From Streptomyces wuyuanensis (GTDB lineage: Bacteria; Actinomycetota; Actinomycetes; Streptomycetales; Streptomycetaceae), in the NCBI RefSeq assembly GCF_900103455.1, contig NZ_FNHI01000005.1, positions 62,001-126,000 on the forward strand: a stretch of 64,000 nucleotides of DNA, written 5' to 3'. Position 1 is the stretch's first letter, and every line of letters starts with the position of its first letter. A model generated the notes under the pieces. That model saw only the letters and a list, made by a program, of their open reading frames with translations, had not been told where the DNA came from and ran no database searches. Positions 1 to 64,000 of the stretch are shown here, piece after piece. Made by a program: the position numbers and the translations under genes.

Positions 1-1169
1 TCGAACCGCTCCCTCGCGTCCCGCAGCCAGTTGAAGGCGTCGGCGTTGACCGCCGTGACCCGCGGGTCCGCGAGTGCGTGGCCGTTGAGCTCGCTGAGCG
101 GCTCGAAGCCGCGGGCCAGCCGGGTCATCGCCGGGTCCAGATCGACCAGCGTCACCTTCCGGACGCGGTCGTACCGCAGCACCTCCCGCAGGGCCAGCGC
201 GTCCCCGCCGCCGAGGATCAGCACGGACTCGTGCCGCCCCGACATGGCGGGGTGCACCAGGGCCTCGTGGTAGCGGTACTCGTCGACGGAGGAGAACTGC
301 AGGTCGCCGTTGAGGAAGAGCCGGGTGTCGGGCTCCCCGGTGAAGGCCGTGGACCGGGTGACGACGATGTCCTGGTACGGCGTCGTCTCGGCGTGGATGA
401 TCGGGTCCCGGTAGAGCTGCTGCCGCGCGGTGACCTCGATGTCGTCGGCCAGGACGTACACCGAACCGAGCACGGCCAGGACCGCAGTGACCCCGATGAG
501 CAGCCCGGTGCGCACCGAACGGCGGGTCTGCCGGCGGAAGATCCACAGGACGACCACGACCCCGGCCACGGCATTGACCGCCCCCACCACCAGGGCGCCC
601 TTGAGCTGGCCGAAGGTCGGCAGGAGCAGCAGCGGGAAGCACAGGCCGCCGACGAGGGCGCCGATGTAGTCGACGGCGAACATGTCGGCGACGGCGCTGC
701 CCGCCTCCTGGCGGCGGATGCGCTGCAGCAGCGTCATCAGCAGCGGGATCTCCGCCCCGATGAGGAGGCCGACGACGAACGAGACGACCACCATGGCCGG
801 CATGTAGACGCGCAGCCAGGCGAACGACAGGTAGAGGACGAGCACCGACAGACCGCCGACGAGCGCGAGCACGGCCTCCACGGCGGCGAAGGCGCCGACG
901 GCACGGCGCTGCAGCGGTTTGGCCGCCAGCGAGCCGACGCCCATGGCGAAGACCATGACGGAGATGACCACCGAGGTCTGCATCACGGAGTTGCCGATGA
1001 GGTAACTGCCCAGCGCCGTCAGGGCGAGCTCGTACACGAGCCCGCAGGCGGCGCAGAGGAACACGGAGAACAGCAGCAGCACCCGCGCCCCTCGGGACCT
1101 GACGGGGGACTCGGGTGCGGTGGCTGTGCGTTCCTGCGCGGCTGTGCGGTCCTGCACGGTGGTGCTCAC
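1..1169 (-). CDS. Membrane-fused spermidine synthase (polyamine aminopropyltransferase), partial
   Basis: Reverse-strand gene starting at a GTG (1169) and running off the left edge, so only about 389 N-terminal residues are present. The first half is strongly hydrophobic with about seven membrane segments (for example the stretch starting VLLLFSVFLCAACGLVYE). The second half carries the aminopropyltransferase fold with an S-adenosyl-binding motif LGGGDALALRE and an acidic LVDLDP motif. The family transfers aminopropyl groups from decarboxylated SAM to putrescine or related amines. The usual GGGDG is GGGDA here. It begins 7 bp after the stop of the DUF350 gene and is the last gene of a four-gene operon. 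The membrane fusion is a known actinobacterial architecture; its real substrate is not certain. Confidence 0.88.
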   Translation of the reverse strand, partial: MSTTVQDRTAAQERTATAPESPVRSRGARVLLLFSVFLCAACGLVYELALTALGSYLIGNSVMQTSVVISVMVFAMGVGSLAAKPLQRRAVGAFAAVEAVLALVGGLSVLVLYLSFAWLRVYMPAMVVVSFVVGLLIGAEIPLLMTLLQRIRRQEAGSAVADMFAVDYIGALVGGLCFPLLLLPTFGQLKGALVVGAVNAVAGVVVVLWIFRRQTRRSVRTGLLIGVTAVLAVLGSVYVLADDIEVTARQQLYRDPIIHAETTPYQDIVVTRSTAFTGEPDTRLFLNGDLQFSSVDEYRYHEALVHPAMSGRHESVLILGGGDALALREVLRYDRVRKVTLVDLDPAMTRLARGFEPLSELNGHALADPRVTAVNADAFNWLRDARERF

Positions 1170-1176
1170 CGGGTGG

Positions 1177-1614
1177 TCAGGAGACCGCGGCGCCGACCAT
1201 GAAGGCCGTGCCGATGTACATCGCGGCCTGCACCCAGGCGGCGGGGTGCGGACGGTCGCCGTTGTCGTCGAGCACGGCCTCGCCGAGGCGGCCCGGCGTC
1301 AGCAGTCCGACGATGCAGGACACGAGCGTCATCACGACGACTCCGGCGAGGCCGTACAGCAGGGTGCTGAACAGTCCGAGGCCGAGGCCCTGTTCGGACT
1401 CGCTCGCCCGGATGGACTGGTCGATGACGAGGCCGATGGCGATGGTCTGCCCGGCGAGGAGGACCGCGGCGCCGCGGTTGCGCTCCGTCCACACCACGTG
1501 GACGAGCTTGCCGGGGGTCACCAGGTCGAGTGCGACGAAGCCCACGACCATCACGATGAAGCCGGTGAGGCCGTAGAGCAGGGCGGTGCCTGCGGACTCG
1601 AGGATCTCTGCCAC
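1177..1614 (-). CDS. DUF350 family membrane protein
   Basis: A 145-residue protein from GTG 1614 (start MAEILESAGTALLYG), with an AAAGG-like ribosome site upstream. It has about four membrane segments arranged as two similar halves: LLYGLTGFIVMVVGFVALDLVTPG and LLYGLAGVVVMTLVSCIVGLLTPG repeat the same pattern, which is the DUF350 duplication. Function is unknown for the family. In many actinobacteria DUF350 proteins sit beside a membrane-fused spermidine synthase and a DUF4247 lipoprotein, as here. It is translated just ahead of the synthase, so a role in the same envelope or polyamine process is a fair inference only. Confidence 0.85.
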   Translation of the reverse strand: MAEILESAGTALLYGLTGFIVMVVGFVALDLVTPGKLVHVVWTERNRGAAVLLAGQTIAIGLVIDQSIRASESEQGLGLGLFSTLLYGLAGVVVMTLVSCIVGLLTPGRLGEAVLDDNGDRPHPAAWVQAAMYIGTAFMVGAAVS

Positions 1615-1666
1615 GGGGGTGCCTTTCGGGGACGTCGTCGGGATTCGGGTGGGCGGATCGAGGGGG

Positions 1667-2071
1667 CTACTTGCCGGAGCCGGGGCCACCGCCGCGGAAG
1701 GCGTCGGTCTCGGGGTCCGGCCAGACGTTGCCGATGCGGGACTTCCAGCGCTTGTGGCCGGTGCGGTAGTCGTCGATCTCGATCCGGCTGCCCTGGAGGT
1801 ACGGGCTGATGGCGACGATGTCGTCCCGGTAGCGAAGGAAGACCATGTCCCCGCCGTCGATCCGGTCCGTGGACGCGGCGTGCCCGTGTATCTCGTCACC
1901 GACCTTGGAGATCCGGTCCGAGGGGTCGGTGTAGCCGGGGCCGCTGCCGCCGTACTGCTGCCGGATCCAGGAGGACGGGACGGCGTTGCCGTCGTCGTCC
2001 GGCTCGTCGGAACACGCGGTGAGCGCGGCCATGGCGAGCATCGTCGCGGTGAGGAGTCGGACGGTCTTCAA
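1667..2071 (-). CDS. DUF4247 family lipoprotein
   Basis: A 134-residue protein. The start is chosen at TTG 2071 because it overlaps the TGA of the upstream DUF2617 gene as TTGA, and because it gives a clean lipoprotein signal: Lys2, Arg5, a hydrophobic core, and the lipobox L-T-A-C with Cys20. An in-frame start further upstream would bury the signal. The mature part contains a conserved RYRDDIVAISPYLQGSRIEIDDYRTGHKRW segment typical of DUF4247. It is anchored outside the membrane. Function unknown; the context is the DUF2617-DUF4247-DUF350-spermidine synthase operon. Confidence 0.82.
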   Translation of the reverse strand: MKTVRLLTATMLAMAALTACSDEPDDDGNAVPSSWIRQQYGGSGPGYTDPSDRISKVGDEIHGHAASTDRIDGGDMVFLRYRDDIVAISPYLQGSRIEIDDYRTGHKRWKSRIGNVWPDPETDAFRGGGPGSGK

Positions 2072-2562
2072 CGGGCCTCCAGCCGGGTCTGCGTCGCCAC
2101 GATCTGGCGGCTCTGCGGATAGGTGTGCCAAGTGCGCCAGCTCAGCCCGGTGCCGTGCGGTTCGACGGCCAGCGCGGTGACGGCGTCCGGAGAACCTGGG
2201 AAGACCCCGCAGAGCGACCTCGGGTCACCGTCGCAGCGGGCGCGTACGGCGGCCACACGCTCGGTGAACTCCGCGGCGGTGCAGTGCAGCACGCGGGCGC
2301 CGAAGTGATAGCGCCAGTCGTCGAACTCGTGCGTCGCGGACTCCGGCAGCCCGCACTCGACGCCGGGCAGACAGGCCACCGTCTCCCGGACCGGACCGGC
2401 GAGGACCTGGTGCGAGGCGCCGAGCAGCCGCAGTTGTACGTCGATCCCGGCGACGGTGAGGTCGCGCACGGCGAGCGCCGGGTGCTCGGACCGGCCCAGC
2501 GTGAAGGACAGCTGGTCGGCTCCGGTGTCCAGATAGGGGGTCGCGAGGGGTATGCCGGTCAT
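2068..2562 (-). CDS. DUF2617 family protein
   Basis: A 164-residue soluble protein with no signal peptide or membrane segment. It matches the DUF2617 family as recalled (LATPYLDTGADQLSFTLGR near the start, FDDWRYHFGARV in the middle, AVEPHGTGLSWRTWHTYP near the end). It is the first well-supported gene of the minus-strand operon and its stop overlaps the start of the DUF4247 gene. Function is unknown. The ATG at 2562 overlaps by ATGA the end of a possible 40-codon reading frame upstream (2559-2681). Confidence 0.8.
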   Translation of the reverse strand: MTGIPLATPYLDTGADQLSFTLGRSEHPALAVRDLTVAGIDVQLRLLGASHQVLAGPVRETVACLPGVECGLPESATHEFDDWRYHFGARVLHCTAAEFTERVAAVRARCDGDPRSLCGVFPGSPDAVTALAVEPHGTGLSWRTWHTYPQSRQIVATQTRLEAR

Positions 2563-2583
2563 GCGCCGACGCCCGCGCGGATC

Positions 2584-2778
2584 TCACGGGCCCGCGCCGA
2601 GCGGGCCGCCCACGGCACGGCCGGCGCGACTGAGGCGCCGCAGGCGCCACCGGCGCCGGCCACGGCGAGCACGGGCTTCACGACGGACGATCCCCTGGGC
2701 TTCGGTACGGGCAATGAGCGCGCTGAGTATGGCACAGCGATCGGGCGCCAGTTCGGGCAGATCGCTCACCTCGATCAT
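2584..2778 (-). CDS. Possible small hypothetical protein (doubtful)
   Basis: A 64-codon frame from ATG 2778, starting MIEVSDLPELAPDRCA, with a GAGG just upstream. The first half looks protein-like; the second half is an arginine-rich run typical of an off-frame read of GC-rich DNA. A second frame, GTG 2681 to TGA 2559 (40 codons, MKPVLAVAGAGG...), overlaps it and couples by ATGA to DUF2617. Either one is the real leader gene, or this is one gene with a frameshift between the frames, or neither is coding. Not recognised. Confidence 0.25.
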   Translation of the reverse strand: MIEVSDLPELAPDRCAILSALIARTEAQGIVRREARARRGRRRWRLRRLSRAGRAVGGPLGAGP

Positions 2779-2782
2779 TACC

Positions 2783-2811
2783 CTCAGGTGGGTATCCGAC
2801 TTCTTTGTCGG
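2783..2811. promoter_or_regulatory. Inverted repeat in the promoter region of the imine-reductase-like gene
   Basis: The region between the minus-strand operon and the oxidoreductase gene contains CCGAC-ttcttt-GTCGG inside a longer run with two GGTA boxes. It lies about 40 bp before the ATG at 2842. It may be an operator for a MarR- or HxlR-type repressor, which often control such reductases, but no regulator gene lies next to it in this window. Confidence 0.3.
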
Positions 2812-2841
2812 TACTTGTGACGGTCTGCGAGCCGGATCAGC

Positions 2842-3750
2842 ATGATCCTCATGTCCTTCGAGAACACCGCCCCCGCTGTCCCCGCTGCCCCCGTGACCGT
2901 GCTCGGGCTCGGCGCCATGGGCCGTGCCCTCGCCGGCGCGTTCCTGGACGCCGGCCACCCCACCACCGTCTGGAACCGCTCACCCGGGAAGGGCGGCGAA
3001 CTGGCCGGGCGCGGAGCCGTGCCCGCCGCCACCCCCGAGGAGGCCGTGCGCGCGAGCGGGCTCGTCGTGGTGTGCGTCGTCGACGACGCGGCCGCCCGCG
3101 CGGTGCTCGAACCGCTCGCGGCCGCGCTCCGCGGCCGGGTCCTGGTCAACCTCACCTCCGACACCCCGGAACGGTCCCGCGCGACGGCGGCCTGGGCCGC
3201 CGCGCACTCCGTCCCGTATCTGGACGGCTCGGTGATGGTCCCGACGCCGGTCGTCGGGAGTCCCGACGCACTGCTGTTCCACTCCGGTTCGCGCGAGGCG
3301 TTCGAGCGCCACGAGTCCACGCTCCGGGCCCTCGGCGGGAGGACCGTCTTCATCGGCGAGGACCCCGGACTCGCGGCGCTCTACGACCTCGCGCTGCTCG
3401 ACTTCTTCTACGGCGGCATGGCGGCCCTCGTGCACGCCTTCGCCCTGGTCACGGCCGACGGTGTGAAGGCGGCCGACATCGTGCCGCACCTCGGCACCAT
3501 CGTGGAGATCCTGCCGCCGATCGCCGCGCACACGGCGGCCGCCGTCGACGCCCGGAGCTACCCGGGCGGGGAGGCCAACCTCGCCATGATGGCGGCCGGT
3601 GTCGGCCACGTCCTCCGGGCCGCCCGCACACGCGGCCTCGACGTCGGCCAACTCGAGGCGATCAGTGCGGTGGTGGAGCGGGCGGTGGCCCGGGGCCACG
3701 GTGGGCACGACTGGTCGAGCACGGTGGAGGCGGTGCGGGACAGCCCTTGA
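2842..3750 (+). CDS. NAD(P)-binding imine-reductase-like oxidoreductase
   Basis: A 302-residue protein with an N-terminal Rossmann domain whose dinucleotide motif is VTVLGLGAMGRALA, followed by the TVWNRS segment that binds the NADP phosphate in beta-hydroxyacid dehydrogenase/imine reductase relatives. The C-terminal half is helical (LYDLALLDFFYGGMAALVHAF), the dimerisation part that forms the active site. It lacks the catalytic Lys pattern of true hydroxyisobutyrate dehydrogenases, which points to the imine reductase side of the superfamily. Substrate unknown. Alternative start ATG 2851. It is monocistronic and ends 15 bp before the convergent DUF418 gene. Confidence 0.8.
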   Translation: MILMSFENTAPAVPAAPVTVLGLGAMGRALAGAFLDAGHPTTVWNRSPGKGGELAGRGAVPAATPEEAVRASGLVVVCVVDDAAARAVLEPLAAALRGRVLVNLTSDTPERSRATAAWAAAHSVPYLDGSVMVPTPVVGSPDALLFHSGSREAFERHESTLRALGGRTVFIGEDPGLAALYDLALLDFFYGGMAALVHAFALVTADGVKAADIVPHLGTIVEILPPIAAHTAAAVDARSYPGGEANLAMMAAGVGHVLRAARTRGLDVGQLEAISAVVERAVARGHGGHDWSSTVEAVRDSP

Positions 3751-3765
3751 GCCGGGGGCGACCGG

Positions 3766-5025
3766 CTACGCGGCCCTTCCGTACATCAGCCGCCGCAGCA
3801 CGGCCTCGGCCGGGCCGCGGCGGCCCCGCCGTTCCAGCGCGTACGCACCGGCGACCGTCAGCAGCCAGACTCCGGTGCCGAAGAGGGCCATCGAGGCACT
3901 GCCCAGGTGCTCGCCGAGGCCGAGACCCCAGGCCGCGAGCACCGGTGCGAAGAGCAGGGAGTGGGTGAGGTAGCAGGACAGCGACCGCTTCCCGGCGGCG
4001 GCGAGGGCCGGCACGACGGGCAGGCCCGACCGCGGCGGGCGGGAGGCCCACCAGCGGGCGAAGAGGGCGACGGCGGCGACATAGCCGAGTCCGGCCGCGT
4101 TTCCCGTGACGTCCCGCAGCGCGGTGAGCGCTCCCGACTCGCTCTGCGCGGCGTCGGGCACGTGCAGCACACCGACGTGGGCGAGTGCGGCGGGCAGTGC
4201 GCCGAGCCAGCCCACGGCGATGCCGAGGACGGCGGTGCCGCGGAGCAGGGGCAGATGGCGGTCCGGCTCCTCCAGGACACGCAGGCGGGCAGCCCAGAAG
4301 CCCAGCAGGAAGATGACGTAACCGCCGAGGACGAGGCTGAGGGGTGCCGCGCCGAAGGTGAGGAGCAGGCCGGTGGACAGCCGGGTGCCGGCGGCCTCGA
4401 ACCAGTTCTCCTCGCCGCTCGCGTACAGCACGTACCCCGGCTCGGCCCCGGGGTCGCCGATCGCGCCCAGCCCTCCGTCGAGCACGGCGTACAGGACCGG
4501 ACCCGCGGTGACGAGCACCAGTTGCACCGAGGCGATCAGGACCCACCACTTCAGGGCGCGTTCGCTGCGGCGGAGGAACAGCCATCCGAGCAGGAGGCTC
4601 AACATCCCGTAGTAGCCGAGGATGTCACCCGCCATCAGGAGTATCGCGTGGGCGAGGCCCAGCGCGACCAGCCACATGCTGCGCCGGCGCAGTATCGCGG
4701 CGGCGTCGCGCTCCGTGGTGCCGGCGGCGGTCTGACGCAGGAAGAGCTGCATCATCCCGTAGCCGAAGAGGAACGCGAAGAGCGGGTAGATCCGCATGTC
4801 CAGGACCACGATCATCGTGAACTGCACCGCCTGGTCGAGCGGCGACCCGTCGACGGGGTGCCAGCCGGACGGCCCCCGACGGGCGGCCCACAGGTGGTAG
4901 GCGGTGTTGGACAGCACGATGAGCAGAAGCATCAGCCCCCGTGCGACGTCGGGGGCGAGTGCGCGCTCGTCGCCTCGTACGGCCCCGCGCCGCAGGGGCC
5001 CTTCAGTGGTGGTCTCCACGGTCAT
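3766..5025 (-). CDS. DUF418 family integral membrane protein
   Basis: A 419-residue protein with about nine hydrophobic segments. It opens with the DVARGLMLLLIVLSN signature seen in DUF418/YeiB proteins and has the family's FAFLFGYGMMQLF segment after the first periplasmic loop. The conserved C-terminal DUF418 region covers roughly residues 260-400 (AAGKRSLSCYLTHSLLF). Function is unknown; the fold is related to membrane acyltransferases. The terminal stretch of the gene converges on the oxidoreductase gene with only 15 bp between stops and no obvious terminator. Confidence 0.88.
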   Translation of the reverse strand: MTVETTTEGPLRRGAVRGDERALAPDVARGLMLLLIVLSNTAYHLWAARRGPSGWHPVDGSPLDQAVQFTMIVVLDMRIYPLFAFLFGYGMMQLFLRQTAAGTTERDAAAILRRRSMWLVALGLAHAILLMAGDILGYYGMLSLLLGWLFLRRSERALKWWVLIASVQLVLVTAGPVLYAVLDGGLGAIGDPGAEPGYVLYASGEENWFEAAGTRLSTGLLLTFGAAPLSLVLGGYVIFLLGFWAARLRVLEEPDRHLPLLRGTAVLGIAVGWLGALPAALAHVGVLHVPDAAQSESGALTALRDVTGNAAGLGYVAAVALFARWWASRPPRSGLPVVPALAAAGKRSLSCYLTHSLLFAPVLAAWGLGLGEHLGSASMALFGTGVWLLTVAGAYALERRGRRGPAEAVLRRLMYGRAA

Positions 5026-5036
5026 GCGGCAACGCT

Positions 5037-5199
5037 AAGGGCTGTCCCGTCATCCCCAGCCGGCGCGCGTCGACAGCTGCGGCACCTCGCTGCGTTGTCG
5101 GATCGCCGAATGCGCCCGGTATGAGGACGACCCTCGGCCTTGGGATGCACCGCATCCGACGCCGCGCGCCGATCCCCCGGTGATGACGGGACAGCCCTT
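5037..5199. repeat. MITE-like element, 163 bp, with 18-bp terminal inverted repeats
   Basis: The ends are AAGGGCTGTCCCGTCATC (5037-5054) and its exact reverse complement (5182-5199). Pairing continues inward imperfectly through GCGCGCG and ATCCGAC blocks, so the whole element could fold into one long hairpin. There is no open reading frame inside that looks real and no clear target-site duplication. It fills the gap between the DUF418 gene and the helD promoter. The layout is that of a non-autonomous, transposase-mobilised miniature element or a dispersed Streptomyces intergenic repeat. Confidence 0.65.
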
Positions 5200-5318
5200 G
5201 GGGCGGCCGTGGGCCGGGCGGCATCCGTCTTCCGTGGAGGGCCGCGCGACGAGAGTGCCGGCGGCGGTCGCCGCCCGGGGTCGATGTGTCCCGGACAACA
5301 AAAAATCCCGGTCCGAAT

Positions 5319-5397
5319 TTGACGGGCCGGGCATTTCTCCGCGTATATTGAATAGTTCCGTGTTCGGACGTGACAAAGAACGCGGAGAACTTCAATA
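5319..5397 (+). promoter_or_regulatory. helD promoter region with interleaved inverted repeats
   Basis: An AT-rich patch ahead of helD. TTGACG at 5319-5324 and TATATT at 5344-5349 resemble -35 and -10 boxes, spaced 19 bp. TTCTCCGCG (5335-5343) pairs with CGCGGAGAA (5381-5389), and TATTGAA (5346-5352) pairs with TTCAATA (5391-5397). The two pairs interleave rather than nest. An operator spanning the promoter or a structured leader are both possible. Confidence 0.45.
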
Positions 5398-5425
5398 AAA
5401 GTACTGTAGCGCGTCAGGAGCTGAA

Positions 5426-7651
5426 TTGTCAACCGAGGAAATGCGGCAGGAGCAGCAATTCGTCTCCCTCGCCCACGAGCGGCTCGACCAGCTGCGGGGG
5501 GAGGCCGAGGCCGCCGTGCGTGCCACGATGGCGCAGGTCAGCACCGGTCGGCAGGCGCGTGTCGAGCGCGACATCGAGGTGGCGGAACAGTCCGCGTCGC
5601 TCTCCGCGCTGAATGCCGCCGACTCCGGACTCTGTTTCGGACGCATCGACCGGCGCGACGGAGTGACGTACCACATCGGGCGAACGGGAATCCGCCGGGA
5701 CGACGCCGAGCGAACGCCGCTGCTGATCGACTGGCGGGCACCCGTAGCGCGCCCGTTCTATCTCGCGACCGGCTACGAACCGCTCGGGCTGCGCAGGCGC
5801 AGGCACATCACCACCGAGGGCCGCACCGTCACCGCACTGCACGACGAGATCATGGACCTCGCCGACCCGACCCGCACCGGCTACGAGTCGCACGACGCCG
5901 ACGAGGTGCTGCTCGCCGCCCTGAACGGCGCCCGCACCGGGCGCATGGCGGACATCGTCTCCACGATCCAGGCCGAGCAGGACCACATCATCCGCGCCCC
6001 GCAGCACGGCGTGCTCGTCGTCGAGGGCGGTCCGGGCACCGGCAAGACCGCCGTCGCGCTGCACCGCGCCGCCTACCTCCTGTACGCCCACCGGGAGCAG
6101 CTCGCGAAGCGGGCCGTGCTGATCGTCGGGCCCAACCCGGCGTTCCTGGGCTACATCGGAGAGGTGCTGCCGTCCCTCGGCGAGACCGGCGTACTGCTGG
6201 CGACCGTCGGGGAGCTCTACCCGGGGGTCCACGCCACCGGCACCGACAGCCCCGCCGCCGCGGCGGTGAAGGGCCGCGCGGAGATGGCCGGCGTGCTCGC
6301 CGAGGCCGTACGGGACCGGCAGCAGGTCCCCGAGAAGGGCGAGCCGATCGTCATCGCGCACGACGACGGCGAGCTGGTCCTCGACTGGGACATCGCCGTC
6401 GAGGCGCGGCACAAGGCCCGCGAGACCGGGCTGCCGCACAACCTCGCCCGGCCCTACTTCGCCTTCCGCATCATCGACGACCTCACCACCCAGCTCGCCG
6501 ACCGCATCGGCGAGGACCCCTACGGCGGACCCAACTTCCTCGGCCCCGACGACATCGCCCAGCTCGGCAAGGCCGTCGCCGCCAGTGCGGAGGTGCACGC
6601 CGCCATCGCCTCGCTGTGGCCCCCGCTCACCCCCGAGGAGTTCCTCGCCGACTACCTCGCGGACCCCACGCACCTGGACGGGGAGGACGCGGACCTGATC
6701 AGACGCTCCGGCGGACCGTGGACCCCCGCCGACGTGCCCCTCCTCGACGAGGCGGCGGAACTCCTCGGCGAGGACGACTCCGCGGCCCGCGCCGCTGCGG
6801 AGGCCGAGCGGGCCCGCCAGATCGCCTACGCCCAGGGCGTGCTGGACGTGTCGTACGCCTCCCGCACCTACGAGTTCGAGGACAAGGAGGACGTCGACGC
6901 CGACGCCTCCGAGGTGCTGGCCGCGCACGACGTCATCGACGCCGAGCGCATGGCCGAACGGCAGGAGGAGATCGACCACCGCAGCGCCGCCGAACGCGCC
7001 GCCGCCGACCGGACCTGGGCGTTCGGGCACATCATCGTCGACGAGGCCCAGGAGCTGTCGGCCATGGCGTGGCGGCTGCTGATGCGCCGCTGCCCGACCC
7101 GCTCGATGACCCTCGTCGGGGACCCGGCCCAGACCGGTGACCTGGGGGGATGCGACTCCTGGGAGCGGATGCTCGCCCCGCACGTCGAGGACCGCTGGCG
7201 GCTGGCGCGGCTCGAGGTCAACTACCGTACGCCCGCGGAGATCATGGACTACGCGGCCGGGCGGCGCCGCGGCACCGACCCCGGCTTCAGCCCGCCGCGC
7301 TCCATCCGGTCCACCGGTGTCGCCCCCTGGGAGCGCACCGTGGAGCTCGCCGACGTGGCCGCCCTCGCCGCCGCCGAGGCGCCGGAGGAGGGCCGGCTCG
7401 CCGTCATCGCCCCGCGCGAGCTGCACGCCGAACTCACCGGCCTCGGCGACGACGGGCCGCTCGACCTCTCACGGCCCGTCGTCCTGCTCGACCCGCGCCA
7501 GGCCAAGGGCCTGGAGTTCGACACGGTGCTGGTGGTGGCGCCCGAGCGGATGCTGCCCAACGACCTCTATGTGGCGCTGACGAGGGCCACGCAGCGGCTC
7601 GGGGTCGTCACACCGGCTTCAGCCACACCGTCGCCAGCGGCGGCAGGGTGA
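5426..7651 (+). CDS. helD: HelD-family RNA polymerase-associated ATPase
   Basis: A 741-residue protein from TTG 5426, chosen for the AGGAG eight bases upstream. The N-terminus is helical ([23 protein letters not shown]), the arm that in HelD proteins enters the polymerase secondary channel. It is followed by the conserved [12 protein letters not shown] and [14 protein letters not shown] segments shared with mycobacterial HelD. Walker A is GGPGTGKT (201-208), Walker B is IIVDEAQE (536-543), and motif VI is [12 protein letters not shown] near the C-terminus. HelD dissociates stalled or idle RNA polymerase from DNA using ATP/GTP. The C-terminus is short ([13 protein letters not shown]) and its last 44 bp overlap the convergent glgB gene. 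It resembles housekeeping HelD more than the rifamycin-resistance HelR. Confidence 0.9.
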
Positions 7652-9818
7652 GCTGCACGCTCGTGCGGTGGCCGTGGGCGGCCACGGACTCGGGCTTCAC
7701 CGGGTCGTCGTTGTGGACGTCCCCGCCGCCGTACCGTGCCGCGTCCGTGTTCAGCACCTCCGCCCACGCGGGCACGGACGGCGGCACACCGAGCCGGTAC
7801 TCGTGGCGCACCACGGGGGAGAAGTTGGAGACCGCCAGCAGCGGGGCCCCGTCGGCGTCGAAGCGGAGGAAGGCGAAGACGTTGTCGTCGGCGGCCCCGC
7901 CGTCCACCCAGGCGAAGCCGTCGGGGACGGTGTCGCGCTGCCACAGCGCCGGAGTGGCCGCGTAGACCGTGTTCAGCTCGCGCACCAGGTCCCGTACCCC
8001 GCGGTGGTCGGCCTCGGCCGAGTAGGAGGGGTCCAGCAGCCACCAGTCCGGGCCGTGGCCTTCCGACCACTCCGCGCCCTGGGCGAACTCCTGCCCCATG
8101 AAGAGCAGTTGCTTGCCCGGATGGGCCCACATGAAGCCGAGGTACGCCCGGTGGTTGGCGCGCTGCTGCCACCAGTCGCCGGGCATCTTCGACACCAGCG
8201 CGCGCTTGCCGTGCACGACCTCGTCGTGCGAGATCGGCAGCACGTAGTTCTCGCTGTACGCGTACACCATCGAGAACGTCATCTCGTTGTGGTGGAACCT
8301 GCGGTGCACCGGCTCGTGCTCGACGTAGCCGAGCGAGTCGTGCATCCAGCCCATGTTCCACTTCAGCCCGAAGCCGAGCCCGCCGAAGCCGGCGGGCCCG
8401 ACGTGGTGGGTGGCGCGGGTCACGCCGTCCCACGCGGTGGACTCCTCGGCGATCGTCACGACACCGGGGCAGCGCCGGTAGACGGTGGCGTTCATCTCCT
8501 GGAGGAAGGCGACGGCGTCGAGGTTCTCCCGGCCGCCGTGCTCGTTCGGACTCCATTCGCCGTGCTCGCGGGAGTAGTCCAGGTAGAGCATCGAGGCGAC
8601 CGCGTCGACCCGCAGTCCGTCGATGTGGAACTCCTCGCACCAGTACACGGCGTTGGCGACGAGGAAGTTGCGGACCTCCTTGCGCCCGTAGTCGAACTCG
8701 AGGGTGCCCCAGTCGGGGTGCGCGGCACGGGCCGGGTCGGAGTGCTCGTACAACGGGCGCCCGTCGAACTCTGCCAGCGCCCAGTCGTCCCGGGGGAAGT
8801 GCGCGGGAACCCAGTCCATGATCACCCCGATGCCGGCGCGGTGCAGCGCGTCGACGAGGTGGCGGAAGTCGTCCGGAGTCCCCATCCGCGCAGTCGGCGC
8901 GTAGAAGCCGGTGACCTGGTAGCCCCACGAGCCGCCGAAGGGGTGCTCCGCCACCGGCATGAGCTCGACATGGGTGAAGCCCAGGTCCTTGACGTAGGCG
9001 GGGAGCTGGTCGGCCAGCTGGCGGTAGGTGAGGCCCGGGCGCCAGGACGGCAGATGCACCTCGTACACGGAGAACGGGGCCTCGTGGACCGGGCGGGCGC
9101 CGCGGTTCGCCATCCACTCCTCGTCGTGCCACACGTGGTGGGAATCGGTGACGACCGAGGCGTTCGCGGGCGGCACCTCCGTGCGGCGCGCCATGGGATC
9201 GGCGCGGAGCGTGCGGGAGCCGTCGGGGCGGGTGATCTCGAACTTGTACAGCGCGCCTTCGCCGACGCCGGGCAGGAACAGCTCCCACACCCCGCAGCCG
9301 CCGAGCGAGCGCATGGCGCACGCCGTGCCGTCCCAGTGGTTGAAGTCCCCGACGACCCTGACCCCGCGGGCGTTCGGAGCCCAGACAGTGAACCGGGTGC
9401 CCGTGACGCCCTGGTGCGTCATCGGCCGGGCGCCGAGCGCGTGCCACAGCTCCTCGTGCCGGCCCTCGCCGATCAGATGCAGATCGAGCTCCCCGAGCGC
9501 GGGCAGGAACCGGTACGGGTCGGCGAACTCCATGGTGGTGTCCTCGTACCCGACCTGGAGCGCGTACTCGGGGACCTTCCGCAGCGGCAGCAGCGCCGAG
9601 AAGAAGCCGTCGCCGTCGTCGTGCAGTTCGGCACGCAGGCCCTTGGCCAGGACCGTCACCGACTCCGCGTACGGCCTCAGCACCCGGAAGACCACTCCGC
9701 CGCGTACCAGGTGCGCCCCCAGCAGGGAGTGCGGATCGTGGTGCGTGCCGCCGAGCAGCCGTTCCCGGTCGGATTCGTCGAGCGGTTTGGCGGGGCGTAC
9801 GCCATTGCGGGGAGTCAC
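7608..9818 (-). CDS. glgB: 1,4-alpha-glucan branching enzyme
   Basis: A 736-residue GH13 enzyme that cuts alpha-1,4 chains and rejoins them as alpha-1,6 branches. The start is GTG 9818, preceded by a perfect AAGGAGG; a longer upstream frame exists but has no such site and runs into the mak gene. The domain order is an N-terminal CBM48-type region ([10 protein letters not shown], then [23 protein letters not shown]), the GH13 barrel, and a C-terminal all-beta domain. Catalytic residues are visible as the nucleophile Asp405 in [10 protein letters not shown], the acid/base Glu in TIAEESTAW, and the transition-state Asp in [11 protein letters not shown]. It is the last gene of the GlgE operon, 58 bp after mak. 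Confidence 0.97.
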
Positions 9819-9876
9819 GGGGACGGCCTCCTTGAGCTGAGGGGGAAGATCGGGGAGGGACGGGCGCCGAGGGCGG

Positions 9877-11289
9877 TCAGCCCGCCGGCCCGGCCAGTCG
9901 CTGGATGGCGGACATGGGAACCGGCAGCCAGTCCGGCCGGTGGCGGGCCTCGTACACGACCTCGTACACGGCCTTGTCGGTCTCGTAGGCGCGCAGCAGT
10001 TCCGCCTCGGCCCGCGGGTCGGAGCCCGAGGCGTCGGCGTAGCCCTCGCAGTACGCGGCACGGCAGCGAGCCGCCCATGCCGGGTTCCAGGGGCGGTGCG
10101 AGCGGGCGGCGTAGTCGAAGGAGCGCAGTATCCCGGCGATGTCGCGGACGGGGGGCTGCACCCGCCGGCGCTCGTCGAGCGGGCGGGCCGGCTCACCTTC
10201 GAAGTCGATGACGGACCAGCCTCCGTCGGGGGTGCGCAGGGCCTGGCCGAGGTGCAGATCGCCGTGGATGCGCTGGGCCCTGCCGTCGCCGTCGAAGGTC
10301 GCCCCGGCGATCGCGTCGAAGGCGGCGCGCAGCCCCCGCACGTAGGGCAGCAGTGCGGGCACGGCCCGGAGCGCCGCGTCGAGCCGCTCGTTCATCGCCG
10401 TCGCCAGGTGCTCGGTCTGGGGCCCGCTGAGCGAGACGGTGGGCAGGGCGGCGGCGAGCGCCGTGTGCACCTCCGCGGTGGCCCGGCCCAGGGCCTGCGC
10501 CTCGTCGGTGAAGTCGTCGCCGTCGGCGAGCGCCTTGAGCGCCAGTTGCCAGCCGTCCTGGGAGCCGCGCAGGAAGGGCTGGAGGACACCGAGGGTGCAC
10601 GGCTCGGGAGTATCCGACTCGAACCAGGCGACGGGCGCGGGTACCCGGTCGCAGCCCGCGCGGGCGAGCGCGAGCGGCAGCTCCAGATCGGGGTTGATGC
10701 CCGGGTACACCCGGCGGAAGATCTTGAGGATGTACGAATCCCCGTACACCAGTGAGGAGTTGGACTGCTCGGCGTCGAGCACGCGGGCGGGCAGTCCGCC
10801 CGGGACGGGAACCGCCCGGTCGAAACGTAGCGGGCCGAACCGGCCCGGAGTGCGGAGCCGTTCCAGCAACAGCCCCGCGAGCCTGGGGTCGTGCAGCCCC
10901 TCGTAGACGGTGCGGCCCGCGAGCGGCCCCTCGTCCACGCGGCCGATCAGCGCCGAGGCGAGGTACGGCGGCAGCGCGGCCCGGACGCCCAGCAGCAGCT
11001 GGTAGCAGTCGCCGCCGGTTCCGGGGTCGCGGTTCCCGGCCGGGGTCCGGCCGCCGGCGGTCCTGGAGCCCAGGGACTGGCCGGGCTGCTTGACGCGCAG
11101 CAGCAGATGCAGCAGTCCGGGGCCGGTCGAGTCGACCGGCAGCAGTTCGACGGCCGCCACCAGCGCGAAGCCGGTGACCGGGCGTCCCTTTCCCGCGAAC
11201 CACCGCTGCCTGGGGAGCCACTCGCGCAGCAGGGGCGAGAGCGAAGGCAGCAGGGCGACGGGGGTCCGGGTGGATGCAGCCTCCGACAT
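9877..11289 (-). CDS. mak: Maltokinase (ATP: maltose 1-phosphotransferase)
   Basis: A 470-residue protein from ATG 11289 with GAAAGGA upstream. Maltokinase (Pep2) phosphorylates maltose to alpha-maltose 1-phosphate, the GlgE substrate. The N-terminal cap domain has the family's [12 protein letters not shown] motif. The C-terminal kinase lobe has the aminoglycoside-phosphotransferase-like catalytic loop [10 protein letters not shown] and the metal-binding VIDFEGEP. It lies 225 bp downstream of treS, so it may have its own promoter as well as read-through. The neighbours treS, glgE and glgB place it in the trehalose-to-glucan pathway. Confidence 0.95.
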
Positions 11290-11372
11290 GGCATCGCGTC
11301 CTTTCCCCGGGCACACCACAGGTTGCGAAGAGTGTCCCGGATTGCGGCAAATAATAGCTGTCCGGGCTGTGC

Positions 11373-11405
11373 GTGGGGGTCCCCCCGCCGCAGGCAGGGG
11401 GAGTG
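11373..11405. repeat. Short GC-rich palindromic repeat in the treS-mak gap
   Basis: GTGGGGGTCCCCCC followed by a short arm and AGGGGGAGTG forms a hairpin-prone unit between treS and mak. Similar GTGGGGGTnCCCCC...GGGGGAG units are common dispersed intergenic repeats in Streptomyces (recalled). It may act as an mRNA-stabilising or partial termination element within the operon. Confidence 0.45.
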
Positions 11406-11514
11406 TCGGCGGAGGATGGTCCGTACGGACTCGGACCAGGTCTCGATATGACGGGAATCGTGCCCCGTGCGGGGCGGCCCAACCGCCCCGCACACGACAT
11501 GGCATGTGCCGGAA

Positions 11515-13290
11515 TCACACGCCCTTGGGCGCACGGGCCTTGCGCGCGGACCCGTTCACGGCGGCCTCCGCGGCCACCTGCTCCTTGCGCAGCCGGAACC
11601 AGTAGAAGCCGTGTCCGGCCAGGGTCAGCAGGTACGGCCACTCGCCGATCGCCGGGAAGCGGACCCCGCCGATCAGCTCCACCGGATGGCGGCCGTTGTA
11701 CCGGCGCAGGTCCAGCTCCGTCGGCTGGGCGAACCGGGAGAAGTTGTTCACGCACAGGACCAGGTCGTCCGAGCCGTCCTCGGTCGCGGGCGCCTCGCGC
11801 AGGTACGCCAGCACGGCCGGGTTCGACGAAGGGAGTTCGGTGAAGGTGCCGAGGCCGAAGGCGCGGTTCTGCTTGCGGATCTCGATCATGCGCCGGGTCC
11901 AGTGCAGCAGCGACGAGGGCGACGCCATGGACGCCTCGACATTGGTGACCTGGTAGCCGTAGACCGGGTCCATGATGGTCGGCAGATAGAGCCGGCCGGG
12001 ATCGCAGGACGAGAAACCGGCGTTGCGGTCCGGGGTCCACTGCATCGGGGTGCGCACCGCGTCGCGGTCGCCGAGCCAGATGTTGTCGCCCATCCCGATC
12101 TCGTCGCCGTAGTAGAGGATCGGGGAGCCGGGCAGGGACAGCAGCAGCGCGGTGAACAGCTCGATCTGGTTCCGGTCGTTGTCGAGCAGCGGGGCCAGTC
12201 GGCGACGGATGCCGATGTTCGCCCGCATCCGCGGGTCCTTGGCGTACTCCGCGTACATGTAGTCGCGCTCCTCGTCGGTGACCATCTCCAGGGTCAGCTC
12301 GTCGTGGTTGCGCAGGAAGATGCCCCACTGGCAGTTCTTGGGGATCTCGGGCGTCTTGGCCAGGATCTCGGAGACCGGGTAGCGAGACTCCCTCCGCACG
12401 GCCATGAAGATGCGCGGCATCACCGGGAAGTGGAAGGCCATGTGGCACTCGTCGCCGCCCACCCCGTAGTCCCCGAAGTAGTCGACAACGTCCTCGGGCC
12501 ACTGGTTGGCCTCGGCCAGCAGCACCGTGTCCGGGTACTGGGCGTCGATCTCCTTGCGGACCCGCTTGAGGAAGTGGTGCGTCGCCGGGAGGTTCTCGCA
12601 GTTGGTGCCCTCCTCCTGGTACAGGTACGGCACGGCGTCCAGCCGGAAGCCGTCGATGCCGAGGTCCAGCCAGAAGCGCAGCGCGGAGATGATCTCCTCC
12701 TGCACCGCCGGGTTCTCGTAGTTGAGGTCCGGCTGGTGGGAGAAGAAGCGGTGCCAGTAGTACTGCTTGCGGACCGGGTCGAAGGTCCAGTTGGAGGTCT
12801 CCGTGTCAACGAAGATGATCCGGGCGTCCTGGAACTGCTTGTCGTCGTCGGCCCAGACGTAGTAGTCGCCGTAGGGCCCGTCCGGGTTGCTGCGGGACTC
12901 CTGGAACCACGGGTGCTGGTCGCTCGTGTGGTTCATGACGAAGTCGATGATGACGCGCATCCCGCGCTGGTGCGCGGCGTCGACGAACTCGACGAAGTCG
13001 GCGAGGTCGCCGAACTCCGGCAGCACCGAGGTGTAGTCGGCGACGTCGTAACCCCCGTCGCGGAGCGGGGACTTGAAGAACGGCGGCAGCCACAGACAGT
13101 CGACGCCCAGCCACTGCAGATAGTCCAGCTTGGCGGTGAGGCCCTTGAGGTCGCCGATGCCGTCGCCGTTGCTGTCCTGGAAGGTGCGGACGAGCACCTC
13201 GTAGAACACGGCGCGTTTGAACCAGTCGGGGTCCCGGTCCTTGGCGGGGGTGTCCTCGAAGGTGTCGTGGACGGGCTCATTGACGATCAT
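11515..13290 (-). CDS. treS: Maltose alpha-D-glucosyltransferase (trehalose synthase)
   Basis: A 591-residue GH13 enzyme that interconverts trehalose and maltose. The start ATG 13290 overlaps the glgE stop as ATGA. The N-terminal motif [17 protein letters not shown] and the [11 protein letters not shown] calcium-type loop are typical of TreS. Catalytic residues are the nucleophile Asp218 in [10 protein letters not shown], the acid/base Glu in [10 protein letters not shown], and the Asp of [10 protein letters not shown]. It has no C-terminal kinase fusion, in keeping with a separate mak gene downstream. It feeds maltose from trehalose into the GlgE route. Confidence 0.97.
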
Positions 13291-15392
13291 GATGTGGGTG
13301 ACCCTCCGGTCGGCGGGGACGGTCGCAGGACGACGATGTGCGCAGGCGTGACGCCCGGCTCGAGGCGCACATAGTTGGCCCTGCCCCAGTGATAGGTCTC
13401 GCCGGTGAGCTCGTCGCGCACCGGTACGGTCTCGTGCCAGTCGAGGCCGAGCTCCGGCATGTCAAACGAGACCGTCGCCTCCTGGGTGTGGTGGGGGTCG
13501 AGATTGACGACCACCAGAACGGTGTTCGAACCCGTTCGCTTGCTGTACACGATCACGGAGTCGTTGTCGGCATGATGGAAGCGGAGGTTCCGGAGCTGCT
13601 GCATTGCCGGGTTGCGCCGCCTGATCCGGTTGAGGGTCGTCACCAGCGGGGCGATGCTGCGCCCCTCGCGCTCCGCCGACTCCCAGTCACGGGGCCGCAG
13701 TTGGTACTTCTCCGAGTCCAGGTACTCCTCGCTGCCCGGCCGCAGGGGCGTGTTCTCGCACAGCTCGTACCCGGCGTACATCCCCCAGGTGGGGGAGAGG
13801 GTCGCGGCGAGCACCGCCCGCGCCTCGAACGCGGGCCGGCCGCCCTCCTGGAGGTACGCGTGCAGGATGTCCGGGGTGTTCACGAAGAAGTTGGGCCGCA
13901 TGCAGGCGGCCGCCTCGCCGGACAGCTCCGTCAGGTACTCGGTCAGCTCCTGCTTGGTGTTGCGCCAGGTGAAGTACGTGTACGACTGCTGGAAGCCGAT
14001 CGCGGCGAGCGTGTGCATCATCGCCGGGCGGGTGAACGCCTCCGCCAGGAAGACGACGTCCGGGTCGGTCCGGTTGATCTCGCCGATGACCTTCTCCCAG
14101 AAGACCACCGGTTTGGTGTGCGGATTGTCGACGCGGAAGATCCGCACCCCGTGCGCCATCCAGTGGCGCAGCACCCGCAGGGTCTCCTCGACCAGCCCCT
14201 TCATGTCGCGGTCGAAGGCGATGGGGTAGATGTCCTGGTACTTCTTCGGCGGGTTCTCCGCGTAGGCGATGGTGCCGTCCGCCCGGTGGTGGAACCACTC
14301 GGGGTGCTCGGTCACCCACGGGTGGTCGGGGGAGCACTGCAGGGCGAAGTCCAGCGCGACCTCCATCCGCAGGTCGCGGGCGCAGCGCACGAACTCGTCG
14401 AAGTCCTCCAGCGTGCCGAGGTCCGGGTGGATCGCGTCGTGGCCGCCCTCGGCCGAGCCGATCGCCCAGGGCACCCCGACGTCGTGGCGGCCGGCGTCGA
14501 GCGTGTTGTTCGGGCCCTTCCGGAAGGTGGTGCCGATGGGGTGGACGGGCGGCAGGTACACCACGTCGAAGCCCATCGCGGCGACGGCGGGCAGCCGCTG
14601 CGCGGCCGTCCGGAAGGTGCCGGAGACGACTCTGCCGCGCTTGACCCGGGCGCCCTCGGAGCGTGGGAAGAACTCGTACCAGGAGCCGAACAGCGCGCGG
14701 GTGCGCTCCACCTGGAGCGGCAACGGGGGCGAGGCGGTGACCAGTTCGCGCAGCGGATGGCGGGCGAGCGCGGCGAGGGCGTCCGGGGCGAGCGCGGCCT
14801 CCAGCCGTTCGCGGTCCGGCCGGTCCTTGTCGCGCAGGCCGTCGGCGGCGGCGAGCACGGCCTCCCGTCCCGCCTTCTTGGGAACGCCGGCGGCGGCGCG
14901 TTCGTAGAGCTCGGCGCCCTCGGCGAAGACCAGGGCGGTGTCGATCCCGGCCGGAATCTTGATGCCGGCGTGGTGGCGCCAGGTGGCCAGCGGATCGCTC
15001 CAGGCCTCGACGCTGTAGGTCCACCGCCCCTCGCTGTCGGCGGTGACATCGGCGCCCCAGCGGTCGGTGCCGGGCGCGAGTTCGCGCATCGGGGTCCAGG
15101 GGCCGGGCCGGCCCCCGGGATCCCGAAGGACGACGTTGGCGGCCACCGCGTCGTGCCCTTCGCGGAACACGGTGGCAGTGATCTGGAACGTTTCGCCGAC
15201 CGCCGATTTCGCGGGCCTTCGGCCGCAGTCGACGAGGGGGCGTACGTCCAGCACGGGAATGCGGCCAATCAGCGGGTTCACGGCATCACCTGGGGGCTGT
15301 GCGGGCTTGGCGGGTCGAACGGGCGGTCCCTCTTCACGGGGGGCGGGTGTTCTTTGTAGCTGCTCCGTTGACGACTGGCGGGCTGCGGGCAT
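13287..15392 (-). CDS. glgE: Alpha-1,4-glucan: maltose-1-phosphate maltosyltransferase
   Basis: A 701-residue GH13 subfamily 3 enzyme that transfers maltosyl units from maltose 1-phosphate to the non-reducing end of alpha-glucan. The start is ATG 15392 with GGAG seven bases upstream; it gives an N-terminus ([11 protein letters not shown]) like that recalled for S. coelicolor GlgE, about 26 residues longer. Conserved segments are [13 protein letters not shown] near residue 42, [17 protein letters not shown], and the catalytic Asp422 in [10 protein letters not shown], the Glu in FLAEAFTRP and the Asp in NTPDILHAY. It is the first gene of the glgE-treS-mak-glgB operon. Confidence 0.97.
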
Positions 15393-15949
15393 GGCCGCTC
15401 CTGTCCGCGTTCACTCGAATGGAAGGGTCGCGAGTGCGCTCCGGTGCGTACCGGGGGAGCCTTCCCACGCGCTTCGGGTCGGCAATCCGGTGGTCCGTTA
15501 ACTACTAGGGCGTAGGTCGCGGCACAAGGCCGCGGCCGTCCCAAGGCCGGTGCCCGGCCGCTTCCGGAGGCGTTCCGGCCGTGCGGCAGCCCTCGCTGTG
15601 AACATTCGAAGTCAACTTCGGTCATCTTCTTACCGTGTTGAGTTCGGTAATTCCTGATTACTAATAGAGAATCGATCGTCTACGGTCCTTTTTGGCCAAT
15701 CGACACGGTCGCCGGAATGATCGCGGAACCCACCGGCCGACTTTTGTTGAAAGGTTGCGAAAAAAGCTGCGTTCCCCTCCACGGGATGATTACTGTGAAG
15801 CCTCATCCGGAGTGGGGACTCCGGGTTCCGACGATCAGTCATGCGTGCACCCTCACCTGGGCACATCCATGCCTGAATCACGTTCGAAATACCGCGATGG
15901 CCTGCCGTGACCGGTGCACGCAGGCGATCGCATCGGGGGGTGGGGGGCA
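15393..15949. promoter_or_regulatory. Divergent promoter region between glgE and the five-gene cassette
   Basis: This 557-bp stretch has no convincing gene. Its central 15600-15780 part is much more AT-rich than the surroundings and contains two small palindromes: CGAAGT-CA-ACTTCG (15607-15620) and GTAAT-tcctg-ATTAC (15647-15661). It must carry the promoter of the glgE operon (minus) and probably that of the plus-strand cassette. No sigma-factor boxes can be assigned with confidence. Confidence 0.6.
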
Positions 15950-17824
15950 GTGCACCCGGACAACGCGGGAATCGGCTTCGACGACGATCTTCGGGCCGCG
16001 CTCCGGGCCGCCGACTTCCTGGAGGGCGGACCCGCCGCGCGCGCCGGCCGGCAGGCCGCCGCGGCACACCCTGCCGCGGCACCGGACCACCGCCGACTGG
16101 CCCATCTGATACCCGGCACCGCACCCGGACCCCACGCATGGAAACGGGCCTGGCGCGACGTCCTGACCCGGGAGAGCGCCCGCACCACCCGGTCGGGCCT
16201 GGGCTGGGCGCTCACCTCCCTCGCCGGCGGGCGGTTCCCCGCACTGGACGTCCTGGAGATCGGCTGCGAACGGCTGCGGCTGAGCCGGGTGGCCTACGAC
16301 GGCGACGGCCGGGGCCCCGCGACCCGGCCGCTCGCCGACTCCGCCTGGGGCGAGTTCACGGACGGCGGTCGGCACACCGGCTCCCCGGAGCTCCCCGCCG
16401 AGCCGCTGCGCCGGCTCTTCCTCCTCGCCGGAGGAACCGGACCCGCCGACGCGGACGTCACGGATCCGCTCGGCCGGGCGCTGCACACCTTCGTGCGCGG
16501 AACCCCGTTCGGCGCGGCCCCGCTCCTGGTCGTCGTCCGTGCCGCGGGCTGGCGGCCCGTCGAGCAGGCGGCCGGAACCCTGTGCCCGGAGACCGTCCCG
16601 GTGCTGCGGCTGCGGTTGCCGGCGCACTGGCCCGAAGGCCCCGGCGACCTGATCGGCGCGCTCCCGCTGCGCCACGCCATCTGGCTGGCCGCGGCCGACA
16701 TCGACGGCACCTCGGGCACGGTCGGACTCGTACGGCGCCCGCTCTTCCCGGCCGGCAGCCGCACCGGCGACCAGGCCGGCGGTGAACCGGGGAACGTCGT
16801 ACGGGTCCCCGTCGCCGCGCCGCCGGACGGAGCGACCACGGGGGAGAGCGCCGCCGTCGTCGTCTCCGCCCGCCCCGGTGAACCGCCCGCGCGGTGGCGC
16901 CCGGTACGGGCCGACCGCCTCGAACTCCCGCCCGGCTCCCGCGCCGCACTCCACTACCGGCTGTGCGGACCGGACCGGGTGGACCTCGCCTTCGAGGGAC
17001 ACCACGAACCGGAGACCGCGCCCTGGACCGTCCTGGCGCAGACCACGCCCCGGCGGCTCTCCCGCCCCCGCACCGTCGACCTCGTGCTCGCCGTGGAGGT
17101 CGCCGGCCCGCAGGCCGGCGGAGGCGCGGCCGTCGAGGAGCGCCTGCAGGAGGCGGCGGCCGTCGTGGCCGCCGTACGGCAGGCCGTCGGCGGCGGCGAC
17201 ACGCTCCGCGTCGGCCTCATCGGCTACCGCGACCACGCCCCGCTCGACCGCCCGCACGACAGCGACCCGATCGTGCACCGGCTCGGCATGGCGGCCGCGC
17301 AGACCGCGGAGCGCGCGCTGGCGGGCTGGCACCACAGCGCGCTGCGGCACGACTTCGCCACCGGACTGGAACACGTGCCGCACGAACTCGCCTCCCGCCG
17401 GCATCTGTGGCGGCCCGACAGCCACCGGGTGCTCCTCGTGATCGGCTCCCGGCCGCCGCATCCGCGCGCCGCACCGCCCAAGGTGCTGCGGCGCAGCGCG
17501 GCGGTGCGCATCTGTCCCGACCGCATCGAGTGGGAGACCGTGCTGGACGACGTGCGGCACTACGACGGCGTCTCCTGTGTCGCGGTCGTGGACGAGCCCG
17601 CGTGGATGGACCACCTCGAGGGCGAACCCCATCTCGCGCGCTGGGCGGACCGGGCGTGGGACCTCTTCGGCGCCGACGGCCGGTTCACCGCCGGCCACGA
17701 TCCGCGCCGGATCGCCTCCGCCGTGACGGCGCCGGCGCTCTGCCTCCCCGAGGACGGCGCCCCCATCCGGCTGGTCGTCCCCGACGGCGCGAGCGCGGAG
17801 TGGCTGCACGAGGCGGCCGGCTGA
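15950..17824 (+). CDS. Cassette protein 1: protein with degenerate vWA-like domain
   Basis: A 624-residue soluble protein from GTG 15950 (MHPDNAGIGFDDDLRAALRAAD), which follows a GGGGGG run; an earlier GTG at 15914 is less likely. Residues to about 300 form an unrecognised alpha/beta region. Residues about 365-610 look like a von Willebrand A fold: a first strand VDLVLAVEVAG, a helix, then LRVGLIGYRDHAPLD, a helix with many alanines, and HRVLLVIGSRPPHP. The MIDAS DxSxS signature expected after the first strand is missing, so metal binding is probably lost. It is the first gene of the five-gene cassette, 96 bp before the GTPase. Likely a scaffold or adaptor; no enzymatic motif is visible. Confidence 0.75.
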   Translation: MHPDNAGIGFDDDLRAALRAADFLEGGPAARAGRQAAAAHPAAAPDHRRLAHLIPGTAPGPHAWKRAWRDVLTRESARTTRSGLGWALTSLAGGRFPALDVLEIGCERLRLSRVAYDGDGRGPATRPLADSAWGEFTDGGRHTGSPELPAEPLRRLFLLAGGTGPADADVTDPLGRALHTFVRGTPFGAAPLLVVVRAAGWRPVEQAAGTLCPETVPVLRLRLPAHWPEGPGDLIGALPLRHAIWLAAADIDGTSGTVGLVRRPLFPAGSRTGDQAGGEPGNVVRVPVAAPPDGATTGESAAVVVSARPGEPPARWRPVRADRLELPPGSRAALHYRLCGPDRVDLAFEGHHEPETAPWTVLAQTTPRRLSRPRTVDLVLAVEVAGPQAGGGAAVEERLQEAAAVVAAVRQAVGGGDTLRVGLIGYRDHAPLDRPHDSDPIVHRLGMAAAQTAERALAGWHHSALRHDFATGLEHVPHELASRRHLWRPDSHRVLLVIGSRPPHPRAAPPKVLRRSAAVRICPDRIEWETVLDDVRHYDGVSCVAVVDEPAWMDHLEGEPHLARWADRAWDLFGADGRFTAGHDPRRIASAVTAPALCLPEDGAPIRLVVPDGASAEWLHEAAG

Positions 17825-17920
17825 GGACACGGCACGCGAACCGTGCGCCCGTCGGGCGTGCGGACCGGACAACGACCGTCGGCGGACGTCCATCCGCCGC
17901 CACTACTGGGGAGCCCCACC

Positions 17921-19363
17921 ATGCCCGAGGACGAAAAGCGCCCCGAGAGCACGCCGAAGGACGGCAAGCAGGACCGCAGGAGGGACGACCGGGCCGCGGA
18001 GGGGCCGTTCGCCGTCTGGGACCCGTCCACACTGGTCGGGGGCCGGGCCGCACTGCCGCCGGTACCGCCACCGGCCCGGCCGGCACCGTCGAACGGCACA
18101 GCACCCGCGGCCCCGGCCGCGCCCGCGCCTCCGGGGCCGCGTGAGGAGAAGGCACGGACGCCCGGCGCGGCGCCCGTGGACGCCGGCCGGCCCGCCGAGC
18201 CCGCGCCCGGCAGCTTCGCGGACAGGTTCGGCGGCCCCGAAGTGCTCGACAAGTCCGCCAGGCCCGCCAAGCCCGACAGGACGGAGAAGCCGGACAAGCC
18301 CGCGAAGCCCGCCCGGAAGGCCGCGGTCGCCGACAAGGCGGCCCCCAAGGACGAAGAGCGCCAGGAACCCGAGGCCCCGGCGTCGGCCCCGGAGTCGACC
18401 ATCACCCTCTGGGGCGGCATGGGCAGCGGCAAGTCCACGCTGCTCGCCGCGCTGTCCCGCGCGGTGCAGGACCCCATGTACGGCAAGTGGAGCATGTGGC
18501 CGGAGGACCACGCCTCCAAGAAGTTCCTCAGCGATCTCGCGCACATCCTCTACCGCGACCGCACGTTCCCGATGGCGACGCTGACCGAGCAGCGCCCCGT
18601 GCGCTTCACGCTCGCCGGGGACCTCACCGGGACGCGGTTCTCCCGCGCCGGCCGCAGGCGCTGGCGGCGCGGCGCCGACCGCGGCCGCGACCTGATGGAG
18701 TTCAAGGTCACTCTCCGCGACCTGCCCGGCGAGGCGTTCGACCTGCACTCGCAGACGGGTACCGCACTGGGCGGCAAGCTCATCAAGGACCTCGGGGCCT
18801 CCCGCGCCATGGTCTACGTCGTCGACCCCGTACGCGAGTGGCAGGTCAACGGCGACGACGGCCCGGTCGGCGACGACGCCCGGCAGAACGCGGACTTCTT
18901 CACGGACGTCCTCGCCGGGGTGGCGACCGAGGTCAACATGCGCGGCGAACGCCAGGGCAATCTGCTGCCGCACAGCATCGCCGTCTGCCTGGCGAAGTTC
19001 GACGACGACCGCGTCTTCCGCTTCGCCTGCGAGCAGGGCAACGTCCGGCTCAACCCGCGTACCGGACAGCCCGAGGTGATGGACGCCAAGCGGCTGTTCG
19101 ACGGGCTCTGCCAGGCGTTCCCGCACGGGAGCCTGCGCGAGATCAAGCAGCAGATCGAACTGTTCTTCGCCCCCGAGCGCGTCGGGTACTTCGTGTGCTC
19201 GGCCGTCGGCTTCTGGGTCGACCCCGAGCGGGGCTTCGACTTCGAGAACCCCTCCCTGGTGAACCCCGTGGACGACGCCGTCCGGTTCGTCGCCCCGCCC
19301 CAGCCCGTCAACATCCTCGAACCCTTCCTCTTCCTGCGCGGCGTCGGCCCGCAGGCTTCCTGA
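17921..19363 (+). CDS. Cassette protein 2: P-loop GTPase (DO-GTPase2-like) with disordered N-terminus
   Basis: A 480-residue protein from ATG 17921, with GGGGAG upstream. Residues 1-155 are low complexity (Pro, Ala, Lys, Glu, and KPDRTEKPDKPAKP repeats) and probably disordered. From residue 158 a GTPase-like domain follows: G1/Walker A GGMGSGKST (165-173), a G3-like DLPGE beginning at Asp267, and CLAKFDDD (Lys359, Asp361) as the likely base-specificity motif in place of NKxD. The order and the large insert RRRWRRGADRGRDLMEF fit the 'double-GTPase 2' type of TRAFAC GTPases as recalled. It has no membrane segment. Its neighbours suggest it is the NTP switch of the cassette. Confidence 0.75.
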   Translation: MPEDEKRPESTPKDGKQDRRRDDRAAEGPFAVWDPSTLVGGRAALPPVPPPARPAPSNGTAPAAPAAPAPPGPREEKARTPGAAPVDAGRPAEPAPGSFADRFGGPEVLDKSARPAKPDRTEKPDKPAKPARKAAVADKAAPKDEERQEPEAPASAPESTITLWGGMGSGKSTLLAALSRAVQDPMYGKWSMWPEDHASKKFLSDLAHILYRDRTFPMATLTEQRPVRFTLAGDLTGTRFSRAGRRRWRRGADRGRDLMEFKVTLRDLPGEAFDLHSQTGTALGGKLIKDLGASRAMVYVVDPVREWQVNGDDGPVGDDARQNADFFTDVLAGVATEVNMRGERQGNLLPHSIAVCLAKFDDDRVFRFACEQGNVRLNPRTGQPEVMDAKRLFDGLCQAFPHGSLREIKQQIELFFAPERVGYFVCSAVGFWVDPERGFDFENPSLVNPVDDAVRFVAPPQPVNILEPFLFLRGVGPQAS

Positions 19364-19398
19364 CCCGGCAGCCGAGAACCGCACGAGAGGAGACCGCC

Positions 19399-21996
19399 GT
19401 GGCACCGCGACTCACGGCCGACTGGGCCGTCTGGGGCAAACCGCCCCAGACAAACAGCGGTTACAAGGTGCTGGACGCCTTCCCGCCGGACCGGAGCGCC
19501 GACTTCAACGGCGACATCCACCACTGGTCCCCCGGCACCCCCGCGCCGGGCGACCGGCTGCCGTGGATCACGATCGGGCCCTGCACGGGCCCCGACGGCA
19601 CCGGCCGGGTGGGCGTCTTCGTCCTCGAGGCCACGGACGCCGTCGACCGCACCAGCCGTCCCATCTGCCGGATCAACCACTTCGCCGTGCCCGTCGCCGA
19701 CGTCGGCGCGCTCGGCCTGGGCTGGCACGCCCTGGCCGAGGCGGCGCTCGACACCGCGCCCCGGTCCGGCGCTCCGGGTGCCGTGCCGGCGGAACTGGCC
19801 GTCACGGACGACGGCCGGCTGCTCGATCGGGTGAGCGGCCTGATCACCGCACGGGTCACCGAGGGCAGCCGCTGGCTCGCGGCGGCGGCGGCCTATCTGC
19901 TGGACGGCACGGTGGTGGTCACCGGAGGCCGGGAGTACTCGGCGCTCGACCTGCTGCTCGTGCTCGACTGCGTGGCCGCCCTGCTGCCGTACGGCATGCG
20001 CAGCACGCTGTCCGCCGCCACCTGGACCTCTTCCGGCCAGGAGGTGCGCATGCGCCTCTACTGGGGCGTCGCCGACGAGGACCAGGGCCTGACCAGTCTC
20101 GCCTGGGGCGCGGGACTCCCGGACCTCGGCCGGCTGTCCCCCGAGGCGCGCTCCTACCACGATCTGCTGATCGAGGCGTGGACCCGGCACGGGAGCGACG
20201 TGGTCCTGGAGCATCTGGCGGACGCCCGCGAGCCGATGGACATCGACGGCCCGGACGCCCACGACGACGCCCTCCGGGTACTCGGCCGCCTCGACCCGGC
20301 GCTGGCCGTCGCCCAGGAGGTCCGCGAAGGGCGCGAGGTGGAGAGCGAACGCCTGGACGCGGCCCTGAGCCACCCGCTCGCCGACCCCCGTTCCGTGAGC
20401 CTGCTCTCCGAGCGGAAGCTCGCCGGGCACTCCACGGACATGGCCGCGCTGGCCCGCCATCTGGTCCAGCCGGAGGTCTCGCAGGCGTTCCGGAACCAGA
20501 TCGTGGACGATCTGCTGAACGACCGCCCGGACGGCGCCCTGAGACGCTTCGAGAGCGCGCGGGACGCCACGTCGGGTACGCGGGAGGGCCTGGAACCGCT
20601 CGACCAGGTCCTGGCTCTCGTCATCGACGCCGTGCGCGGCTGGACGGGGTCCGAGGCCCCGGACCCGGTGGTGGAGCAACTGCTCCCCGCCGTGGTGCCG
20701 TTCCCCGTGGGCACCATGGCCTTCACCCAGTCCCTGCTGCTGGCCACCCGAGGCCTCGCCGGCCGCCTCGTCCACGCCCTCTGCGCCGGGCCCGAGCCGG
20801 CGGCGGACGTCCTTGCCTGGCTCCGGTGGCTCGGCGACGGCTCCGCGCCCAAGGCGGCGGGCAGCGCCGAACTGGCCCCGCTGTACGAACTCCTGGAATC
20901 CGGGCACGGCACGCCCACCCGGAAGTGGACCACCGCGCACCCCGAGGCCGCCGTGCGGCTGCTCGGGGCGGCCGCCGCCTGCGGACTCGCCGAGCACGTC
21001 CTGCACGGCGACTTCTTCCAGGGCCTGATCAACTGTGCCTTCCGCACGACCCCGTCCGACGCCCTCGAGACCCCTCCCGGCATGCTGCTCAAAGGGGTTC
21101 TGGAGGTGCGGCCGCACGGAGTGCGGCCCGAGAGCGCGGCACGGTGGGACGTGCTGTGCGCCCTCACCGGCCTGCCGCCGCTCGCCCTCTTCACCCTCGC
21201 CGAGGCGCCGGAGCGGCACGGCTCCGCCGGGTTCGGCACCCGCCTCGACGGCTACATCACGACGCTCTGCTCGGAACTGGACTGCCACCCCGTGCGCACG
21301 CACGCCACGCTCGTCGTCCAGATGCTGCTGGAGGGCGTCCTCAACGTCGACCCGAAGACCGGGGAGGGGCCCGACCGGGCCGGCCGCGAGCTGACGGTGC
21401 GTCTGCTGGAGCGGCCCGGTCCCCACATCCAGGTGGTCGCCGACGCCGTACGGCGGCTGACCGAGGAGCCCCACTGGCACGAGACCGAGCACGACGAGCG
21501 ATGGCTGAAGCTGATCGCCGGCCGGCTGCCGCAGTTGCGGCCGGCCCTGGCGCTCCGCGCCGTCCACCGCGCGGCCCGGGCCGCGGACGGCGGTGCGCAG
21601 GACGTGCGCGACCTCGCCGCGCACCTGTACACGGCCCGCCGGGCCGGTGCCGACAGCGAGAGTCTCTCCGTGCCGCTGGAGTCCTGGGCCGCACGGGAGC
21701 GCACCGGCCACCGGGTCCTCGCGTTGCTCACCGCCTACCGCAAGACCTGGGAGGCCTACGCCGGAGCGGACCAGGCGCGGGAGGAGCGCCTGGACCTGGA
21801 ACTCGCCCTCGCCCGCGGCGGACGTGACTCCGGGGTCTGGCAGCTCTACCGCGACCACGCGATCCGGCAACTGACCGCGGAGCGCACCGGATTCGAGCAG
21901 GACATCCGTGACCTGCGGCGCAAGCAGCAGACGGCGGACGAGGAGATCGCCCGGCTGCGGAACCTCGGCGCGGGCTCCTTCCCCAGCCGTTCGTAG
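19399..21996 (+). CDS. Cassette protein 3: GTPase-associated large helical protein (GAP1-like)
   Basis: An 865-residue protein from GTG 19399 with GAGAGGAG upstream, 35 bp after the GTPase stop. Residues 1-130 are an alpha/beta domain (ADWAVWGKPPQTNSGYKVL, then PWITIGPCTG). The long remainder is mostly helical with short leucine-rich repeats like a helical scaffold. The last 90 residues (TAERTGFEQDIRDLRRKQQ) form a predicted coiled coil. No catalytic motif is seen. Position and three-part layout recall the GAP1 proteins that accompany DO-GTPases in predicted conflict systems, but this is by context and not by a diagnostic motif. A partner or regulator of the GTPase is the most likely role. 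Confidence 0.65.
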   Translation: MAPRLTADWAVWGKPPQTNSGYKVLDAFPPDRSADFNGDIHHWSPGTPAPGDRLPWITIGPCTGPDGTGRVGVFVLEATDAVDRTSRPICRINHFAVPVADVGALGLGWHALAEAALDTAPRSGAPGAVPAELAVTDDGRLLDRVSGLITARVTEGSRWLAAAAAYLLDGTVVVTGGREYSALDLLLVLDCVAALLPYGMRSTLSAATWTSSGQEVRMRLYWGVADEDQGLTSLAWGAGLPDLGRLSPEARSYHDLLIEAWTRHGSDVVLEHLADAREPMDIDGPDAHDDALRVLGRLDPALAVAQEVREGREVESERLDAALSHPLADPRSVSLLSERKLAGHSTDMAALARHLVQPEVSQAFRNQIVDDLLNDRPDGALRRFESARDATSGTREGLEPLDQVLALVIDAVRGWTGSEAPDPVVEQLLPAVVPFPVGTMAFTQSLLLATRGLAGRLVHALCAGPEPAADVLAWLRWLGDGSAPKAAGSAELAPLYELLESGHGTPTRKWTTAHPEAAVRLLGAAAACGLAEHVLHGDFFQGLINCAFRTTPSDALETPPGMLLKGVLEVRPHGVRPESAARWDVLCALTGLPPLALFTLAEAPERHGSAGFGTRLDGYITTLCSELDCHPVRTHATLVVQMLLEGVLNVDPKTGEGPDRAGRELTVRLLERPGPHIQVVADAVRRLTEEPHWHETEHDERWLKLIAGRLPQLRPALALRAVHRAARAADGGAQDVRDLAAHLYTARRAGADSESLSVPLESWAARERTGHRVLALLTAYRKTWEAYAGADQAREERLDLELALARGGRDSGVWQLYRDHAIRQLTAERTGFEQDIRDLRRKQQTADEEIARLRNLGAGSFPSRS

Positions 21997-22252
21997 CCCC
22001 GGCCGGCGCGCACGCAGTACCCGCGGCACCGACCCGCAGCACCCGCACCACCGGCCCGCAGTGCCGCAACACCAGCAGTGCCCGCAGCACCCGCAACACC
22101 AGCAGCACTCGCAGTGCCCGCACCACCGGCCCGCAACACCCGCAACACCAGCAGTGCCCGCAGTGCCCCAACACCCGCCCCACCGGCCTCTCCCATCCCG
22201 GCGCCACGCCGGGACCCGGGCCCGTTCACGCACGTCACAGGGGGGACCCTTC
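21997..22252. repeat. Degenerate tandem repeat spacer inside the cassette
   Basis: The 256-bp gap between the helical protein and the vWA gene is built from short CCGCAACACCAGCAGTGCCCGCAG-like words. CCCGCACCACCGGCCCGCA occurs at 22042 and 22117 (75 bp apart) and the CCGCAACACCAGCAGTG word at 22064 and 22140 (76 bp apart), so a roughly 75-bp unit is duplicated, itself made of smaller 9-12 bp words. No protein is convincing in any frame. Confidence 0.6.
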
Positions 22253-23860
22253 ATGCACATCATCCCCGCAAGGGCGCACCGCGCCCTGCTGCTCGCCCTC
22301 GGCGGCGCGCTGGCGGCGTCCGGCACGGCACCCGCCGCTGCCGCGCCGGCCGCCGACACCCCGCTCCCGCGCGACGGCATCTACCGCTCGCTGAAGGTCG
22401 ACGAGCTCCCGGCCGCCTATGTGGTCCTCATCGACACCTCCAGCTCCATGCAGGACCGCGGCCCCGACGGCGCACCGCTCTACGCCACCGTCAAGCGCCG
22501 GCTGGACGCCTTCCTCAGGACCCTCACCCCCGCCGACGAGGTCGCGGTCGTCACCTTCGGCCGGGCCACGAGCGTCGTCCACCCGATGTCCCCCGTCCGG
22601 GAGAAGGGCGGCGGCAGCCTCTTCGCCAAGGGGCTCCCGGCCACCGCGACGGAATCGGCCAGCGACCACGGCTCCGCGCTGGAGGCGGCCGCCGAGCAGC
22701 TCAACCGCAGCACCGCCCCGGTCGGCGCGGTGCTGCTGCTCACCGACGGCGCCGTCAACGCGCCGGGCAGCCCGTACGAACGCCAGGGCACCCCCGCCTG
22801 GAAGCGCCTCAAGGAGCGCTACTCCGCGATGGGGACCAACCGGAAGATCATCGGATACGGGCTGCCGCTCGCCGAGGGCACCCGCGTCGGCGAGGTCCTC
22901 GGTGGCGCGTTCGGCAACCCGCGCATCCTGCCCGTGGACCCGGCGGCACTCGGCACACAGCTCGCCGACGCCAAGGACCAGGTGAGCGCGGAGAAGGCCG
23001 TGAACGTCCTCCGGACGGACGAGGGCAAGGGGGTGGCGGTCACCGTCGACGGCGAGGGGGTGCGTACACCCGGATCCGGCGCCGTCACCCTCGCGACGGG
23101 GGACGCCACGGGCGCCCGTTCCAGGACCGTTCGGGTCACGCTGACGTCGAAGACCCGGCACGTTCCGCTGCGGGTGACCCTGCGGGCGGCCGCCCGGCCG
23201 GGAGGACCGGCCGTGGACGTCGAAGGCGCCGGACGCCCCGTGCAGCTGGCACCGGGGGAGAGCCGCACGGTCGGACTGAGGCTGGCGTGGAACCAGGACC
23301 CCGAGTTCGCCCTGATCCCGGGGGCCCGTGACTTCCACGCGGGGCTGGACCTGCGGGCCGAGGTCTCCTCGCCGTGGACGCCCGCAGTTCGAAGCTCTCT
23401 GGGATACGCGAAGTTCACCACGGGCGGTCCGACCGTCACCGACGTGGACCTGGTCGGGACGGTCCCCGGCCGGGCCCCCGGCTGGTTCTACCCCTTGGTG
23501 CTCCTCGTCCTCCTGCTGGGCGGGGCGGCGGCGTGGCGTTCCCACAAGCGCCGCAACCCGGCGCTCTCGGGGGTGCTGACCGTCACCGATCTGCGGACCG
23601 GGAGCCGCCAGACCGTGGTGCTGCGCGGCCGGGAGGTCAGCAAGGACACGGACGCGGGCGACGTCCGGGCCCGGATCACCGTGCGCGGCCGCCACGAGGC
23701 CGGCCGGCTCGTGCTCGTCCTGAAGTGCGACCGCGAGGCACCGCGCCCGGGCGGTGAGCCGCTGCGCGACACCGGTACGTGCGAACTCGGCAAGTCCACG
23801 GTGCTGTGCGGGATCGGCTTCTCCCACGAGACCGCGAACCAGGCCGTCGTCCTGCAGTGA
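22253..23860 (+). CDS. Cassette protein 4: secreted, membrane-anchored vWA-domain protein
   Basis: A 535-residue protein from ATG 22253, preceded by GGGGGG. An N-terminal signal peptide (RAHRALLLALGGALAASGTAPAAAAPA) is followed by a von Willebrand A domain, about residues 52-240, with an intact MIDAS: DTSSSM (Asp61, Ser63, Ser65), a TESASDHGSAL segment carrying the Thr, and LLLTDGAVNA carrying the Asp. A beta-rich region follows. One membrane helix (about residues 405-425, FYPLVLLVLLLGGAAAW) precedes a basic RSHKRR stop-transfer and a C-terminal cytosolic domain of about 105 residues. The adhesion/sensing module is therefore outside the cell and the tail is inside. It ends 55 bp before the kinase gene. 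Confidence 0.85.
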   Translation: MHIIPARAHRALLLALGGALAASGTAPAAAAPAADTPLPRDGIYRSLKVDELPAAYVVLIDTSSSMQDRGPDGAPLYATVKRRLDAFLRTLTPADEVAVVTFGRATSVVHPMSPVREKGGGSLFAKGLPATATESASDHGSALEAAAEQLNRSTAPVGAVLLLTDGAVNAPGSPYERQGTPAWKRLKERYSAMGTNRKIIGYGLPLAEGTRVGEVLGGAFGNPRILPVDPAALGTQLADAKDQVSAEKAVNVLRTDEGKGVAVTVDGEGVRTPGSGAVTLATGDATGARSRTVRVTLTSKTRHVPLRVTLRAAARPGGPAVDVEGAGRPVQLAPGESRTVGLRLAWNQDPEFALIPGARDFHAGLDLRAEVSSPWTPAVRSSLGYAKFTTGGPTVTDVDLVGTVPGRAPGWFYPLVLLVLLLGGAAAWRSHKRRNPALSGVLTVTDLRTGSRQTVVLRGREVSKDTDAGDVRARITVRGRHEAGRLVLVLKCDREAPRPGGEPLRDTGTCELGKSTVLCGIGFSHETANQAVVLQ

Positions 23861-23915
23861 GCCCGTCGCATCCCGCCGCATTCCCGCCCCAGCCGCCCGA
23901 GGAGAGGACCCCGTC

Positions 23916-25886
23916 ATGGTGAAGCCGCTGGACCCGGCCGTCGACCCGCCCGAGGCCGCGGGATTCCGGCTGCTCGGCAGACTGGGCACGGGCGGGTTCG
24001 GCACCGTCTACCTCGGCAGACCCTCGGGCGAGGAGCGCGGCCTCGACACCCTCGGGGCGGTGAAGCTGCTCAAGTCCGAGTTCACCGAGGACGCCCAGCA
24101 TCTGCAGCGTTTCCACCAGGAGAGCAAGGCGCTCGACCGCTGCAAGGGCGCCCGCATCCCCGAACTGCTCGTCTTCGACTTCGGTGCGGGCCGGCAGCCC
24201 ACCCTGGCGACGCGCTTCATCCCCGGCCTGTCCCTCTACCGGATCCTGGAGTCGCACGGGGGCGCACTGCCCCGCGACACGGTGCACTCCGTGGCCGCCG
24301 AGCTCGTCGACACCCTGAGCACCGCCCACAGCAAGGGACTTCTCCACCGGGACCTCCACCCCGGCAATGTGCTGATGACCCAGGACGGGCCCTGGATCAT
24401 CGACTTCGGGCTGACCCGCATCCGGGGCCAGCGGGTGACGGTGAGCCTGGACACCGTCATCGGCCATCCGCACTTCTGCGCCCCGGAACAGATCATGGGC
24501 CTGGCGAAGACGGTGAACGCCACCGACGTCTTCGGGATCGGCGCGATCGTGCTGTACGGACTGACCGGGCATCCGCCCTACACCGGGGAACGGGACGCCC
24601 GCGCCATGCTGCTGCGCCGGGTCTCGGGTGCCGCGCCCGACCTGTCGGGCCTGCCGGACGACCGGACGGGCCGGCTGGTCAGGGCCTGTCTGGCGGAGGA
24701 TCCGGCCGACCGCCCGACCCTCGCGGAGGTGGCGGACGGCTTCGGCGAACCGGGCACCCTCCGGCTCCCGGGCGACGTCACCCGTACCCTGGCCGACTAC
24801 CGCTCCGAGCTGAGGGAGCTGCTCACGGGAGCCGGCAACGGAGCCGACCTCACCGTCCCGTTCTGCCCCGGGCGGCGCAGCTGGAGCGCCGGCGCCGGCG
24901 AGTGGCCCCACCAGGTCGTGTCCACCGGCCACGGCAGCGTCGTGACCGCGGACGGCGGCGGCGACGTGCGCTGGCTCGACGCGGTCACCGGCCGGGAGCA
25001 GGTCAGGCACCGCGACTTCGCGGCCCCCGTCCGGTTGTGCGCGGAGGGCGCTCTGCTGCTGGTGTGCGACTCCGCCGGCCGGCTGGAGTCCTGGGACACG
25101 CGCGCCCGCACCCTCTGGTGGTCCGTCGCCGCCGGCAGCCTTCCGCACGCGCGGGTGCTGCTGCGCGGGCAGAGCGTGTTCCTCGGCGACGGCACGGGCC
25201 GGATCCACCACTTCGACGCCGTCACCCGCCGGGTCTGGTGGCGTACCGAACCGCTCACGGACTCCGCGGGCGACCCGGCGGAGCCGGTCGCGGCCGGTCC
25301 CCGGCACCTCTATCTGTCGGCCGGTCAGGGACGGGAACTCCTCGCGGTCGACGACGAGGAGGGCCGGGTCTGCTGGGACCGCGCCGTGCGGCTCCCCGCG
25401 CCCGCGCCGGCGGCCCCGCTGGCACTGGACGACGGGGTCGTGGTCGCCGACGGCGACGGCGGTCTGCGCTGTCTGGCCGCGGCCGACGGCGGCACGCTGT
25501 GGGAGGCCCGGCTCGGCGCGCCGGTGGTCGCCGCGCCCGTCCGCGTCGCCGACACGGTGATCGTCGGGGACACGGCGGGCACCGTGCACTGCCACAGCGC
25601 CAAGACCGGCGAGGAGATCTGGCGTGCCCAGTACGCCGACGGCGAGGAGTTCTTCTCGCTGTGCGCCGACGGGTCGGTCGTCTACGCGGGCGGCTGGCAC
25701 GGCCGGCTGCATCTGCTGGACGCGGCGGACGGCTCCTCGCTGCAGAGCTTCGACCTTGGCGGCCAGATCCTCGCCACCGCCCACGCCCCCGACGCACGCA
25801 CCGTCTACGCGGCCGCCTCCCACGGCACCCTGCACGCGCTCCCGGCGGCCGTCGGAGGGTCGGCGGGCGGAGCCCGTGCGCGGTAG
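23916..25886 (+). CDS. Cassette protein 5: serine/threonine protein kinase fused to a PQQ-like beta-propeller
   Basis: A 656-residue protein from ATG 23916 with GGAGAGG upstream. The N-terminal Hanks-type kinase has the glycine loop LGTGGFGTVY, Lys50 in AVKLLK, the catalytic HRDLHPGN (Asp146), IIDFG (Asp163) and a CAPEQ activation-segment end. The HRDLKPxN lysine is replaced by His148. From about residue 310 to the end there are repeated WWS/WDTR...LLV...GTG blades, a PQQ/WD-like propeller. There is no membrane segment between the domains, so the propeller is cytosolic, unlike the usual membrane-spanning PASTA or extracellular-propeller kinases. As last gene of the cassette it probably phosphorylates a partner, perhaps the vWA tail or GTPase. 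Confidence 0.85.
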   Translation: MVKPLDPAVDPPEAAGFRLLGRLGTGGFGTVYLGRPSGEERGLDTLGAVKLLKSEFTEDAQHLQRFHQESKALDRCKGARIPELLVFDFGAGRQPTLATRFIPGLSLYRILESHGGALPRDTVHSVAAELVDTLSTAHSKGLLHRDLHPGNVLMTQDGPWIIDFGLTRIRGQRVTVSLDTVIGHPHFCAPEQIMGLAKTVNATDVFGIGAIVLYGLTGHPPYTGERDARAMLLRRVSGAAPDLSGLPDDRTGRLVRACLAEDPADRPTLAEVADGFGEPGTLRLPGDVTRTLADYRSELRELLTGAGNGADLTVPFCPGRRSWSAGAGEWPHQVVSTGHGSVVTADGGGDVRWLDAVTGREQVRHRDFAAPVRLCAEGALLLVCDSAGRLESWDTRARTLWWSVAAGSLPHARVLLRGQSVFLGDGTGRIHHFDAVTRRVWWRTEPLTDSAGDPAEPVAAGPRHLYLSAGQGRELLAVDDEEGRVCWDRAVRLPAPAPAAPLALDDGVVVADGDGGLRCLAAADGGTLWEARLGAPVVAAPVRVADTVIVGDTAGTVHCHSAKTGEEIWRAQYADGEEFFSLCADGSVVYAGGWHGRLHLLDAADGSSLQSFDLGGQILATAHAPDARTVYAAASHGTLHALPAAVGGSAGGARAR

Positions 25887-26123
25887 ACCGGCGTCCGGGC
25901 CGGTCCGGGTCCGGGCGGCGGCGTCCGCCGCGTACTCATCCTGCGAACTCCTGTTCGTGGCGCGGGGCGCGGCACGGCCCCGGATCGGCCGATGGTGGCA
26001 CGGCTCGATGCGCCCTCCTCGCGCCGTGGTTGAGCCGGGCGGTGCGCGACTACGGTCGAGAAGTCGGACGGGCGCACAGCGTCGTGCGTCCCCGGATGAA
26101 CCTCCGTTTCGAAGGTGGGACCT

Positions 26124-28721
26124 GTGAAGGCCATTCGTCGATTCACCGTCCGCCCCGTCCTCCCCGAACCCCTCGCCCCGCTCAGCGAGCTGGCCCGCAA
26201 TCTGCGCTGGTCGTGGCATGCCCCGACACGGGAGCTGTTCCGCAGCGCCGATCCCGCCGGCTGGCGGGCGGCCGGCGGCGACCCGGTACGGCTGCTCGGA
26301 TCGGTGACCGCGGGCCGGCTCGCCGAACTCGCCACCGACCCGGAGTTCCTGTTCCGCGTCTCGGAGACCGCCCGCGATCTGGACGGGTATCTGCGCGGAC
26401 GGCGCTGGTACCAGGAGCAGTCCGCCGACGGGGCGCCGCTGCCCGCCGCCGTCGCGTACTTCTCGCCGGAGTTCGGCATCACCGCCGCGCTGCCGCAGTA
26501 CTCGGGCGGGCTGGGCATACTCGCCGGCGACCATCTGAAGGCCGCCAGCGACCTGGGAGTCCCGCTGATCGGCGTCGGACTGCTCTACCGGCACGGCTAC
26601 TTCCGCCAGTCGCTCTCCCGCGACGGCTGGCAGCAGGAGCACTATCCCGTCCTCGACCCCGACGAGCTTCCGCTGACCCTGCTCCGCGAGCCCGGCGGCA
26701 GCCCCGCGCAGGTCTCCCTCGACCTGCCGGGCGGCCGCTCGCTGCGGGCCCGCGTCTGGCAGGCGCAGGTCGGCCGCGTACCGCTGCTGCTGCTGGACTC
26801 GGACGTGGAGGAGAACGCACCGGGGGAGCGCGACGTCACCGACCGGCTGTACGGCGGAGGCAGCGAGCACCGGCTGCTCCAGGAGGTGCTCCTCGGCATC
26901 GGCGGAGTCCGCGCGGTCCGCGTGTACTGCCGGCTCACCGGCCATCCGGAGCCCGAGGTCTTCCACACGAACGAGGGACACGCCGGCTTCCAGGGGCTGG
27001 AACGGATCCGGGAACTCCTGCCGTACGGTCTCGACTTCGACGCCGCGCTGGAGGCCGTCAGGGCCGGGACCGTGTTCACGACGCACACCCCCGTCGCGGC
27101 CGGTATCGACCGGTTCGACCGCGAGCTGGTCGCCCGTCACTTCGGCGAGGGCGGCGAGCTGTCCGGGGTCGACGCGGGACGGGTGCTGCGGCTGGGCGTG
27201 GAGAGCTACCCCGGCGGTGACCCCGACGTCTTCAACATGGCCGTCATGGGGCTGCGCCTCGCCCAGCGCGCCAACGGCGTCTCCACGCTGCACGGCGCCG
27301 TGAGCCGCGAGATGTTCCGCGGTCTGTGGCCGGGTTTCGACACGGCGGAGGTCCCGATCACCTCGGTGACCAACGGGGTGCACGCACCGACCTGGGTGGC
27401 CCCCGAGGTGCTCGCCCTCGGCGACGACGTCGCGGCGGCCCCGGACGCCGACCTCTGGGAGCTGCGCCGCGCGCTGCGCGAGCAGTTGGTGCACGAGGTG
27501 CGGGAGCGGCTGTACGCCTCCTGGCGGCAGCGCGGCGCGGGGACGGCGGAGCTGGGCTGGATCGACGGGGTGCTGGACCCGGACGTGCTGACCATCGGTT
27601 TCGCCCGCCGCGTCCCCGCCTACAAGCGGCTCACCCTGATGCTGCGCGACCGGGAACGCCTGACGGAACTGCTGCTGCACCCGCGGCGGCCGGTGCAGAT
27701 CGTCGTCGCCGGCAAGGCGCACCCCGCCGACGACGGCGGGAAGCGGCTGGTCCAGGAACTGGTGCGGTTCGCGGACGACCCGCGGGTCCGGCACCGGATC
27801 GTCTTCCTGCCCGACTACGGCATGGCGATGGCGCGCAAGGTCCTGCCGGGCTGCGACGTCTGGCTGAACAATCCGCTCCGGCCGCTGGAGGCCTGCGGCA
27901 CCAGCGGGATGAAGGCCGCGCTCAACGGGGGCCTCAACCTGTCGGTGCTCGACGGCTGGTGGGACGAGTGGTACGAGCCGGACTTCGGATGGGCCGTGCC
28001 CACGGCCGACGGCACCGCCGCGCACGACCAGGACCGCCGCGACGACCTGGAGGCCGCCGCGCTCTACGGGCTGGTCGAGGAGCGCATCGCGCCGCTCTTC
28101 TACGACCGGGGCGCGGACGGGATCCCCGCACGCTGGACCGAGATGGTCCGGCGCACGCTCACCGCGCTGGGCCCGAAGGTGCTGGCGGACCGGATGGTGC
28201 GCGAGTACGTGGACCGGCTCTACGCCCCGGCCGCCCGAGCCCACCGGGTGCTCGCCCTGGAGCCCGGCGCGGCCGGTGAACTGGCCGCCTGGAAGGCCCG
28301 GGTGCGCGGCGCCTGGCCCGGTGTCTCGGTCGGTCATGTCGAGGCGGGGGCGGAACCGGGCGCGGCGGGCGCGGACCTGGGCGCGGCGGAGCTGGGCTCG
28401 ACGCTGGCCCTGCGCGTCTGCGTCACCCTCGGCGCACTGCGGCCCGAGGACGTGGAGGTGCAGGCCGTCGCGGGCCGGGTCGACTCGGACGACGCGATCG
28501 CCGATGCCCAGACCTTCCCGCTGAAGCCGGCCGTCGGTGGCCCCGACACGTCCAGCCGGTGGATCTACGAGGGCCCCCTCGCCCTCGACCGCACCGGCCC
28601 GTTCGGCTACACGGTCCGGGTGCTGCCCGCGCACCCGCTGCTGCCGCACGGTGCGGATCCCGGTCTGGTGGCGTGGCCGACCGAGGTGACGGGCGAGGGG
28701 GCGGGGGTGCTGATGCGCTGA
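26124..28721 (+). CDS. glgP: Alpha-glucan phosphorylase
   Basis: An 865-residue GT35 enzyme that releases glucose 1-phosphate from alpha-glucan. The start is GTG 26124 (MKAIRRFTVRPVLPEPLAPLSE) with AAGGTGGG upstream; a GTG at 26115 would add three residues. The first 110 residues are the domain typical of the actinobacterial 'alpha-glucan family phosphorylase' (NLRWSWHAPTRELF). The PLP-binding region is visible as EACGTSGMKAALNGGLNLSVLDGWWDEWY. It has its own 237-bp upstream region and ends before a strong bidirectional terminator. In S. coelicolor it lies next to glgE (recalled); here the five-gene cassette separates them. Confidence 0.95.
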   Translation: MKAIRRFTVRPVLPEPLAPLSELARNLRWSWHAPTRELFRSADPAGWRAAGGDPVRLLGSVTAGRLAELATDPEFLFRVSETARDLDGYLRGRRWYQEQSADGAPLPAAVAYFSPEFGITAALPQYSGGLGILAGDHLKAASDLGVPLIGVGLLYRHGYFRQSLSRDGWQQEHYPVLDPDELPLTLLREPGGSPAQVSLDLPGGRSLRARVWQAQVGRVPLLLLDSDVEENAPGERDVTDRLYGGGSEHRLLQEVLLGIGGVRAVRVYCRLTGHPEPEVFHTNEGHAGFQGLERIRELLPYGLDFDAALEAVRAGTVFTTHTPVAAGIDRFDRELVARHFGEGGELSGVDAGRVLRLGVESYPGGDPDVFNMAVMGLRLAQRANGVSTLHGAVSREMFRGLWPGFDTAEVPITSVTNGVHAPTWVAPEVLALGDDVAAAPDADLWELRRALREQLVHEVRERLYASWRQRGAGTAELGWIDGVLDPDVLTIGFARRVPAYKRLTLMLRDRERLTELLLHPRRPVQIVVAGKAHPADDGGKRLVQELVRFADDPRVRHRIVFLPDYGMAMARKVLPGCDVWLNNPLRPLEACGTSGMKAALNGGLNLSVLDGWWDEWYEPDFGWAVPTADGTAAHDQDRRDDLEAAALYGLVEERIAPLFYDRGADGIPARWTEMVRRTLTALGPKVLADRMVREYVDRLYAPAARAHRVLALEPGAAGELAAWKARVRGAWPGVSVGHVEAGAEPGAAGADLGAAELGSTLALRVCVTLGALRPEDVEVQAVAGRVDSDDAIADAQTFPLKPAVGGPDTSSRWIYEGPLALDRTGPFGYTVRVLPAHPLLPHGADPGLVAWPTEVTGEGAGVLMR

Positions 28722-28801
28722 ACTCCCGGCAGTCGGGCGGGGTTTCGTCCCCGGTGGCCGCCCGCGGCCGGTTGTGCCCGGTCGTGCGGCCACCGTACGC
28801 G

Positions 28802-28839
28802 GGACCGCCCGGGGGAGCGGGAGCTCCCCCGGGCGGTCC
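28802..28839. terminator. Bidirectional hairpin terminator between glgP and the M4 peptidase
   Basis: Perfect 17-bp arms (GGACCGCCCGGGGGAGC and its reverse complement) with a GGGA loop, lying in the gap between two convergent genes. There is no U-run, as is normal in Streptomyces. Confidence 0.85.
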
Positions 28840-28877
28840 GGGCGGTGACGACCACGGGCCCGGCGGGCCCGCGGTGC

Positions 28878-30908
28878 CTACGGGAACGTCAGCTTGAAGT
28901 TGCTGATGTGACCGGTGTCGTAGCGGGCGACGTCCTGGACCCGCAGGTTCCAGGTGCCGTTGGCCACCTCGCTGGAGGCGTTCACGGTGTACGTGGCGAT
29001 GACGTTGTCGGCGGAGTCGCTGCCGCTCGAGTTCTTCAGGCGGTAGGCCGTGCCGTCCGGGGCCACCAGGTCGATGACCAGGTCACCGCGCCAGGTGTGC
29101 TTGATGTCCACGTCGACCTTGAGGTTCGACGGGGCGTTGCCGGCGATGCCGGTGACCGCGACGGGGGAGTTGACGGTGCCGAGGTCCGGGATGTTCACGT
29201 CGCCGGTGTTCTCGAAGACCTTGCCGGGGCCGGGCTCGCCGCCGCCGGGCCGGGAGCCGACGTTGATGCCGGCCCAGGCGTCGGTCACGGCCTTGACCTC
29301 GGCGCTGTTCGCGCCGTACAGCTCCGTCGCGACCGCGAGCGTACCCGTACGGGCGCCCGCGTAGTTGGTCGTCGAGTTGAACTTCGTGGTCAGTGCCTTG
29401 AACCAGATCAGCGACGCCTTGTCGCGGCCGATGCCGGTGACCGGGAGGCCGTCCGAGGTCGGCGAGTCGTAGTTCACGCCGTTGATGGTCTTCGCGCCGC
29501 TGCCCTCGGAGAGCAGGTAGTACCAGTGGTTCGCCGGGCCGGACGAGTAGTGCACGTCGATGCCGCCGATGCCCGAGTACCAGGCGTCCTTGGACGCGCC
29601 GTCCTTGCTCGGCTTGTCCATGTAGCGCAGCGGGGTGCCGTCGCCGTTGATGTCGATCTTCTCGCCGACGAGGTAGTCGCCCTTGTCCTGGGCGTTGTTG
29701 GCGTGGAACTCGACGGCGGCGGCGAAGATGTCGGACGTCGCCTCGTTGAGGCCGCCGGACTCGCCGCTGTAGACGAGCTTGGCGGTGTTGGAGGTGACGC
29801 CGTGCGTCATCTCGTGCGCGGCGACGTCGATCGACGTCAGCGGCTTGGCGTTGCCGGCGCCGTCGCCGTACGTCATGCAGAAGCAGCTGTCCTGCCAGAA
29901 CGCGTTGATGTAGTTGTTGCCGTAGTGGACCCGGGAGTACGCGCCGACGCCGTCGCCCCTGATGCCCGAGCGGCCGTGCACGTTCTTGTAGTAGTCCCAG
30001 GTCAGCGCCGCGCCGTAGTGCGCGTCGGCGCCGGCGGTCTCGGCGTTCTGCGGCGTGCCGTCGCCCCATGTGTCGTCGGGTCCGGAGAAGAGGGTGCCGG
30101 AGCCGGACGTGCCGCGGTTGAGGTTGTTGGTCTTGTGGTTGCCGCGGGTGGTGTCCGTCAGGGTGTACGACGGCGCGGTGCCCAGCGTCACCTGGCCGCT
30201 GTACATCGTGTTGCCCGTGCCCTCGTGGACCGCCTGCCACTCGTACAGCTTCTCGCCGGTGGCGGCGTCGGTGACGACGTGCAGCTCGTTGGGCGTGCCG
30301 TCGTGCTGGAGACCGCCGACGACGGTCTCGTACGCGAGCGTCGGCTTGCCCTCGGCCATCCAGACCACCTTGCGCGGGGCGCGGTCGGCGGCGGTGTCCT
30401 TCGAACCCTCGGAGCGTGCGGCGGCCACCGCCTGCCGCTCGGCGGCGGCCGGGGCGATGTCGGCGCTGGTGTCGATGTTCTTCAGCGCGGCCGTCGACGC
30501 CTTGCTGACGGACTCGGTCCGTCCGGCCTTCGTCTCGGCGACGACCAGGTCGCCACCGAGCACGGGCAGGCCCGCGTAGGTGCGCTCGTAGCGGGTGTGC
30601 GTGGTGCCGTCCCGGTCCTGGACGACATCGCGCACGACGAGCTTCTCCTGGGCGCCGAGGCCGAGTTCGGCCGCGGTCGCCGCCTTGGTGGCGTTGGCCT
30701 CGCGGAGCAGCTCCGCCCGCTGGGCGGGGGAGAGCTGCGCGGGCAGCGCGCCGGGGTCGGCCCCGGAGGCGGACTGCTGCTTGGGGGCGATCGGTGCGGC
30801 GTCGGGGGCCGCGGCGGCGGAGCCGGACTGGACTCCGACGGCCAGGAGGGCTGCGACTGCGAGCAGAGCGCCGGTCGCGGACGCGCGACGGCTGGGCGTG
30901 GGTCTCAC
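28878..30908 (-). CDS. Secreted M4-family (thermolysin-like) metallopeptidase with P/Homo B domain
   Basis: A 676-residue protein from GTG 30908 with AGAAGGAG upstream; this start gives a clean signal peptide (VRPTPSRRASATG, then a hydrophobic LLAVAALLAVGVQ core and AAAA). After the signal come FTP and PepSY propeptide domains (to about residue 220), the M4 catalytic domain with zinc motif HEMTH (365-369) and the third ligand region GGLNEATSD, and a C-terminal P/Homo B (convertase) domain of about 115 residues. It is secreted as a zymogen and self-processed. The gene is monocistronic and read by its own promoter upstream. The P-domain extension is common in Streptomyces M4 enzymes. Confidence 0.95.
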   Translation of the reverse strand: MRPTPSRRASATGALLAVAALLAVGVQSGSAAAAPDAAPIAPKQQSASGADPGALPAQLSPAQRAELLREANATKAATAAELGLGAQEKLVVRDVVQDRDGTTHTRYERTYAGLPVLGGDLVVAETKAGRTESVSKASTAALKNIDTSADIAPAAAERQAVAAARSEGSKDTAADRAPRKVVWMAEGKPTLAYETVVGGLQHDGTPNELHVVTDAATGEKLYEWQAVHEGTGNTMYSGQVTLGTAPSYTLTDTTRGNHKTNNLNRGTSGSGTLFSGPDDTWGDGTPQNAETAGADAHYGAALTWDYYKNVHGRSGIRGDGVGAYSRVHYGNNYINAFWQDSCFCMTYGDGAGNAKPLTSIDVAAHEMTHGVTSNTAKLVYSGESGGLNEATSDIFAAAVEFHANNAQDKGDYLVGEKIDINGDGTPLRYMDKPSKDGASKDAWYSGIGGIDVHYSSGPANHWYYLLSEGSGAKTINGVNYDSPTSDGLPVTGIGRDKASLIWFKALTTKFNSTTNYAGARTGTLAVATELYGANSAEVKAVTDAWAGINVGSRPGGGEPGPGKVFENTGDVNIPDLGTVNSPVAVTGIAGNAPSNLKVDVDIKHTWRGDLVIDLVAPDGTAYRLKNSSGSDSADNVIATYTVNASSEVANGTWNLRVQDVARYDTGHISNFKLTFP

Positions 30909-31470
30909 GCGAACTCCTTCTGCGAGGGGGGTCGAAGACGGCTGGGTGGGCCGCCCGGCAGAGCTGAGGAGCATGTAGTGCGTGGATCGGTGGAAGAGTC
31001 GCAGGAGTGGACGGCTCCTGTCAGGAGCGCGTCAAGAGAATGGCCGGATTGCGTTCGTTGAGTGAAATGCCGTGTTCGTTAAGCGGACGTTTCGCCGGGC
31101 GTTCCGCCTGCGTCGTCCGGCGGCCGTGCCAGGCGGAATGCGACGGCACGGCGGGGATGCGGACTGAAGACATCCGGTTCGGGGACGGCGGAGGGCAGAG
31201 GGTACGCGCCACCCGTAGCGCGGACGCCCGGGCATGGCTCGTTCCCTACCGTGCGGCCGCCGCGCGGCGATCCGGGGCCCGTCCGCGCCGGCAACCGGTA
31301 CGACTGCCTCCGGCCGTGCCCGGGCCCCGAGGTCGGGGCGTGAACCGTTCGGGGATTGTCTGAAAAGGCGTCAGCTGAACGGCCGAGCGGGAGGCGGCGA
31401 GGGGGAGCCGCCGGTCGGCGGGCCCGAGCGCCAGGGGGCGGAGGGTGCTCCGCCCCGGCCGTCCGGGAGG
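30909..31470. promoter_or_regulatory. M4 peptidase upstream region with hyphenated palindrome
   Basis: A 562-bp gene-free stretch ahead of the peptidase. On the minus strand TTGACG (31035-31030) may be a -35 box. Directly downstream is a perfect palindrome GCTCCTG-T-CAGGAGC (31014-31028), in the place expected for an operator between the -35 box and the start of transcription. A second sequence, AACGAAC, is repeated twice 23 bp apart further upstream (about 31055-31085). Nothing else recognisable was seen up to 31470. Confidence 0.4.
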
Positions 31471-32196
31471 TCAGTCGGCACTCCGGGGGTCGAGCCACAG
31501 CGCCTCGGCGAGCGCGCACAGTTCACCGTCCGCCGTGGCCACCGCCACGCCCATCGTGTGCTTGCGCCCGGACTCGGACAGCAGCCAGGCGTAGGAGACG
31601 TACGGTTCGCCCGTGCGCACTGGACGCAGCAGGCTGCCGGTGAGGGATGCCGTGACGGCGCCGGCCCGCTGGGTCCCGAGCGTCCGGCCCGCCCAGTTGC
31701 CCGGGCAGTCCAGGGCGCCCCACACCAACTCGGGCGGGAGCAGGCCGTCCGGACCGGCGAGCGCGGGCGAGGGGACCCATCCCGCGGCGACGAGCGCACG
31801 GCCCGGCACCGGCCCGCAGTGCAGACGCAGCCCGCGCTCCGGCGTACGGTCCATCCCGCAGCCGAAGCAGTCGACCAGTCCCGACGGCGGGGCCGCCCGC
31901 ACGGCGTCGGCCGCGGCCGAGGACTCGTCCCAGCCGGGCGCGGCAGGTGCGTCGAGCAGCAGTTCGGCGGGCCGTGCCGTGGCCAGCGGCCGCTCCCGTT
32001 CGCCCAGTTCGGCACCGCCGTCCGCGGTCCCGGCCATACGCACGGGGACGCCCGGTGGCACCGGTCCGCGGAAGTCCACCCGAACCGTCCCGGCTCCGGT
32101 GTGCTCCGCGAGCACGCCCGCCACATAGCCGCCGAAGGCCACCCCGGGATACCCCGTGTACAGCGGCGGCACCACGATCGTGTCACCCGTCGTCAT
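31471..32196 (-). CDS. Hotdog-fold thioesterase family protein
   Basis: A 241-residue protein from ATG 32196. The N-terminal half has the hotdog fold pattern PPLYTGYPGVAFGGYVAGVLAEHTG, and the C-terminal half a second similar pattern (NWAGRTLGTQRAGAVTASLTG...VSYAWLLSESGRKHTMGVAVAT), so it may be a fused double hotdog. A DCFGCG cysteine motif in the middle is characteristic of this actinobacterial group. Hotdog proteins hydrolyse acyl-CoA or acyl-carrier thioesters; the substrate here is not known. It is monocistronic, with a 480-bp gap upstream. Confidence 0.7.
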   Translation of the reverse strand: MTTGDTIVVPPLYTGYPGVAFGGYVAGVLAEHTGAGTVRVDFRGPVPPGVPVRMAGTADGGAELGERERPLATARPAELLLDAPAAPGWDESSAAADAVRAAPPSGLVDCFGCGMDRTPERGLRLHCGPVPGRALVAAGWVPSPALAGPDGLLPPELVWGALDCPGNWAGRTLGTQRAGAVTASLTGSLLRPVRTGEPYVSYAWLLSESGRKHTMGVAVATADGELCALAEALWLDPRSAD

Positions 32197-32677
32197 GATG
32201 CCAGTCCACCACACGGCTCGGCGCGGACGACCGGGAGGCCCCGGCGGACCAGGGCTCCGGGGCCCGGTGGACGGCATAGGCCGGGCACCGGCGGACCGCC
32301 GTCCGGGAGCCGGCGCGCGAGACGCGATCGCTCCACCCCTCGGCGAACCGGCTGCGCGCCCGCTTCGACGGTGCCCTTCCGGGCAGGGTGAGGGGTGCGC
32401 CCGGCCGTCGCCTCCGCGGTCGGGGCGCGGCGGCCGGCAGTGCCCGGTCACCCCGGGCGCGAAGCGGTGTCCCGCGTCCTCCACCCGTACGTCCGGCCCC
32501 GCGGTGCGGGCGGAGTCCGCCGAACAGGCCATCGCGTCCCGCGGGGCAGCCCGGCCGGACCGGTGGCCGGAGGTTGCCGTCACCGCACCCGCGGTCGCGG
32601 GTCCTCCGCCCGACCTGCGGCCGGGGCTGCTCCGGCGGACCGGACGGGAGCCGCCCGTCCGGTCGGCGGCCCCGGCG
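32197..32677. other. Gene-free gap between thioesterase and ABC exporter, with terminator hairpin
   Basis: No coding frame in this 481-bp stretch looks real on either strand; it is uniformly GC-rich. At its right end GACCGGACGGG (32638-32648) pairs with CCCGTCCGGTC (32654-32664), a hairpin 14 bp after the stop of the minus-strand exporter gene and its probable terminator. Confidence 0.6.
32638..32664 (-). terminator. Hairpin terminator of the ABC exporter pair
   Basis: Perfect 11-bp arms with a five-base loop, read on the minus strand just after the second exporter gene. Confidence 0.65.
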
Positions 32678-34675
32678 TCAGACCAGGCTCTCGCGCCAGG
32701 CCCGGTGCAGCCCCGCGAAGCGGCCCGTGCCGTCGATGAGGGCGGCCGGCGTGCCGTCCTCGACGATCCGGCCGTGTTCCATCACCAGGACCCGGTCGGC
32801 GATCTCCACCGTCGACAGGCGGTGGGCGATGACGATCGCCGTACGCCCGCGCAGCACCGTGTCCATGGCCCGCTGCACCGCACGCTCACCGGGGATGTCC
32901 AGCGAGCTGGTCGCCTCGTCGAGGATCAGCACCGCAGGGTCGGCCAGCAGCGCGCGGGCGAAGGCGACGAGCTGGCGCTGGCCCGCCGAGATCCGGCCAC
33001 CGCGCTTGCGCACGTCCGTGTCGTAGCCCTCCGGCAGACCGCTGATGAAGTCGTGCGCACCGATGGCCTTCGCGGCGCGCTCGATCTCCTCACGCGTCGC
33101 GTCCGGCCGGCCGATGGCGATGTTCTCCGCGACCGTGCCGGAGAACAGGAACGCCTCCTGGGTCACCATCACCACCCCGCGCCGCAGTTCGGGCACCGGC
33201 AGATCGCGCAGGTCGGTCCCGTCGAGCAGGACCCGCCCCTCCGTCGGGTCGTAGAACCGGGCCAGCAGCTTCGCGAGCGTGGACTTGCCCGCTCCGGTCG
33301 AGCCGACGACGGCCACCGTCTGGCCTGCGGGGATCGTCAGGTCGAAGCGCGGAAGGACCTCGCCGCCCGTGCGGTAGGCGAAGCGGACCTCCTCGAAGAC
33401 CACCTCCCGGCCGGGACCCGAGGCACCGGAGCGCTCCGGCAGCCCCACGGGACGTGCGGGTTCCGGCACGGAGGGCGTCTGGGCGAGCAGCCCCGCGATC
33501 TTCTGCAGCGACGCGGCCGCCGACTCGTACGAGTTGAGGAACATGCCGAGCCGGTCGATCGGGTCGTACAGCCGCCGCAGGTAGAGCACAGCGGCCGCCA
33601 GCACACCGAGGGCCAGCGTCCCCTCCGTCACCCGGTAAGCGCCCCACAGCACGATTCCCGCCACCGCGGTGTTGGCCACGAGCCGGGACCCCACGACATA
33701 GCGGGCCATCTCCAGCAGAGAGTCCCCGTTGCTGCGGGCGTGCCGGTCGTTCAGGGCGCCGAAGCGCTCGTCGTTCGCCCGCTCCCGGCGGAAGGCGCGT
33801 ACCGGCCGGATGCCGTTCATCGTCTCCGCGAACTTCACGATGACGGAGGCGATCGCGGTGGACCGCTCGGCGAACACCACCGCGGCGCGCCGCCGGTAGA
33901 GCCGTACGAGCAGGTACAGCGGGACGAAGCTGAGCACGGCGAGACCACCGATGCCGAGGTCCAGCCAGAGCAGCATCGCCGAGATGTAGACGAACGACAG
34001 GACCACCGCGAGGAGCTCCTGGAGTCCCTCGCTGAGGAGTTCCCGCAGCGACTCGACGTCGGTGGTGGAGCGGGAGATCAGCCGGCCCGAGGTGTAGCGC
34101 TCGTGGAAGTCCAGACTCAGCGACTGGGCATGCCGGAAGATCCGGCCCCGCAGATCGAGCAGGGCCGCCTGGTTGACCTGGGCCGACGCGCGGATGAAGG
34201 CGTACTGGAACGCGCCGGACCCGAGCGCGCACACGGCGTACCCGGCGCCGACCACGACCAGCGGCCCGTGGTCGCCGTCACGCAGCGCGGGCACGCCGCT
34301 GTCGATGGCGAACGCGACGAGCAGCGGGCCGGCCTGTGCCGCGGCCTGCTGAAGGAGCAGCAGCACCGCGGCGACGACGACCCGTGCCCGCAGAGGCGCC
34401 AGCAGTGAACGCAGCAGGGCGCCGGTGGCACCGTCGGGCGCGGGCAGGGCGTCCCGGTCGAAGGGATCGCCGCCCGCGTCCGTGCCCTTCGGCTCCGCGC
34501 CCGACGGCGCGGGCCCGTCCGGGTCCGCGCCCCGGGAGTCCGTGCCGCCGGTATCCCTGCCTCCGGGGCCCGTGCCTTCCGCGTCCGGTCCCGGCGCCCC
34601 GGGGCCGCCGGGGACGGCGCCGGACGTGGCGTCCCCGGCGTCGGGCTGTGGCGTCGTGGCCGTCGATGACGTCAT
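32678..34675 (-). CDS. Heterodimeric ABC exporter, subunit B (membrane domain plus ATPase)
   Basis: A 665-residue protein of the type-IV ABC exporter class. Residues 1-85 are a low-complexity Gly/Pro/Ala/Asp tail not found in most relatives. About residues 85-370 hold six membrane helices. The nucleotide-binding domain has Walker A STGAGKST, a Q-loop VTQEAFLF, Walker B AVLILDEATSSLD with the catalytic Glu, and the switch IVIAHRLST. The signature is ISAGQ rather than LSGGQ. The start overlaps the stop of the partner gene as ATGA, so the two subunits are made in step. Substrate unknown; multidrug or lipid export is likely for this class. Confidence 0.88.
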   Translation of the reverse strand: MTSSTATTPQPDAGDATSGAVPGGPGAPGPDAEGTGPGGRDTGGTDSRGADPDGPAPSGAEPKGTDAGGDPFDRDALPAPDGATGALLRSLLAPLRARVVVAAVLLLLQQAAAQAGPLLVAFAIDSGVPALRDGDHGPLVVVGAGYAVCALGSGAFQYAFIRASAQVNQAALLDLRGRIFRHAQSLSLDFHERYTSGRLISRSTTDVESLRELLSEGLQELLAVVLSFVYISAMLLWLDLGIGGLAVLSFVPLYLLVRLYRRRAAVVFAERSTAIASVIVKFAETMNGIRPVRAFRRERANDERFGALNDRHARSNGDSLLEMARYVVGSRLVANTAVAGIVLWGAYRVTEGTLALGVLAAAVLYLRRLYDPIDRLGMFLNSYESAAASLQKIAGLLAQTPSVPEPARPVGLPERSGASGPGREVVFEEVRFAYRTGGEVLPRFDLTIPAGQTVAVVGSTGAGKSTLAKLLARFYDPTEGRVLLDGTDLRDLPVPELRRGVVMVTQEAFLFSGTVAENIAIGRPDATREEIERAAKAIGAHDFISGLPEGYDTDVRKRGGRISAGQRQLVAFARALLADPAVLILDEATSSLDIPGERAVQRAMDTVLRGRTAIVIAHRLSTVEIADRVLVMEHGRIVEDGTPAALIDGTGRFAGLHRAWRESLV

Positions 34676-36537
34676 CGGTGTCGCTCCTCGGCATGAGCGC
34701 CCGACATCAGCCAGGCGTACTCGGCGTTGTCCCGCAGCAGTTCGTGGTGCGTGCCGACGGCCGCGACCCGGCCGTCCGACAGCAGCGCCACCCGGTCCGC
34801 GAGCAGCACGGTGGACGGCCGATGCGCCACGACCAGGGCGGTGGTGTCCTGGAGGACCCGGCGCAGTGCGGCCTCCACGAGGGCCTCCGTGTGCACGTCG
34901 AGCGCCGACAGCGGGTCGTCGAGCACCAGGAAGCGCGGCTTCCCGACCACCGCACGGGCGAGGGCGAGCCGCTGCCGCTGACCTCCGGAGAGGCTGAGGC
35001 CCTGCTCGCCGACCTGGGTGCCGAAGCCCTGCGGCAGCGTGTCGACGAAGCCCGCCTGGGCCACGTCCAGCGCCCGCCGTACCTGCTCGTCATCGGCGTG
35101 CTCCGCGCCCATCCGCACGTTCTCGCCGACGCTCGCCGAGAACAGCGTCGGCTCCTCGAACGCCATCGACACCAGGGTGCGCAGCTCCTCGCGCGGCATG
35201 GCGGCGATGTCCCGCCCGTCCAGCGTGATGCGCCCGGCGGTCAGTTCGTACAGCCGCGGTACGAGCGCGGTGAGCGTCGTCTTGCCGCTGCCCGTGCCGC
35301 CGACGAGGGCCATCGTCTCCCCGGGCCGGATGTGCAGATCGATGTCCTTCAGAACCGGTTCCGTGTCCTCGGACGCGTCGGGGTAGCGGAAGCGGACGGC
35401 CTCGAACCGCAGCCCGTGCCGCTCACCGGCCCGTTCCGACCCCTCCGCGGCCGCGGCGATGGTGGTCGGCGGGGGTGCGGCCGGGACGGGGCCGCCCTCG
35501 TGGCGCTCGGTCCCGCGCACGGTCTCCCGCCTCACGTCCCGCTCGTCCTCGGCGTCCAGGACCTCGAAGTAGCGGTCCGTCGCCGTCGCCGCCTCCTGGC
35601 TCATGGCGAGCAGGAAGCCCATCGCGTCCACCGGCCAGCGCAGCGCGAGCGCCGTGGAGAGGAAGGCGACGAGCGTGCCCGCCGACAGGGTGCCGTCGGC
35701 GACCTGCATCGTGCCGAGCACCAGCGCGGCGCCGATGGCCAGCTCCGGGACGGTCATGATGACGCCGAAGATGCCCGCCAGCAGCCGGGCCTTGACCAGC
35801 TCGGTCCCGCGCAGCCGCTCGGACAGTGCCCGGAAGGTCGCCGCCTGGCTGCGGTGGCGTCCGAAGCCCTTGATGATGCGGATGCCGAGGACGCTCTCCT
35901 CGACGACGGTCGTCAGATCGCCCACCTGGTCCTGCGCCGTCCGCGCCACCGACGAGTACCGCGCCTCGAACCGGGCGATGAGGAACACCAGCGGGACGAC
36001 CGGGGCCAGCAGCACCAGACCCAGCGTCCACTGCTGGGCCAGCAGGATGCCCGCGCCGACGAGGATGGTCACGCCGTTGACGAGCAGGAACGTCAGGGGG
36101 AACGCGAGGAACATCCGCACCAGCATCAGGTCCGTCGTCCCGCGGGACAGCAGTTGCCCCGACGCCCACCGGTCGTGGAAGGCCACGGGCAGCCGCTGGA
36201 GGTGCCGGAAGAGATCCGCTCGCATCGCCGCCTCCACCCCGGCCAGCGGACGGGCCACCAGCCAGCGCCGGAAGCCGAACAGCACCGCCTCCGCGACCCC
36301 GAGCAGCAGCAGGTAGAGAGCCCCGAGCCACACCCCGCCCACGTCCCGGTCGGCGACCGGGCCGTCCACCATCCACTTCAGGACGAGCGGGATCACGAGG
36401 CTCAGACAGGAGGCGACGATCGCGACGAACGCGGCCGTGAACAGACGAGTCCTGACCGGTCGTACGTACGGCCACAGCCGCAGCAGTGAGCGGACGGCGG
36501 ACCGGTCGGGCTGGGTGGCTTCAGCTGTGGTGGACAT
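34672..36537 (-). CDS. Heterodimeric ABC exporter, subunit A (membrane domain plus ATPase)
   Basis: A 621-residue half-transporter from ATG 36537. Six membrane helices occupy about residues 20-320. The nucleotide-binding domain has Walker A GGTGSGKTT, a canonical LSLSGGQRQR signature and VAHRPST switch. The Walker B end is LVLDDPLSALD, with Asp in place of the catalytic Glu, and the Q-loop reads AFEEPTLF, with Glu in place of Gln. This subunit therefore supplies the degenerate ATP site of a heterodimer, as in TM287/288 and LmrCD. The upstream ribosome site is weak. The partner gene follows with an ATGA overlap. Confidence 0.88.
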   Translation of the reverse strand: MSTTAEATQPDRSAVRSLLRLWPYVRPVRTRLFTAAFVAIVASCLSLVIPLVLKWMVDGPVADRDVGGVWLGALYLLLLGVAEAVLFGFRRWLVARPLAGVEAAMRADLFRHLQRLPVAFHDRWASGQLLSRGTTDLMLVRMFLAFPLTFLLVNGVTILVGAGILLAQQWTLGLVLLAPVVPLVFLIARFEARYSSVARTAQDQVGDLTTVVEESVLGIRIIKGFGRHRSQAATFRALSERLRGTELVKARLLAGIFGVIMTVPELAIGAALVLGTMQVADGTLSAGTLVAFLSTALALRWPVDAMGFLLAMSQEAATATDRYFEVLDAEDERDVRRETVRGTERHEGGPVPAAPPPTTIAAAAEGSERAGERHGLRFEAVRFRYPDASEDTEPVLKDIDLHIRPGETMALVGGTGSGKTTLTALVPRLYELTAGRITLDGRDIAAMPREELRTLVSMAFEEPTLFSASVGENVRMGAEHADDEQVRRALDVAQAGFVDTLPQGFGTQVGEQGLSLSGGQRQRLALARAVVGKPRFLVLDDPLSALDVHTEALVEAALRRVLQDTTALVVAHRPSTVLLADRVALLSDGRVAAVGTHHELLRDNAEYAWLMSGAHAEERHR

Positions 36538-36728
36538 CAGGAGCGAGCCTACGGTTCACCACTGACAAGGCCCACCGAGTTTTCCCGCCCTCCCGCCCCG
36601 CCGCCCACCCCTCCCCGTCCGCCCCCGCCGCGCGCGAAGTCGTAGCCGGCCGTCAACCGATCGGCGGATGCGCCTTCGAGCCCGTCGGGCGATGCCGCAC
36701 CCGGACGCCGCCCGGCACCCTCGTACCC

Positions 36729-37631
36729 ATGGCGATCGTGGAAGTGGACGGACTGCGCAAGTCCTACGGCGGCCGGCCGGCCGTGGACGGGCTGACCTTC
36801 CGGGTCGAGGAGGGCGAGATCTTCGGGATCCTCGGGCCCAACGGCGCCGGCAAGACCACGGCCGTCGAATGCGTCGAAGGACTCCGGACCCCCGACGAGG
36901 GCACCGTCCGCGTCGCCGGGCTCGACCCGGTGGCCGACCACGACGGAGTGACGCGCATCCTCGGGGCCCAGCTCCAGGAGAGCGAGCTCCAGGCGAAGCT
37001 GACGGTCCGCGAGGCACTGGAACTGTACGCCGCCTTCTACCCGCGGCCTGCCGACTGGCGGCCCCTCGCCGAACGGCTCGGTCTCACCGGGAAGCTCGGC
37101 ACCCGCTTCGCCGGGCTGTCCGGCGGCCAGAAGCAGCGGCTCTTCATCGCCCTGGCCCTCGTCGGCAACCCCCGTGTCGTCGTGCTCGACGAGCTCACCA
37201 CCGGTCTCGACCCACGCGCCCGCCGCGACACCTGGAGCCTGATCGAGGACGTCCGGGCCCGCGGTGTGACCGTTCTCCTCGTCACCCACTTCATGGAGGA
37301 GGCCCAGCGGCTCTGCGACCGCATCGCCGTCGTCGACAAGGGCAGGATCGCCGCGCTCGACACTCCCTCGGGGCTGATCCGCCGGGCCGGCGGTGCCACC
37401 GTCATCACCTTCACCCCGTCACAGCCGCTCGCCGAGGGCGAACTGGCCGGGCTTCCCGGAGCCGTGCTCGCCGAGGACCGGGACGGCCGGGTCGTCATCC
37501 ACGGCACCGACGACACCGTCAACGCCGTCATCACGCTCCTCGCGCGCCACCGGATCACCGCCCACCAGCTCCGCGTCACCGAGGCCACCCTCGACGACGC
37601 CTTCCTCGACCTCACGGAAGAGCAGGTCTGA
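36729..37631 (+). CDS. ABC-2 type exporter ATP-binding protein
   Basis: A 300-residue protein from ATG 36729. It has Walker A GPNGAGKTT, Q-loop QLQESELQ, signature LSGGQKQRLF, Walker B VVVLDELTTGLD and H-loop LVTHFMEEA. The Walker B follows DELTTGLD as in the daunorubicin/DrrA-type group. The C-terminal 80 residues are the extension found in that group. The ABC-2 permease is encoded directly after it, one base past the stop, and a two-component system follows. No clear ribosome site precedes the ATG, so a leaderless or short-leader start is possible. Confidence 0.92.
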   Translation: MAIVEVDGLRKSYGGRPAVDGLTFRVEEGEIFGILGPNGAGKTTAVECVEGLRTPDEGTVRVAGLDPVADHDGVTRILGAQLQESELQAKLTVREALELYAAFYPRPADWRPLAERLGLTGKLGTRFAGLSGGQKQRLFIALALVGNPRVVVLDELTTGLDPRARRDTWSLIEDVRARGVTVLLVTHFMEEAQRLCDRIAVVDKGRIAALDTPSGLIRRAGGATVITFTPSQPLAEGELAGLPGAVLAEDRDGRVVIHGTDDTVNAVITLLARHRITAHQLRVTEATLDDAFLDLTEEQV

Positions 37632-37632
37632 C

Positions 37633-38376
37633 ATGCCGTCCCCCGCAGCCGCCGTTCTGAGGACCGAGTCGCGCCTGTTCGCCCGCGAGCCCGGCAGCCT
37701 CTTCTGGATCCTCGTCTTCCCCTCCGTCCTGCTGCTGATCATCGGCCTCGTGCCGTCCTTCCGCGTGGTGTCCGACGAGCTCGGCGGCCGCCGCGTCGTC
37801 GACCTCTACGTGCCCGTCGCCGTACTGCTCGGCCTGATCATGGCGGGGCTCCAGGCCATGCCGCCCGTCCTCACCGGCTACCGGGAACGGGGCGTCCTGC
37901 GCCGGATGGCGACCACACCGGTACGCCCCGCCGCGCTGCTCACCGCCCAGCTCGTCCTGCACGGAGCCGCCGCCCTGGTGTCGGCGCTGCTCGCCGTCGC
38001 CGTCGGCCGGATCGCCTACGGGGTCGAACTGCCGGAGCAGCCCGCCGGCTACCTCCTCGCCCTCCTCCTCACCACGGCCGCGGCGCTCGCGCTCGGCGCC
38101 ACGGTGTGCGCGGTGTCCCGTACCCAGAAGATCGCGACGGCGATCGGCTCGGCCGTGTTCTTCCCGGCGATGTTCACCGCCGGGGTGTGGGTGCCGGTGC
38201 AGGCGATGCCGGAAGCACTGCGGCGCATCGTCGAACTCACCCCCTTCGGGGCCGCGTCCGAGGCGCTGGACCGTGCCGCGGCGGGCGGCTGGCCGGGCTG
38301 GGCCGCCGTCGGGGTCACCGCGCTGTGGACGGCTCTGCTGACCGCCGCCGCGGTCCGCTGGTTCCGCTGGGAGTGA
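37633..38376 (+). CDS. ABC-2 type exporter permease
   Basis: A 247-residue protein from ATG 37633 with six predicted membrane segments (FWILVFPSVLLLIIGLV near the N-terminus, then LYVPVAVLLGLIMAGLQ, LVLHGAAALVSALLAVAV, YLLALLLTTAAALALGA, and two more). A conserved FTAGVWVPVQAMP loop lies before the last helix pair, as in DrrB/ABC-2 proteins. It forms the export channel with the ATPase upstream. A GC-rich hairpin follows the stop. Confidence 0.92.
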   Translation: MPSPAAAVLRTESRLFAREPGSLFWILVFPSVLLLIIGLVPSFRVVSDELGGRRVVDLYVPVAVLLGLIMAGLQAMPPVLTGYRERGVLRRMATTPVRPAALLTAQLVLHGAAALVSALLAVAVGRIAYGVELPEQPAGYLLALLLTTAAALALGATVCAVSRTQKIATAIGSAVFFPAMFTAGVWVPVQAMPEALRRIVELTPFGAASEALDRAAAGGWPGWAAVGVTALWTALLTAAAVRWFRWE

Positions 38377-38396
38377 CCCCGCGGCGGCCCGCGGGG
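38377..38396 (+). terminator. GC-rich hairpin between the exporter permease and histidine kinase
   Basis: CCCCGCGG-cggc-CCGCGGGG, perfect 8-bp arms, placed between the permease stop and the kinase start 13 bp further on. It may attenuate read-through into the two-component genes. Confidence 0.5.
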
Positions 38397-38408
38397 CACA
38401 CTGGGCGC

Positions 38409-39647
38409 ATGACCGCCGCCGAACAGCGCTGGGAGCAGTTCTTCCGGTACGGCCCCTACATCCTGCTCGGCCTCTCCTCCTCCCTCGCGGCCGCCACCGC
38501 ACGGCCGTTGATGACGCGGACCGAGCTGTACGCGGCGGCGGCCGTGCTGCCGGTGGCGCTCCTCCACGAGGTGTGGTGGAGCCGCACCCGGGACGGGCTG
38601 CCGGAGTTCGCCCCGGCCGGCCGGATCCACTACGCGGTCCGTACCGTCCTCGCCGCGGTCCTCACCTGGTTCAACCCCTTCTTCGCCGTCTACGCCGTCC
38701 TCGGCTACTTCGACGCCGGAGTCCTGCTGCCGCGCCGCTGGGTCTACGCCGGGCTGGTCGCCACCGCCGTGACGATGGCCGGTTCCCAGTCCGGCGGGCT
38801 GCCGCCGGCGTCGGCCACGAACTGGGTCGCGTTCGGCGCGCTGTTCCTCCTCAACGCGTTCCTCGCCCTCGTCTTCGCCCGGATCGCCGTCGAGGAGGCC
38901 GAGGCCGCGAGGCGGAAGGCCGCCACGATCGCCGAACTGGAGCGGGCCAACGCCCGTCTGGAACAGGCCCTGGAGGAGAACGCGGGTCTGCACGCCCAGC
39001 TCGTCGTCCAGGCGCGGGAGGCCGGTGTGGCCGACGAGCGCCGCCGGCTCGCCGCGGAGATCCACGACACCATCGCCCAGGGCCTGACCGGCATCATCGC
39101 CCAGCTCCAGGTGGTCACCGGCACCGACGACCCGCAGGTGGCACGCACCCACGCGGGGCGGGCAGCCGCTCTCGCGCGCCACAGCCTGGGCGAGGCGCGG
39201 CGATCGGTGCAGAACCTCGCGCCGTCCGCCCTCGCCCACGACGAGCTGCCCCGGGCGCTGGAGAAGACCGTCGACGAGTGGTCCGGGCGCAGCGGCGTGA
39301 CGGCCCTGTTCACCGTCACCGGGACCGTGGAGCCGCTGCACGACGAGGTCGCGGCCACCCTGCTGCGGATAGCCCAGGAGGCCCTCGCCAACACCGCCCG
39401 GCACGCCGCCGCCGGACGTGCCGGGGTGACCCTGTCCTACATGGGCGACGAAGTGACGCTCGACGTCCGCGACGACGGGCGGGGCTTCGACCCCCAGGCC
39501 CTGTCCGCCCGCACCCGCACCAACGGCTTCGGCCTGGACGGCATGCGCCACCGGGCGGCCCGGATCGCCGGCACGGTGTCCGTCGAGTCCGAACCGGGCG
39601 GCGGCACGGCGGTGTCGGCTCGCGTACCGTTGGTGCGCCATGGCTGA
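38409..39647 (+). CDS. Two-component sensor histidine kinase (HisKA_3 type)
   Basis: A 412-residue protein from ATG 38409. The N-terminal 160 residues hold about four to five membrane helices with short loops, followed by a coiled coil (AARRKAATIAELERANARLEQALEENAGL). The dimerisation/phosphoacceptor motif is AEIHDTIAQGL with His219, and the ATP-binding part has LRIAQEALANTARHA and DDGRGFDP...GFGLDGMRHRA. The sensor part has no extracellular domain, so it probably senses a membrane or lipid signal. It overlaps the response regulator gene by eight bases. The linked ABC-2 exporter is a likely target, as with antibiotic-sensing systems of this group. Confidence 0.93.
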   Translation: MTAAEQRWEQFFRYGPYILLGLSSSLAAATARPLMTRTELYAAAAVLPVALLHEVWWSRTRDGLPEFAPAGRIHYAVRTVLAAVLTWFNPFFAVYAVLGYFDAGVLLPRRWVYAGLVATAVTMAGSQSGGLPPASATNWVAFGALFLLNAFLALVFARIAVEEAEAARRKAATIAELERANARLEQALEENAGLHAQLVVQAREAGVADERRRLAAEIHDTIAQGLTGIIAQLQVVTGTDDPQVARTHAGRAAALARHSLGEARRSVQNLAPSALAHDELPRALEKTVDEWSGRSGVTALFTVTGTVEPLHDEVAATLLRIAQEALANTARHAAAGRAGVTLSYMGDEVTLDVRDDGRGFDPQALSARTRTNGFGLDGMRHRAARIAGTVSVESEPGGGTAVSARVPLVRHG

Positions 39648-40278
39648 GCCCACCATCTCCGTGCTGATCGTCGACGACCATCCCGTCGTACGGGACGGGC
39701 TGCGCGGCATGTTCGAGTCGGCCGCCGGCTTCTCGGTGCTCGGCGAGGCGGCCGACGGCGTCGAGGGGGTCGCGCTGGCCGAGCGGCTGGATCCCGACGT
39801 CGTGCTGATGGACCTGCGCATGCCGGGCGGCGGCGGGGTGGAGGCCATCGCCGAACTGGCCAGGCGCGGCTCCCGCACCAAGGTCCTCGTCCTCACCACC
39901 TACGACACCGACGCGGACACGCTGCCCGCGATCGAGGCGGGGGCGACCGGCTACCTCCTCAAGGACGCCCCGCGCGAGGAGCTGTTCACGGCGGTCCGGG
40001 CCGCCGCCGAGGGCCGTACCGTGCTGTCCCCGGCGGTCGCGTCCCGGCTGGTCTCCCGGGTCCGCAACCCGGCGCCGCGCGACGAACCGCTCAGCGCCCG
40101 TGAGCGCGAGGTGCTGGTCCTGGTCGCCCGGGGCACCTCGAACCGGGAGATCGCCGCCGAGCTGTTCGTCAGCGAGGCCACGGTGAAGACCCACCTCACC
40201 CACATCTACGGCAAGCTCGCGGTCAGGGACCGGGCGTCGGCGGTGGCGGCGGCGTACGACCGCGGCATCCTCGGCTGA
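39640..40278 (+). CDS. NarL/FixJ-family response regulator
   Basis: A 212-residue regulator: an N-terminal receiver domain with the phospho-acceptor Asp58 in VVLMDLRMPG, the VDDHPVVRDG start and a KDAP switch Lys. A C-terminal LuxR-type helix-turn-helix follows from about residue 147 (EPLSAREREVLVLVARGTSNREIAAELFVSEATVKTHLTHIYGKL). It pairs with the kinase upstream and probably controls the exporter operon and itself. Confidence 0.93.
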   Translation: MAEPTISVLIVDDHPVVRDGLRGMFESAAGFSVLGEAADGVEGVALAERLDPDVVLMDLRMPGGGGVEAIAELARRGSRTKVLVLTTYDTDADTLPAIEAGATGYLLKDAPREELFTAVRAAAEGRTVLSPAVASRLVSRVRNPAPRDEPLSAREREVLVLVARGTSNREIAAELFVSEATVKTHLTHIYGKLAVRDRASAVAAAYDRGILG

Positions 40279-40365
40279 CCGCGCAGGCGCGGCGTACGAC
40301 CTCCCGGACGAGTGCCACCGCCGCCCGCCCGGCGACGGAACGCGGATCGCCGGGGCGCGCGGGCG

Positions 40366-40394
40366 CCCGGCGGGCGGTGACGTGCCCGCCCGGT
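40366..40394. terminator. Imperfect hairpin between response regulator and glgX
   Basis: CCGGCGGGC and GCCCGCCCGG can pair with one bulge across a short loop in the 120-bp gap between the two convergent genes. It may end both. Confidence 0.35.
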
Positions 40395-40398
40395 GGCG

Positions 40399-42669
<2,271 letters not shown>

Positions 42670-42870
42670 CTGTCGGCCTCCCGCGGCTCGTCGGGCCCGC
42701 ACGGCTCCCGCTCACGGCGTCCCGGCCGTGGCTTCCCGCGCGTGGTCCTCCCACCATTTCTGCCCGACGCCGCGCTGCTCCCAACATGACCCGCGCCGAC
42801 GTTTCCCCAGGAGGGTGGCCGTCGTTGGGCGGGACGTGCTGTGTCTCTGCGACCCCACGAGGTGGACTCT

Positions 42871-44121
42871 GTGAGCAACGCGGTGAGGCGGACGAGGGCC
42901 ACGCTGGCCGTCGCCGTGCTGTGGACGGGACTGCTGGCCGGGCTGACCGGCTGCACCGGCGGAACCGGGAGCACCGGCGGCGATCCGGTCGCCGGCGACG
43001 ACAAACCCCGGGCGGCGCCCGGCGACACCATCCGGATCACGCCCGCGGACGGGGCCGGGGCCGTGCCCGCGGACGGCAGGCTCGAAGTGGCGGTGGCGAG
43101 CGGGCGGCTGGAGCGGGTCAAGGTCACCCGGATCGAGAACGCGCAGCCCGCCGACGTCCCGGGCACGGTCACCCCGGACGGTCTGACCTGGCGTCCGAAG
43201 CCGGGCACCCGCCTCGCGCTGGCGGCCAAGTACAGCGTCGACGCGGTGGCGCTCGACGCCCACGGCCGCCGTTCGGCGCGGCACACGACCTTCACCACCG
43301 TCGTGCCCGACCACCGGTTCATCGGCTACTTCACCCCGGAGAACCGCTCCACGGTGGGCATCGGGATGATCGTGTCATTCGACTTCAACCGCGGCATCAG
43401 GAACCGTGCGGCCGTCGAGCGGGCCATCCGCATCACCTCCGTTCCGCCCGTGGAGGTCGTGGGCCACTGGTTCGACGCCGAGCGGCTCGACTTCCGCCCC
43501 CGCGAGTACTGGAAGCCGGGTACCAAGGTCACCGTCGACATGCGGTTGCGCGACGTCGAGGGCGCGGCCGGGGTGTACGGCATCCAGAGCAAGACCGTCC
43601 GCTTCACGGTGGGCAGGTCCCAGATCTCCCTGGTCGACGCCCGGGAGCGGACGATGGAGGTGCGCCGCGACGGCCGGCTGCTGACGACGCTTCCGGTCAC
43701 CACGGGAGGCAGGAAGACCCGGACGTACAACGGCAGGATGGTCGTCAGCGAGATGCTCGACGTCACCCGCATGAACGGCGCCACGGTCGGCTTCACCGAC
43801 GACGACGGCAAGAGCGAGTACGACATCAAGGACGTGCCGCACGCCATGCGGCTCACCACGTCGGGAACCTTCCTGCACGGCAACTACTGGGCCGATCCGG
43901 CGGTCTTCGGCATGCGCAACGTCAGCCACGGCTGCATCGGGCTGCGCGACGAGAAGGGCGGCAGCCAGGACTCCCCGGCGGGCTGGTTCTTCGACCGGAC
44001 GCTCGTCGGGGACGTGGTGGAAGTGGTCAACTCCCCGGACCGGACGGTCGACCCGTGGAACGGGCTGAGCGGCTGGAACATGGGCTGGAAGGAGTGGAAG
44101 GCCGGTTCCGCACTCCACTGA
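42871..44121 (+). CDS. L,D-transpeptidase lipoprotein (first of a tandem pair)
   Basis: A 416-residue protein from GTG 42871 with GAGGTGG upstream. The lipobox LTGC puts the lipidated Cys at 28. Two Ig-like domains (about residues 50-250) precede the YkuD catalytic domain, with the conserved His/Cys motif HGNYWA...SHGCIGLRD (Cys355). The family forms 3-3 meso-DAP cross-links in peptidoglycan and attaches proteins to it. It is anchored outside the membrane. The tandem homologue starts 175 bp further on; the two share WNGLSGWNMGWKEW-like ends, pointing to gene duplication. Paralogues differ most in the signal and linker. Confidence 0.95.
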   Translation: MSNAVRRTRATLAVAVLWTGLLAGLTGCTGGTGSTGGDPVAGDDKPRAAPGDTIRITPADGAGAVPADGRLEVAVASGRLERVKVTRIENAQPADVPGTVTPDGLTWRPKPGTRLALAAKYSVDAVALDAHGRRSARHTTFTTVVPDHRFIGYFTPENRSTVGIGMIVSFDFNRGIRNRAAVERAIRITSVPPVEVVGHWFDAERLDFRPREYWKPGTKVTVDMRLRDVEGAAGVYGIQSKTVRFTVGRSQISLVDARERTMEVRRDGRLLTTLPVTTGGRKTRTYNGRMVVSEMLDVTRMNGATVGFTDDDGKSEYDIKDVPHAMRLTTSGTFLHGNYWADPAVFGMRNVSHGCIGLRDEKGGSQDSPAGWFFDRTLVGDVVEVVNSPDRTVDPWNGLSGWNMGWKEWKAGSALH

Positions 44122-44160
44122 GCAGCCCCTCCCGCATGACCTGCACGTCCACCGGGCAGA

Positions 44161-44187
44161 TTTGCGACTGAACGGTGACATTTGCGA
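44161..44187 (+). promoter_or_regulatory. TTTGCGA direct repeat upstream of the second L,D-transpeptidase
   Basis: TTTGCGA is repeated exactly 20 bp apart (44161 and 44181), about 110 bp before the start. An AT-rich GATTATCTAT lies just downstream (44211-44220). The same repeat is not seen ahead of the first paralogue. A binding site for a dimeric regulator or part of a sigma-factor promoter is possible. Confidence 0.3.
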
Positions 44188-44296
44188 GAAGCCCCAGCGA
44201 CCTGCGGTGTGATTATCTATCGCAGTGCGCGCCGTTCGAGCGCGTGGGGGTGCGGGCCTTGGCGGGGCCAGGCCGTGCGAGGGGAGACAACTGATC

Positions 44297-45544
44297 GTGA
44301 ACGGGCAGCCGATATCGGGGGCATCGGTCCGGACGGGCCGGCGACGCGGGCGCACCGCGCTGCCGGCCCTCGCCATGGGCGCGCTGCTGCTGCTGGTGTC
44401 CGCCTGCGGTGGCGGCGACTCCGACGGTGCGAGCGGTGGCGACAAGGGCGCCAAGGACGGCGGCAAGGTCGGCACGGCCGCATCGCAGGCGGTCGTGACC
44501 ATCGCGCCCAAGGACGGGGCGAAATCGGTCGCCACGAGCGGTGCGCTCAAGGTGACGGCCGACAAGGGCAAGCTGACCGAGGTCGCCGTCAAGGACGACA
44601 AGGGCAACGCCGTCGAGGGGAAGATCGCCGCCGGCGGCGCGAGCTGGGAGCCGGTGCAGCACCTCGCCTCGGCGACCAAGTACAAGGTGCACGCGGTCGC
44701 CAAGGACTCCGAGGGCCGTGAGTCCGCGAAGGACACGACCTTCACCACGCTCGTCCCCAAGAACACCTTCGTGGGCCACTACACCCCCGAGAACGGCTCC
44801 ACGGTCGGCGTCGGCATGCCCGTCTCCATCAACTTCACCCGCGGTATCACCAACCCCGAGGCCGTCGAGAAGGCCATCAAGGTGACCGCCGAGCCGTCGG
44901 TGCCGATCGAGGGCCACTGGTTCGGCAACGACCGCCTGGACTTCCGCCCCGAGAAGTACTGGGCGGCGGGCACCAAGGTGACGGTCCGGCTCAACCTGGA
45001 CGGCGTCGAGGGCCGGCCCGGTGTGTACGGCAAGCAGGCGAAGACGGTCTCCTTCACCATCGGCCGCAGCCAGGTCTCCACGGTCGACGCCAAGGCCCAC
45101 ACCATGAAGGTCGTGCGCGACGGCAAGCTCGTGAAGACGATCCCGATCACCGCGGGCGCCCCGTCGACCACGACGTACAACGGTCAGATGGTCATCAGCG
45201 AGAAGTACAAGGTGACGCGGATGAACGGCGCCACCGTGGGCTTCGGCGGCGAGTACGACATCAAGGACGTGCCGCACGCGATGCGCCTGTCGACGTCCGG
45301 CACGTTCATGCACGGCAACTACTGGGCCTCCCGCGGCACCTTCGGCTCGGCGAACGTCAGCCACGGCTGCGTCGGCCTGCGTGACGTGCGCGGCGCCTAC
45401 GACAGCGGTACGCCCGCGGCCTGGATGTTCAACAACTCGATCATCGGCGACGTGGTGGTCGTGAAGAACTCCAAGGACAAGCAGATCGCCCCGGACAACG
45501 GCCTGAACGGCTGGAACATGTCCTGGGCGGAGTGGACCAAGTAG
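44297..45544 (+). CDS. L,D-transpeptidase lipoprotein (second of a tandem pair)
   Basis: A 415-residue paralogue of the previous gene. The start GTG 44297 has GGGGAG upstream. Lipobox LVSAC gives lipid Cys37. It has a Gly/Asp/Lys linker, two Ig-like domains and a YkuD domain with HGNYWAS...SHGCVGLRD (catalytic Cys358). A strong hairpin terminator follows. The transpeptidase makes 3-3 peptidoglycan cross-links and is on the outer face of the membrane. Confidence 0.95.
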   Translation: MNGQPISGASVRTGRRRGRTALPALAMGALLLLVSACGGGDSDGASGGDKGAKDGGKVGTAASQAVVTIAPKDGAKSVATSGALKVTADKGKLTEVAVKDDKGNAVEGKIAAGGASWEPVQHLASATKYKVHAVAKDSEGRESAKDTTFTTLVPKNTFVGHYTPENGSTVGVGMPVSINFTRGITNPEAVEKAIKVTAEPSVPIEGHWFGNDRLDFRPEKYWAAGTKVTVRLNLDGVEGRPGVYGKQAKTVSFTIGRSQVSTVDAKAHTMKVVRDGKLVKTIPITAGAPSTTTYNGQMVISEKYKVTRMNGATVGFGGEYDIKDVPHAMRLSTSGTFMHGNYWASRGTFGSANVSHGCVGLRDVRGAYDSGTPAAWMFNNSIIGDVVVVKNSKDKQIAPDNGLNGWNMSWAEWTK

Positions 45545-45563
45545 TCACGCGACGACACGAAGA

Positions 45564-45596
45564 GGGCCCGGCGCTGTGACGGACAGCACCGGGCCC
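45564..45596 (+). terminator. Terminator hairpin of the second L,D-transpeptidase
   Basis: GGGCCCGG-c-GCTGT pairs with ACAGC-a-CCGGGCCC around a five-base loop, one internal mismatch, about 20 bp after the stop. Confidence 0.8.
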
Positions 45597-45614
45597 CTCG
45601 GCGTTAACGGGGGC

Positions 45615-45620
45615 TAACCT
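45615..45620 (+). promoter_or_regulatory. Candidate leaderless -10 box of the enoyl-CoA hydratase gene
   Basis: TAACCT sits at -12 to -7 relative to the A of the ATG at 45627, and no ribosome binding site lies in between. This layout is typical of leaderless Streptomyces mRNAs. Confidence 0.5.
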
Positions 45621-45626
45621 CCCCGT

Positions 45627-46394
45627 ATGACAGTCACTCTCGAAGTCTCCGAAGGCGTCGGCACCATCCGCCTGGACCGCCCCCCGATGAACGCCCTGGA
45701 CATCGCCACCCAGGACCGGCTGCGCGAACTCGCCGCCGAGGCGACCGACCGCGACGACGTGCGGGCCGTGATCCTCTACGGCGGGGAGAAGGTGTTCGCG
45801 GCGGGCGCGGACATCAAGGAGATGCAGGTGATGGACCACACCGCGATGGTGAAGCGGTCGAAGGCCCTGCAGGACTCGTTCACCGCCGTCGCCCGGATTC
45901 CCAAGCCCGTCGTCGCGGCCGTGACCGGCTACGCCCTGGGCGGCGGCTGTGAGCTGGCGCTGTGCGCCGACTACCGGATCGCGGCGGACAACGCCAGGCT
46001 GGGCCAGCCGGAGATCCTGCTCGGCCTGATCCCGGGAGCGGGCGGCACCCAGCGGCTGGCCCGGCTGGTGGGTCCGTCCAAGGCCAAGGACCTCATCTTC
46101 ACCGGCCGCCATGTGAAGGCGGAGGAGGCGCTGGCCATCGGTCTGGTCGACCGCGTCGTACCGGCCGCCGAGGTCTACGAGCAGGCGCACGCCTGGGCCG
46201 CGAAGCTGGCCCAGGGGCCGGCGCTGGCCCTGCGGGCCGCCAAGGAGTCCGTCGACGCCGGACTCGAGACGGACATCGACACCGGTCTCTCGATCGAACG
46301 GAACTGGTTCGCGGGCCTGTTCGCGACCGAGGACCGCGAGCGGGGCATGCGCAGCTTCGTCGAGGAGGGCCCGGGCAAGGCCAAGTTCGTCTGA
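45627..46394 (+). CDS. Enoyl-CoA hydratase/isomerase family protein
   Basis: A 255-residue crotonase-fold enzyme from ATG 45627. The oxyanion-hole segments FAAGADIKEM and GYALGGGCELALCADYRIA are intact, and QPEILLGLIPGAGGTQRLARLVG carries the catalytic Glu region of true hydratases. It probably hydrates trans-2-enoyl-CoA in fatty-acid or amino-acid oxidation. No partner dehydrogenase lies next to it. It appears leaderless and monocistronic. Exact chain-length preference cannot be told from sequence. Confidence 0.92.
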   Translation: MTVTLEVSEGVGTIRLDRPPMNALDIATQDRLRELAAEATDRDDVRAVILYGGEKVFAAGADIKEMQVMDHTAMVKRSKALQDSFTAVARIPKPVVAAVTGYALGGGCELALCADYRIAADNARLGQPEILLGLIPGAGGTQRLARLVGPSKAKDLIFTGRHVKAEEALAIGLVDRVVPAAEVYEQAHAWAAKLAQGPALALRAAKESVDAGLETDIDTGLSIERNWFAGLFATEDRERGMRSFVEEGPGKAKFV

Positions 46395-46439
46395 ACCGCC
46401 CAGCGGGACCCGGGGCTGGGCACCGGTACCCCTTGCGTC

Positions 46440-46620
46440 AACTTGGCGACCGCCTTAATCGAACCTTAAAGGAACCTTAAGGCGTGGTCCGCCGCTGCTG
46501 TTGGCGATCATTCGTAAGCGGTGCGTCATCGCTGGTCAGTTGGGCTACGAAGACCCTCTGAATGCCGTAGGCATATGCCAAATTGGCACCCCGGGGCGCT
46601 GCTCCCCGGGGTGCCGATTC
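46440..46620 (+). promoter_or_regulatory. AT-rich structured intergenic element, candidate small RNA or regulatory leader
   Basis: The gap after the hydratase is unusually AT-rich for this genome. It has a direct repeat GAACCTTAAAGGAACCTTAAGG (two AACCTTAA words), then GGCATATGCC and a hairpin GGCACCCCGGGG...CCCCGGGGTGCC (46585-46615) of 12-bp perfect arms, which looks like a terminator. The next gene starts 50 bp later. A short plus-strand transcript ending at the hairpin would fit, but no promoter could be confirmed. Confidence 0.4.
46585..46615 (+). terminator. Strong hairpin terminator in the hydratase-RsbW gap
   Basis: GGCACCCCGGGG, a loop of seven bases, and CCCCGGGGTGCC, perfect 12-bp arms. 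Confidence 0.7.
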
Positions 46621-46666
46621 CTCCGGAACGGTCACGGGACGCCCGTCGGGCGGCCATGATGGGGGC

Positions 46667-47170
46667 ATGGCGGGGCTGGAAGGTGTGGAGCAACCGCGGG
46701 CGCGCGGCGGCGCGACCGCCGCGCGGTGGACGCCGGCCGTCGACGACGAGCGTGCGCTCGAGGCGGTCGAGCTGTTCGGCAATCCGACGGAGGGCGAGGT
46801 CGAACTGCCCTCGCGCCCCGAGTCCGCGGCCACCGCGCGCAGACTGACGCAGTGTGTGGTGCTGCGTCAGTGGGCACTCTCGCCGCAGACCGCCGAGCAC
46901 GCGATCCTGCTGGTGTCCGAGCTCGTGGGCAACGCGGTGCGGCACACCGGAGCGCGCGTGTTCGGGCTCCGGATGCTGCGCCGGCGCGGCTGGATCCGCA
47001 TCGAGGTGCGCGACCCCTCGCGCGGGCTGCCCTGTCTGCTGCCGGTCCACGAACTCGACACCAGCGGCCGCGGGCTCTTCCTGGTCGACAAGCTCTCCGA
47101 CCGGTGGGGAGTGGATCTGCTGCCGCGCGGCAAGACCACCTGGTTCGAGATGCGGATCGCCGACCGCTGA
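46667..47170 (+). CDS. RsbW/SpoIIAB-like ATP-binding regulatory protein
   Basis: A 167-residue protein from ATG 46667. It contains a single HATPase_c_2 (GHKL) domain: N-box SELVGNAVRHTGA and G-box GRGLFLVDKLSDRWGV. Residues 1-50 are a variable leader. Such proteins are anti-sigma factors or partner-switching regulators; Streptomyces has many orphan copies. No sigma factor or anti-anti-sigma gene is adjacent, so its partner is unknown. A hairpin terminator follows. Confidence 0.88.
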   Translation: MAGLEGVEQPRARGGATAARWTPAVDDERALEAVELFGNPTEGEVELPSRPESAATARRLTQCVVLRQWALSPQTAEHAILLVSELVGNAVRHTGARVFGLRMLRRRGWIRIEVRDPSRGLPCLLPVHELDTSGRGLFLVDKLSDRWGVDLLPRGKTTWFEMRIADR

Positions 47171-47234
47171 CGCCTCGCTTCCTGCCGGCCGCGCCGGGGT
47201 GCGCGTGCGGCCTCACAGGGTCGGGGTGCACGAA

Positions 47235-47267
47235 AGCCCCCTTCGCCTTCGCGGCGCCGAGGGGGCT
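47235..47267 (+). terminator. Terminator hairpin after the RsbW-like gene
   Basis: AGCCCCCT and AGGGGGCT pair around an inner CGCC-ttcgc-GGCG stem, 65 bp after the stop. Confidence 0.75.
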
Positions 47268-47629
47268 TCGTGTGGGTGCGGGCGTGGACGGGGTGGGGTG
47301 TATCCACGCTGCCGCTCTTCTGGACGACCTGGCCCGGGTCAAGGGGGTCGTACGACCGACTATGGCAGAGATCCGGCCATCCGCCAAAGAGGCAATTCGG
47401 GCGAACTCGTTCATACTTCAGCAATTCGATATTGAATCAAAGGTGAATCGAATTGCAAGCCTGGTAAACAATGAATAAATATAGACCCGACCGAGTGAAT
47501 CTTCGGACTGGGAATGGCCTGGTGTGTGTCGGACAGTGGGCGTGAAGCAGGCCCGTCGTTATTTTTCGTCGGCATCGCACCCACCGCGGGCACGGACTGC
47601 CGCGGTGCCGACCACGGAGCTGCCGACTG
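47268..47629. promoter_or_regulatory. AT-rich upstream region of the YVTN-propeller gene with a 10-bp inverted repeat
   Basis: No gene in 362 bp. Positions 47390-47490 are far more AT-rich than average and contain GCAATTCGAT (47421-47430) and its exact reverse complement (47447-47456). Downstream, GTTATTTTTCGTCGG (about 47558) could hold part of a promoter. It probably carries the control region of the gene at 47630. Confidence 0.5.
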
Positions 47630-48802
47630 ATGCCGCGTCTCACCAAGCGATCCATGCCGCTCCTCGCGGCCGCCCTGTTCGCGGCCCTCGGCGCCGCCTG
47701 TGGGGCGCCCGCCGAGAAGGAGGGGGCACGGACCTCGCCGCCGGTCCGGACGCGGGAAGCCGTCGCACCGGTGGGGCTGCCCGGGATGCCGCCGCTCCTC
47801 GACCCCAGGGACGTCTACGCAGCCGACCGCCCCGGTCGGCTCTCGCCCGTCGTACGGGACTTCCCGTCCCGGGTCTACGTGCCCAACACCAACTCCAACA
47901 CCGTGTCCGTCATCGACCCGGCCACCTACAAGGTCGTCGAGACGATCCCGGTGGGCGTCCAGCCGCAGCACGTGGTCCCCTCCTGGGACCTCAAGACCCT
48001 GTGGGTGAACAACAACCGGGGGCACACCCTCACCCCCATCGACCCGGCCACCGGGGTCGCCGGCCGGCCGGTGGACGTCCACGACCCGTACAACCTCTAC
48101 TTCACGCCCAACGGCCGCTACGCCGTCGTCATGGCCTCCATGGACCGGGAACTGGTCTTCCGCGACCCGCACACCATGCGCACGCTCAAGACCACGCCGG
48201 TCACCTGCTACGGCGTCAACCACGCGGACTTCTCCGCGGACGGCCGGTACTTCATCGTCTCCTGCGAGTTCTCCGGCGAACTGCTCAAGGTCGACACCGA
48301 GAGCATGGAGGTGATCGGACGGCAGAAACTGCCGCTGGGCGGAGCCATGCCCCAGGACGTGAAGCTCTCGCCGGACGGCAGGACCTTCTACATCGCCGAC
48401 ATGGTCGCCGACGGCATGTGGGTGCTCGACGGCGACCGGTTCACCACGCCGAACCTGCTGCCCACCGGCAAGGGCTGCCACGGCCTGTACGTCAGCCGCG
48501 ACTCCCGGGAGATGTACGTGACCAACCGCGGCGAGGGTTCGGTCTCCGTCTTCGACTTCGCACAGGACCGGCTGACGAAGAAGTGGCGGCTGCCGAACGG
48601 CGGTTCCCCGGACATGGGCGGTGTCTCCGCGGACGGCAGGGTGCTGTGGCTGTCGGGGCGCTACCACTCCGAGGTGTACGCGATCGACACCGTGACCGGT
48701 GAACAGCTGGCCCGCATCCCCGTCGGCAGCGGCCCGCACGGCCTCGCCGTCTACCCCCAGCCCGGTCGCTACTCCCTGGGGCACACGGGCGTCTTCCGCT
48801 GA
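47630..48802 (+). CDS. Secreted YVTN-type beta-propeller protein, probable lipoprotein
   Basis: A 390-residue protein from ATG 47630. A signal peptide with near-lipobox LGAAC (Cys24; -3 is Gly, not Leu) precedes a seven-bladed YVTN-like propeller. Blades are visible as repeats such as RVYVPNTNSNTVSVIDPATYKVVETIPVG, and TMRTLKTTPVTC, and KKWRLPNGGSP. Propellers of this type are binding scaffolds outside the cell; no ligand or enzyme can be inferred. It is monocistronic, with the convergent GNAT gene ending 15 bp further on. Confidence 0.85.
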   Translation: MPRLTKRSMPLLAAALFAALGAACGAPAEKEGARTSPPVRTREAVAPVGLPGMPPLLDPRDVYAADRPGRLSPVVRDFPSRVYVPNTNSNTVSVIDPATYKVVETIPVGVQPQHVVPSWDLKTLWVNNNRGHTLTPIDPATGVAGRPVDVHDPYNLYFTPNGRYAVVMASMDRELVFRDPHTMRTLKTTPVTCYGVNHADFSADGRYFIVSCEFSGELLKVDTESMEVIGRQKLPLGGAMPQDVKLSPDGRTFYIADMVADGMWVLDGDRFTTPNLLPTGKGCHGLYVSRDSREMYVTNRGEGSVSVFDFAQDRLTKKWRLPNGGSPDMGGVSADGRVLWLSGRYHSEVYAIDTVTGEQLARIPVGSGPHGLAVYPQPGRYSLGHTGVFR

Positions 48803-48817
48803 CCCGGTGCGCCGCGG

Positions 48818-49456
48818 TCACCCGGCCACGAGCAGGGCCTCCGAGCCCACCGGCCGGTAGCCCGCCTGCTGGAACGTCCGTACGCTGCGGGCGTTCCCGG
48901 GCGACTGCTGGGCCCAGACGTGCGTGCCGGGCACCAGATGGCGTGCCGCGACGGCGAGCCGCACCCCCAGTCCGGCACCGCGCGCCTCCAGGTCGACCTC
49001 GATCGCGGCCTCCCAACGCCCGGCCACGCCCCGGCCCAGGACCAGCACACCGCCCTCCGCGGCCCACACCCGCACGTCGTCACGGAACTTCAGCGCCCGT
49101 GCCACCCGGGGATGGTCCGGATCGGCGATCTCCCGCAGCTCCAGTTCGGGTTCGCCGGGCCGGGCGGCGGCGACCGTGAGCAGGTCGACGGTGTTCATCG
49201 AGCGGCCGGTCCTCGTCATCAGCGTGTGGAGGAAGCCGGGGTTCATGCTCGCGGCGAGCGGGTCGCTCGCGGCCGCGGTCAGCGCCTCGCGCACCCACGC
49301 CGGGTCCTCGTCCGTGAACACCACCGAGTGCGCGGTGAAGGCCAGTACCCCCGCGTCCCGGGCGCTGGGCTGGGGAACCACCGTGGTGCCGCCGTCCGGC
49401 GGCGGGAACTCGCCCCGCGCCGCCGCCTCCAGGATCCGTGCCACCGCGTCGCTCAT
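48818..49456 (-). CDS. GNAT family N-acetyltransferase
   Basis: A 212-residue protein from ATG 49456 with GGGG upstream. The C-terminal half carries the GNAT fold: WEAAIEVDLEARGAGLGVRLAVAARHL and VWAQQSPGNARSVRTFQQAGYRPV, where the Q/RxxGxG/A acetyl-CoA loop reads EARGAGLG. The N-terminal 100 residues resemble a domain often seen with it. The acceptor substrate is unknown. It is divergent from the EF-hand gene. Confidence 0.85.
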   Translation of the reverse strand: MSDAVARILEAAARGEFPPPDGGTTVVPQPSARDAGVLAFTAHSVVFTDEDPAWVREALTAAASDPLAASMNPGFLHTLMTRTGRSMNTVDLLTVAAARPGEPELELREIADPDHPRVARALKFRDDVRVWAAEGGVLVLGRGVAGRWEAAIEVDLEARGAGLGVRLAVAARHLVPGTHVWAQQSPGNARSVRTFQQAGYRPVGSEALLVAG

Positions 49457-49550
49457 CCCCCCATCGTCCCCGACGGCCCCCGGCACCCGGATCGCCACCC
49501 CCGCCGATAATCTGGCCTGCGTCAGTAATGCACCAAGAAGGGGTGGACCT

Positions 49551-49766
49551 GTGGCGGACATCGAGTCGGCACGCAAGGCCTTCGATCGATTCGACCTGAA
49601 CGGCGACGGGCTGATCTCGGCCGCCGAGTACAAGAGCGCCATGGCGCAGCTGGGCGACTTCCACGTGACCGAGACGGTCGCCGAGGCCGTCATCAAGACC
49701 AAGGACGGCAATGGCGACGGTCTGCTGACCTTCGACGAGTTCTGGGCCGCGCTGAACCAGGCCTGA
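49551..49766 (+). CDS. Small EF-hand calcium-binding protein
   Basis: A 71-residue protein from GTG 49551 with AAGGGG upstream. It has two canonical EF-hand loops: DLNGDGLISAAE (15-26) and DGNGDGLLTFDE (52-63), both with all oxygen-ligand positions filled. It resembles the CabC-type calcium buffers of S. coelicolor, which affect spore germination and aerial growth. The gene is short and starts 94 bp from the divergent GNAT gene. A GATAAT (49506-49511) may be its -10 box. Confidence 0.9.
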   Translation: MADIESARKAFDRFDLNGDGLISAAEYKSAMAQLGDFHVTETVAEAVIKTKDGNGDGLLTFDEFWAALNQA

Positions 49767-49808
49767 CAGCGGCGGTCCGCGGAGCGCCGACGGCGCACCG
49801 GGACGGCG

Positions 49809-49836
49809 ACGGCCCCCGGCACGAGCCGGGGGCCGT
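49809..49836. terminator. Bidirectional terminator between EF-hand gene and sdaA
   Basis: ACGGCCCCCGGC-acga-GCCGGGGGCCGT, perfect 12-bp arms, in the gap between convergent genes. Confidence 0.8.
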
Positions 49837-49950
49837 CCCCGTGTCCGGGGAGGTCCCGGGGCGCGGGCTTCGACCGGCGCGACGGAGCCGACGGCGGCTC
49901 CCCCCGGGCCCGGAGCCGACAGGTGCCGGCGGCGCGCGGTCGCGGCGTGC

Positions 49951-51321
49951 TCAGCACTCGATGATGTTCACCGCGAGACCGCCGCGCGCCGTCTCCTTGT
50001 ACTTGACCGACATGTCCGCACCGGTGTCCTTCATGGTCTTGATGACCTTGTCGAGGGAGACCTTGTGGCTGCCGTCGCCGCGCAGGGCCATCCGGGCGGC
50101 GGTGACGGCCTTCACCGCGGCCATGCCGTTGCGCTCGATGCACGGGATCTGGACGAGACCGCCGACCGGGTCGCAGGTGAGGCCCAGGTTGTGCTCCATA
50201 CCGATCTCCGCGGCGTTCTCCACCTGTTCCGGGGAGCCGCCCATCACCTCGGCGAGCGCGCCCGCCGCCATCGAGCAGGCCGAGCCGACCTCGCCCTGGC
50301 AGCCGACCTCGGCGCCGGAGATCGAGGCGTTCTCCTTGAAGAGCATGCCGATCGCACCGGCCGCGAGCAGGAAGCGGACCACACCCTCCTCGTCGGCTCC
50401 CGGCACGAAGTTCATGTAGTAGTGCAGGACCGCCGGGATGATCCCCGCCGCGCCGTTCGTCGGGGCCGTCACGACACGGCCGCCCGCCGCGTTCTCCTCG
50501 TTCACGGCCATCGCGTAGAGCGTGATCCACTCCATCGCCAGCGCCTGCGGGTCGCCCTCGGAGCGCAGCTTGCGCGCGGTGGTGGCGGCGCGGCGGCGGA
50601 CCTTCAGCCCGCCCGGGAGGATGCCCTCGCGGGACATGCCGCGCGAGACGCAGGCCTGCATGACCCGCCAGATGTCCAGCAGCCCCTCGCGGATCTCGTC
50701 CTCGGTGCGCCAGGCCTTCTCGTTCTCCAGCATCAGCGAGGAGATCGACAGTCCCGTCTCGCGGGAGAGCCGCAGCAGCTCGTCACCGGTGCGGAAGGGG
50801 TACTTCAGCACGGTGTCGTCCGGCACGATCGGGTTCTCGCCGGCCACCGCGTCCTCGTCGACGACGAAGCCGCCGCCCACCGAGTAGTACGTCTTCTCCA
50901 GCAGCGTCCCGCCCTCGGCGTCGTACGCCCACAGGGTCATGCCGTTCGCGTGGTAGGGGAGCGCCTTGCGGCGGTGCAGGACGAGGTCCTCGTCGAAGTC
51001 GAAGCCGATCTCGTGCACCCCGAGGAGCCTGATCCGCTTGTCGCTCTTGATCCGCTCGACCTCGTCGTCGGCGGTCTCGACGTCGACCGTCCGGGGCGAG
51101 CTGCCCTCCAGCCCCAGCAGGACGGCCTTGGGGGTGCCGTGACCGTGGCCGGTCGCGCCGAGCGAGCCGTACAGCTCCGCGCGTATCGCGTCGGTGTGGA
51201 CCAGCATGCCCTCGTTCTTCAGCCGGCGGGCGAACATGGCGGCCGCCCTCATGGGGCCGACCGTGTGGGAGCTGGACGGCCCGATGCCGATCGAGAACAG
51301 GTCGAAGACCGAGATGGCCAC
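49951..51321 (-). CDS. sdaA: L-serine ammonia-lyase (iron-sulfur type)
   Basis: A 456-residue single-chain enzyme from GTG 51321 with AAGGAG upstream. It converts L-serine to pyruvate and ammonia. The N-terminal small domain has [21 protein letters not shown]; the catalytic domain has the substrate-loop [19 protein letters not shown] and the cluster cysteines in [16 protein letters not shown] and [18 protein letters not shown]. It uses a [4Fe-4S] cluster, not PLP. It is just downstream of glyA on the same strand but separated by a hairpin, so it probably has its own promoter. It gives serine a way out next to the glycine-cleavage genes. Confidence 0.96.
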
Positions 51322-51451
51322 GGGGGTACTCCTTGTGGGATGGCTGTGCTTTCCCGGGGGACGCGGTGTCCCTGTGCGGCTGTGCCGCGGGCCGGACCCC
51401 CGGCCGTCGGGCCGGGGCAGGAAGGCGCGGGTGTGCGCCGGGTGCACGGTG

Positions 51452-51491
51452 CGGGGCACCGCACTCACCGTCCGGTGTGCGCGGTGCCCCG
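51452..51491 (-). terminator. Terminator hairpin of the gcv-glyA operon
   Basis: CGGGGCACCGC and GCGGTGCCCCG, perfect 11-bp arms around an inner CACTC...GGTG-type stem, about 20 bp after the glyA stop on the minus strand. Confidence 0.75.
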
Positions 51492-51511
51492 TCGGTCGTG
51501 CTCAGGTCTGC

Positions 51512-52771
51512 TTACAGACCAGGGTAAAGGGGGTGCTTCGCGGCGAGTGCCGAGACGCGGCCCCCGAGGGCTTCGGCGTCGTACGAGGGCTTGAGCACCT
51601 CGGCGATGATGTCGGCGACCTCGCGGAAGTCCTCGGCCCGGAAGCCGCGGGTGGCGAGCGCCGGCGTGCCGATCCGCAGACCCGAGGTGACCATCGGCGG
51701 GCGGGGGTCGTTCGGGATCGCGTTGCGGTTGACGGTGATGCCGACCTCGTGGAGCCGGTCCTCGGCCTGCTGGCCGTCCAGCTCAGAGTGCCGAAGGTCC
51801 ACCAGCACCAGGTGCACGTCCGTACCGCCGGACAGCACGGAGACGCCCGCCTGCTTGACGTCGTCCTGCACCAGGCGCTCGGCGATGATCTTCGCGCCCT
51901 CCAGGGTGCGCTCCTGGCGCTCCTTGAACTCCTCCGAGGCCGCGACCTTGAAGGAGACCGCCTTGGCGGCGATCACGTGCTCCAGCGGGCCGCCCTGCTG
52001 ACCGGGGAACACCGCGGAGTTGATCTTCTTGGCCAGCTCGGCCGTGGAGAGGATCACGCCGCCGCGCGGGCCGCCGAGCGTCTTGTGGGTGGTCGTGGTC
52101 ACGACATGGGCGTGCGGCACCGGGTTCGGGTGCAGCCCGGCGGCGACCAGACCTGCGAAGTGGGCCATGTCGACCATCAGGTACGCGCCGACCTCGTCCG
52201 CGATCCGGCGGAACGCGGCGAAGTCCAGCTGACGCGGGTACGCCGACCAGCCGGCCACGATCAGCTTCGGCTTGGACTCCTTGGCGAGCCGCTCGACCTC
52301 GGCCATGTCGACCTGACCGGTGGCGTCGTCCACGTGGTACGCGACCACGTTGTAGAGCTTGCCGGAGAAGTTGATCTTCATGCCGTGGGTCAGGTGCCCG
52401 CCGTGGGCGAGGTTCAGACCCATGATCGTGTCGCCCGGCTTCAGCAGGGCGAACATCGCCGCCGCGTTGGCCTGGGCGCCCGAGTGCGGCTGTACGTTCG
52501 CGTGCTCGGCGCCGAACAGCTCCTTGACGCGGTCGATGGCGATCTGCTCGACGACATCGACGTGCTCACAGCCGCCGTAGTAGCGGCGGCCGGGGTAGCC
52601 CTCGGCGTACTTGTTGGTGAGGACGGAGCCCTGCGCCTCCATGACGGCGACCGGCGCGAAGTTCTCGGACGCGATCATTTCCAGGGTGGACTGCTGACGG
52701 TGGAGCTCGGCGTCGACGGCGGCGGCGACGTCCGGGTCGAGCTCGTGGAGAGGGGTGTTGAGAAGCGACAT
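51512..52771 (-). CDS. glyA: Serine hydroxymethyltransferase
   Basis: A 419-residue PLP enzyme that interconverts serine and glycine with tetrahydrofolate. The start is taken at ATG 52771; a GTG one codon earlier (52774) is also possible. Conserved motifs are [17 protein letters not shown], the [12 protein letters not shown] segment, [13 protein letters not shown], and the PLP-lysine motif [14 protein letters not shown]. It follows gcvH by 25 bp, so gcvT-gcvH-glyA form one operon under the glycine riboswitch. Confidence 0.97.
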
Positions 52772-52798
52772 CACGCGATCCCTAGGGTCGAGTCCTGG

Positions 52799-53173
52799 TC
52801 AGCTGGCGAAATCGGTGTACTCGGCGGCGGAGAGCAGGTCCTTCGGCTCCTCCGCGACCCGCACCTTGAACAGCCAGCCGCCCTCGAACGGGGCGGAGTT
52901 CACCAGCGACGGGTCGTCCACGACGTCCTGGTTGGCCTCGACGACCTCACCCGTCACCGGGGAGTACAGGTCGCTGACCGACTTGGTCGACTCCAGCTCG
53001 CCGCAGGTCTCGCCCGCGGTCACCGTGTCACCGACCTCCGGGAGCTGGACGTACACGACGTCGCCGAGGGCGTTCGCCGCGTGCTCCGTGATGCCGACCG
53101 TCGAGACGCCGTCCTCGGCGGCCGACAGCCACTCGTGCTCCTTGCTGTAGCGCAGCTGCTGGGGGTTGCTCAT
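52799..53173 (-). CDS. gcvH: Glycine cleavage system H protein
   Basis: A 124-residue lipoyl-carrier protein from ATG 53173 with AGGAGAA upstream. The lipoyl attachment site is Lys64 in [11 protein letters not shown]. It shuttles the aminomethyl group between the P, T and L proteins of the glycine cleavage complex. Length and sequence are typical. It sits between gcvT and glyA. No gcvP gene was seen in the window. Confidence 0.97.
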
Positions 53174-53228
53174 GACCTGAATTCTCCTGTACGCGAGGAA
53201 GTGCTGCTGATGGGGGATGCCGGAGTGA

Positions 53229-54344
53229 CTACTTCTGGCGCTTGTAGAAGGGGAGCGCCACGACCTCGTACGGCTCATGAGTACCGCGGATGTCGACGCC
53301 GACGCCCTCGGTGCCGGGCGCGGCGTGCGCCGCGTCCACGTAGGCGATGGCGAGCGGCTTGCCGAGGGTCGGCGACGGGGCGCCGGAGGTGACCTCGCCG
53401 ACGACCTCGCCGCCGGCGACGACGGCCATGCCGGCCCGCGGCACCCGGCGGCCCTGGGCGACCAGGCCGACCAGCTTGCGCGGCGGGTTCGTGGCGGCTC
53501 GCTCGGCGGCGGCCTCCAGGGCCTTGCGGCCGACGAAGTCGCCCTCCTTCTCGAACTTCACGACCCGGCCGAGACCGGCGTCGAAGGGGGTGAGCGACGT
53601 GGTCAGCTCGTGCCCGTACAGCGGCATGCCCGCCTCCAGGCGCAGCGTGTCGCGGCAGGACAGGCCGCAGGGCACGAGACCGGCCGGCGCGCCGGCCTCG
53701 GTCAGCGCCTGCCACAGCGTCTCCGCGTGCCGCGGTTCGACGAACAGCTCGAAGCCGTCCTCGCCGGTGTAGCCGGTACGGGCGATCAGCGCCGGGACGC
53801 CGGCGACCGTGCCGGGGAGGCCGGCGTAGTACTTCAGTCCGTCCAGGTCGGCGTCGGTGAGCGACTTGAGGATGCCGGACGACTCGGGGCCCTGTACGGC
53901 GATGAGCGCATATGCGTCACGGTCGTCGCGTACAGCGGCGTCGAAGCCCTCGGCGCGCTCCGTGAGGGCGTCGAGGACGATCTGCGCGTTGGAGGCGTTG
54001 GCGACGACCATGTACTCCGTGTCGCCGAGGCGGTACACGATCAGGTCGTCGAGGATGCCGCCGTCCTCCTGGCAGATCATCGTGTAACGGGCGCGGCCGG
54101 TGGCGACGCCGCCGATGTTGCCGACCAGCGCGTAGTCCAGCAGGGCGGCGGCCTGCGGCCCGGTGACGGTGATCTCGCCCATGTGGGAGAGGTCGAAGAG
54201 ACCGGCCTTCGTCCGGACGGCGTTGTGCTCGTCGCGCTCACTCGCGTACCGCAGCGGCATGTCCCAGCCGGCGAAGTCGGTCATGGTCGCGCCCAGCGAC
54301 CGATGCAGGGCATCGAGGGCGGTGAGACGGGGGGCGTTGCTCAT
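53229..54344 (-). CDS. gcvT: Glycine cleavage system T protein (aminomethyltransferase)
   Basis: A 371-residue folate-dependent enzyme from ATG 54344. Typical motifs are [27 protein letters not shown] (with the catalytic Asp region), and [15 protein letters not shown] and [17 protein letters not shown] near the folate site. It takes the methylene group from H-protein aminomethyl-lipoate to tetrahydrofolate and frees ammonia. It is the first gene of the operon and directly follows the glycine riboswitch. Confidence 0.97.
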
Positions 54345-54384
54345 GGATGGGGCTCCCAGGGCATGACTGGCGAGGACGATCCTC

Positions 54385-54612
54385 CCCATCTGTCATCGAA
54401 ACCTGAGAGGTTCATCACGACCACACGTAGCGGATGTACGCGAAGGGCGTGACTTGCACCTTGGGTGGAACCGCAGGAGCTGCGGATCGCTTTTCAGATC
54501 TGCCTCGTCGCGCGCGGTACGGGGCCTGAGAGATTCAAGGGAGGGACTTGCTCCTTCGGCGCCCGGCCCACACAGTGGCCAGGACTCTCCCGCGCGGATT
54601 CAAGCGGCCGGT
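54385..54612 (-). promoter_or_regulatory. Tandem glycine riboswitch
   Basis: On the minus strand, between the gcv promoter and gcvT, the aptamer-1 signatures GCGGGAGAGTCC, GCGCCGAAGGAGCAA and AATCTCTCAGGCCC are followed by CGTACCGCGCGCGACGAGGC. A second aptamer shows CCCAAGGTGCAAG, GAACCTCTCAGG and GATGACAGATGGGG just before the start. Together these match the two-aptamer Streptomyces glycine riboswitch. It switches on the glycine cleavage operon when glycine is high. Confidence 0.88.
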
Positions 54613-54734
54613 ATGCAGTTTGCGCGGACATCATTGCACGGGCGCTGTCGTCGGCAAATCACTTGTTGGTCATTACCTTTTCTTTAAGCTTCTTGGGCAG
54701 GGTCTCGTAGACCCGACAGGGGGAGAGTGAGTTG

Positions 54735-55436
54735 ATGACGTTGCAGCAGTCCGGTGCGTATCCGGCGACCGCAGGGGTGCCCGCCCGGCCCCGAGTCCCC
54801 GCGCGAGCCGCCGGGGCCGCCCGTGGCGGCCTGCCGGTCGGCCTCGCCTCGGCCCAGCCCGTCGTGCGTGACCTGCGGGAACGCGAGGGGCGCGGGCCGC
54901 GTGCCCTGGTCTTCCGCCGCGGGGACGTGGTCGTGATCTCCGGGCTGCCCGGCAGCGGCAAGTCCACGCTCATCCGGCGGGCGGCCGACGGCGGCGGGAT
55001 CGACTCCCAGGACACCCGGGACCGCTGGGACCGGCGCATGCCCCGCGCCGTGCCGTACGCCCTCTACCGCCCGCTCGTCCGACTGGCGCACTACGCGGGG
55101 CTGCGGCGGGCGCTGCGCTCCGGGGAGAGCGTGGTCGTGCACGACTGCGGCACCCAGTCCTGGGTCCGGCGCTGGCTGGCCCGCGAGGCCCGCAGACGGG
55201 GGCGCGGCCTGCATCTGCTCCTGCTGGACGTCACCCCGGAAACCGCCCGTGAGGGCCAGCGGGAGCGCGGCCGCGGCGTCTCCGGCTACGCCTTCAGCCG
55301 CCATCGCCGAGCGGTCTCCCGCCTCCTCCGCGCCGCCGAACGCGGCCACCTCCCCGCCGGCTGCGCCTCCGCGACCCTCCTCGACCGCGCGGCGGCCTCG
55401 GTGCTGACGCGGATCGGTTTCACCGAGGCGTCCTGA
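54735..55436 (+). CDS. P-loop ATPase/kinase-like protein
   Basis: A 233-residue protein from ATG 54735 with GGGGAGAG upstream. It has Walker A GLPGSGKST, an IDSQDTRDRWDRRM segment that may form the substrate lid, and a long arginine-rich C-terminus with RREARRRGRGLHLLLLDV before the second Walker-type strand. The shape is that of small-molecule or nucleotide kinases of the zeta-toxin/AAA_33 type. No antitoxin or partner gene is next to it. It is divergent from the gcv operon. Confidence 0.75.
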   Translation: MTLQQSGAYPATAGVPARPRVPARAAGAARGGLPVGLASAQPVVRDLREREGRGPRALVFRRGDVVVISGLPGSGKSTLIRRAADGGGIDSQDTRDRWDRRMPRAVPYALYRPLVRLAHYAGLRRALRSGESVVVHDCGTQSWVRRWLAREARRRGRGLHLLLLDVTPETAREGQRERGRGVSGYAFSRHRRAVSRLLRAAERGHLPAGCASATLLDRAAASVLTRIGFTEAS

Positions 55437-56247
55437 TGAGGTCCTGACGCCGGGCGAGGCGCGGTGGGCGGGCCGGCCGGACCGACGGGGTGGCCGGGCC
55501 GGCCCGGTCGGCTTCGCGGCCGGTGCGCGGGGACGGAGCCGGGTCGGATTGGGGCGCGTGACGGGCCTGGGGCGCCGGGCCGCGGGTGGGACGTTTCCGG
55601 ATTGCCGGCGCGGGCGCGCACGCTGGTCGGCTTGGCCGTTCGGCGGGTGGTCGCCCCGAGCACGCCCCCGAGCACGCCCCCGAGCACGCCCCGGGCGACG
55701 CACGGACCCGCGAGCCGTCTCTCCGCGCGTCGGGAGCCTTCGGCCGGCTCCTCTCCCGTACCGACGCCCGTGGCGTCCGGCGGCCCGCCCGTGCGGGCCA
55801 AACGGTGGTACCGGACGGCTCCGTCCGGCCGGTGTGCGGGGCGCGCCGGTGCCCCCCTTTGGACGGCGTGCGCTCGCGGGTCGCGCGGCACGGGGCGAGG
55901 CTCCGGGGGAGCGGGTGGCGGGCGCCCTGCCCGGAACGGCCACGCCGGCCCGCGCCCGCCTCGCGCCTGCGGCCGCGCCTTCCGTGAGCTCTTTGTCCGC
56001 CGTGCTCGCCGACACCCAGCGCGCGCGTCCTCCCTCGCCGCGTACCGCGCACCCCTCGACCCGTCCGTACGCCCGCCTCCGCCCCCGCGTCCGGTCGCCG
56101 CCCGTACGCCCGTCTTCCCGTCCGCCCGTCCGGGCCTGGTGCCCCCGGGGTCCGCGCCCGCGGCACGCCCCTGCCGCGCCCGCTACGCTGCTGTCGCAGG
56201 ACGTCACGGCCGCCCGGCTGGGGGCGGCGGGGGAAGCAGGGATCACA
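55437..56247. other. 811-bp gene-free, GC-rich stretch with a 12-bp tandem repeat
   Basis: No protein-like frame is convincing on either strand. At 55658-55692 a 12-bp unit GAGCACGCCCCC is repeated nearly three times. The 56020-56140 part is rich in repeated CCCGTACGCCC words. A promoter for the SseB-family gene probably lies at the right end. Confidence 0.6.
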
Positions 56248-57006
56248 GTGGACACGACATGGCCCGCCAATGAGCTCGAAGAGGTGCTGGCCGCATCGGT
56301 CGGGAACCCCTCGGCCGGGTGGCGGATCGTGGAGGTGCTGGGGCGGAGCGCCCTGTGGGTGCCGCTGCCCAACGGCGGCGGGCCCGACAGCGCCGGCCTG
56401 GACCTGCCGACGGTGGAGATCGACGGCGCCCCCTACGTCCCCGTATTCAGCTCCCAGGAGCAGTTCCGTGTCGGAGCCGGCGAGCACATGTCGCGCACCG
56501 TCGCGCCCGCCGTCGAGTTCGCCCGGGGGCTGCCCCCGCAGCTCGGCATCGCGGTGAACCCCGGCGGCGCCGTCGGCGTACCGCTGCCGCCGCCCGCCGT
56601 CGCCGAGCTGTGCCGCGCGGGCCGCACGCCGCTCGGGGATGCCTCCCATGCCGGAGGCCAGGCGAGCGGCGGACGGGTGCGGCTCTTCGAGCCGGACTGG
56701 CAGGAGGAGCCGGTCGACTTCCTCGCAGCCGCGGCCGGCGAGTTCGAGTCGACCCGGGTCGTCCAGACCGCCCGCAGGATCCTGGCCAGCATCGAGGGCG
56801 GCCCGCCGGTCCTGTTCGTCGGCGTCCAGCTCTCCGCCTTCGAGGGACCCGACCGCAACGCCCCCATGGACGCCCTCGGCCGTGCCCTCGGCAGGGTCGC
56901 CGTGAAGTGGCCGGTCAACCTGGTCCTGCTGGACATCGCCCAGGACCCCGTCGGCGACTGGATGCTGACCAGGGTCCGGCCCTTCTACACCCGGCAGTAC
57001 GCGTAG
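56248..57006 (+). CDS. SseB family protein (first of a pair)
   Basis: A 252-residue protein from GTG 56248. It has the SseB N-terminal pattern ELEEVLAASVGNPSAGWRIVEVLGRSALWVPL, VPVFSSQEQFR and FARGLPPQLGIAVNPGG, and a C-terminal SseB_C part ending TRVRPFYTRQYA. SseB means enhanced serine sensitivity. No catalytic motif is seen. Its paralogue starts 115 bp downstream, and both are close to the serine/glycine genes. Confidence 0.85.
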   Translation: MDTTWPANELEEVLAASVGNPSAGWRIVEVLGRSALWVPLPNGGGPDSAGLDLPTVEIDGAPYVPVFSSQEQFRVGAGEHMSRTVAPAVEFARGLPPQLGIAVNPGGAVGVPLPPPAVAELCRAGRTPLGDASHAGGQASGGRVRLFEPDWQEEPVDFLAAAAGEFESTRVVQTARRILASIEGGPPVLFVGVQLSAFEGPDRNAPMDALGRALGRVAVKWPVNLVLLDIAQDPVGDWMLTRVRPFYTRQYA

Positions 57007-57120
57007 ACGTCAAGTCGGTGTCAGTACGGCCGTTTAAGCTGGTTTGATGACGTGGTCGCCGCACTCGCGTGCCCAGGGCGGCGCGAGGGAACGGCGGATC
57101 GAAGAGGGGCGGGACCCAGA

Positions 57121-57903
57121 GTGAGTGCGTCAGGCACCGCGGCGGCCGGGCAGGTCGAGCACATGCTGCGCCAGGTGACGCCCGGGCGCTACGACGCGTA
57201 CGAGGCGCTGCTGCAGGCTCTCGCCGACGGCCGGGTATGGATGCTCCTCTGGCACGGACAGCCCGGATCCCCCGACGCGCAGTACGGGAACATGGAGGTG
57301 GAAGGCCTGGGCTACGCGCCGTGCGTCACCTCCGCGCAGGAGCTCTCCACCTCCGGCTGGACCAGGGCCCACGAGGTGGTCGCCGGCGCCGACATCGCCC
57401 GCGCCCTCTACCCCGACCGCTGGGGCATCTGGCTCAACCCCCACGCGCCGGGCGGCGGCGTCGGCATCCCCTGGCCTGATCTGCGCCGTATCGCCACCGG
57501 CCTCGACCGGATGCCCGCCGGGCCCCTGCGGCTGTCGGAACCGGCCATCGAGATCCCCCAGTTCTACGCGCTGCTCACGCAGAACGCGCACCGCACCCCG
57601 GCCGTCCGTTCACTGCGCAGGGCCTGGGTGCAGCCCTCGCTCGGCGCCCCGTACCTCGCCGTCGGCCTCGACCTCTACGACACGGGCCGGCAGTCCGTGG
57701 AGTCGGTGCGCGCCATGATGCAGCAGTCGATCGCCGCCGTACCGGACGGTCTTCCGGTGTCCACCGTCGCGATGTCCGACGAGTACGACCCGGTCGCCAT
57801 GTGGCTGCGCGCCAACGCCCGGCCGTTCTACGACCGGGAGGCCCACGCGGGTCCGTCCCAGCAGTCCGGCTACGGATACCCGCCCGCCCAGTTCCCCCGC
57901 TGA
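57121..57903 (+). CDS. SseB family protein (second of a pair)
   Basis: A 260-residue paralogue of the previous gene from GTG 57121 with GGGGCGGGA upstream. It has the matching pattern YEALLQALADGRVWMLLWHG, PCVTSAQEL, GIWLNPHAPGGGVGIPW, and an NARPFYDREA end followed by a Gly/Tyr/Pro-rich tail (GYGYPPAQFPR). Likely co-transcribed with the first copy. Confidence 0.85.
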   Translation: MSASGTAAAGQVEHMLRQVTPGRYDAYEALLQALADGRVWMLLWHGQPGSPDAQYGNMEVEGLGYAPCVTSAQELSTSGWTRAHEVVAGADIARALYPDRWGIWLNPHAPGGGVGIPWPDLRRIATGLDRMPAGPLRLSEPAIEIPQFYALLTQNAHRTPAVRSLRRAWVQPSLGAPYLAVGLDLYDTGRQSVESVRAMMQQSIAAVPDGLPVSTVAMSDEYDPVAMWLRANARPFYDREAHAGPSQQSGYGYPPAQFPR

Positions 57904-58116
57904 GGCCCGCAGGAGCCGCCGCGGCCCCCGTGCCAACGGGGCCGTGTGTCCCGGAAGTTAACGGACGAGGCCCGATGTCCCGGATCGGACCGTTTTGGCG
58001 AGTGTCCGGGTCTCGACTGTGCATCACCGCTATGCGGACTGTTCTCCCGTTCGGGACTCGTCTGTAGTGTTCGGCCGGTCAAGACCTCCTCCACAGGCGG
58101 ATTCCAGGGGTGGACC

Positions 58117-59787
58117 ATGCCAATATTCAAGTCCAGAGCCGTCAGAGTGATCACAGCGGCCGTCGCCGTCGGCCTCGTCGCCACGGGCTGTGCGAGCGAG
58201 CGCGGCAAGGACGGCGACAAGGGTGGCGACAAGGACACCTTTGTCTTCGGTGCCCCGGGTGACCCGGGCTCCCTGGACCCGGCCCTCGCGAGCGACGGCG
58301 AGACCTTCCGCGTCACCCGTCAGGCCTTCGAGGCCCTGCTGGAGCACGAGTCCGGCGGCAGCAAGCTGGTCGGAGGTCTCGCGGAGAAGTGGTCGAGCGA
58401 CCCGGCCGGCAAGGTCTGGACGTTCAACCTCCGCAAGAACGTGAAGTTCCACGACGGCGAGGCGTTCAACGCCGCGGCGGTCTGCGCCAACTACGACCAC
58501 TGGTTCAACTGGAAGGGCACCTACCAGTCGAGCGCGGTCTCCTACTACTGGCAGACCATCATGGGCGGCTTCAAGGCGAACGAGGACAAGGAGACGCCGA
58601 AGGCGAACTACAAGTCCTGCACCGCCAAGGACGACAGCACCGCCGTCATCGAGGTCAACGAGACCTCCGCGAACCTGCCCGGCGGCTTCTCGCTGCAGGC
58701 CCTCGCCATCCACTCGCCGAAGGCGCTCAAGGAGTACGAGAAGCAGGAGGCGACCGCCAAGGGCGACGCCATCACGTACCCCAAGTACAGCCAGGAGGCC
58801 GGCACGGTCGCCGGCACCGGCCCGTACCGCATCACGAAGTGGAACAAGGGCAACAAGGAAGTCTCCCTCGAGCGCTTCGACGACTACTGGGGCGAGAAGG
58901 CCAAGGTGAAGAACCTGGTCTTCCGCACGATCGACACCGAGGACGGCCGCCGTCAGGCGCTGCAGGCCGGTGACATCGACGGTTACGACCTGGTCGCCCC
59001 CGCCGACATCAAGACGCTCGAGGGAGCCGGCTTCAACGTGCCGACCCGTGACGTCTTCAACCTCTTCTACCTCGGTATGTCCCAGGAGAAGAACCCGGCG
59101 CTGAAGAAGCCCGCCGTGCGTCAGGCCATCGCGCACGCCATCGACCGTGAGAACCTGGTCAAGACCCAGCTGCCCGAGGGCGGCAAGGTCGCGACGCAGT
59201 TCATGCCCGACACCGTCGCCGGCTTCTCGGAGAACGTGAAGAAGTACCCCTTCGACTCGGCCAAGGCCAAGTCGCTGCTGGCCTCCGCCGGTGCGAGCGG
59301 CCTGTCGATCGACTTCTGCTACCCGACCGAGGTCACCCGCCCGTACATGCCTGCCCCGCAGGACATCTTCGAGCTGATCAAGGCCGACCTGGAGAAGGCC
59401 GGCATCAAGGTCACCCCGAAGCCGATGAAGTGGGCCCCGGACTACCTGGACGCCACCGAGGCCGGCTCCTGCTCGCTGCACATGCTGGGCTGGACCGGTG
59501 ACTTCAACGACGGCTACAACTTCATCGGCACCTGGTTCGCCGAGTACGACAAGCAGTGGGGCTTCAAGGACCCGAAGGTCTTCACCGCGGTGAAGGCCGG
59601 TTCCCTCGAGGCCGACGCGACCAAGCGCACGGACCTCTACAAGAAGGCCAACGAGGCCATCATGGAGTACCTGCCGGGCGTGCCGCTGTCCTCCTCGCCG
59701 CCGGCCATCGCCTTCGGCAAGAACGTGAACCCGCCGAACGTCTCCCCGCTGACGCAGGAGAACTTCGCCGAGGTCTCCTTCAAGTAG
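58117..59787 (+). CDS. Oligopeptide/dipeptide ABC transporter substrate-binding lipoprotein
   Basis: A 556-residue SBP_bac_5 protein from ATG 58117. Lipobox VATGC gives lipid Cys25. The mature part has GSLDPALASDGETF near the start, AEKWSSDPAGKVWTFNLRKNVKFHDGE, and ANEAIMEYLPGVPL near the end, typical of DppA/OppA proteins. It binds a peptide outside the membrane for the permease genes that follow. A strong hairpin follows the stop. Confidence 0.95.
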   Translation: MPIFKSRAVRVITAAVAVGLVATGCASERGKDGDKGGDKDTFVFGAPGDPGSLDPALASDGETFRVTRQAFEALLEHESGGSKLVGGLAEKWSSDPAGKVWTFNLRKNVKFHDGEAFNAAAVCANYDHWFNWKGTYQSSAVSYYWQTIMGGFKANEDKETPKANYKSCTAKDDSTAVIEVNETSANLPGGFSLQALAIHSPKALKEYEKQEATAKGDAITYPKYSQEAGTVAGTGPYRITKWNKGNKEVSLERFDDYWGEKAKVKNLVFRTIDTEDGRRQALQAGDIDGYDLVAPADIKTLEGAGFNVPTRDVFNLFYLGMSQEKNPALKKPAVRQAIAHAIDRENLVKTQLPEGGKVATQFMPDTVAGFSENVKKYPFDSAKAKSLLASAGASGLSIDFCYPTEVTRPYMPAPQDIFELIKADLEKAGIKVTPKPMKWAPDYLDATEAGSCSLHMLGWTGDFNDGYNFIGTWFAEYDKQWGFKDPKVFTAVKAGSLEADATKRTDLYKKANEAIMEYLPGVPLSSSPPAIAFGKNVNPPNVSPLTQENFAEVSFK

Positions 59788-59799
59788 CACACCGCATGG

Positions 59800-59840
59800 G
59801 GGTCCGCCCGGCCACGGAACACACGTGGCCGGGCGGACCC
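59800..59840 (+). terminator. Intercistronic hairpin between substrate-binding protein and permease genes
   Basis: GGGTCCGCCCGGCCACG and its exact reverse complement (59824-59840) around a seven-base loop. It probably both protects the SBP part of the message and attenuates the permease part. Confidence 0.8.
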
Positions 59841-59893
59841 GCATCCCATTTCCGTACCACTCGTACAACACACGCAAGAAAGGGGCATGCGGG

Positions 59894-60898
59894 GTGTTGC
59901 GACTCGTCGTACGACGACTGCTACAGCTGATACCCACCCTGCTCGGCCTGTCGGTTCTGCTCTTCATCTGGCTGAACCGGCTGCCCGGCGGACCCGCCTC
60001 AGCGATCCTGGGCGAGCGGGCGACCGAAGCCGAAGTGGCACGCATCAACCGCGCGCTCGGACTCGACCAGCCGCTCTACGTCCAGTACGGACGCTTCCTC
60101 AAGCGCATCTTCGAACTCGACCTCGGCACCTCGACCCAGACGGGGCAGCCGGTGTGGGACGAGTTCGTCCTCCGGTTCCCGGCGACGGTCGAACTGAGCG
60201 TCGCCGCCATGCTGATCGCCGTGGCGGTCGGCATTCCGCTCGGCTATCTCGCCGCCCGCAAGCGCGGTGGCTGGCTCGACGTGGCCTCGGTCTCCGGGTC
60301 ACTCGTCGGGATCTGCATCCCGGTCTTCTTCCTCGCCCTCATCCTCAAGGGCGTCTTCGCCGTCAACCTGGGCCTCTTCCCCAGCTACGGCCGGATGGAC
60401 ACGGGTCTCGACGCCACCAGCGTGACCGGCTTCGCCGTCCTCGACGGCGTCCTGACCGGCGAGTTCGACGCATCCTGGGACGCGATCATGCACCTGGTGC
60501 TGCCCGCGCTCGCGCTCTCCTCCATCCCGCTCGCCGTCATCGTGCGCATGACCCGGGCCAGCGTGCTGGAGGTCCTCGGCGAGGACTACATCCGCACCGC
60601 CGAGTCCAAGGGCCTGGAGCGCAAGACCGTCCGCGGCCGGCACATCCTGCGCAACGCGCTGCTTCCCGTGGTCACCACCATCGGTCTGCTCACCGGCAGC
60701 CTGCTGTCGGGCGCCGTGCTCACCGAGTCGGTCTTCTCCTTCGGCGGCATCGGCTCCTTCATCCGCACGGCTATCGACGCCCGTGACTACCCGGTGCTCG
60801 TCGGTTTCATCATGTTCATCGCGACCGTGTACGTCTTGATCAACCTGCTGGTCGACCTCGCGTACAGCGTCATCGATCCGAGGGTGCGGGTGCACTGA
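59894..60898 (+). CDS. Oligopeptide/dipeptide ABC transporter permease (DppB-like)
   Basis: A 334-residue protein from GTG 59894 with AAAGGGG upstream. It has about six membrane helices and the typical N-terminus RLVVRRLLQLIPTLLGLSVLLFIWL. The ABC coupling (EAA) motif is YIRTAESKGLERKTVRGRHILRNALLPVVT. It forms one half of the channel with the next gene, whose start overlaps its stop by one base (TGATG). Confidence 0.95.
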   Translation: MLRLVVRRLLQLIPTLLGLSVLLFIWLNRLPGGPASAILGERATEAEVARINRALGLDQPLYVQYGRFLKRIFELDLGTSTQTGQPVWDEFVLRFPATVELSVAAMLIAVAVGIPLGYLAARKRGGWLDVASVSGSLVGICIPVFFLALILKGVFAVNLGLFPSYGRMDTGLDATSVTGFAVLDGVLTGEFDASWDAIMHLVLPALALSSIPLAVIVRMTRASVLEVLGEDYIRTAESKGLERKTVRGRHILRNALLPVVTTIGLLTGSLLSGAVLTESVFSFGGIGSFIRTAIDARDYPVLVGFIMFIATVYVLINLLVDLAYSVIDPRVRVH

Positions 60899-61860
60899 TG
60901 AGCCTGGCAACTACCAAGACATCGAAGATCGACCGGCTCGCCGAGCTCACCGCGAAGACCGAGACGTCGAGCGGTGCCAGCCTGTGGCGTGAGGCGTTCC
61001 GCCGGCTGCGCAGCAGCAAGATGGCGATCATCGGCGCGGTCGTCATCGCGGTGTTCGTCGTGGTCGCGATCGTGGGGCCGTGGTTCGCCCCGCACACCCC
61101 GACCGCCCAGACGTGGCGCGGCGAGGTCTTCCCCAACCAGGGCAAGTTCATCGGTGCCCGCGGCGAGAACTGGTTCGGCCTGGACCACCTGGGCCGCGAC
61201 ATGTTCTCCCGCATGCTCGTGGGAGCGCGGCAGACACTGCTGGTCGGTGTGGTCTCGATGCTCATCGGCCTGATCCTGGGCGCCCTGGTCGGGGCCCTGT
61301 CGGGCGCGGCGGCCACCCTTGGCGGGCGTGCGGGACGGCGCCTCGACGACGCCATCATGCGGGTCACCGACCTCATGCTGGCGCTGCCGTCGCTGCTGCT
61401 CGCGGTCTCCGTGGCCGCCGTGATGGGCCAGTCGCTGACCACGGTGATGATCGCCGTCGGTGTGGTGCAGATCCCCATCTTCGCCCGGCTCCTGCGCGGT
61501 TCGATGCTCGCCCAGGGCGGCAAGGACTACGTGCTGGCCGCGCGGTCCCTCGGCATCCGCAAGCGGCGCATCGTCCTCACCCAGATCATGCCCAACTCGC
61601 TGAGCCCGGTGATCGTCCAGGCGACCCTCAGCCTCGCCACCGCGATCATCGAGGCGGCGGCGCTGTCCTACCTCGGTCTCGGCAACCCCGACCCGGCCGT
61701 GCCGGAGTGGGGCGTCATGCTCTCGCAGGCGCAGCGCTTCTTCGACAACGCGCCGATGATGTCGATGTACCCGGCGGTCGCCATCATCGTCACCGCCCTG
61801 GGCTTCACCCTGCTCGGCGAGGCCATGCGCGAAGCCCTCGACCCGAAGCTGCGAGGTTGA
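60898..61860 (+). CDS. Oligopeptide/dipeptide ABC transporter permease (DppC-like)
   Basis: A 320-residue protein from ATG 60898 in the same operon. It has the DppC-type N-terminus (WREAFRRLRSSKMAIIGAVVIAVFVVVAIVGPWFAP), the GARGENWFGLDHLGRDMFSRMLVGARQ segment and the coupling motif YVLAARSLGIRKRRIVLTQIMPNSL. It pairs with the DppB-like subunit. Confidence 0.95.
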   Translation: MSLATTKTSKIDRLAELTAKTETSSGASLWREAFRRLRSSKMAIIGAVVIAVFVVVAIVGPWFAPHTPTAQTWRGEVFPNQGKFIGARGENWFGLDHLGRDMFSRMLVGARQTLLVGVVSMLIGLILGALVGALSGAAATLGGRAGRRLDDAIMRVTDLMLALPSLLLAVSVAAVMGQSLTTVMIAVGVVQIPIFARLLRGSMLAQGGKDYVLAARSLGIRKRRIVLTQIMPNSLSPVIVQATLSLATAIIEAAALSYLGLGNPDPAVPEWGVMLSQAQRFFDNAPMMSMYPAVAIIVTALGFTLLGEAMREALDPKLRG

Positions 61861-61864
61861 TGTC

Positions 61865-62857
61865 ATGCCACTGCTCAATGTGGACGAACTGACCGTCACC
61901 TTCGGCGGACGCGGCCGCAAGGACGTCAAGGCCGTCAACGGCGTCTCGTTCTCCGTGGACGAGGGCCAGGTCGTCGGACTCGTCGGCGAGTCGGGCTGCG
62001 GCAAGTCCGTCACCTCGCTCGCGCTGATGGGACTCCTTCCGCGCAAGGGCGTCACTCTCGGCGGACGGGCCGACTTCGACGGCTCCGATCTGCTGTCGAT
62101 GAGCCCTCGCAAGATGCGGGACCTGCGCGGCAGCAAGCTCGCGATGATCTTCCAGGACCCGCTGTCCTCCCTGAACCCGGTCGTCCCGATCGGCGTCCAG
62201 GTGACCGAGATCCTCCAGCGCCACCGCGGCATGAAGGGCGAGGCCGCCCGCAAGGAGGCCGCGCACCTGCTGGACCGCGTCGGCATCCCCGACCCGGACC
62301 GGCGGCTGACGGAGTACCCGCACCAGCTCTCCGGCGGTATGCGGCAGCGGGCGCTGATCGCCATGGCCGTCGCCTGTGCGCCCCGGCTGCTCATCGCCGA
62401 CGAGCCGACCACTGCGCTCGACGTCACCATCCAGGCGCAGATCCTCGAACTGCTCAAGGAACTCGTCGACCAGGAGGGCACCGCCCTGTTGATGATCACC
62501 CATGACCTGGGTGTCGTCGCCGGTCTCTGCGACCAGGTCAACGTGCTGTACGCGGGCAAGGTCGTCGAGTCGTCCGGGCGGCGGGAGCTGTTCGCGCACC
62601 CGACGCACCCGTACACCCACGGGCTGCTCGGTTCCATCCCACGGCTCGACGCCCCGCGCGGCGAGCCGCTCAACCCCATCCGCGGGTCCATCAACGACCA
62701 GATCGCCTGGGCCGAAGGCTGTGCCTTCGCGCCCCGCTGCGACCGCTACGAGATGGGCTGCCTGACCGGCACGCCCGAACTGACCGAACCCCGCGAGGCC
62801 GGACACGAGGCCCGCTGCGTCAACCCGGTCCTGGCCACGACGGAGGTCCCGGCATGA
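61865..62857 (+). CDS. Oligopeptide/dipeptide ABC transporter ATP-binding protein (DppD-like)
   Basis: A 330-residue protein from ATG 61865. Walker A is GESGCGKS, Q-loop FQDPLSSLNP, signature LSGGMRQR, Walker B LLIADEPTTALD. The C-terminus has the oligopeptide-transporter extension with conserved cysteines (CAFAPRCDRYEMGC). Stop overlaps the next start as ATGA. Confidence 0.95.
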   Translation: MPLLNVDELTVTFGGRGRKDVKAVNGVSFSVDEGQVVGLVGESGCGKSVTSLALMGLLPRKGVTLGGRADFDGSDLLSMSPRKMRDLRGSKLAMIFQDPLSSLNPVVPIGVQVTEILQRHRGMKGEAARKEAAHLLDRVGIPDPDRRLTEYPHQLSGGMRQRALIAMAVACAPRLLIADEPTTALDVTIQAQILELLKELVDQEGTALLMITHDLGVVAGLCDQVNVLYAGKVVESSGRRELFAHPTHPYTHGLLGSIPRLDAPRGEPLNPIRGSINDQIAWAEGCAFAPRCDRYEMGCLTGTPELTEPREAGHEARCVNPVLATTEVPA

Positions 62858-64000
62858 GCCTGCTCGAACTCGACGGAGTGAAGGTCCACTTCCCCGTCAA
62901 GAAGGGCATCCTCTTCGACCGCACGGTCGGGCACGTCTACGCCGTCGACGGCATCTCGCTGTCCGTCGAGGCCGGCCAGACGTACGGGCTCGTCGGCGAG
63001 TCGGGCTGCGGCAAGACCACGCTCGGCCGCGCGGTGCTGCGGCTCGTCGACGTCACGGACGGCAAGGTCGTCCTCGACGGCACGGACGTGGCGAAGCTGC
63101 CCGAGAAGGAGATGCGCGGCTTCCGGCGGCGCCTCCAGATGGTGTTCCAGGACCCGCTCGGCAGCCTCAACCCCCGGCAGAACATCGAGTCGATCCTGTC
63201 CGAGGGCATGGCCGCGCACGGCATCGGGGCGAACCAGAAGGAACGACGGGAGAAGATCAAGGAGATCCTGGCGAAGGTCGGCCTTCCCGGGAACTCCCTC
63301 TCCCGCTACCCGCACGAGTTCTCCGGCGGTCAGCGCCAGCGCATCGGCATCGCCCGCGCGCTCGTGCTCGAACCGGACGTGATCATCTGCGACGAGCCGG
63401 TCTCCGCGCTGGACGTCTCCATCCAGGCGCAGGTCATCAACCTGCTGGAGGAACTCCAGGAGTCCATGGGCCTGACGTATCTCGTCATCGCCCACGACCT
63501 CGCCGTCGTCCGGCACATCTCCGACGTCATCGGGGTCATGTACCTCGGTTCGCTGGTGGAGGAGGCCCCGAGCGACGCGCTGTACGAGGAGCCGAAGCAC
63601 CCGTACACCAAGGCGCTGATGTCGGCGGTTCCGGTGCCGGACCCGGAGGTCGAGGACCGCCGCGAGCGCATTCTGCTGCTGGGGGACCTGCCGTCCCCCG
63701 CGAACCCCCCTGCGGGCTGCCGTTTCCACACGCGCTGCCCGTGGAAGCAGGACACGCTGTGCGCCACGGAGCGCCCCGAGCTGACGGACCTCGGTGGCGG
63801 TCACAAGGTGGCGTGCCACTTCGCGGCGGAGATCGCGGCGGGCGAGATCGCCCGTACCTCGGGCGAGGTCGTCCCGGCGGTCCGTGAGGGCGTCGAGGAC
63901 GTCGACCCGGAGGTCGTCGCCACCTCGGGGTCGGTGGCCGAGGCTCACGACGACGCGGCGGAGGCGGCGGACGCGGCCGAGGCCGGGGAGATCGCCGTGC
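62854..64000 (+). CDS. Oligopeptide/dipeptide ABC transporter ATP-binding protein (DppF-like), partial
   Basis: The gene starts at ATG 62854 and is cut by the right end of the window after about 382 codons. Walker A is GESGCGKT, signature FSGGQRQR, Walker B VIICDEPVSALD, and the conserved C-terminal cysteines are CRFHTRCPWKQDTLC. The region after residue 320 is rich in Glu, Ala and Asp and is longer than usual. It completes a five-gene peptide transporter. Confidence 0.95.
   Translation, partial: MSLLELDGVKVHFPVKKGILFDRTVGHVYAVDGISLSVEAGQTYGLVGESGCGKTTLGRAVLRLVDVTDGKVVLDGTDVAKLPEKEMRGFRRRLQMVFQDPLGSLNPRQNIESILSEGMAAHGIGANQKERREKIKEILAKVGLPGNSLSRYPHEFSGGQRQRIGIARALVLEPDVIICDEPVSALDVSIQAQVINLLEELQESMGLTYLVIAHDLAVVRHISDVIGVMYLGSLVEEAPSDALYEEPKHPYTKALMSAVPVPDPEVEDRRERILLLGDLPSPANPPAGCRFHTRCPWKQDTLCATERPELTDLGGGHKVACHFAAEIAAGEIARTSGEVVPAVREGVEDVDPEVVATSGSVAEAHDDAAEAADAAEAGEIAV

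What the first reader, a model, noticed from the sequence alone, without database searches (positions are those of the whole stretch)
15950..25886. Five-gene GTPase/vWA/kinase cassette placed between glgE and glgP
Five genes on one strand (degenerate vWA-like protein, P-loop GTPase with a disordered head, 865-aa helical/coiled-coil protein, membrane-anchored vWA protein, kinase-propeller) stand between glucan genes that, from memory, are adjacent in S. coelicolor. None has a metabolic motif. The parts match those of predicted NTP-dependent conflict or signalling systems with a DO-GTPase and GAP1-like partner. A signal could enter through the external vWA domain, pass to the kinase, and set the GTPase-helical protein pair. 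I think this is the system worth following.
Basis: partly seen in the sequence, partly recalled or inferred. Interest (0 to 1): 0.8.

Follow-up and report, generated by a model that had tools for sequence, protein, structure and literature searches.

The report
Travelling GTPase switch with DENN-like partner
Five genes that keep the same order at several places in Streptomyces genomes likely form a membrane-to-GTPase switch whose regulator is predicted to fold like the DENN proteins that control GTPases in our own cells, which would give a large group of uncharacterised bacterial systems a mechanism that can be tested.

Summary
In detail: five co-oriented genes (A pseudo-vWA, B GTPase, C 865 aa, D membrane vWA, E kinase-propeller) lie between glgE and glgP. 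They are not housekeeping: C relatives occur in 12 of 199 Streptomyces genomes, this one included. All ten close copies examined keep the order A-B-C-D-E, at six sites judged by neighbours, one copy on a plasmid. B is a divergent DO-GTPase (profile-profile probability 96.5-98.8) that misses the Pfam cut-off. C matches GAP1-M only below cut-off (15 of 30 N-terminal pieces), but the main strands and helices of its predicted N-terminal fold follow the order of canonical GAP1. For both models the alpha/beta part matches the longin-DENN module of Rab exchange factors and TagF. So C is predicted to set B's nucleotide state; D and E would supply the input and C's variable helical tail the output. Use against phages is untested: no PADLOC model fits A-D, no effector domain is visible, and the neighbours show no clear defence island. 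Verdict: a new, divergent variant of DO-GTPase/GAP1 systems, with a structural lead that reaches the whole class.

The parts
15914..17824 (+). gene A: predicted soluble pseudo-vWA protein; metal site lost (a glutamate, E-V-A-G here, in place of DxSxS)
   Evidence: no Pfam, NCBIfam or PADLOC match
17921..19363 (+). gene B: DO-GTPase-type GTPase; variable head 17921-18385, G domain 18386-19360 (GGMGSGKST, DLPGE, AKFD)
19399..21996 (+). gene C: GAP1-like protein
19399..20208 (+). C residues 1-270: predicted longin-DENN-like module (GAP1-N plus GAP1-M equivalent)
   Evidence: main elements in the order of the canonical GAP1 model; GAP1-M below cut-off at residues 171-217
20209..21798 (+). C helical solenoid, among the fastest-changing parts of the cassette
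21829..21972 (+). C terminal long helix
22013..22180 (.). degenerate tandem array between C and D
22253..23860 (+). gene D: membrane-anchored vWA protein; vWA 22421-22750 (DTSSS, TDG), span 23480-23536, predicted cytosolic beta-rich tail after it
23916..25886 (+). gene E: Ser/Thr kinase 23970-24731 with PQQ/BamB-type propeller about 25047-25850
15516..26016 (.). stretch present here but without counterpart in other glgE-glgP sites; flanking homology ends about 15515 and resumes about 26017

Best explanation
Five co-travelling genes encode what is likely a membrane-to-GTPase signalling switch of the DO-GTPase/GAP1 kind, in which a predicted surface vWA protein (D) and a predicted Ser/Thr kinase (E) would pass a signal to a likely GTPase (B) whose nucleotide state is predicted to be set by its neighbour C through a longin-DENN-like module. 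Shown here: the gene set, its constant order at several sites, kinase motifs and D-MIDAS motifs in place, a lost metal site in A, and B's profile relation to DO-GTPases. Predicted by structure modelling: C's fold. Inferred: D binds a ligand outside the cell; E phosphorylates D's tail, A or B's variable head; A is a scaffold; C docks on B and promotes exchange or hydrolysis; C's variable solenoid carries the output, perhaps recognition of an invader or assembly of a complex that stops the hypha. Protection from phages or other invaders is my leading guess for the purpose, and the least certain step.
Confidence: 0.6

Rival explanations
1. The cassette is a developmental or cell-envelope signalling module, not an immune one: an AfsK-like kinase and a wall-facing vWA sensor tune a GTPase that controls hyphal growth or stress response.
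For: E's best NCBIfam match is AfsK, far below its cut-off (178 of 1300 bits); D is predicted to face outward; the Pfam families found most often in neighbours are metabolic (first 25 of 90 families shown); no viral or phage copy of B.
Against: Sporadic presence (12 of 199 genomes), different sites and a plasmid copy fit an accessory system better than core development.
Confidence: 0.28
2. Only B and C form a unit; D, E and A are separately acquired neighbours that happen to stay together.
For: In other actinobacteria a D-type gene was found in only 3 of 16 regions and an A-type gene in 11 of 16; four Streptomyces loci have a radical-SAM protein, a tandem AAA+ protein and two unknowns in place of E.
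Against: Ten of ten close copies hold all five in order; A, B, C and D are together in six distant Streptomyces loci, and E joins two of these in another order; distances correlate across all five.
Confidence: 0.08
3. The genes serve glucan metabolism, given their place between glgE and glgP.
For: Position only.
Against: None of the nine other copies has a glgE or glgP match in its fetched flanks; seven other wide glgE-glgP gaps hold unrelated genes; no metabolic domain beyond the propeller's enzyme-like profile was found in A-E.
Confidence: 0.02

Closest known systems
GAP1-N2-type DO-GTPase systems (Kaur et al. 2020, PMC7159879; abstract, section 29 and passages read)
   Same: GTPase gene followed by a GAP1-like gene; membrane vWA partner in some; an actinobacterial theme with an active kinase and a vWA protein; multicellular hosts.
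   Different: B and C below Pfam cut-offs; single GTPase; no PP2C, tubulin or HSP70 among the five; kinase carries a PQQ-type propeller; second, metal-free vWA-like protein; own genome has no GAP1-M or DO-GTPase2 match at E 0.001.
Eukaryotic longin-DENN GTPase regulators (DENND1A/1B, DENND10, folliculin-FNIP2; the GATOR1 chains are Nprl2 as I recall)
   Same: Predicted N-terminal fold of C and of canonical GAP1, and a GTPase partner.
   Different: No sequence match to them in PDB searches; bacterial; activity unknown; long helical tail.
TagF of type VI secretion regulation (Lin et al. 2018, PMC5995506; abstract and passages read)
   Different: No VipB/TssC match in this genome, so no type VI machine; TagF represses by binding Fha, independently of the kinase pathway; a GTPase partner of TagF is not known to me (recalled).
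MglA-MglB and Streptomyces conservons (recalled, not tested)
   Same: Bacterial GTPase with a dedicated regulator encoded beside it.
   Different: As recalled, roadblock regulators and Ras-like GTPases; neither family was listed for A-E by Pfam.

Membership tests
DO-GTPase2 | Pfam PF19993 over its curated cut-off | tested here: not met
   window B 12.6 bits against 27; distant relatives 17.7-23.4
DO-GTPase2 | profile-level homology to canonical members | tested here: met
   hhalign probability 96.5 to 98.8
DO-GTPase2 | conserved glutamate in the Walker B motif (Kaur et al.) | tested here: inconclusive
   DLPGE in the window, and DxxGE in 14 of 39 of the wider family; that this is the glutamate meant is my reading
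DO-GTPase systems | two paralogous GTPases (38% of systems in Kaur et al., so not strictly defining) | tested here: not met
   one GTPase in the cassette; two in L038 and L039
GAP1 | gene directly downstream of the DO-GTPase | tested here: met
GAP1 | GAP1-M (PF20014) over cut-off | tested here: not met
   13.2 bits against 24 for residues 1-270; 15 of 30 relatives match below cut-off, best E 0.001; whole C no match
GAP1 | fold of GAP1-N2 plus GAP1-M | tested here: met
   main elements in the same order in two predicted models, with short extra helices in the canonical one, and shared matches; the models were not superposed
GAP1 | GAP1-C domain | tested here: inconclusive
   no GAP1-C match was listed for C; the helical part was not compared with a canonical one
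GAP1-N2 systems | FNIII-repeat component | tested here: inconclusive
   no fibronectin-type match was listed for A-E; D's beta-sandwich was not modelled
GAP1-N2 kinase theme | kinase with adjacent PP2C phosphatase and standalone vWA | tested here: not met
   kinase and vWA present, no PP2C among the five; one copy, L028, has a SpoIIE-type phosphatase gene beside the cassette
longin-DENN proteins | longin plus DENN fold | tested here: inconclusive
longin-DENN proteins | GEF or GAP activity on a GTPase | not testable with these tools
   needs biochemistry
type VI secretion regulation (TagF) | type VI core genes in the genome | tested here: not met
   no VipB match in G000; the control search matched E. 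coli; one core gene tested
known anti-phage systems (PADLOC-DB 2.0.0) | match of the core proteins to a model | tested here: not met
   A, C, D none; B only mad8 at 0.016; E only through its kinase domain, in the 25 of 34 families shown

The most novel reading that the evidence does not exclude
GAP1 proteins, including C, are bacterial longin-DENN GTPase regulators: the DENN module is not a eukaryotic invention, and multicellular bacteria use it with DO-GTPases as an exchange- or hydrolysis-controlled switch in immunity, a prokaryotic counterpart of the folliculin-Rag and DENN-Rab switches.
Probability: 0.42. Interest if true: 0.88.

Novelty: new variant of a known kind. Interest (0 to 1): 0.7.

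Why it matters
DO-GTPase/GAP1 systems were predicted in 2020 from gene neighbourhoods. In the held library a search for their names listed that paper, one that uses the term DO-GTPase once and one unrelated paper; two searches listed no experimental study of them either. A predicted longin-DENN fold in GAP1 turns a name without a function into a concrete claim, that C is the exchange or activating factor of the neighbouring GTPase, which two assays can settle. If right, it also places a DENN-like GTPase regulator in bacteria; a search for bacterial or prokaryotic DENN phrases found no paper, related searches listed none that I recognise as reporting one (listings only), and the 2012 DENN survey, read in passages, discusses the module in eukaryotes and derives only its longin domain from prokaryotic regulators. 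The cassette is a compact five-gene version suited to transfer into a laboratory Streptomyces.

Tried and rejected
Rejected: glucan metabolism (no other copy has glgE or glgP in its fetched flanks). Not supported: phage origin (B has no match in viral contigs or phage records). Rejected: type VI regulation proper. Led nowhere: profile comparison of C with canonical GAP1 (probability 3.8 at most); protein search with the broad C alignment, which returned only proteins already found; PDB sequence search with C; sigma-70-like promoter scan (none found). VIA-align lists many helical-repeat chains for the C solenoid; I draw nothing from them. A hydropathy scan also flagged two stretches of C (182-200, 585-603); both fall in predicted helices of a soluble-looking fold and I do not read them as membrane spans. 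A conserved catalytic arginine like that of Nprl2 (recalled) was looked for by eye and was not consistent between close and distant groups. Two A relatives (L038, L039) hold a DxSxS string somewhere; at the aligned metal-site position they do not.

Gene calls come from my own simple caller, which clips some starts and missed the C gene of L127; its adjacency to B was read from match coordinates. L024's B gene was recognised through its relatives, not by its own BLAST row. Neighbour scans used 58 of 71 called locus neighbours (L029 left out, same flanks as L021) and 17 of 40 window genes; the family lists are capped at 25 of 29 (PADLOC) and 25 of 90 (Pfam). PADLOC neighbour hits included mad3 in 3 members, mad8 in 2, AriA in 1 and kinase models; of ten proteins rescanned, the kinase models fell on one kinase-TPR protein and one mad3 hit on a partial stretch of a window protein.
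Full report
What is there. Between glgE (-) and glgP (+) stand five genes on the + strand with 96, 35, 256 and 55 bases between them. Above cut-off Pfam recognises only D (VWA_2, 1.1e-8) and E (Pkinase 9.5e-30 with a PQQ_2 propeller); A has no match, C one at 0.24 to an unrelated family, and B only sub-threshold P-loop matches, DO-GTPase2 among them at 0.11. NCBIfam and PADLOC add only weak hits for A-D.

Is it a unit? A search of 199 Streptomyces genomes with C finds it in 12, this one included: five over the full length and seven over the N-terminal part only. In all seven the gene directly upstream encodes a B-type GTPase. A scan of 84,980 species genomes with the GTPase alignment gives eight loci, and a plasmid scan one more. 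With the window this makes ten copies, and all ten have A, B, C, D, E in this order and orientation. Judged by shared neighbours they occupy six sites: the window; one shared by L022, L023, L024 and L026; one shared by L021 and the plasmid copy L029 (NZ_CP109366.1); and L025, L027 and L028 each alone. Pairwise distances of the five proteins correlate at 0.92-0.97 over the ten copies, as expected of genes inherited together.

The site. In 29 Streptomyces genomes with glgE and glgP matches on one contig the two are divergent neighbours, with about 2 kb or less between them in 21 and 4.8-17 kb in 8, by my count. I read 15 of these gaps; gene names there are by eye from the translations. None of the seven other wide gaps has a called gene matching A-E: five carry one monooxygenase/MFS/regulator cluster, one an ABC transporter, one assorted regulators and hydrolases. 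Of eight narrow gaps four hold no called gene, three a subtilisin-like gene and one a regulator. Homology to such sites ends near 15515 and resumes near 26017 in the window. So the place is a permissive site, not a functional link to glucan metabolism. GC content gives no sign of recent arrival (74.8% for the cassette, 72.1% for the window).

The GTPase. B has GGMGSGKST, DLPGE and AKFD. Comparison with 19 canonical DO-GTPase2 domains from other genomes of the genus gives probability 96.5 for the close set, 98.6 for the distant set and 98.8 for 39 sequences. In five of 16 regions from other actinobacteria a gene matching the canonical profile at 5e-24 or better lies within about 6 kb of a B-C pair, and the one checked, in L124, exceeds the Pfam cut-off (33.6 bits against 27). 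The best PDB sequence match is Obg at 0.0026, a TRAFAC GTPase (class recalled). B is therefore best read as a divergent DO-GTPase. DxxGE holds in 14 of 39 of the wider family.

The partner. The first 270 residues of C match GAP1-M below cut-off, at 0.11 for the window (residues 171-217), and so do 15 of 30 relatives, best 0.001; the whole protein gives no such match. Direct profile comparison with canonical GAP1 failed. Structure prediction gave more. C (14 sequences, pLDDT 84.4) shows strand-strand-helix-three strands, helices, then helix-strand-helix-helix-two strands, a helical solenoid and a terminal long helix. Canonical GAP1-N2/M (18 sequences, pLDDT 87.4) shows the same order of main elements, with short extra helices at 55-60 and 229-235. 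Against solved structures the canonical model finds DENND1B first (E 6.9e-4), then TagF and DENND1A; VIA-align gives DENND1A 8.8 (240 residues, 4.7 A), DENND1B 8.6, the DENND10 entry 8.2 and TagF 7.1, followed by an Asgard longin domain, folliculin, GATOR1 and SEA subunits, the Lst4 longin domain and TagF chains down to 4.6, with the first unrelated chain at 4.4 (that the GATOR1 chains are Nprl2 and PA0076 is TagF is recalled). The C model finds TagF 8.5 (243 residues, 4.8 A), DENND1A 7.6, the DENND10 entry 7.6, a chain of the FLCN-FNIP2 entry 7.3 and DENND1B 6.7, among helical-repeat chains that match its tail. The scores for C alone are in the range where a common arrangement is possible; the agreement of the two models and the coherent list carry the claim. 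I did not superpose the two models.

The other parts. D has a vWA domain with DxSSS and TDG in ten of ten copies, one span at residues 410-428 followed by basic residues, and a conserved tail motif, CELGKSTVLCGIGFSH in the window. E keeps the lysine, HRD, DFG and APE motifs in the ten copies. A's metal site is absent in the 16 aligned relatives, and the six distant ones carry N-terminal CPVC-type zinc-ribbon-like motifs. Across the ten copies the B G domain (76% mean identity), the E kinase (75%) and the D vWA (73%) are most conserved; C beyond residue 270 (40-45%), A's N-terminal part (44%) and B's head (39%) change fastest.

Variants. Four distant loci (L034, L035, L036, L040) have A-B-C-X-D followed by a radical-SAM protein, an unknown and a tandem AAA+ protein (domains scanned in L035). 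L038, and L039 as far as its fetched region reaches, have a second GTPase, a second short C (N-terminal part only), the kinase-propeller, then A-B-C-D (domains scanned in L038). That the kinase-propeller joins A-D in two different orders argues that it belongs. In other actinobacteria B-C is adjacent in 16 of 16 regions, and five C proteins of 1,158-1,231 aa hold two modules.

How it would work. In Kaur et al. (section 29 and passages read) GAP1-N2 systems sit near the membrane, and one actinobacterial theme joins a kinase, a PP2C and a vWA protein. Here D would sense outside, E relay, B switch, and C, through its longin-DENN-like module, set B's nucleotide state while its variable tail gives the output. 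The first three steps are inference; the last rests on predicted folds. Against an immune role: no PADLOC match for A, C or D and one weak hit for B, no effector domain, and neighbours whose commonest Pfam families are metabolic (AMP-binding, FAD oxidoreductases, MFS), with scattered PADLOC hits to general domains. For it: sporadic occurrence, several sites and a plasmid copy.

Known or new. The class is known; this branch lies below the cut-offs of the family libraries, and its gene set differs from the published themes, so I file it as a new variant. I could not read the supplementary lists of Kaur et al., so some of these loci may be in them. Their main text has no mention of longin, DENN or TagF. 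A search of the held library for bacterial or prokaryotic DENN phrases found nothing.

Noticed in passing
window 15393-26114; L128-L142: The glgE-glgP gap is a variable site in Streptomyces: monooxygenase cluster, ABC transporter, subtilisin-like gene, regulators, this cassette, or nothing.
   Followed up: partly
window 22013-22180: Degenerate tandem array (periods of about 9, 18, 22, 27 and 49 bases) fills much of the unusually long C-D gap.
   Followed up: no
L034 7189-19844, L035 6792-19261, L036 150-13144, L040 262-13648: Variant operon adds a radical-SAM protein (Fer4_12), a tandem AAA+ protein and two unknown proteins to A-B-C-D in place of the kinase-propeller.
   Followed up: partly
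L038 6586-19874, L039 3-13006: Seven-gene double-GTPase form with a 298-301 aa C protein made of the longin-DENN-like part alone, beside the kinase-propeller.
   Followed up: partly
L117 10694-14170, L119 3863-7522, L122 4064-7759, L123 9911-13411, L125 11373-14858: C proteins of 1,158-1,231 aa with two GAP1-N/M-like modules in one chain, recalling two-subunit longin-DENN complexes.
   Followed up: no
L028 5417-7201 and 17454-20531: A PAS-GAF-SpoIIE phosphatase gene stands directly upstream of one cassette copy on the other strand, and an FG-GAP-repeat protein directly downstream.
   Followed up: partly
L024 19361-21085: A kinase-TPR protein lies about 2 kb beyond E in L024; only part of its kinase domain is in the called frame.
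   Followed up: no
Five genomes with the distant C type (G037, G048, G067, G074, G115) also hold a canonical GAP1-M and G000 does not; for the other close-type carriers the capped list does not show whether they were searched.
   Followed up: no
window 19399-19470 (C residues 1-24) and relatives: A [GS]K-x(7-9)-[YF] motif at the start of C (26 of 30 relatives) resembles the conserved GK and DF residues of TagF named in PMC5995506.
   Followed up: partly
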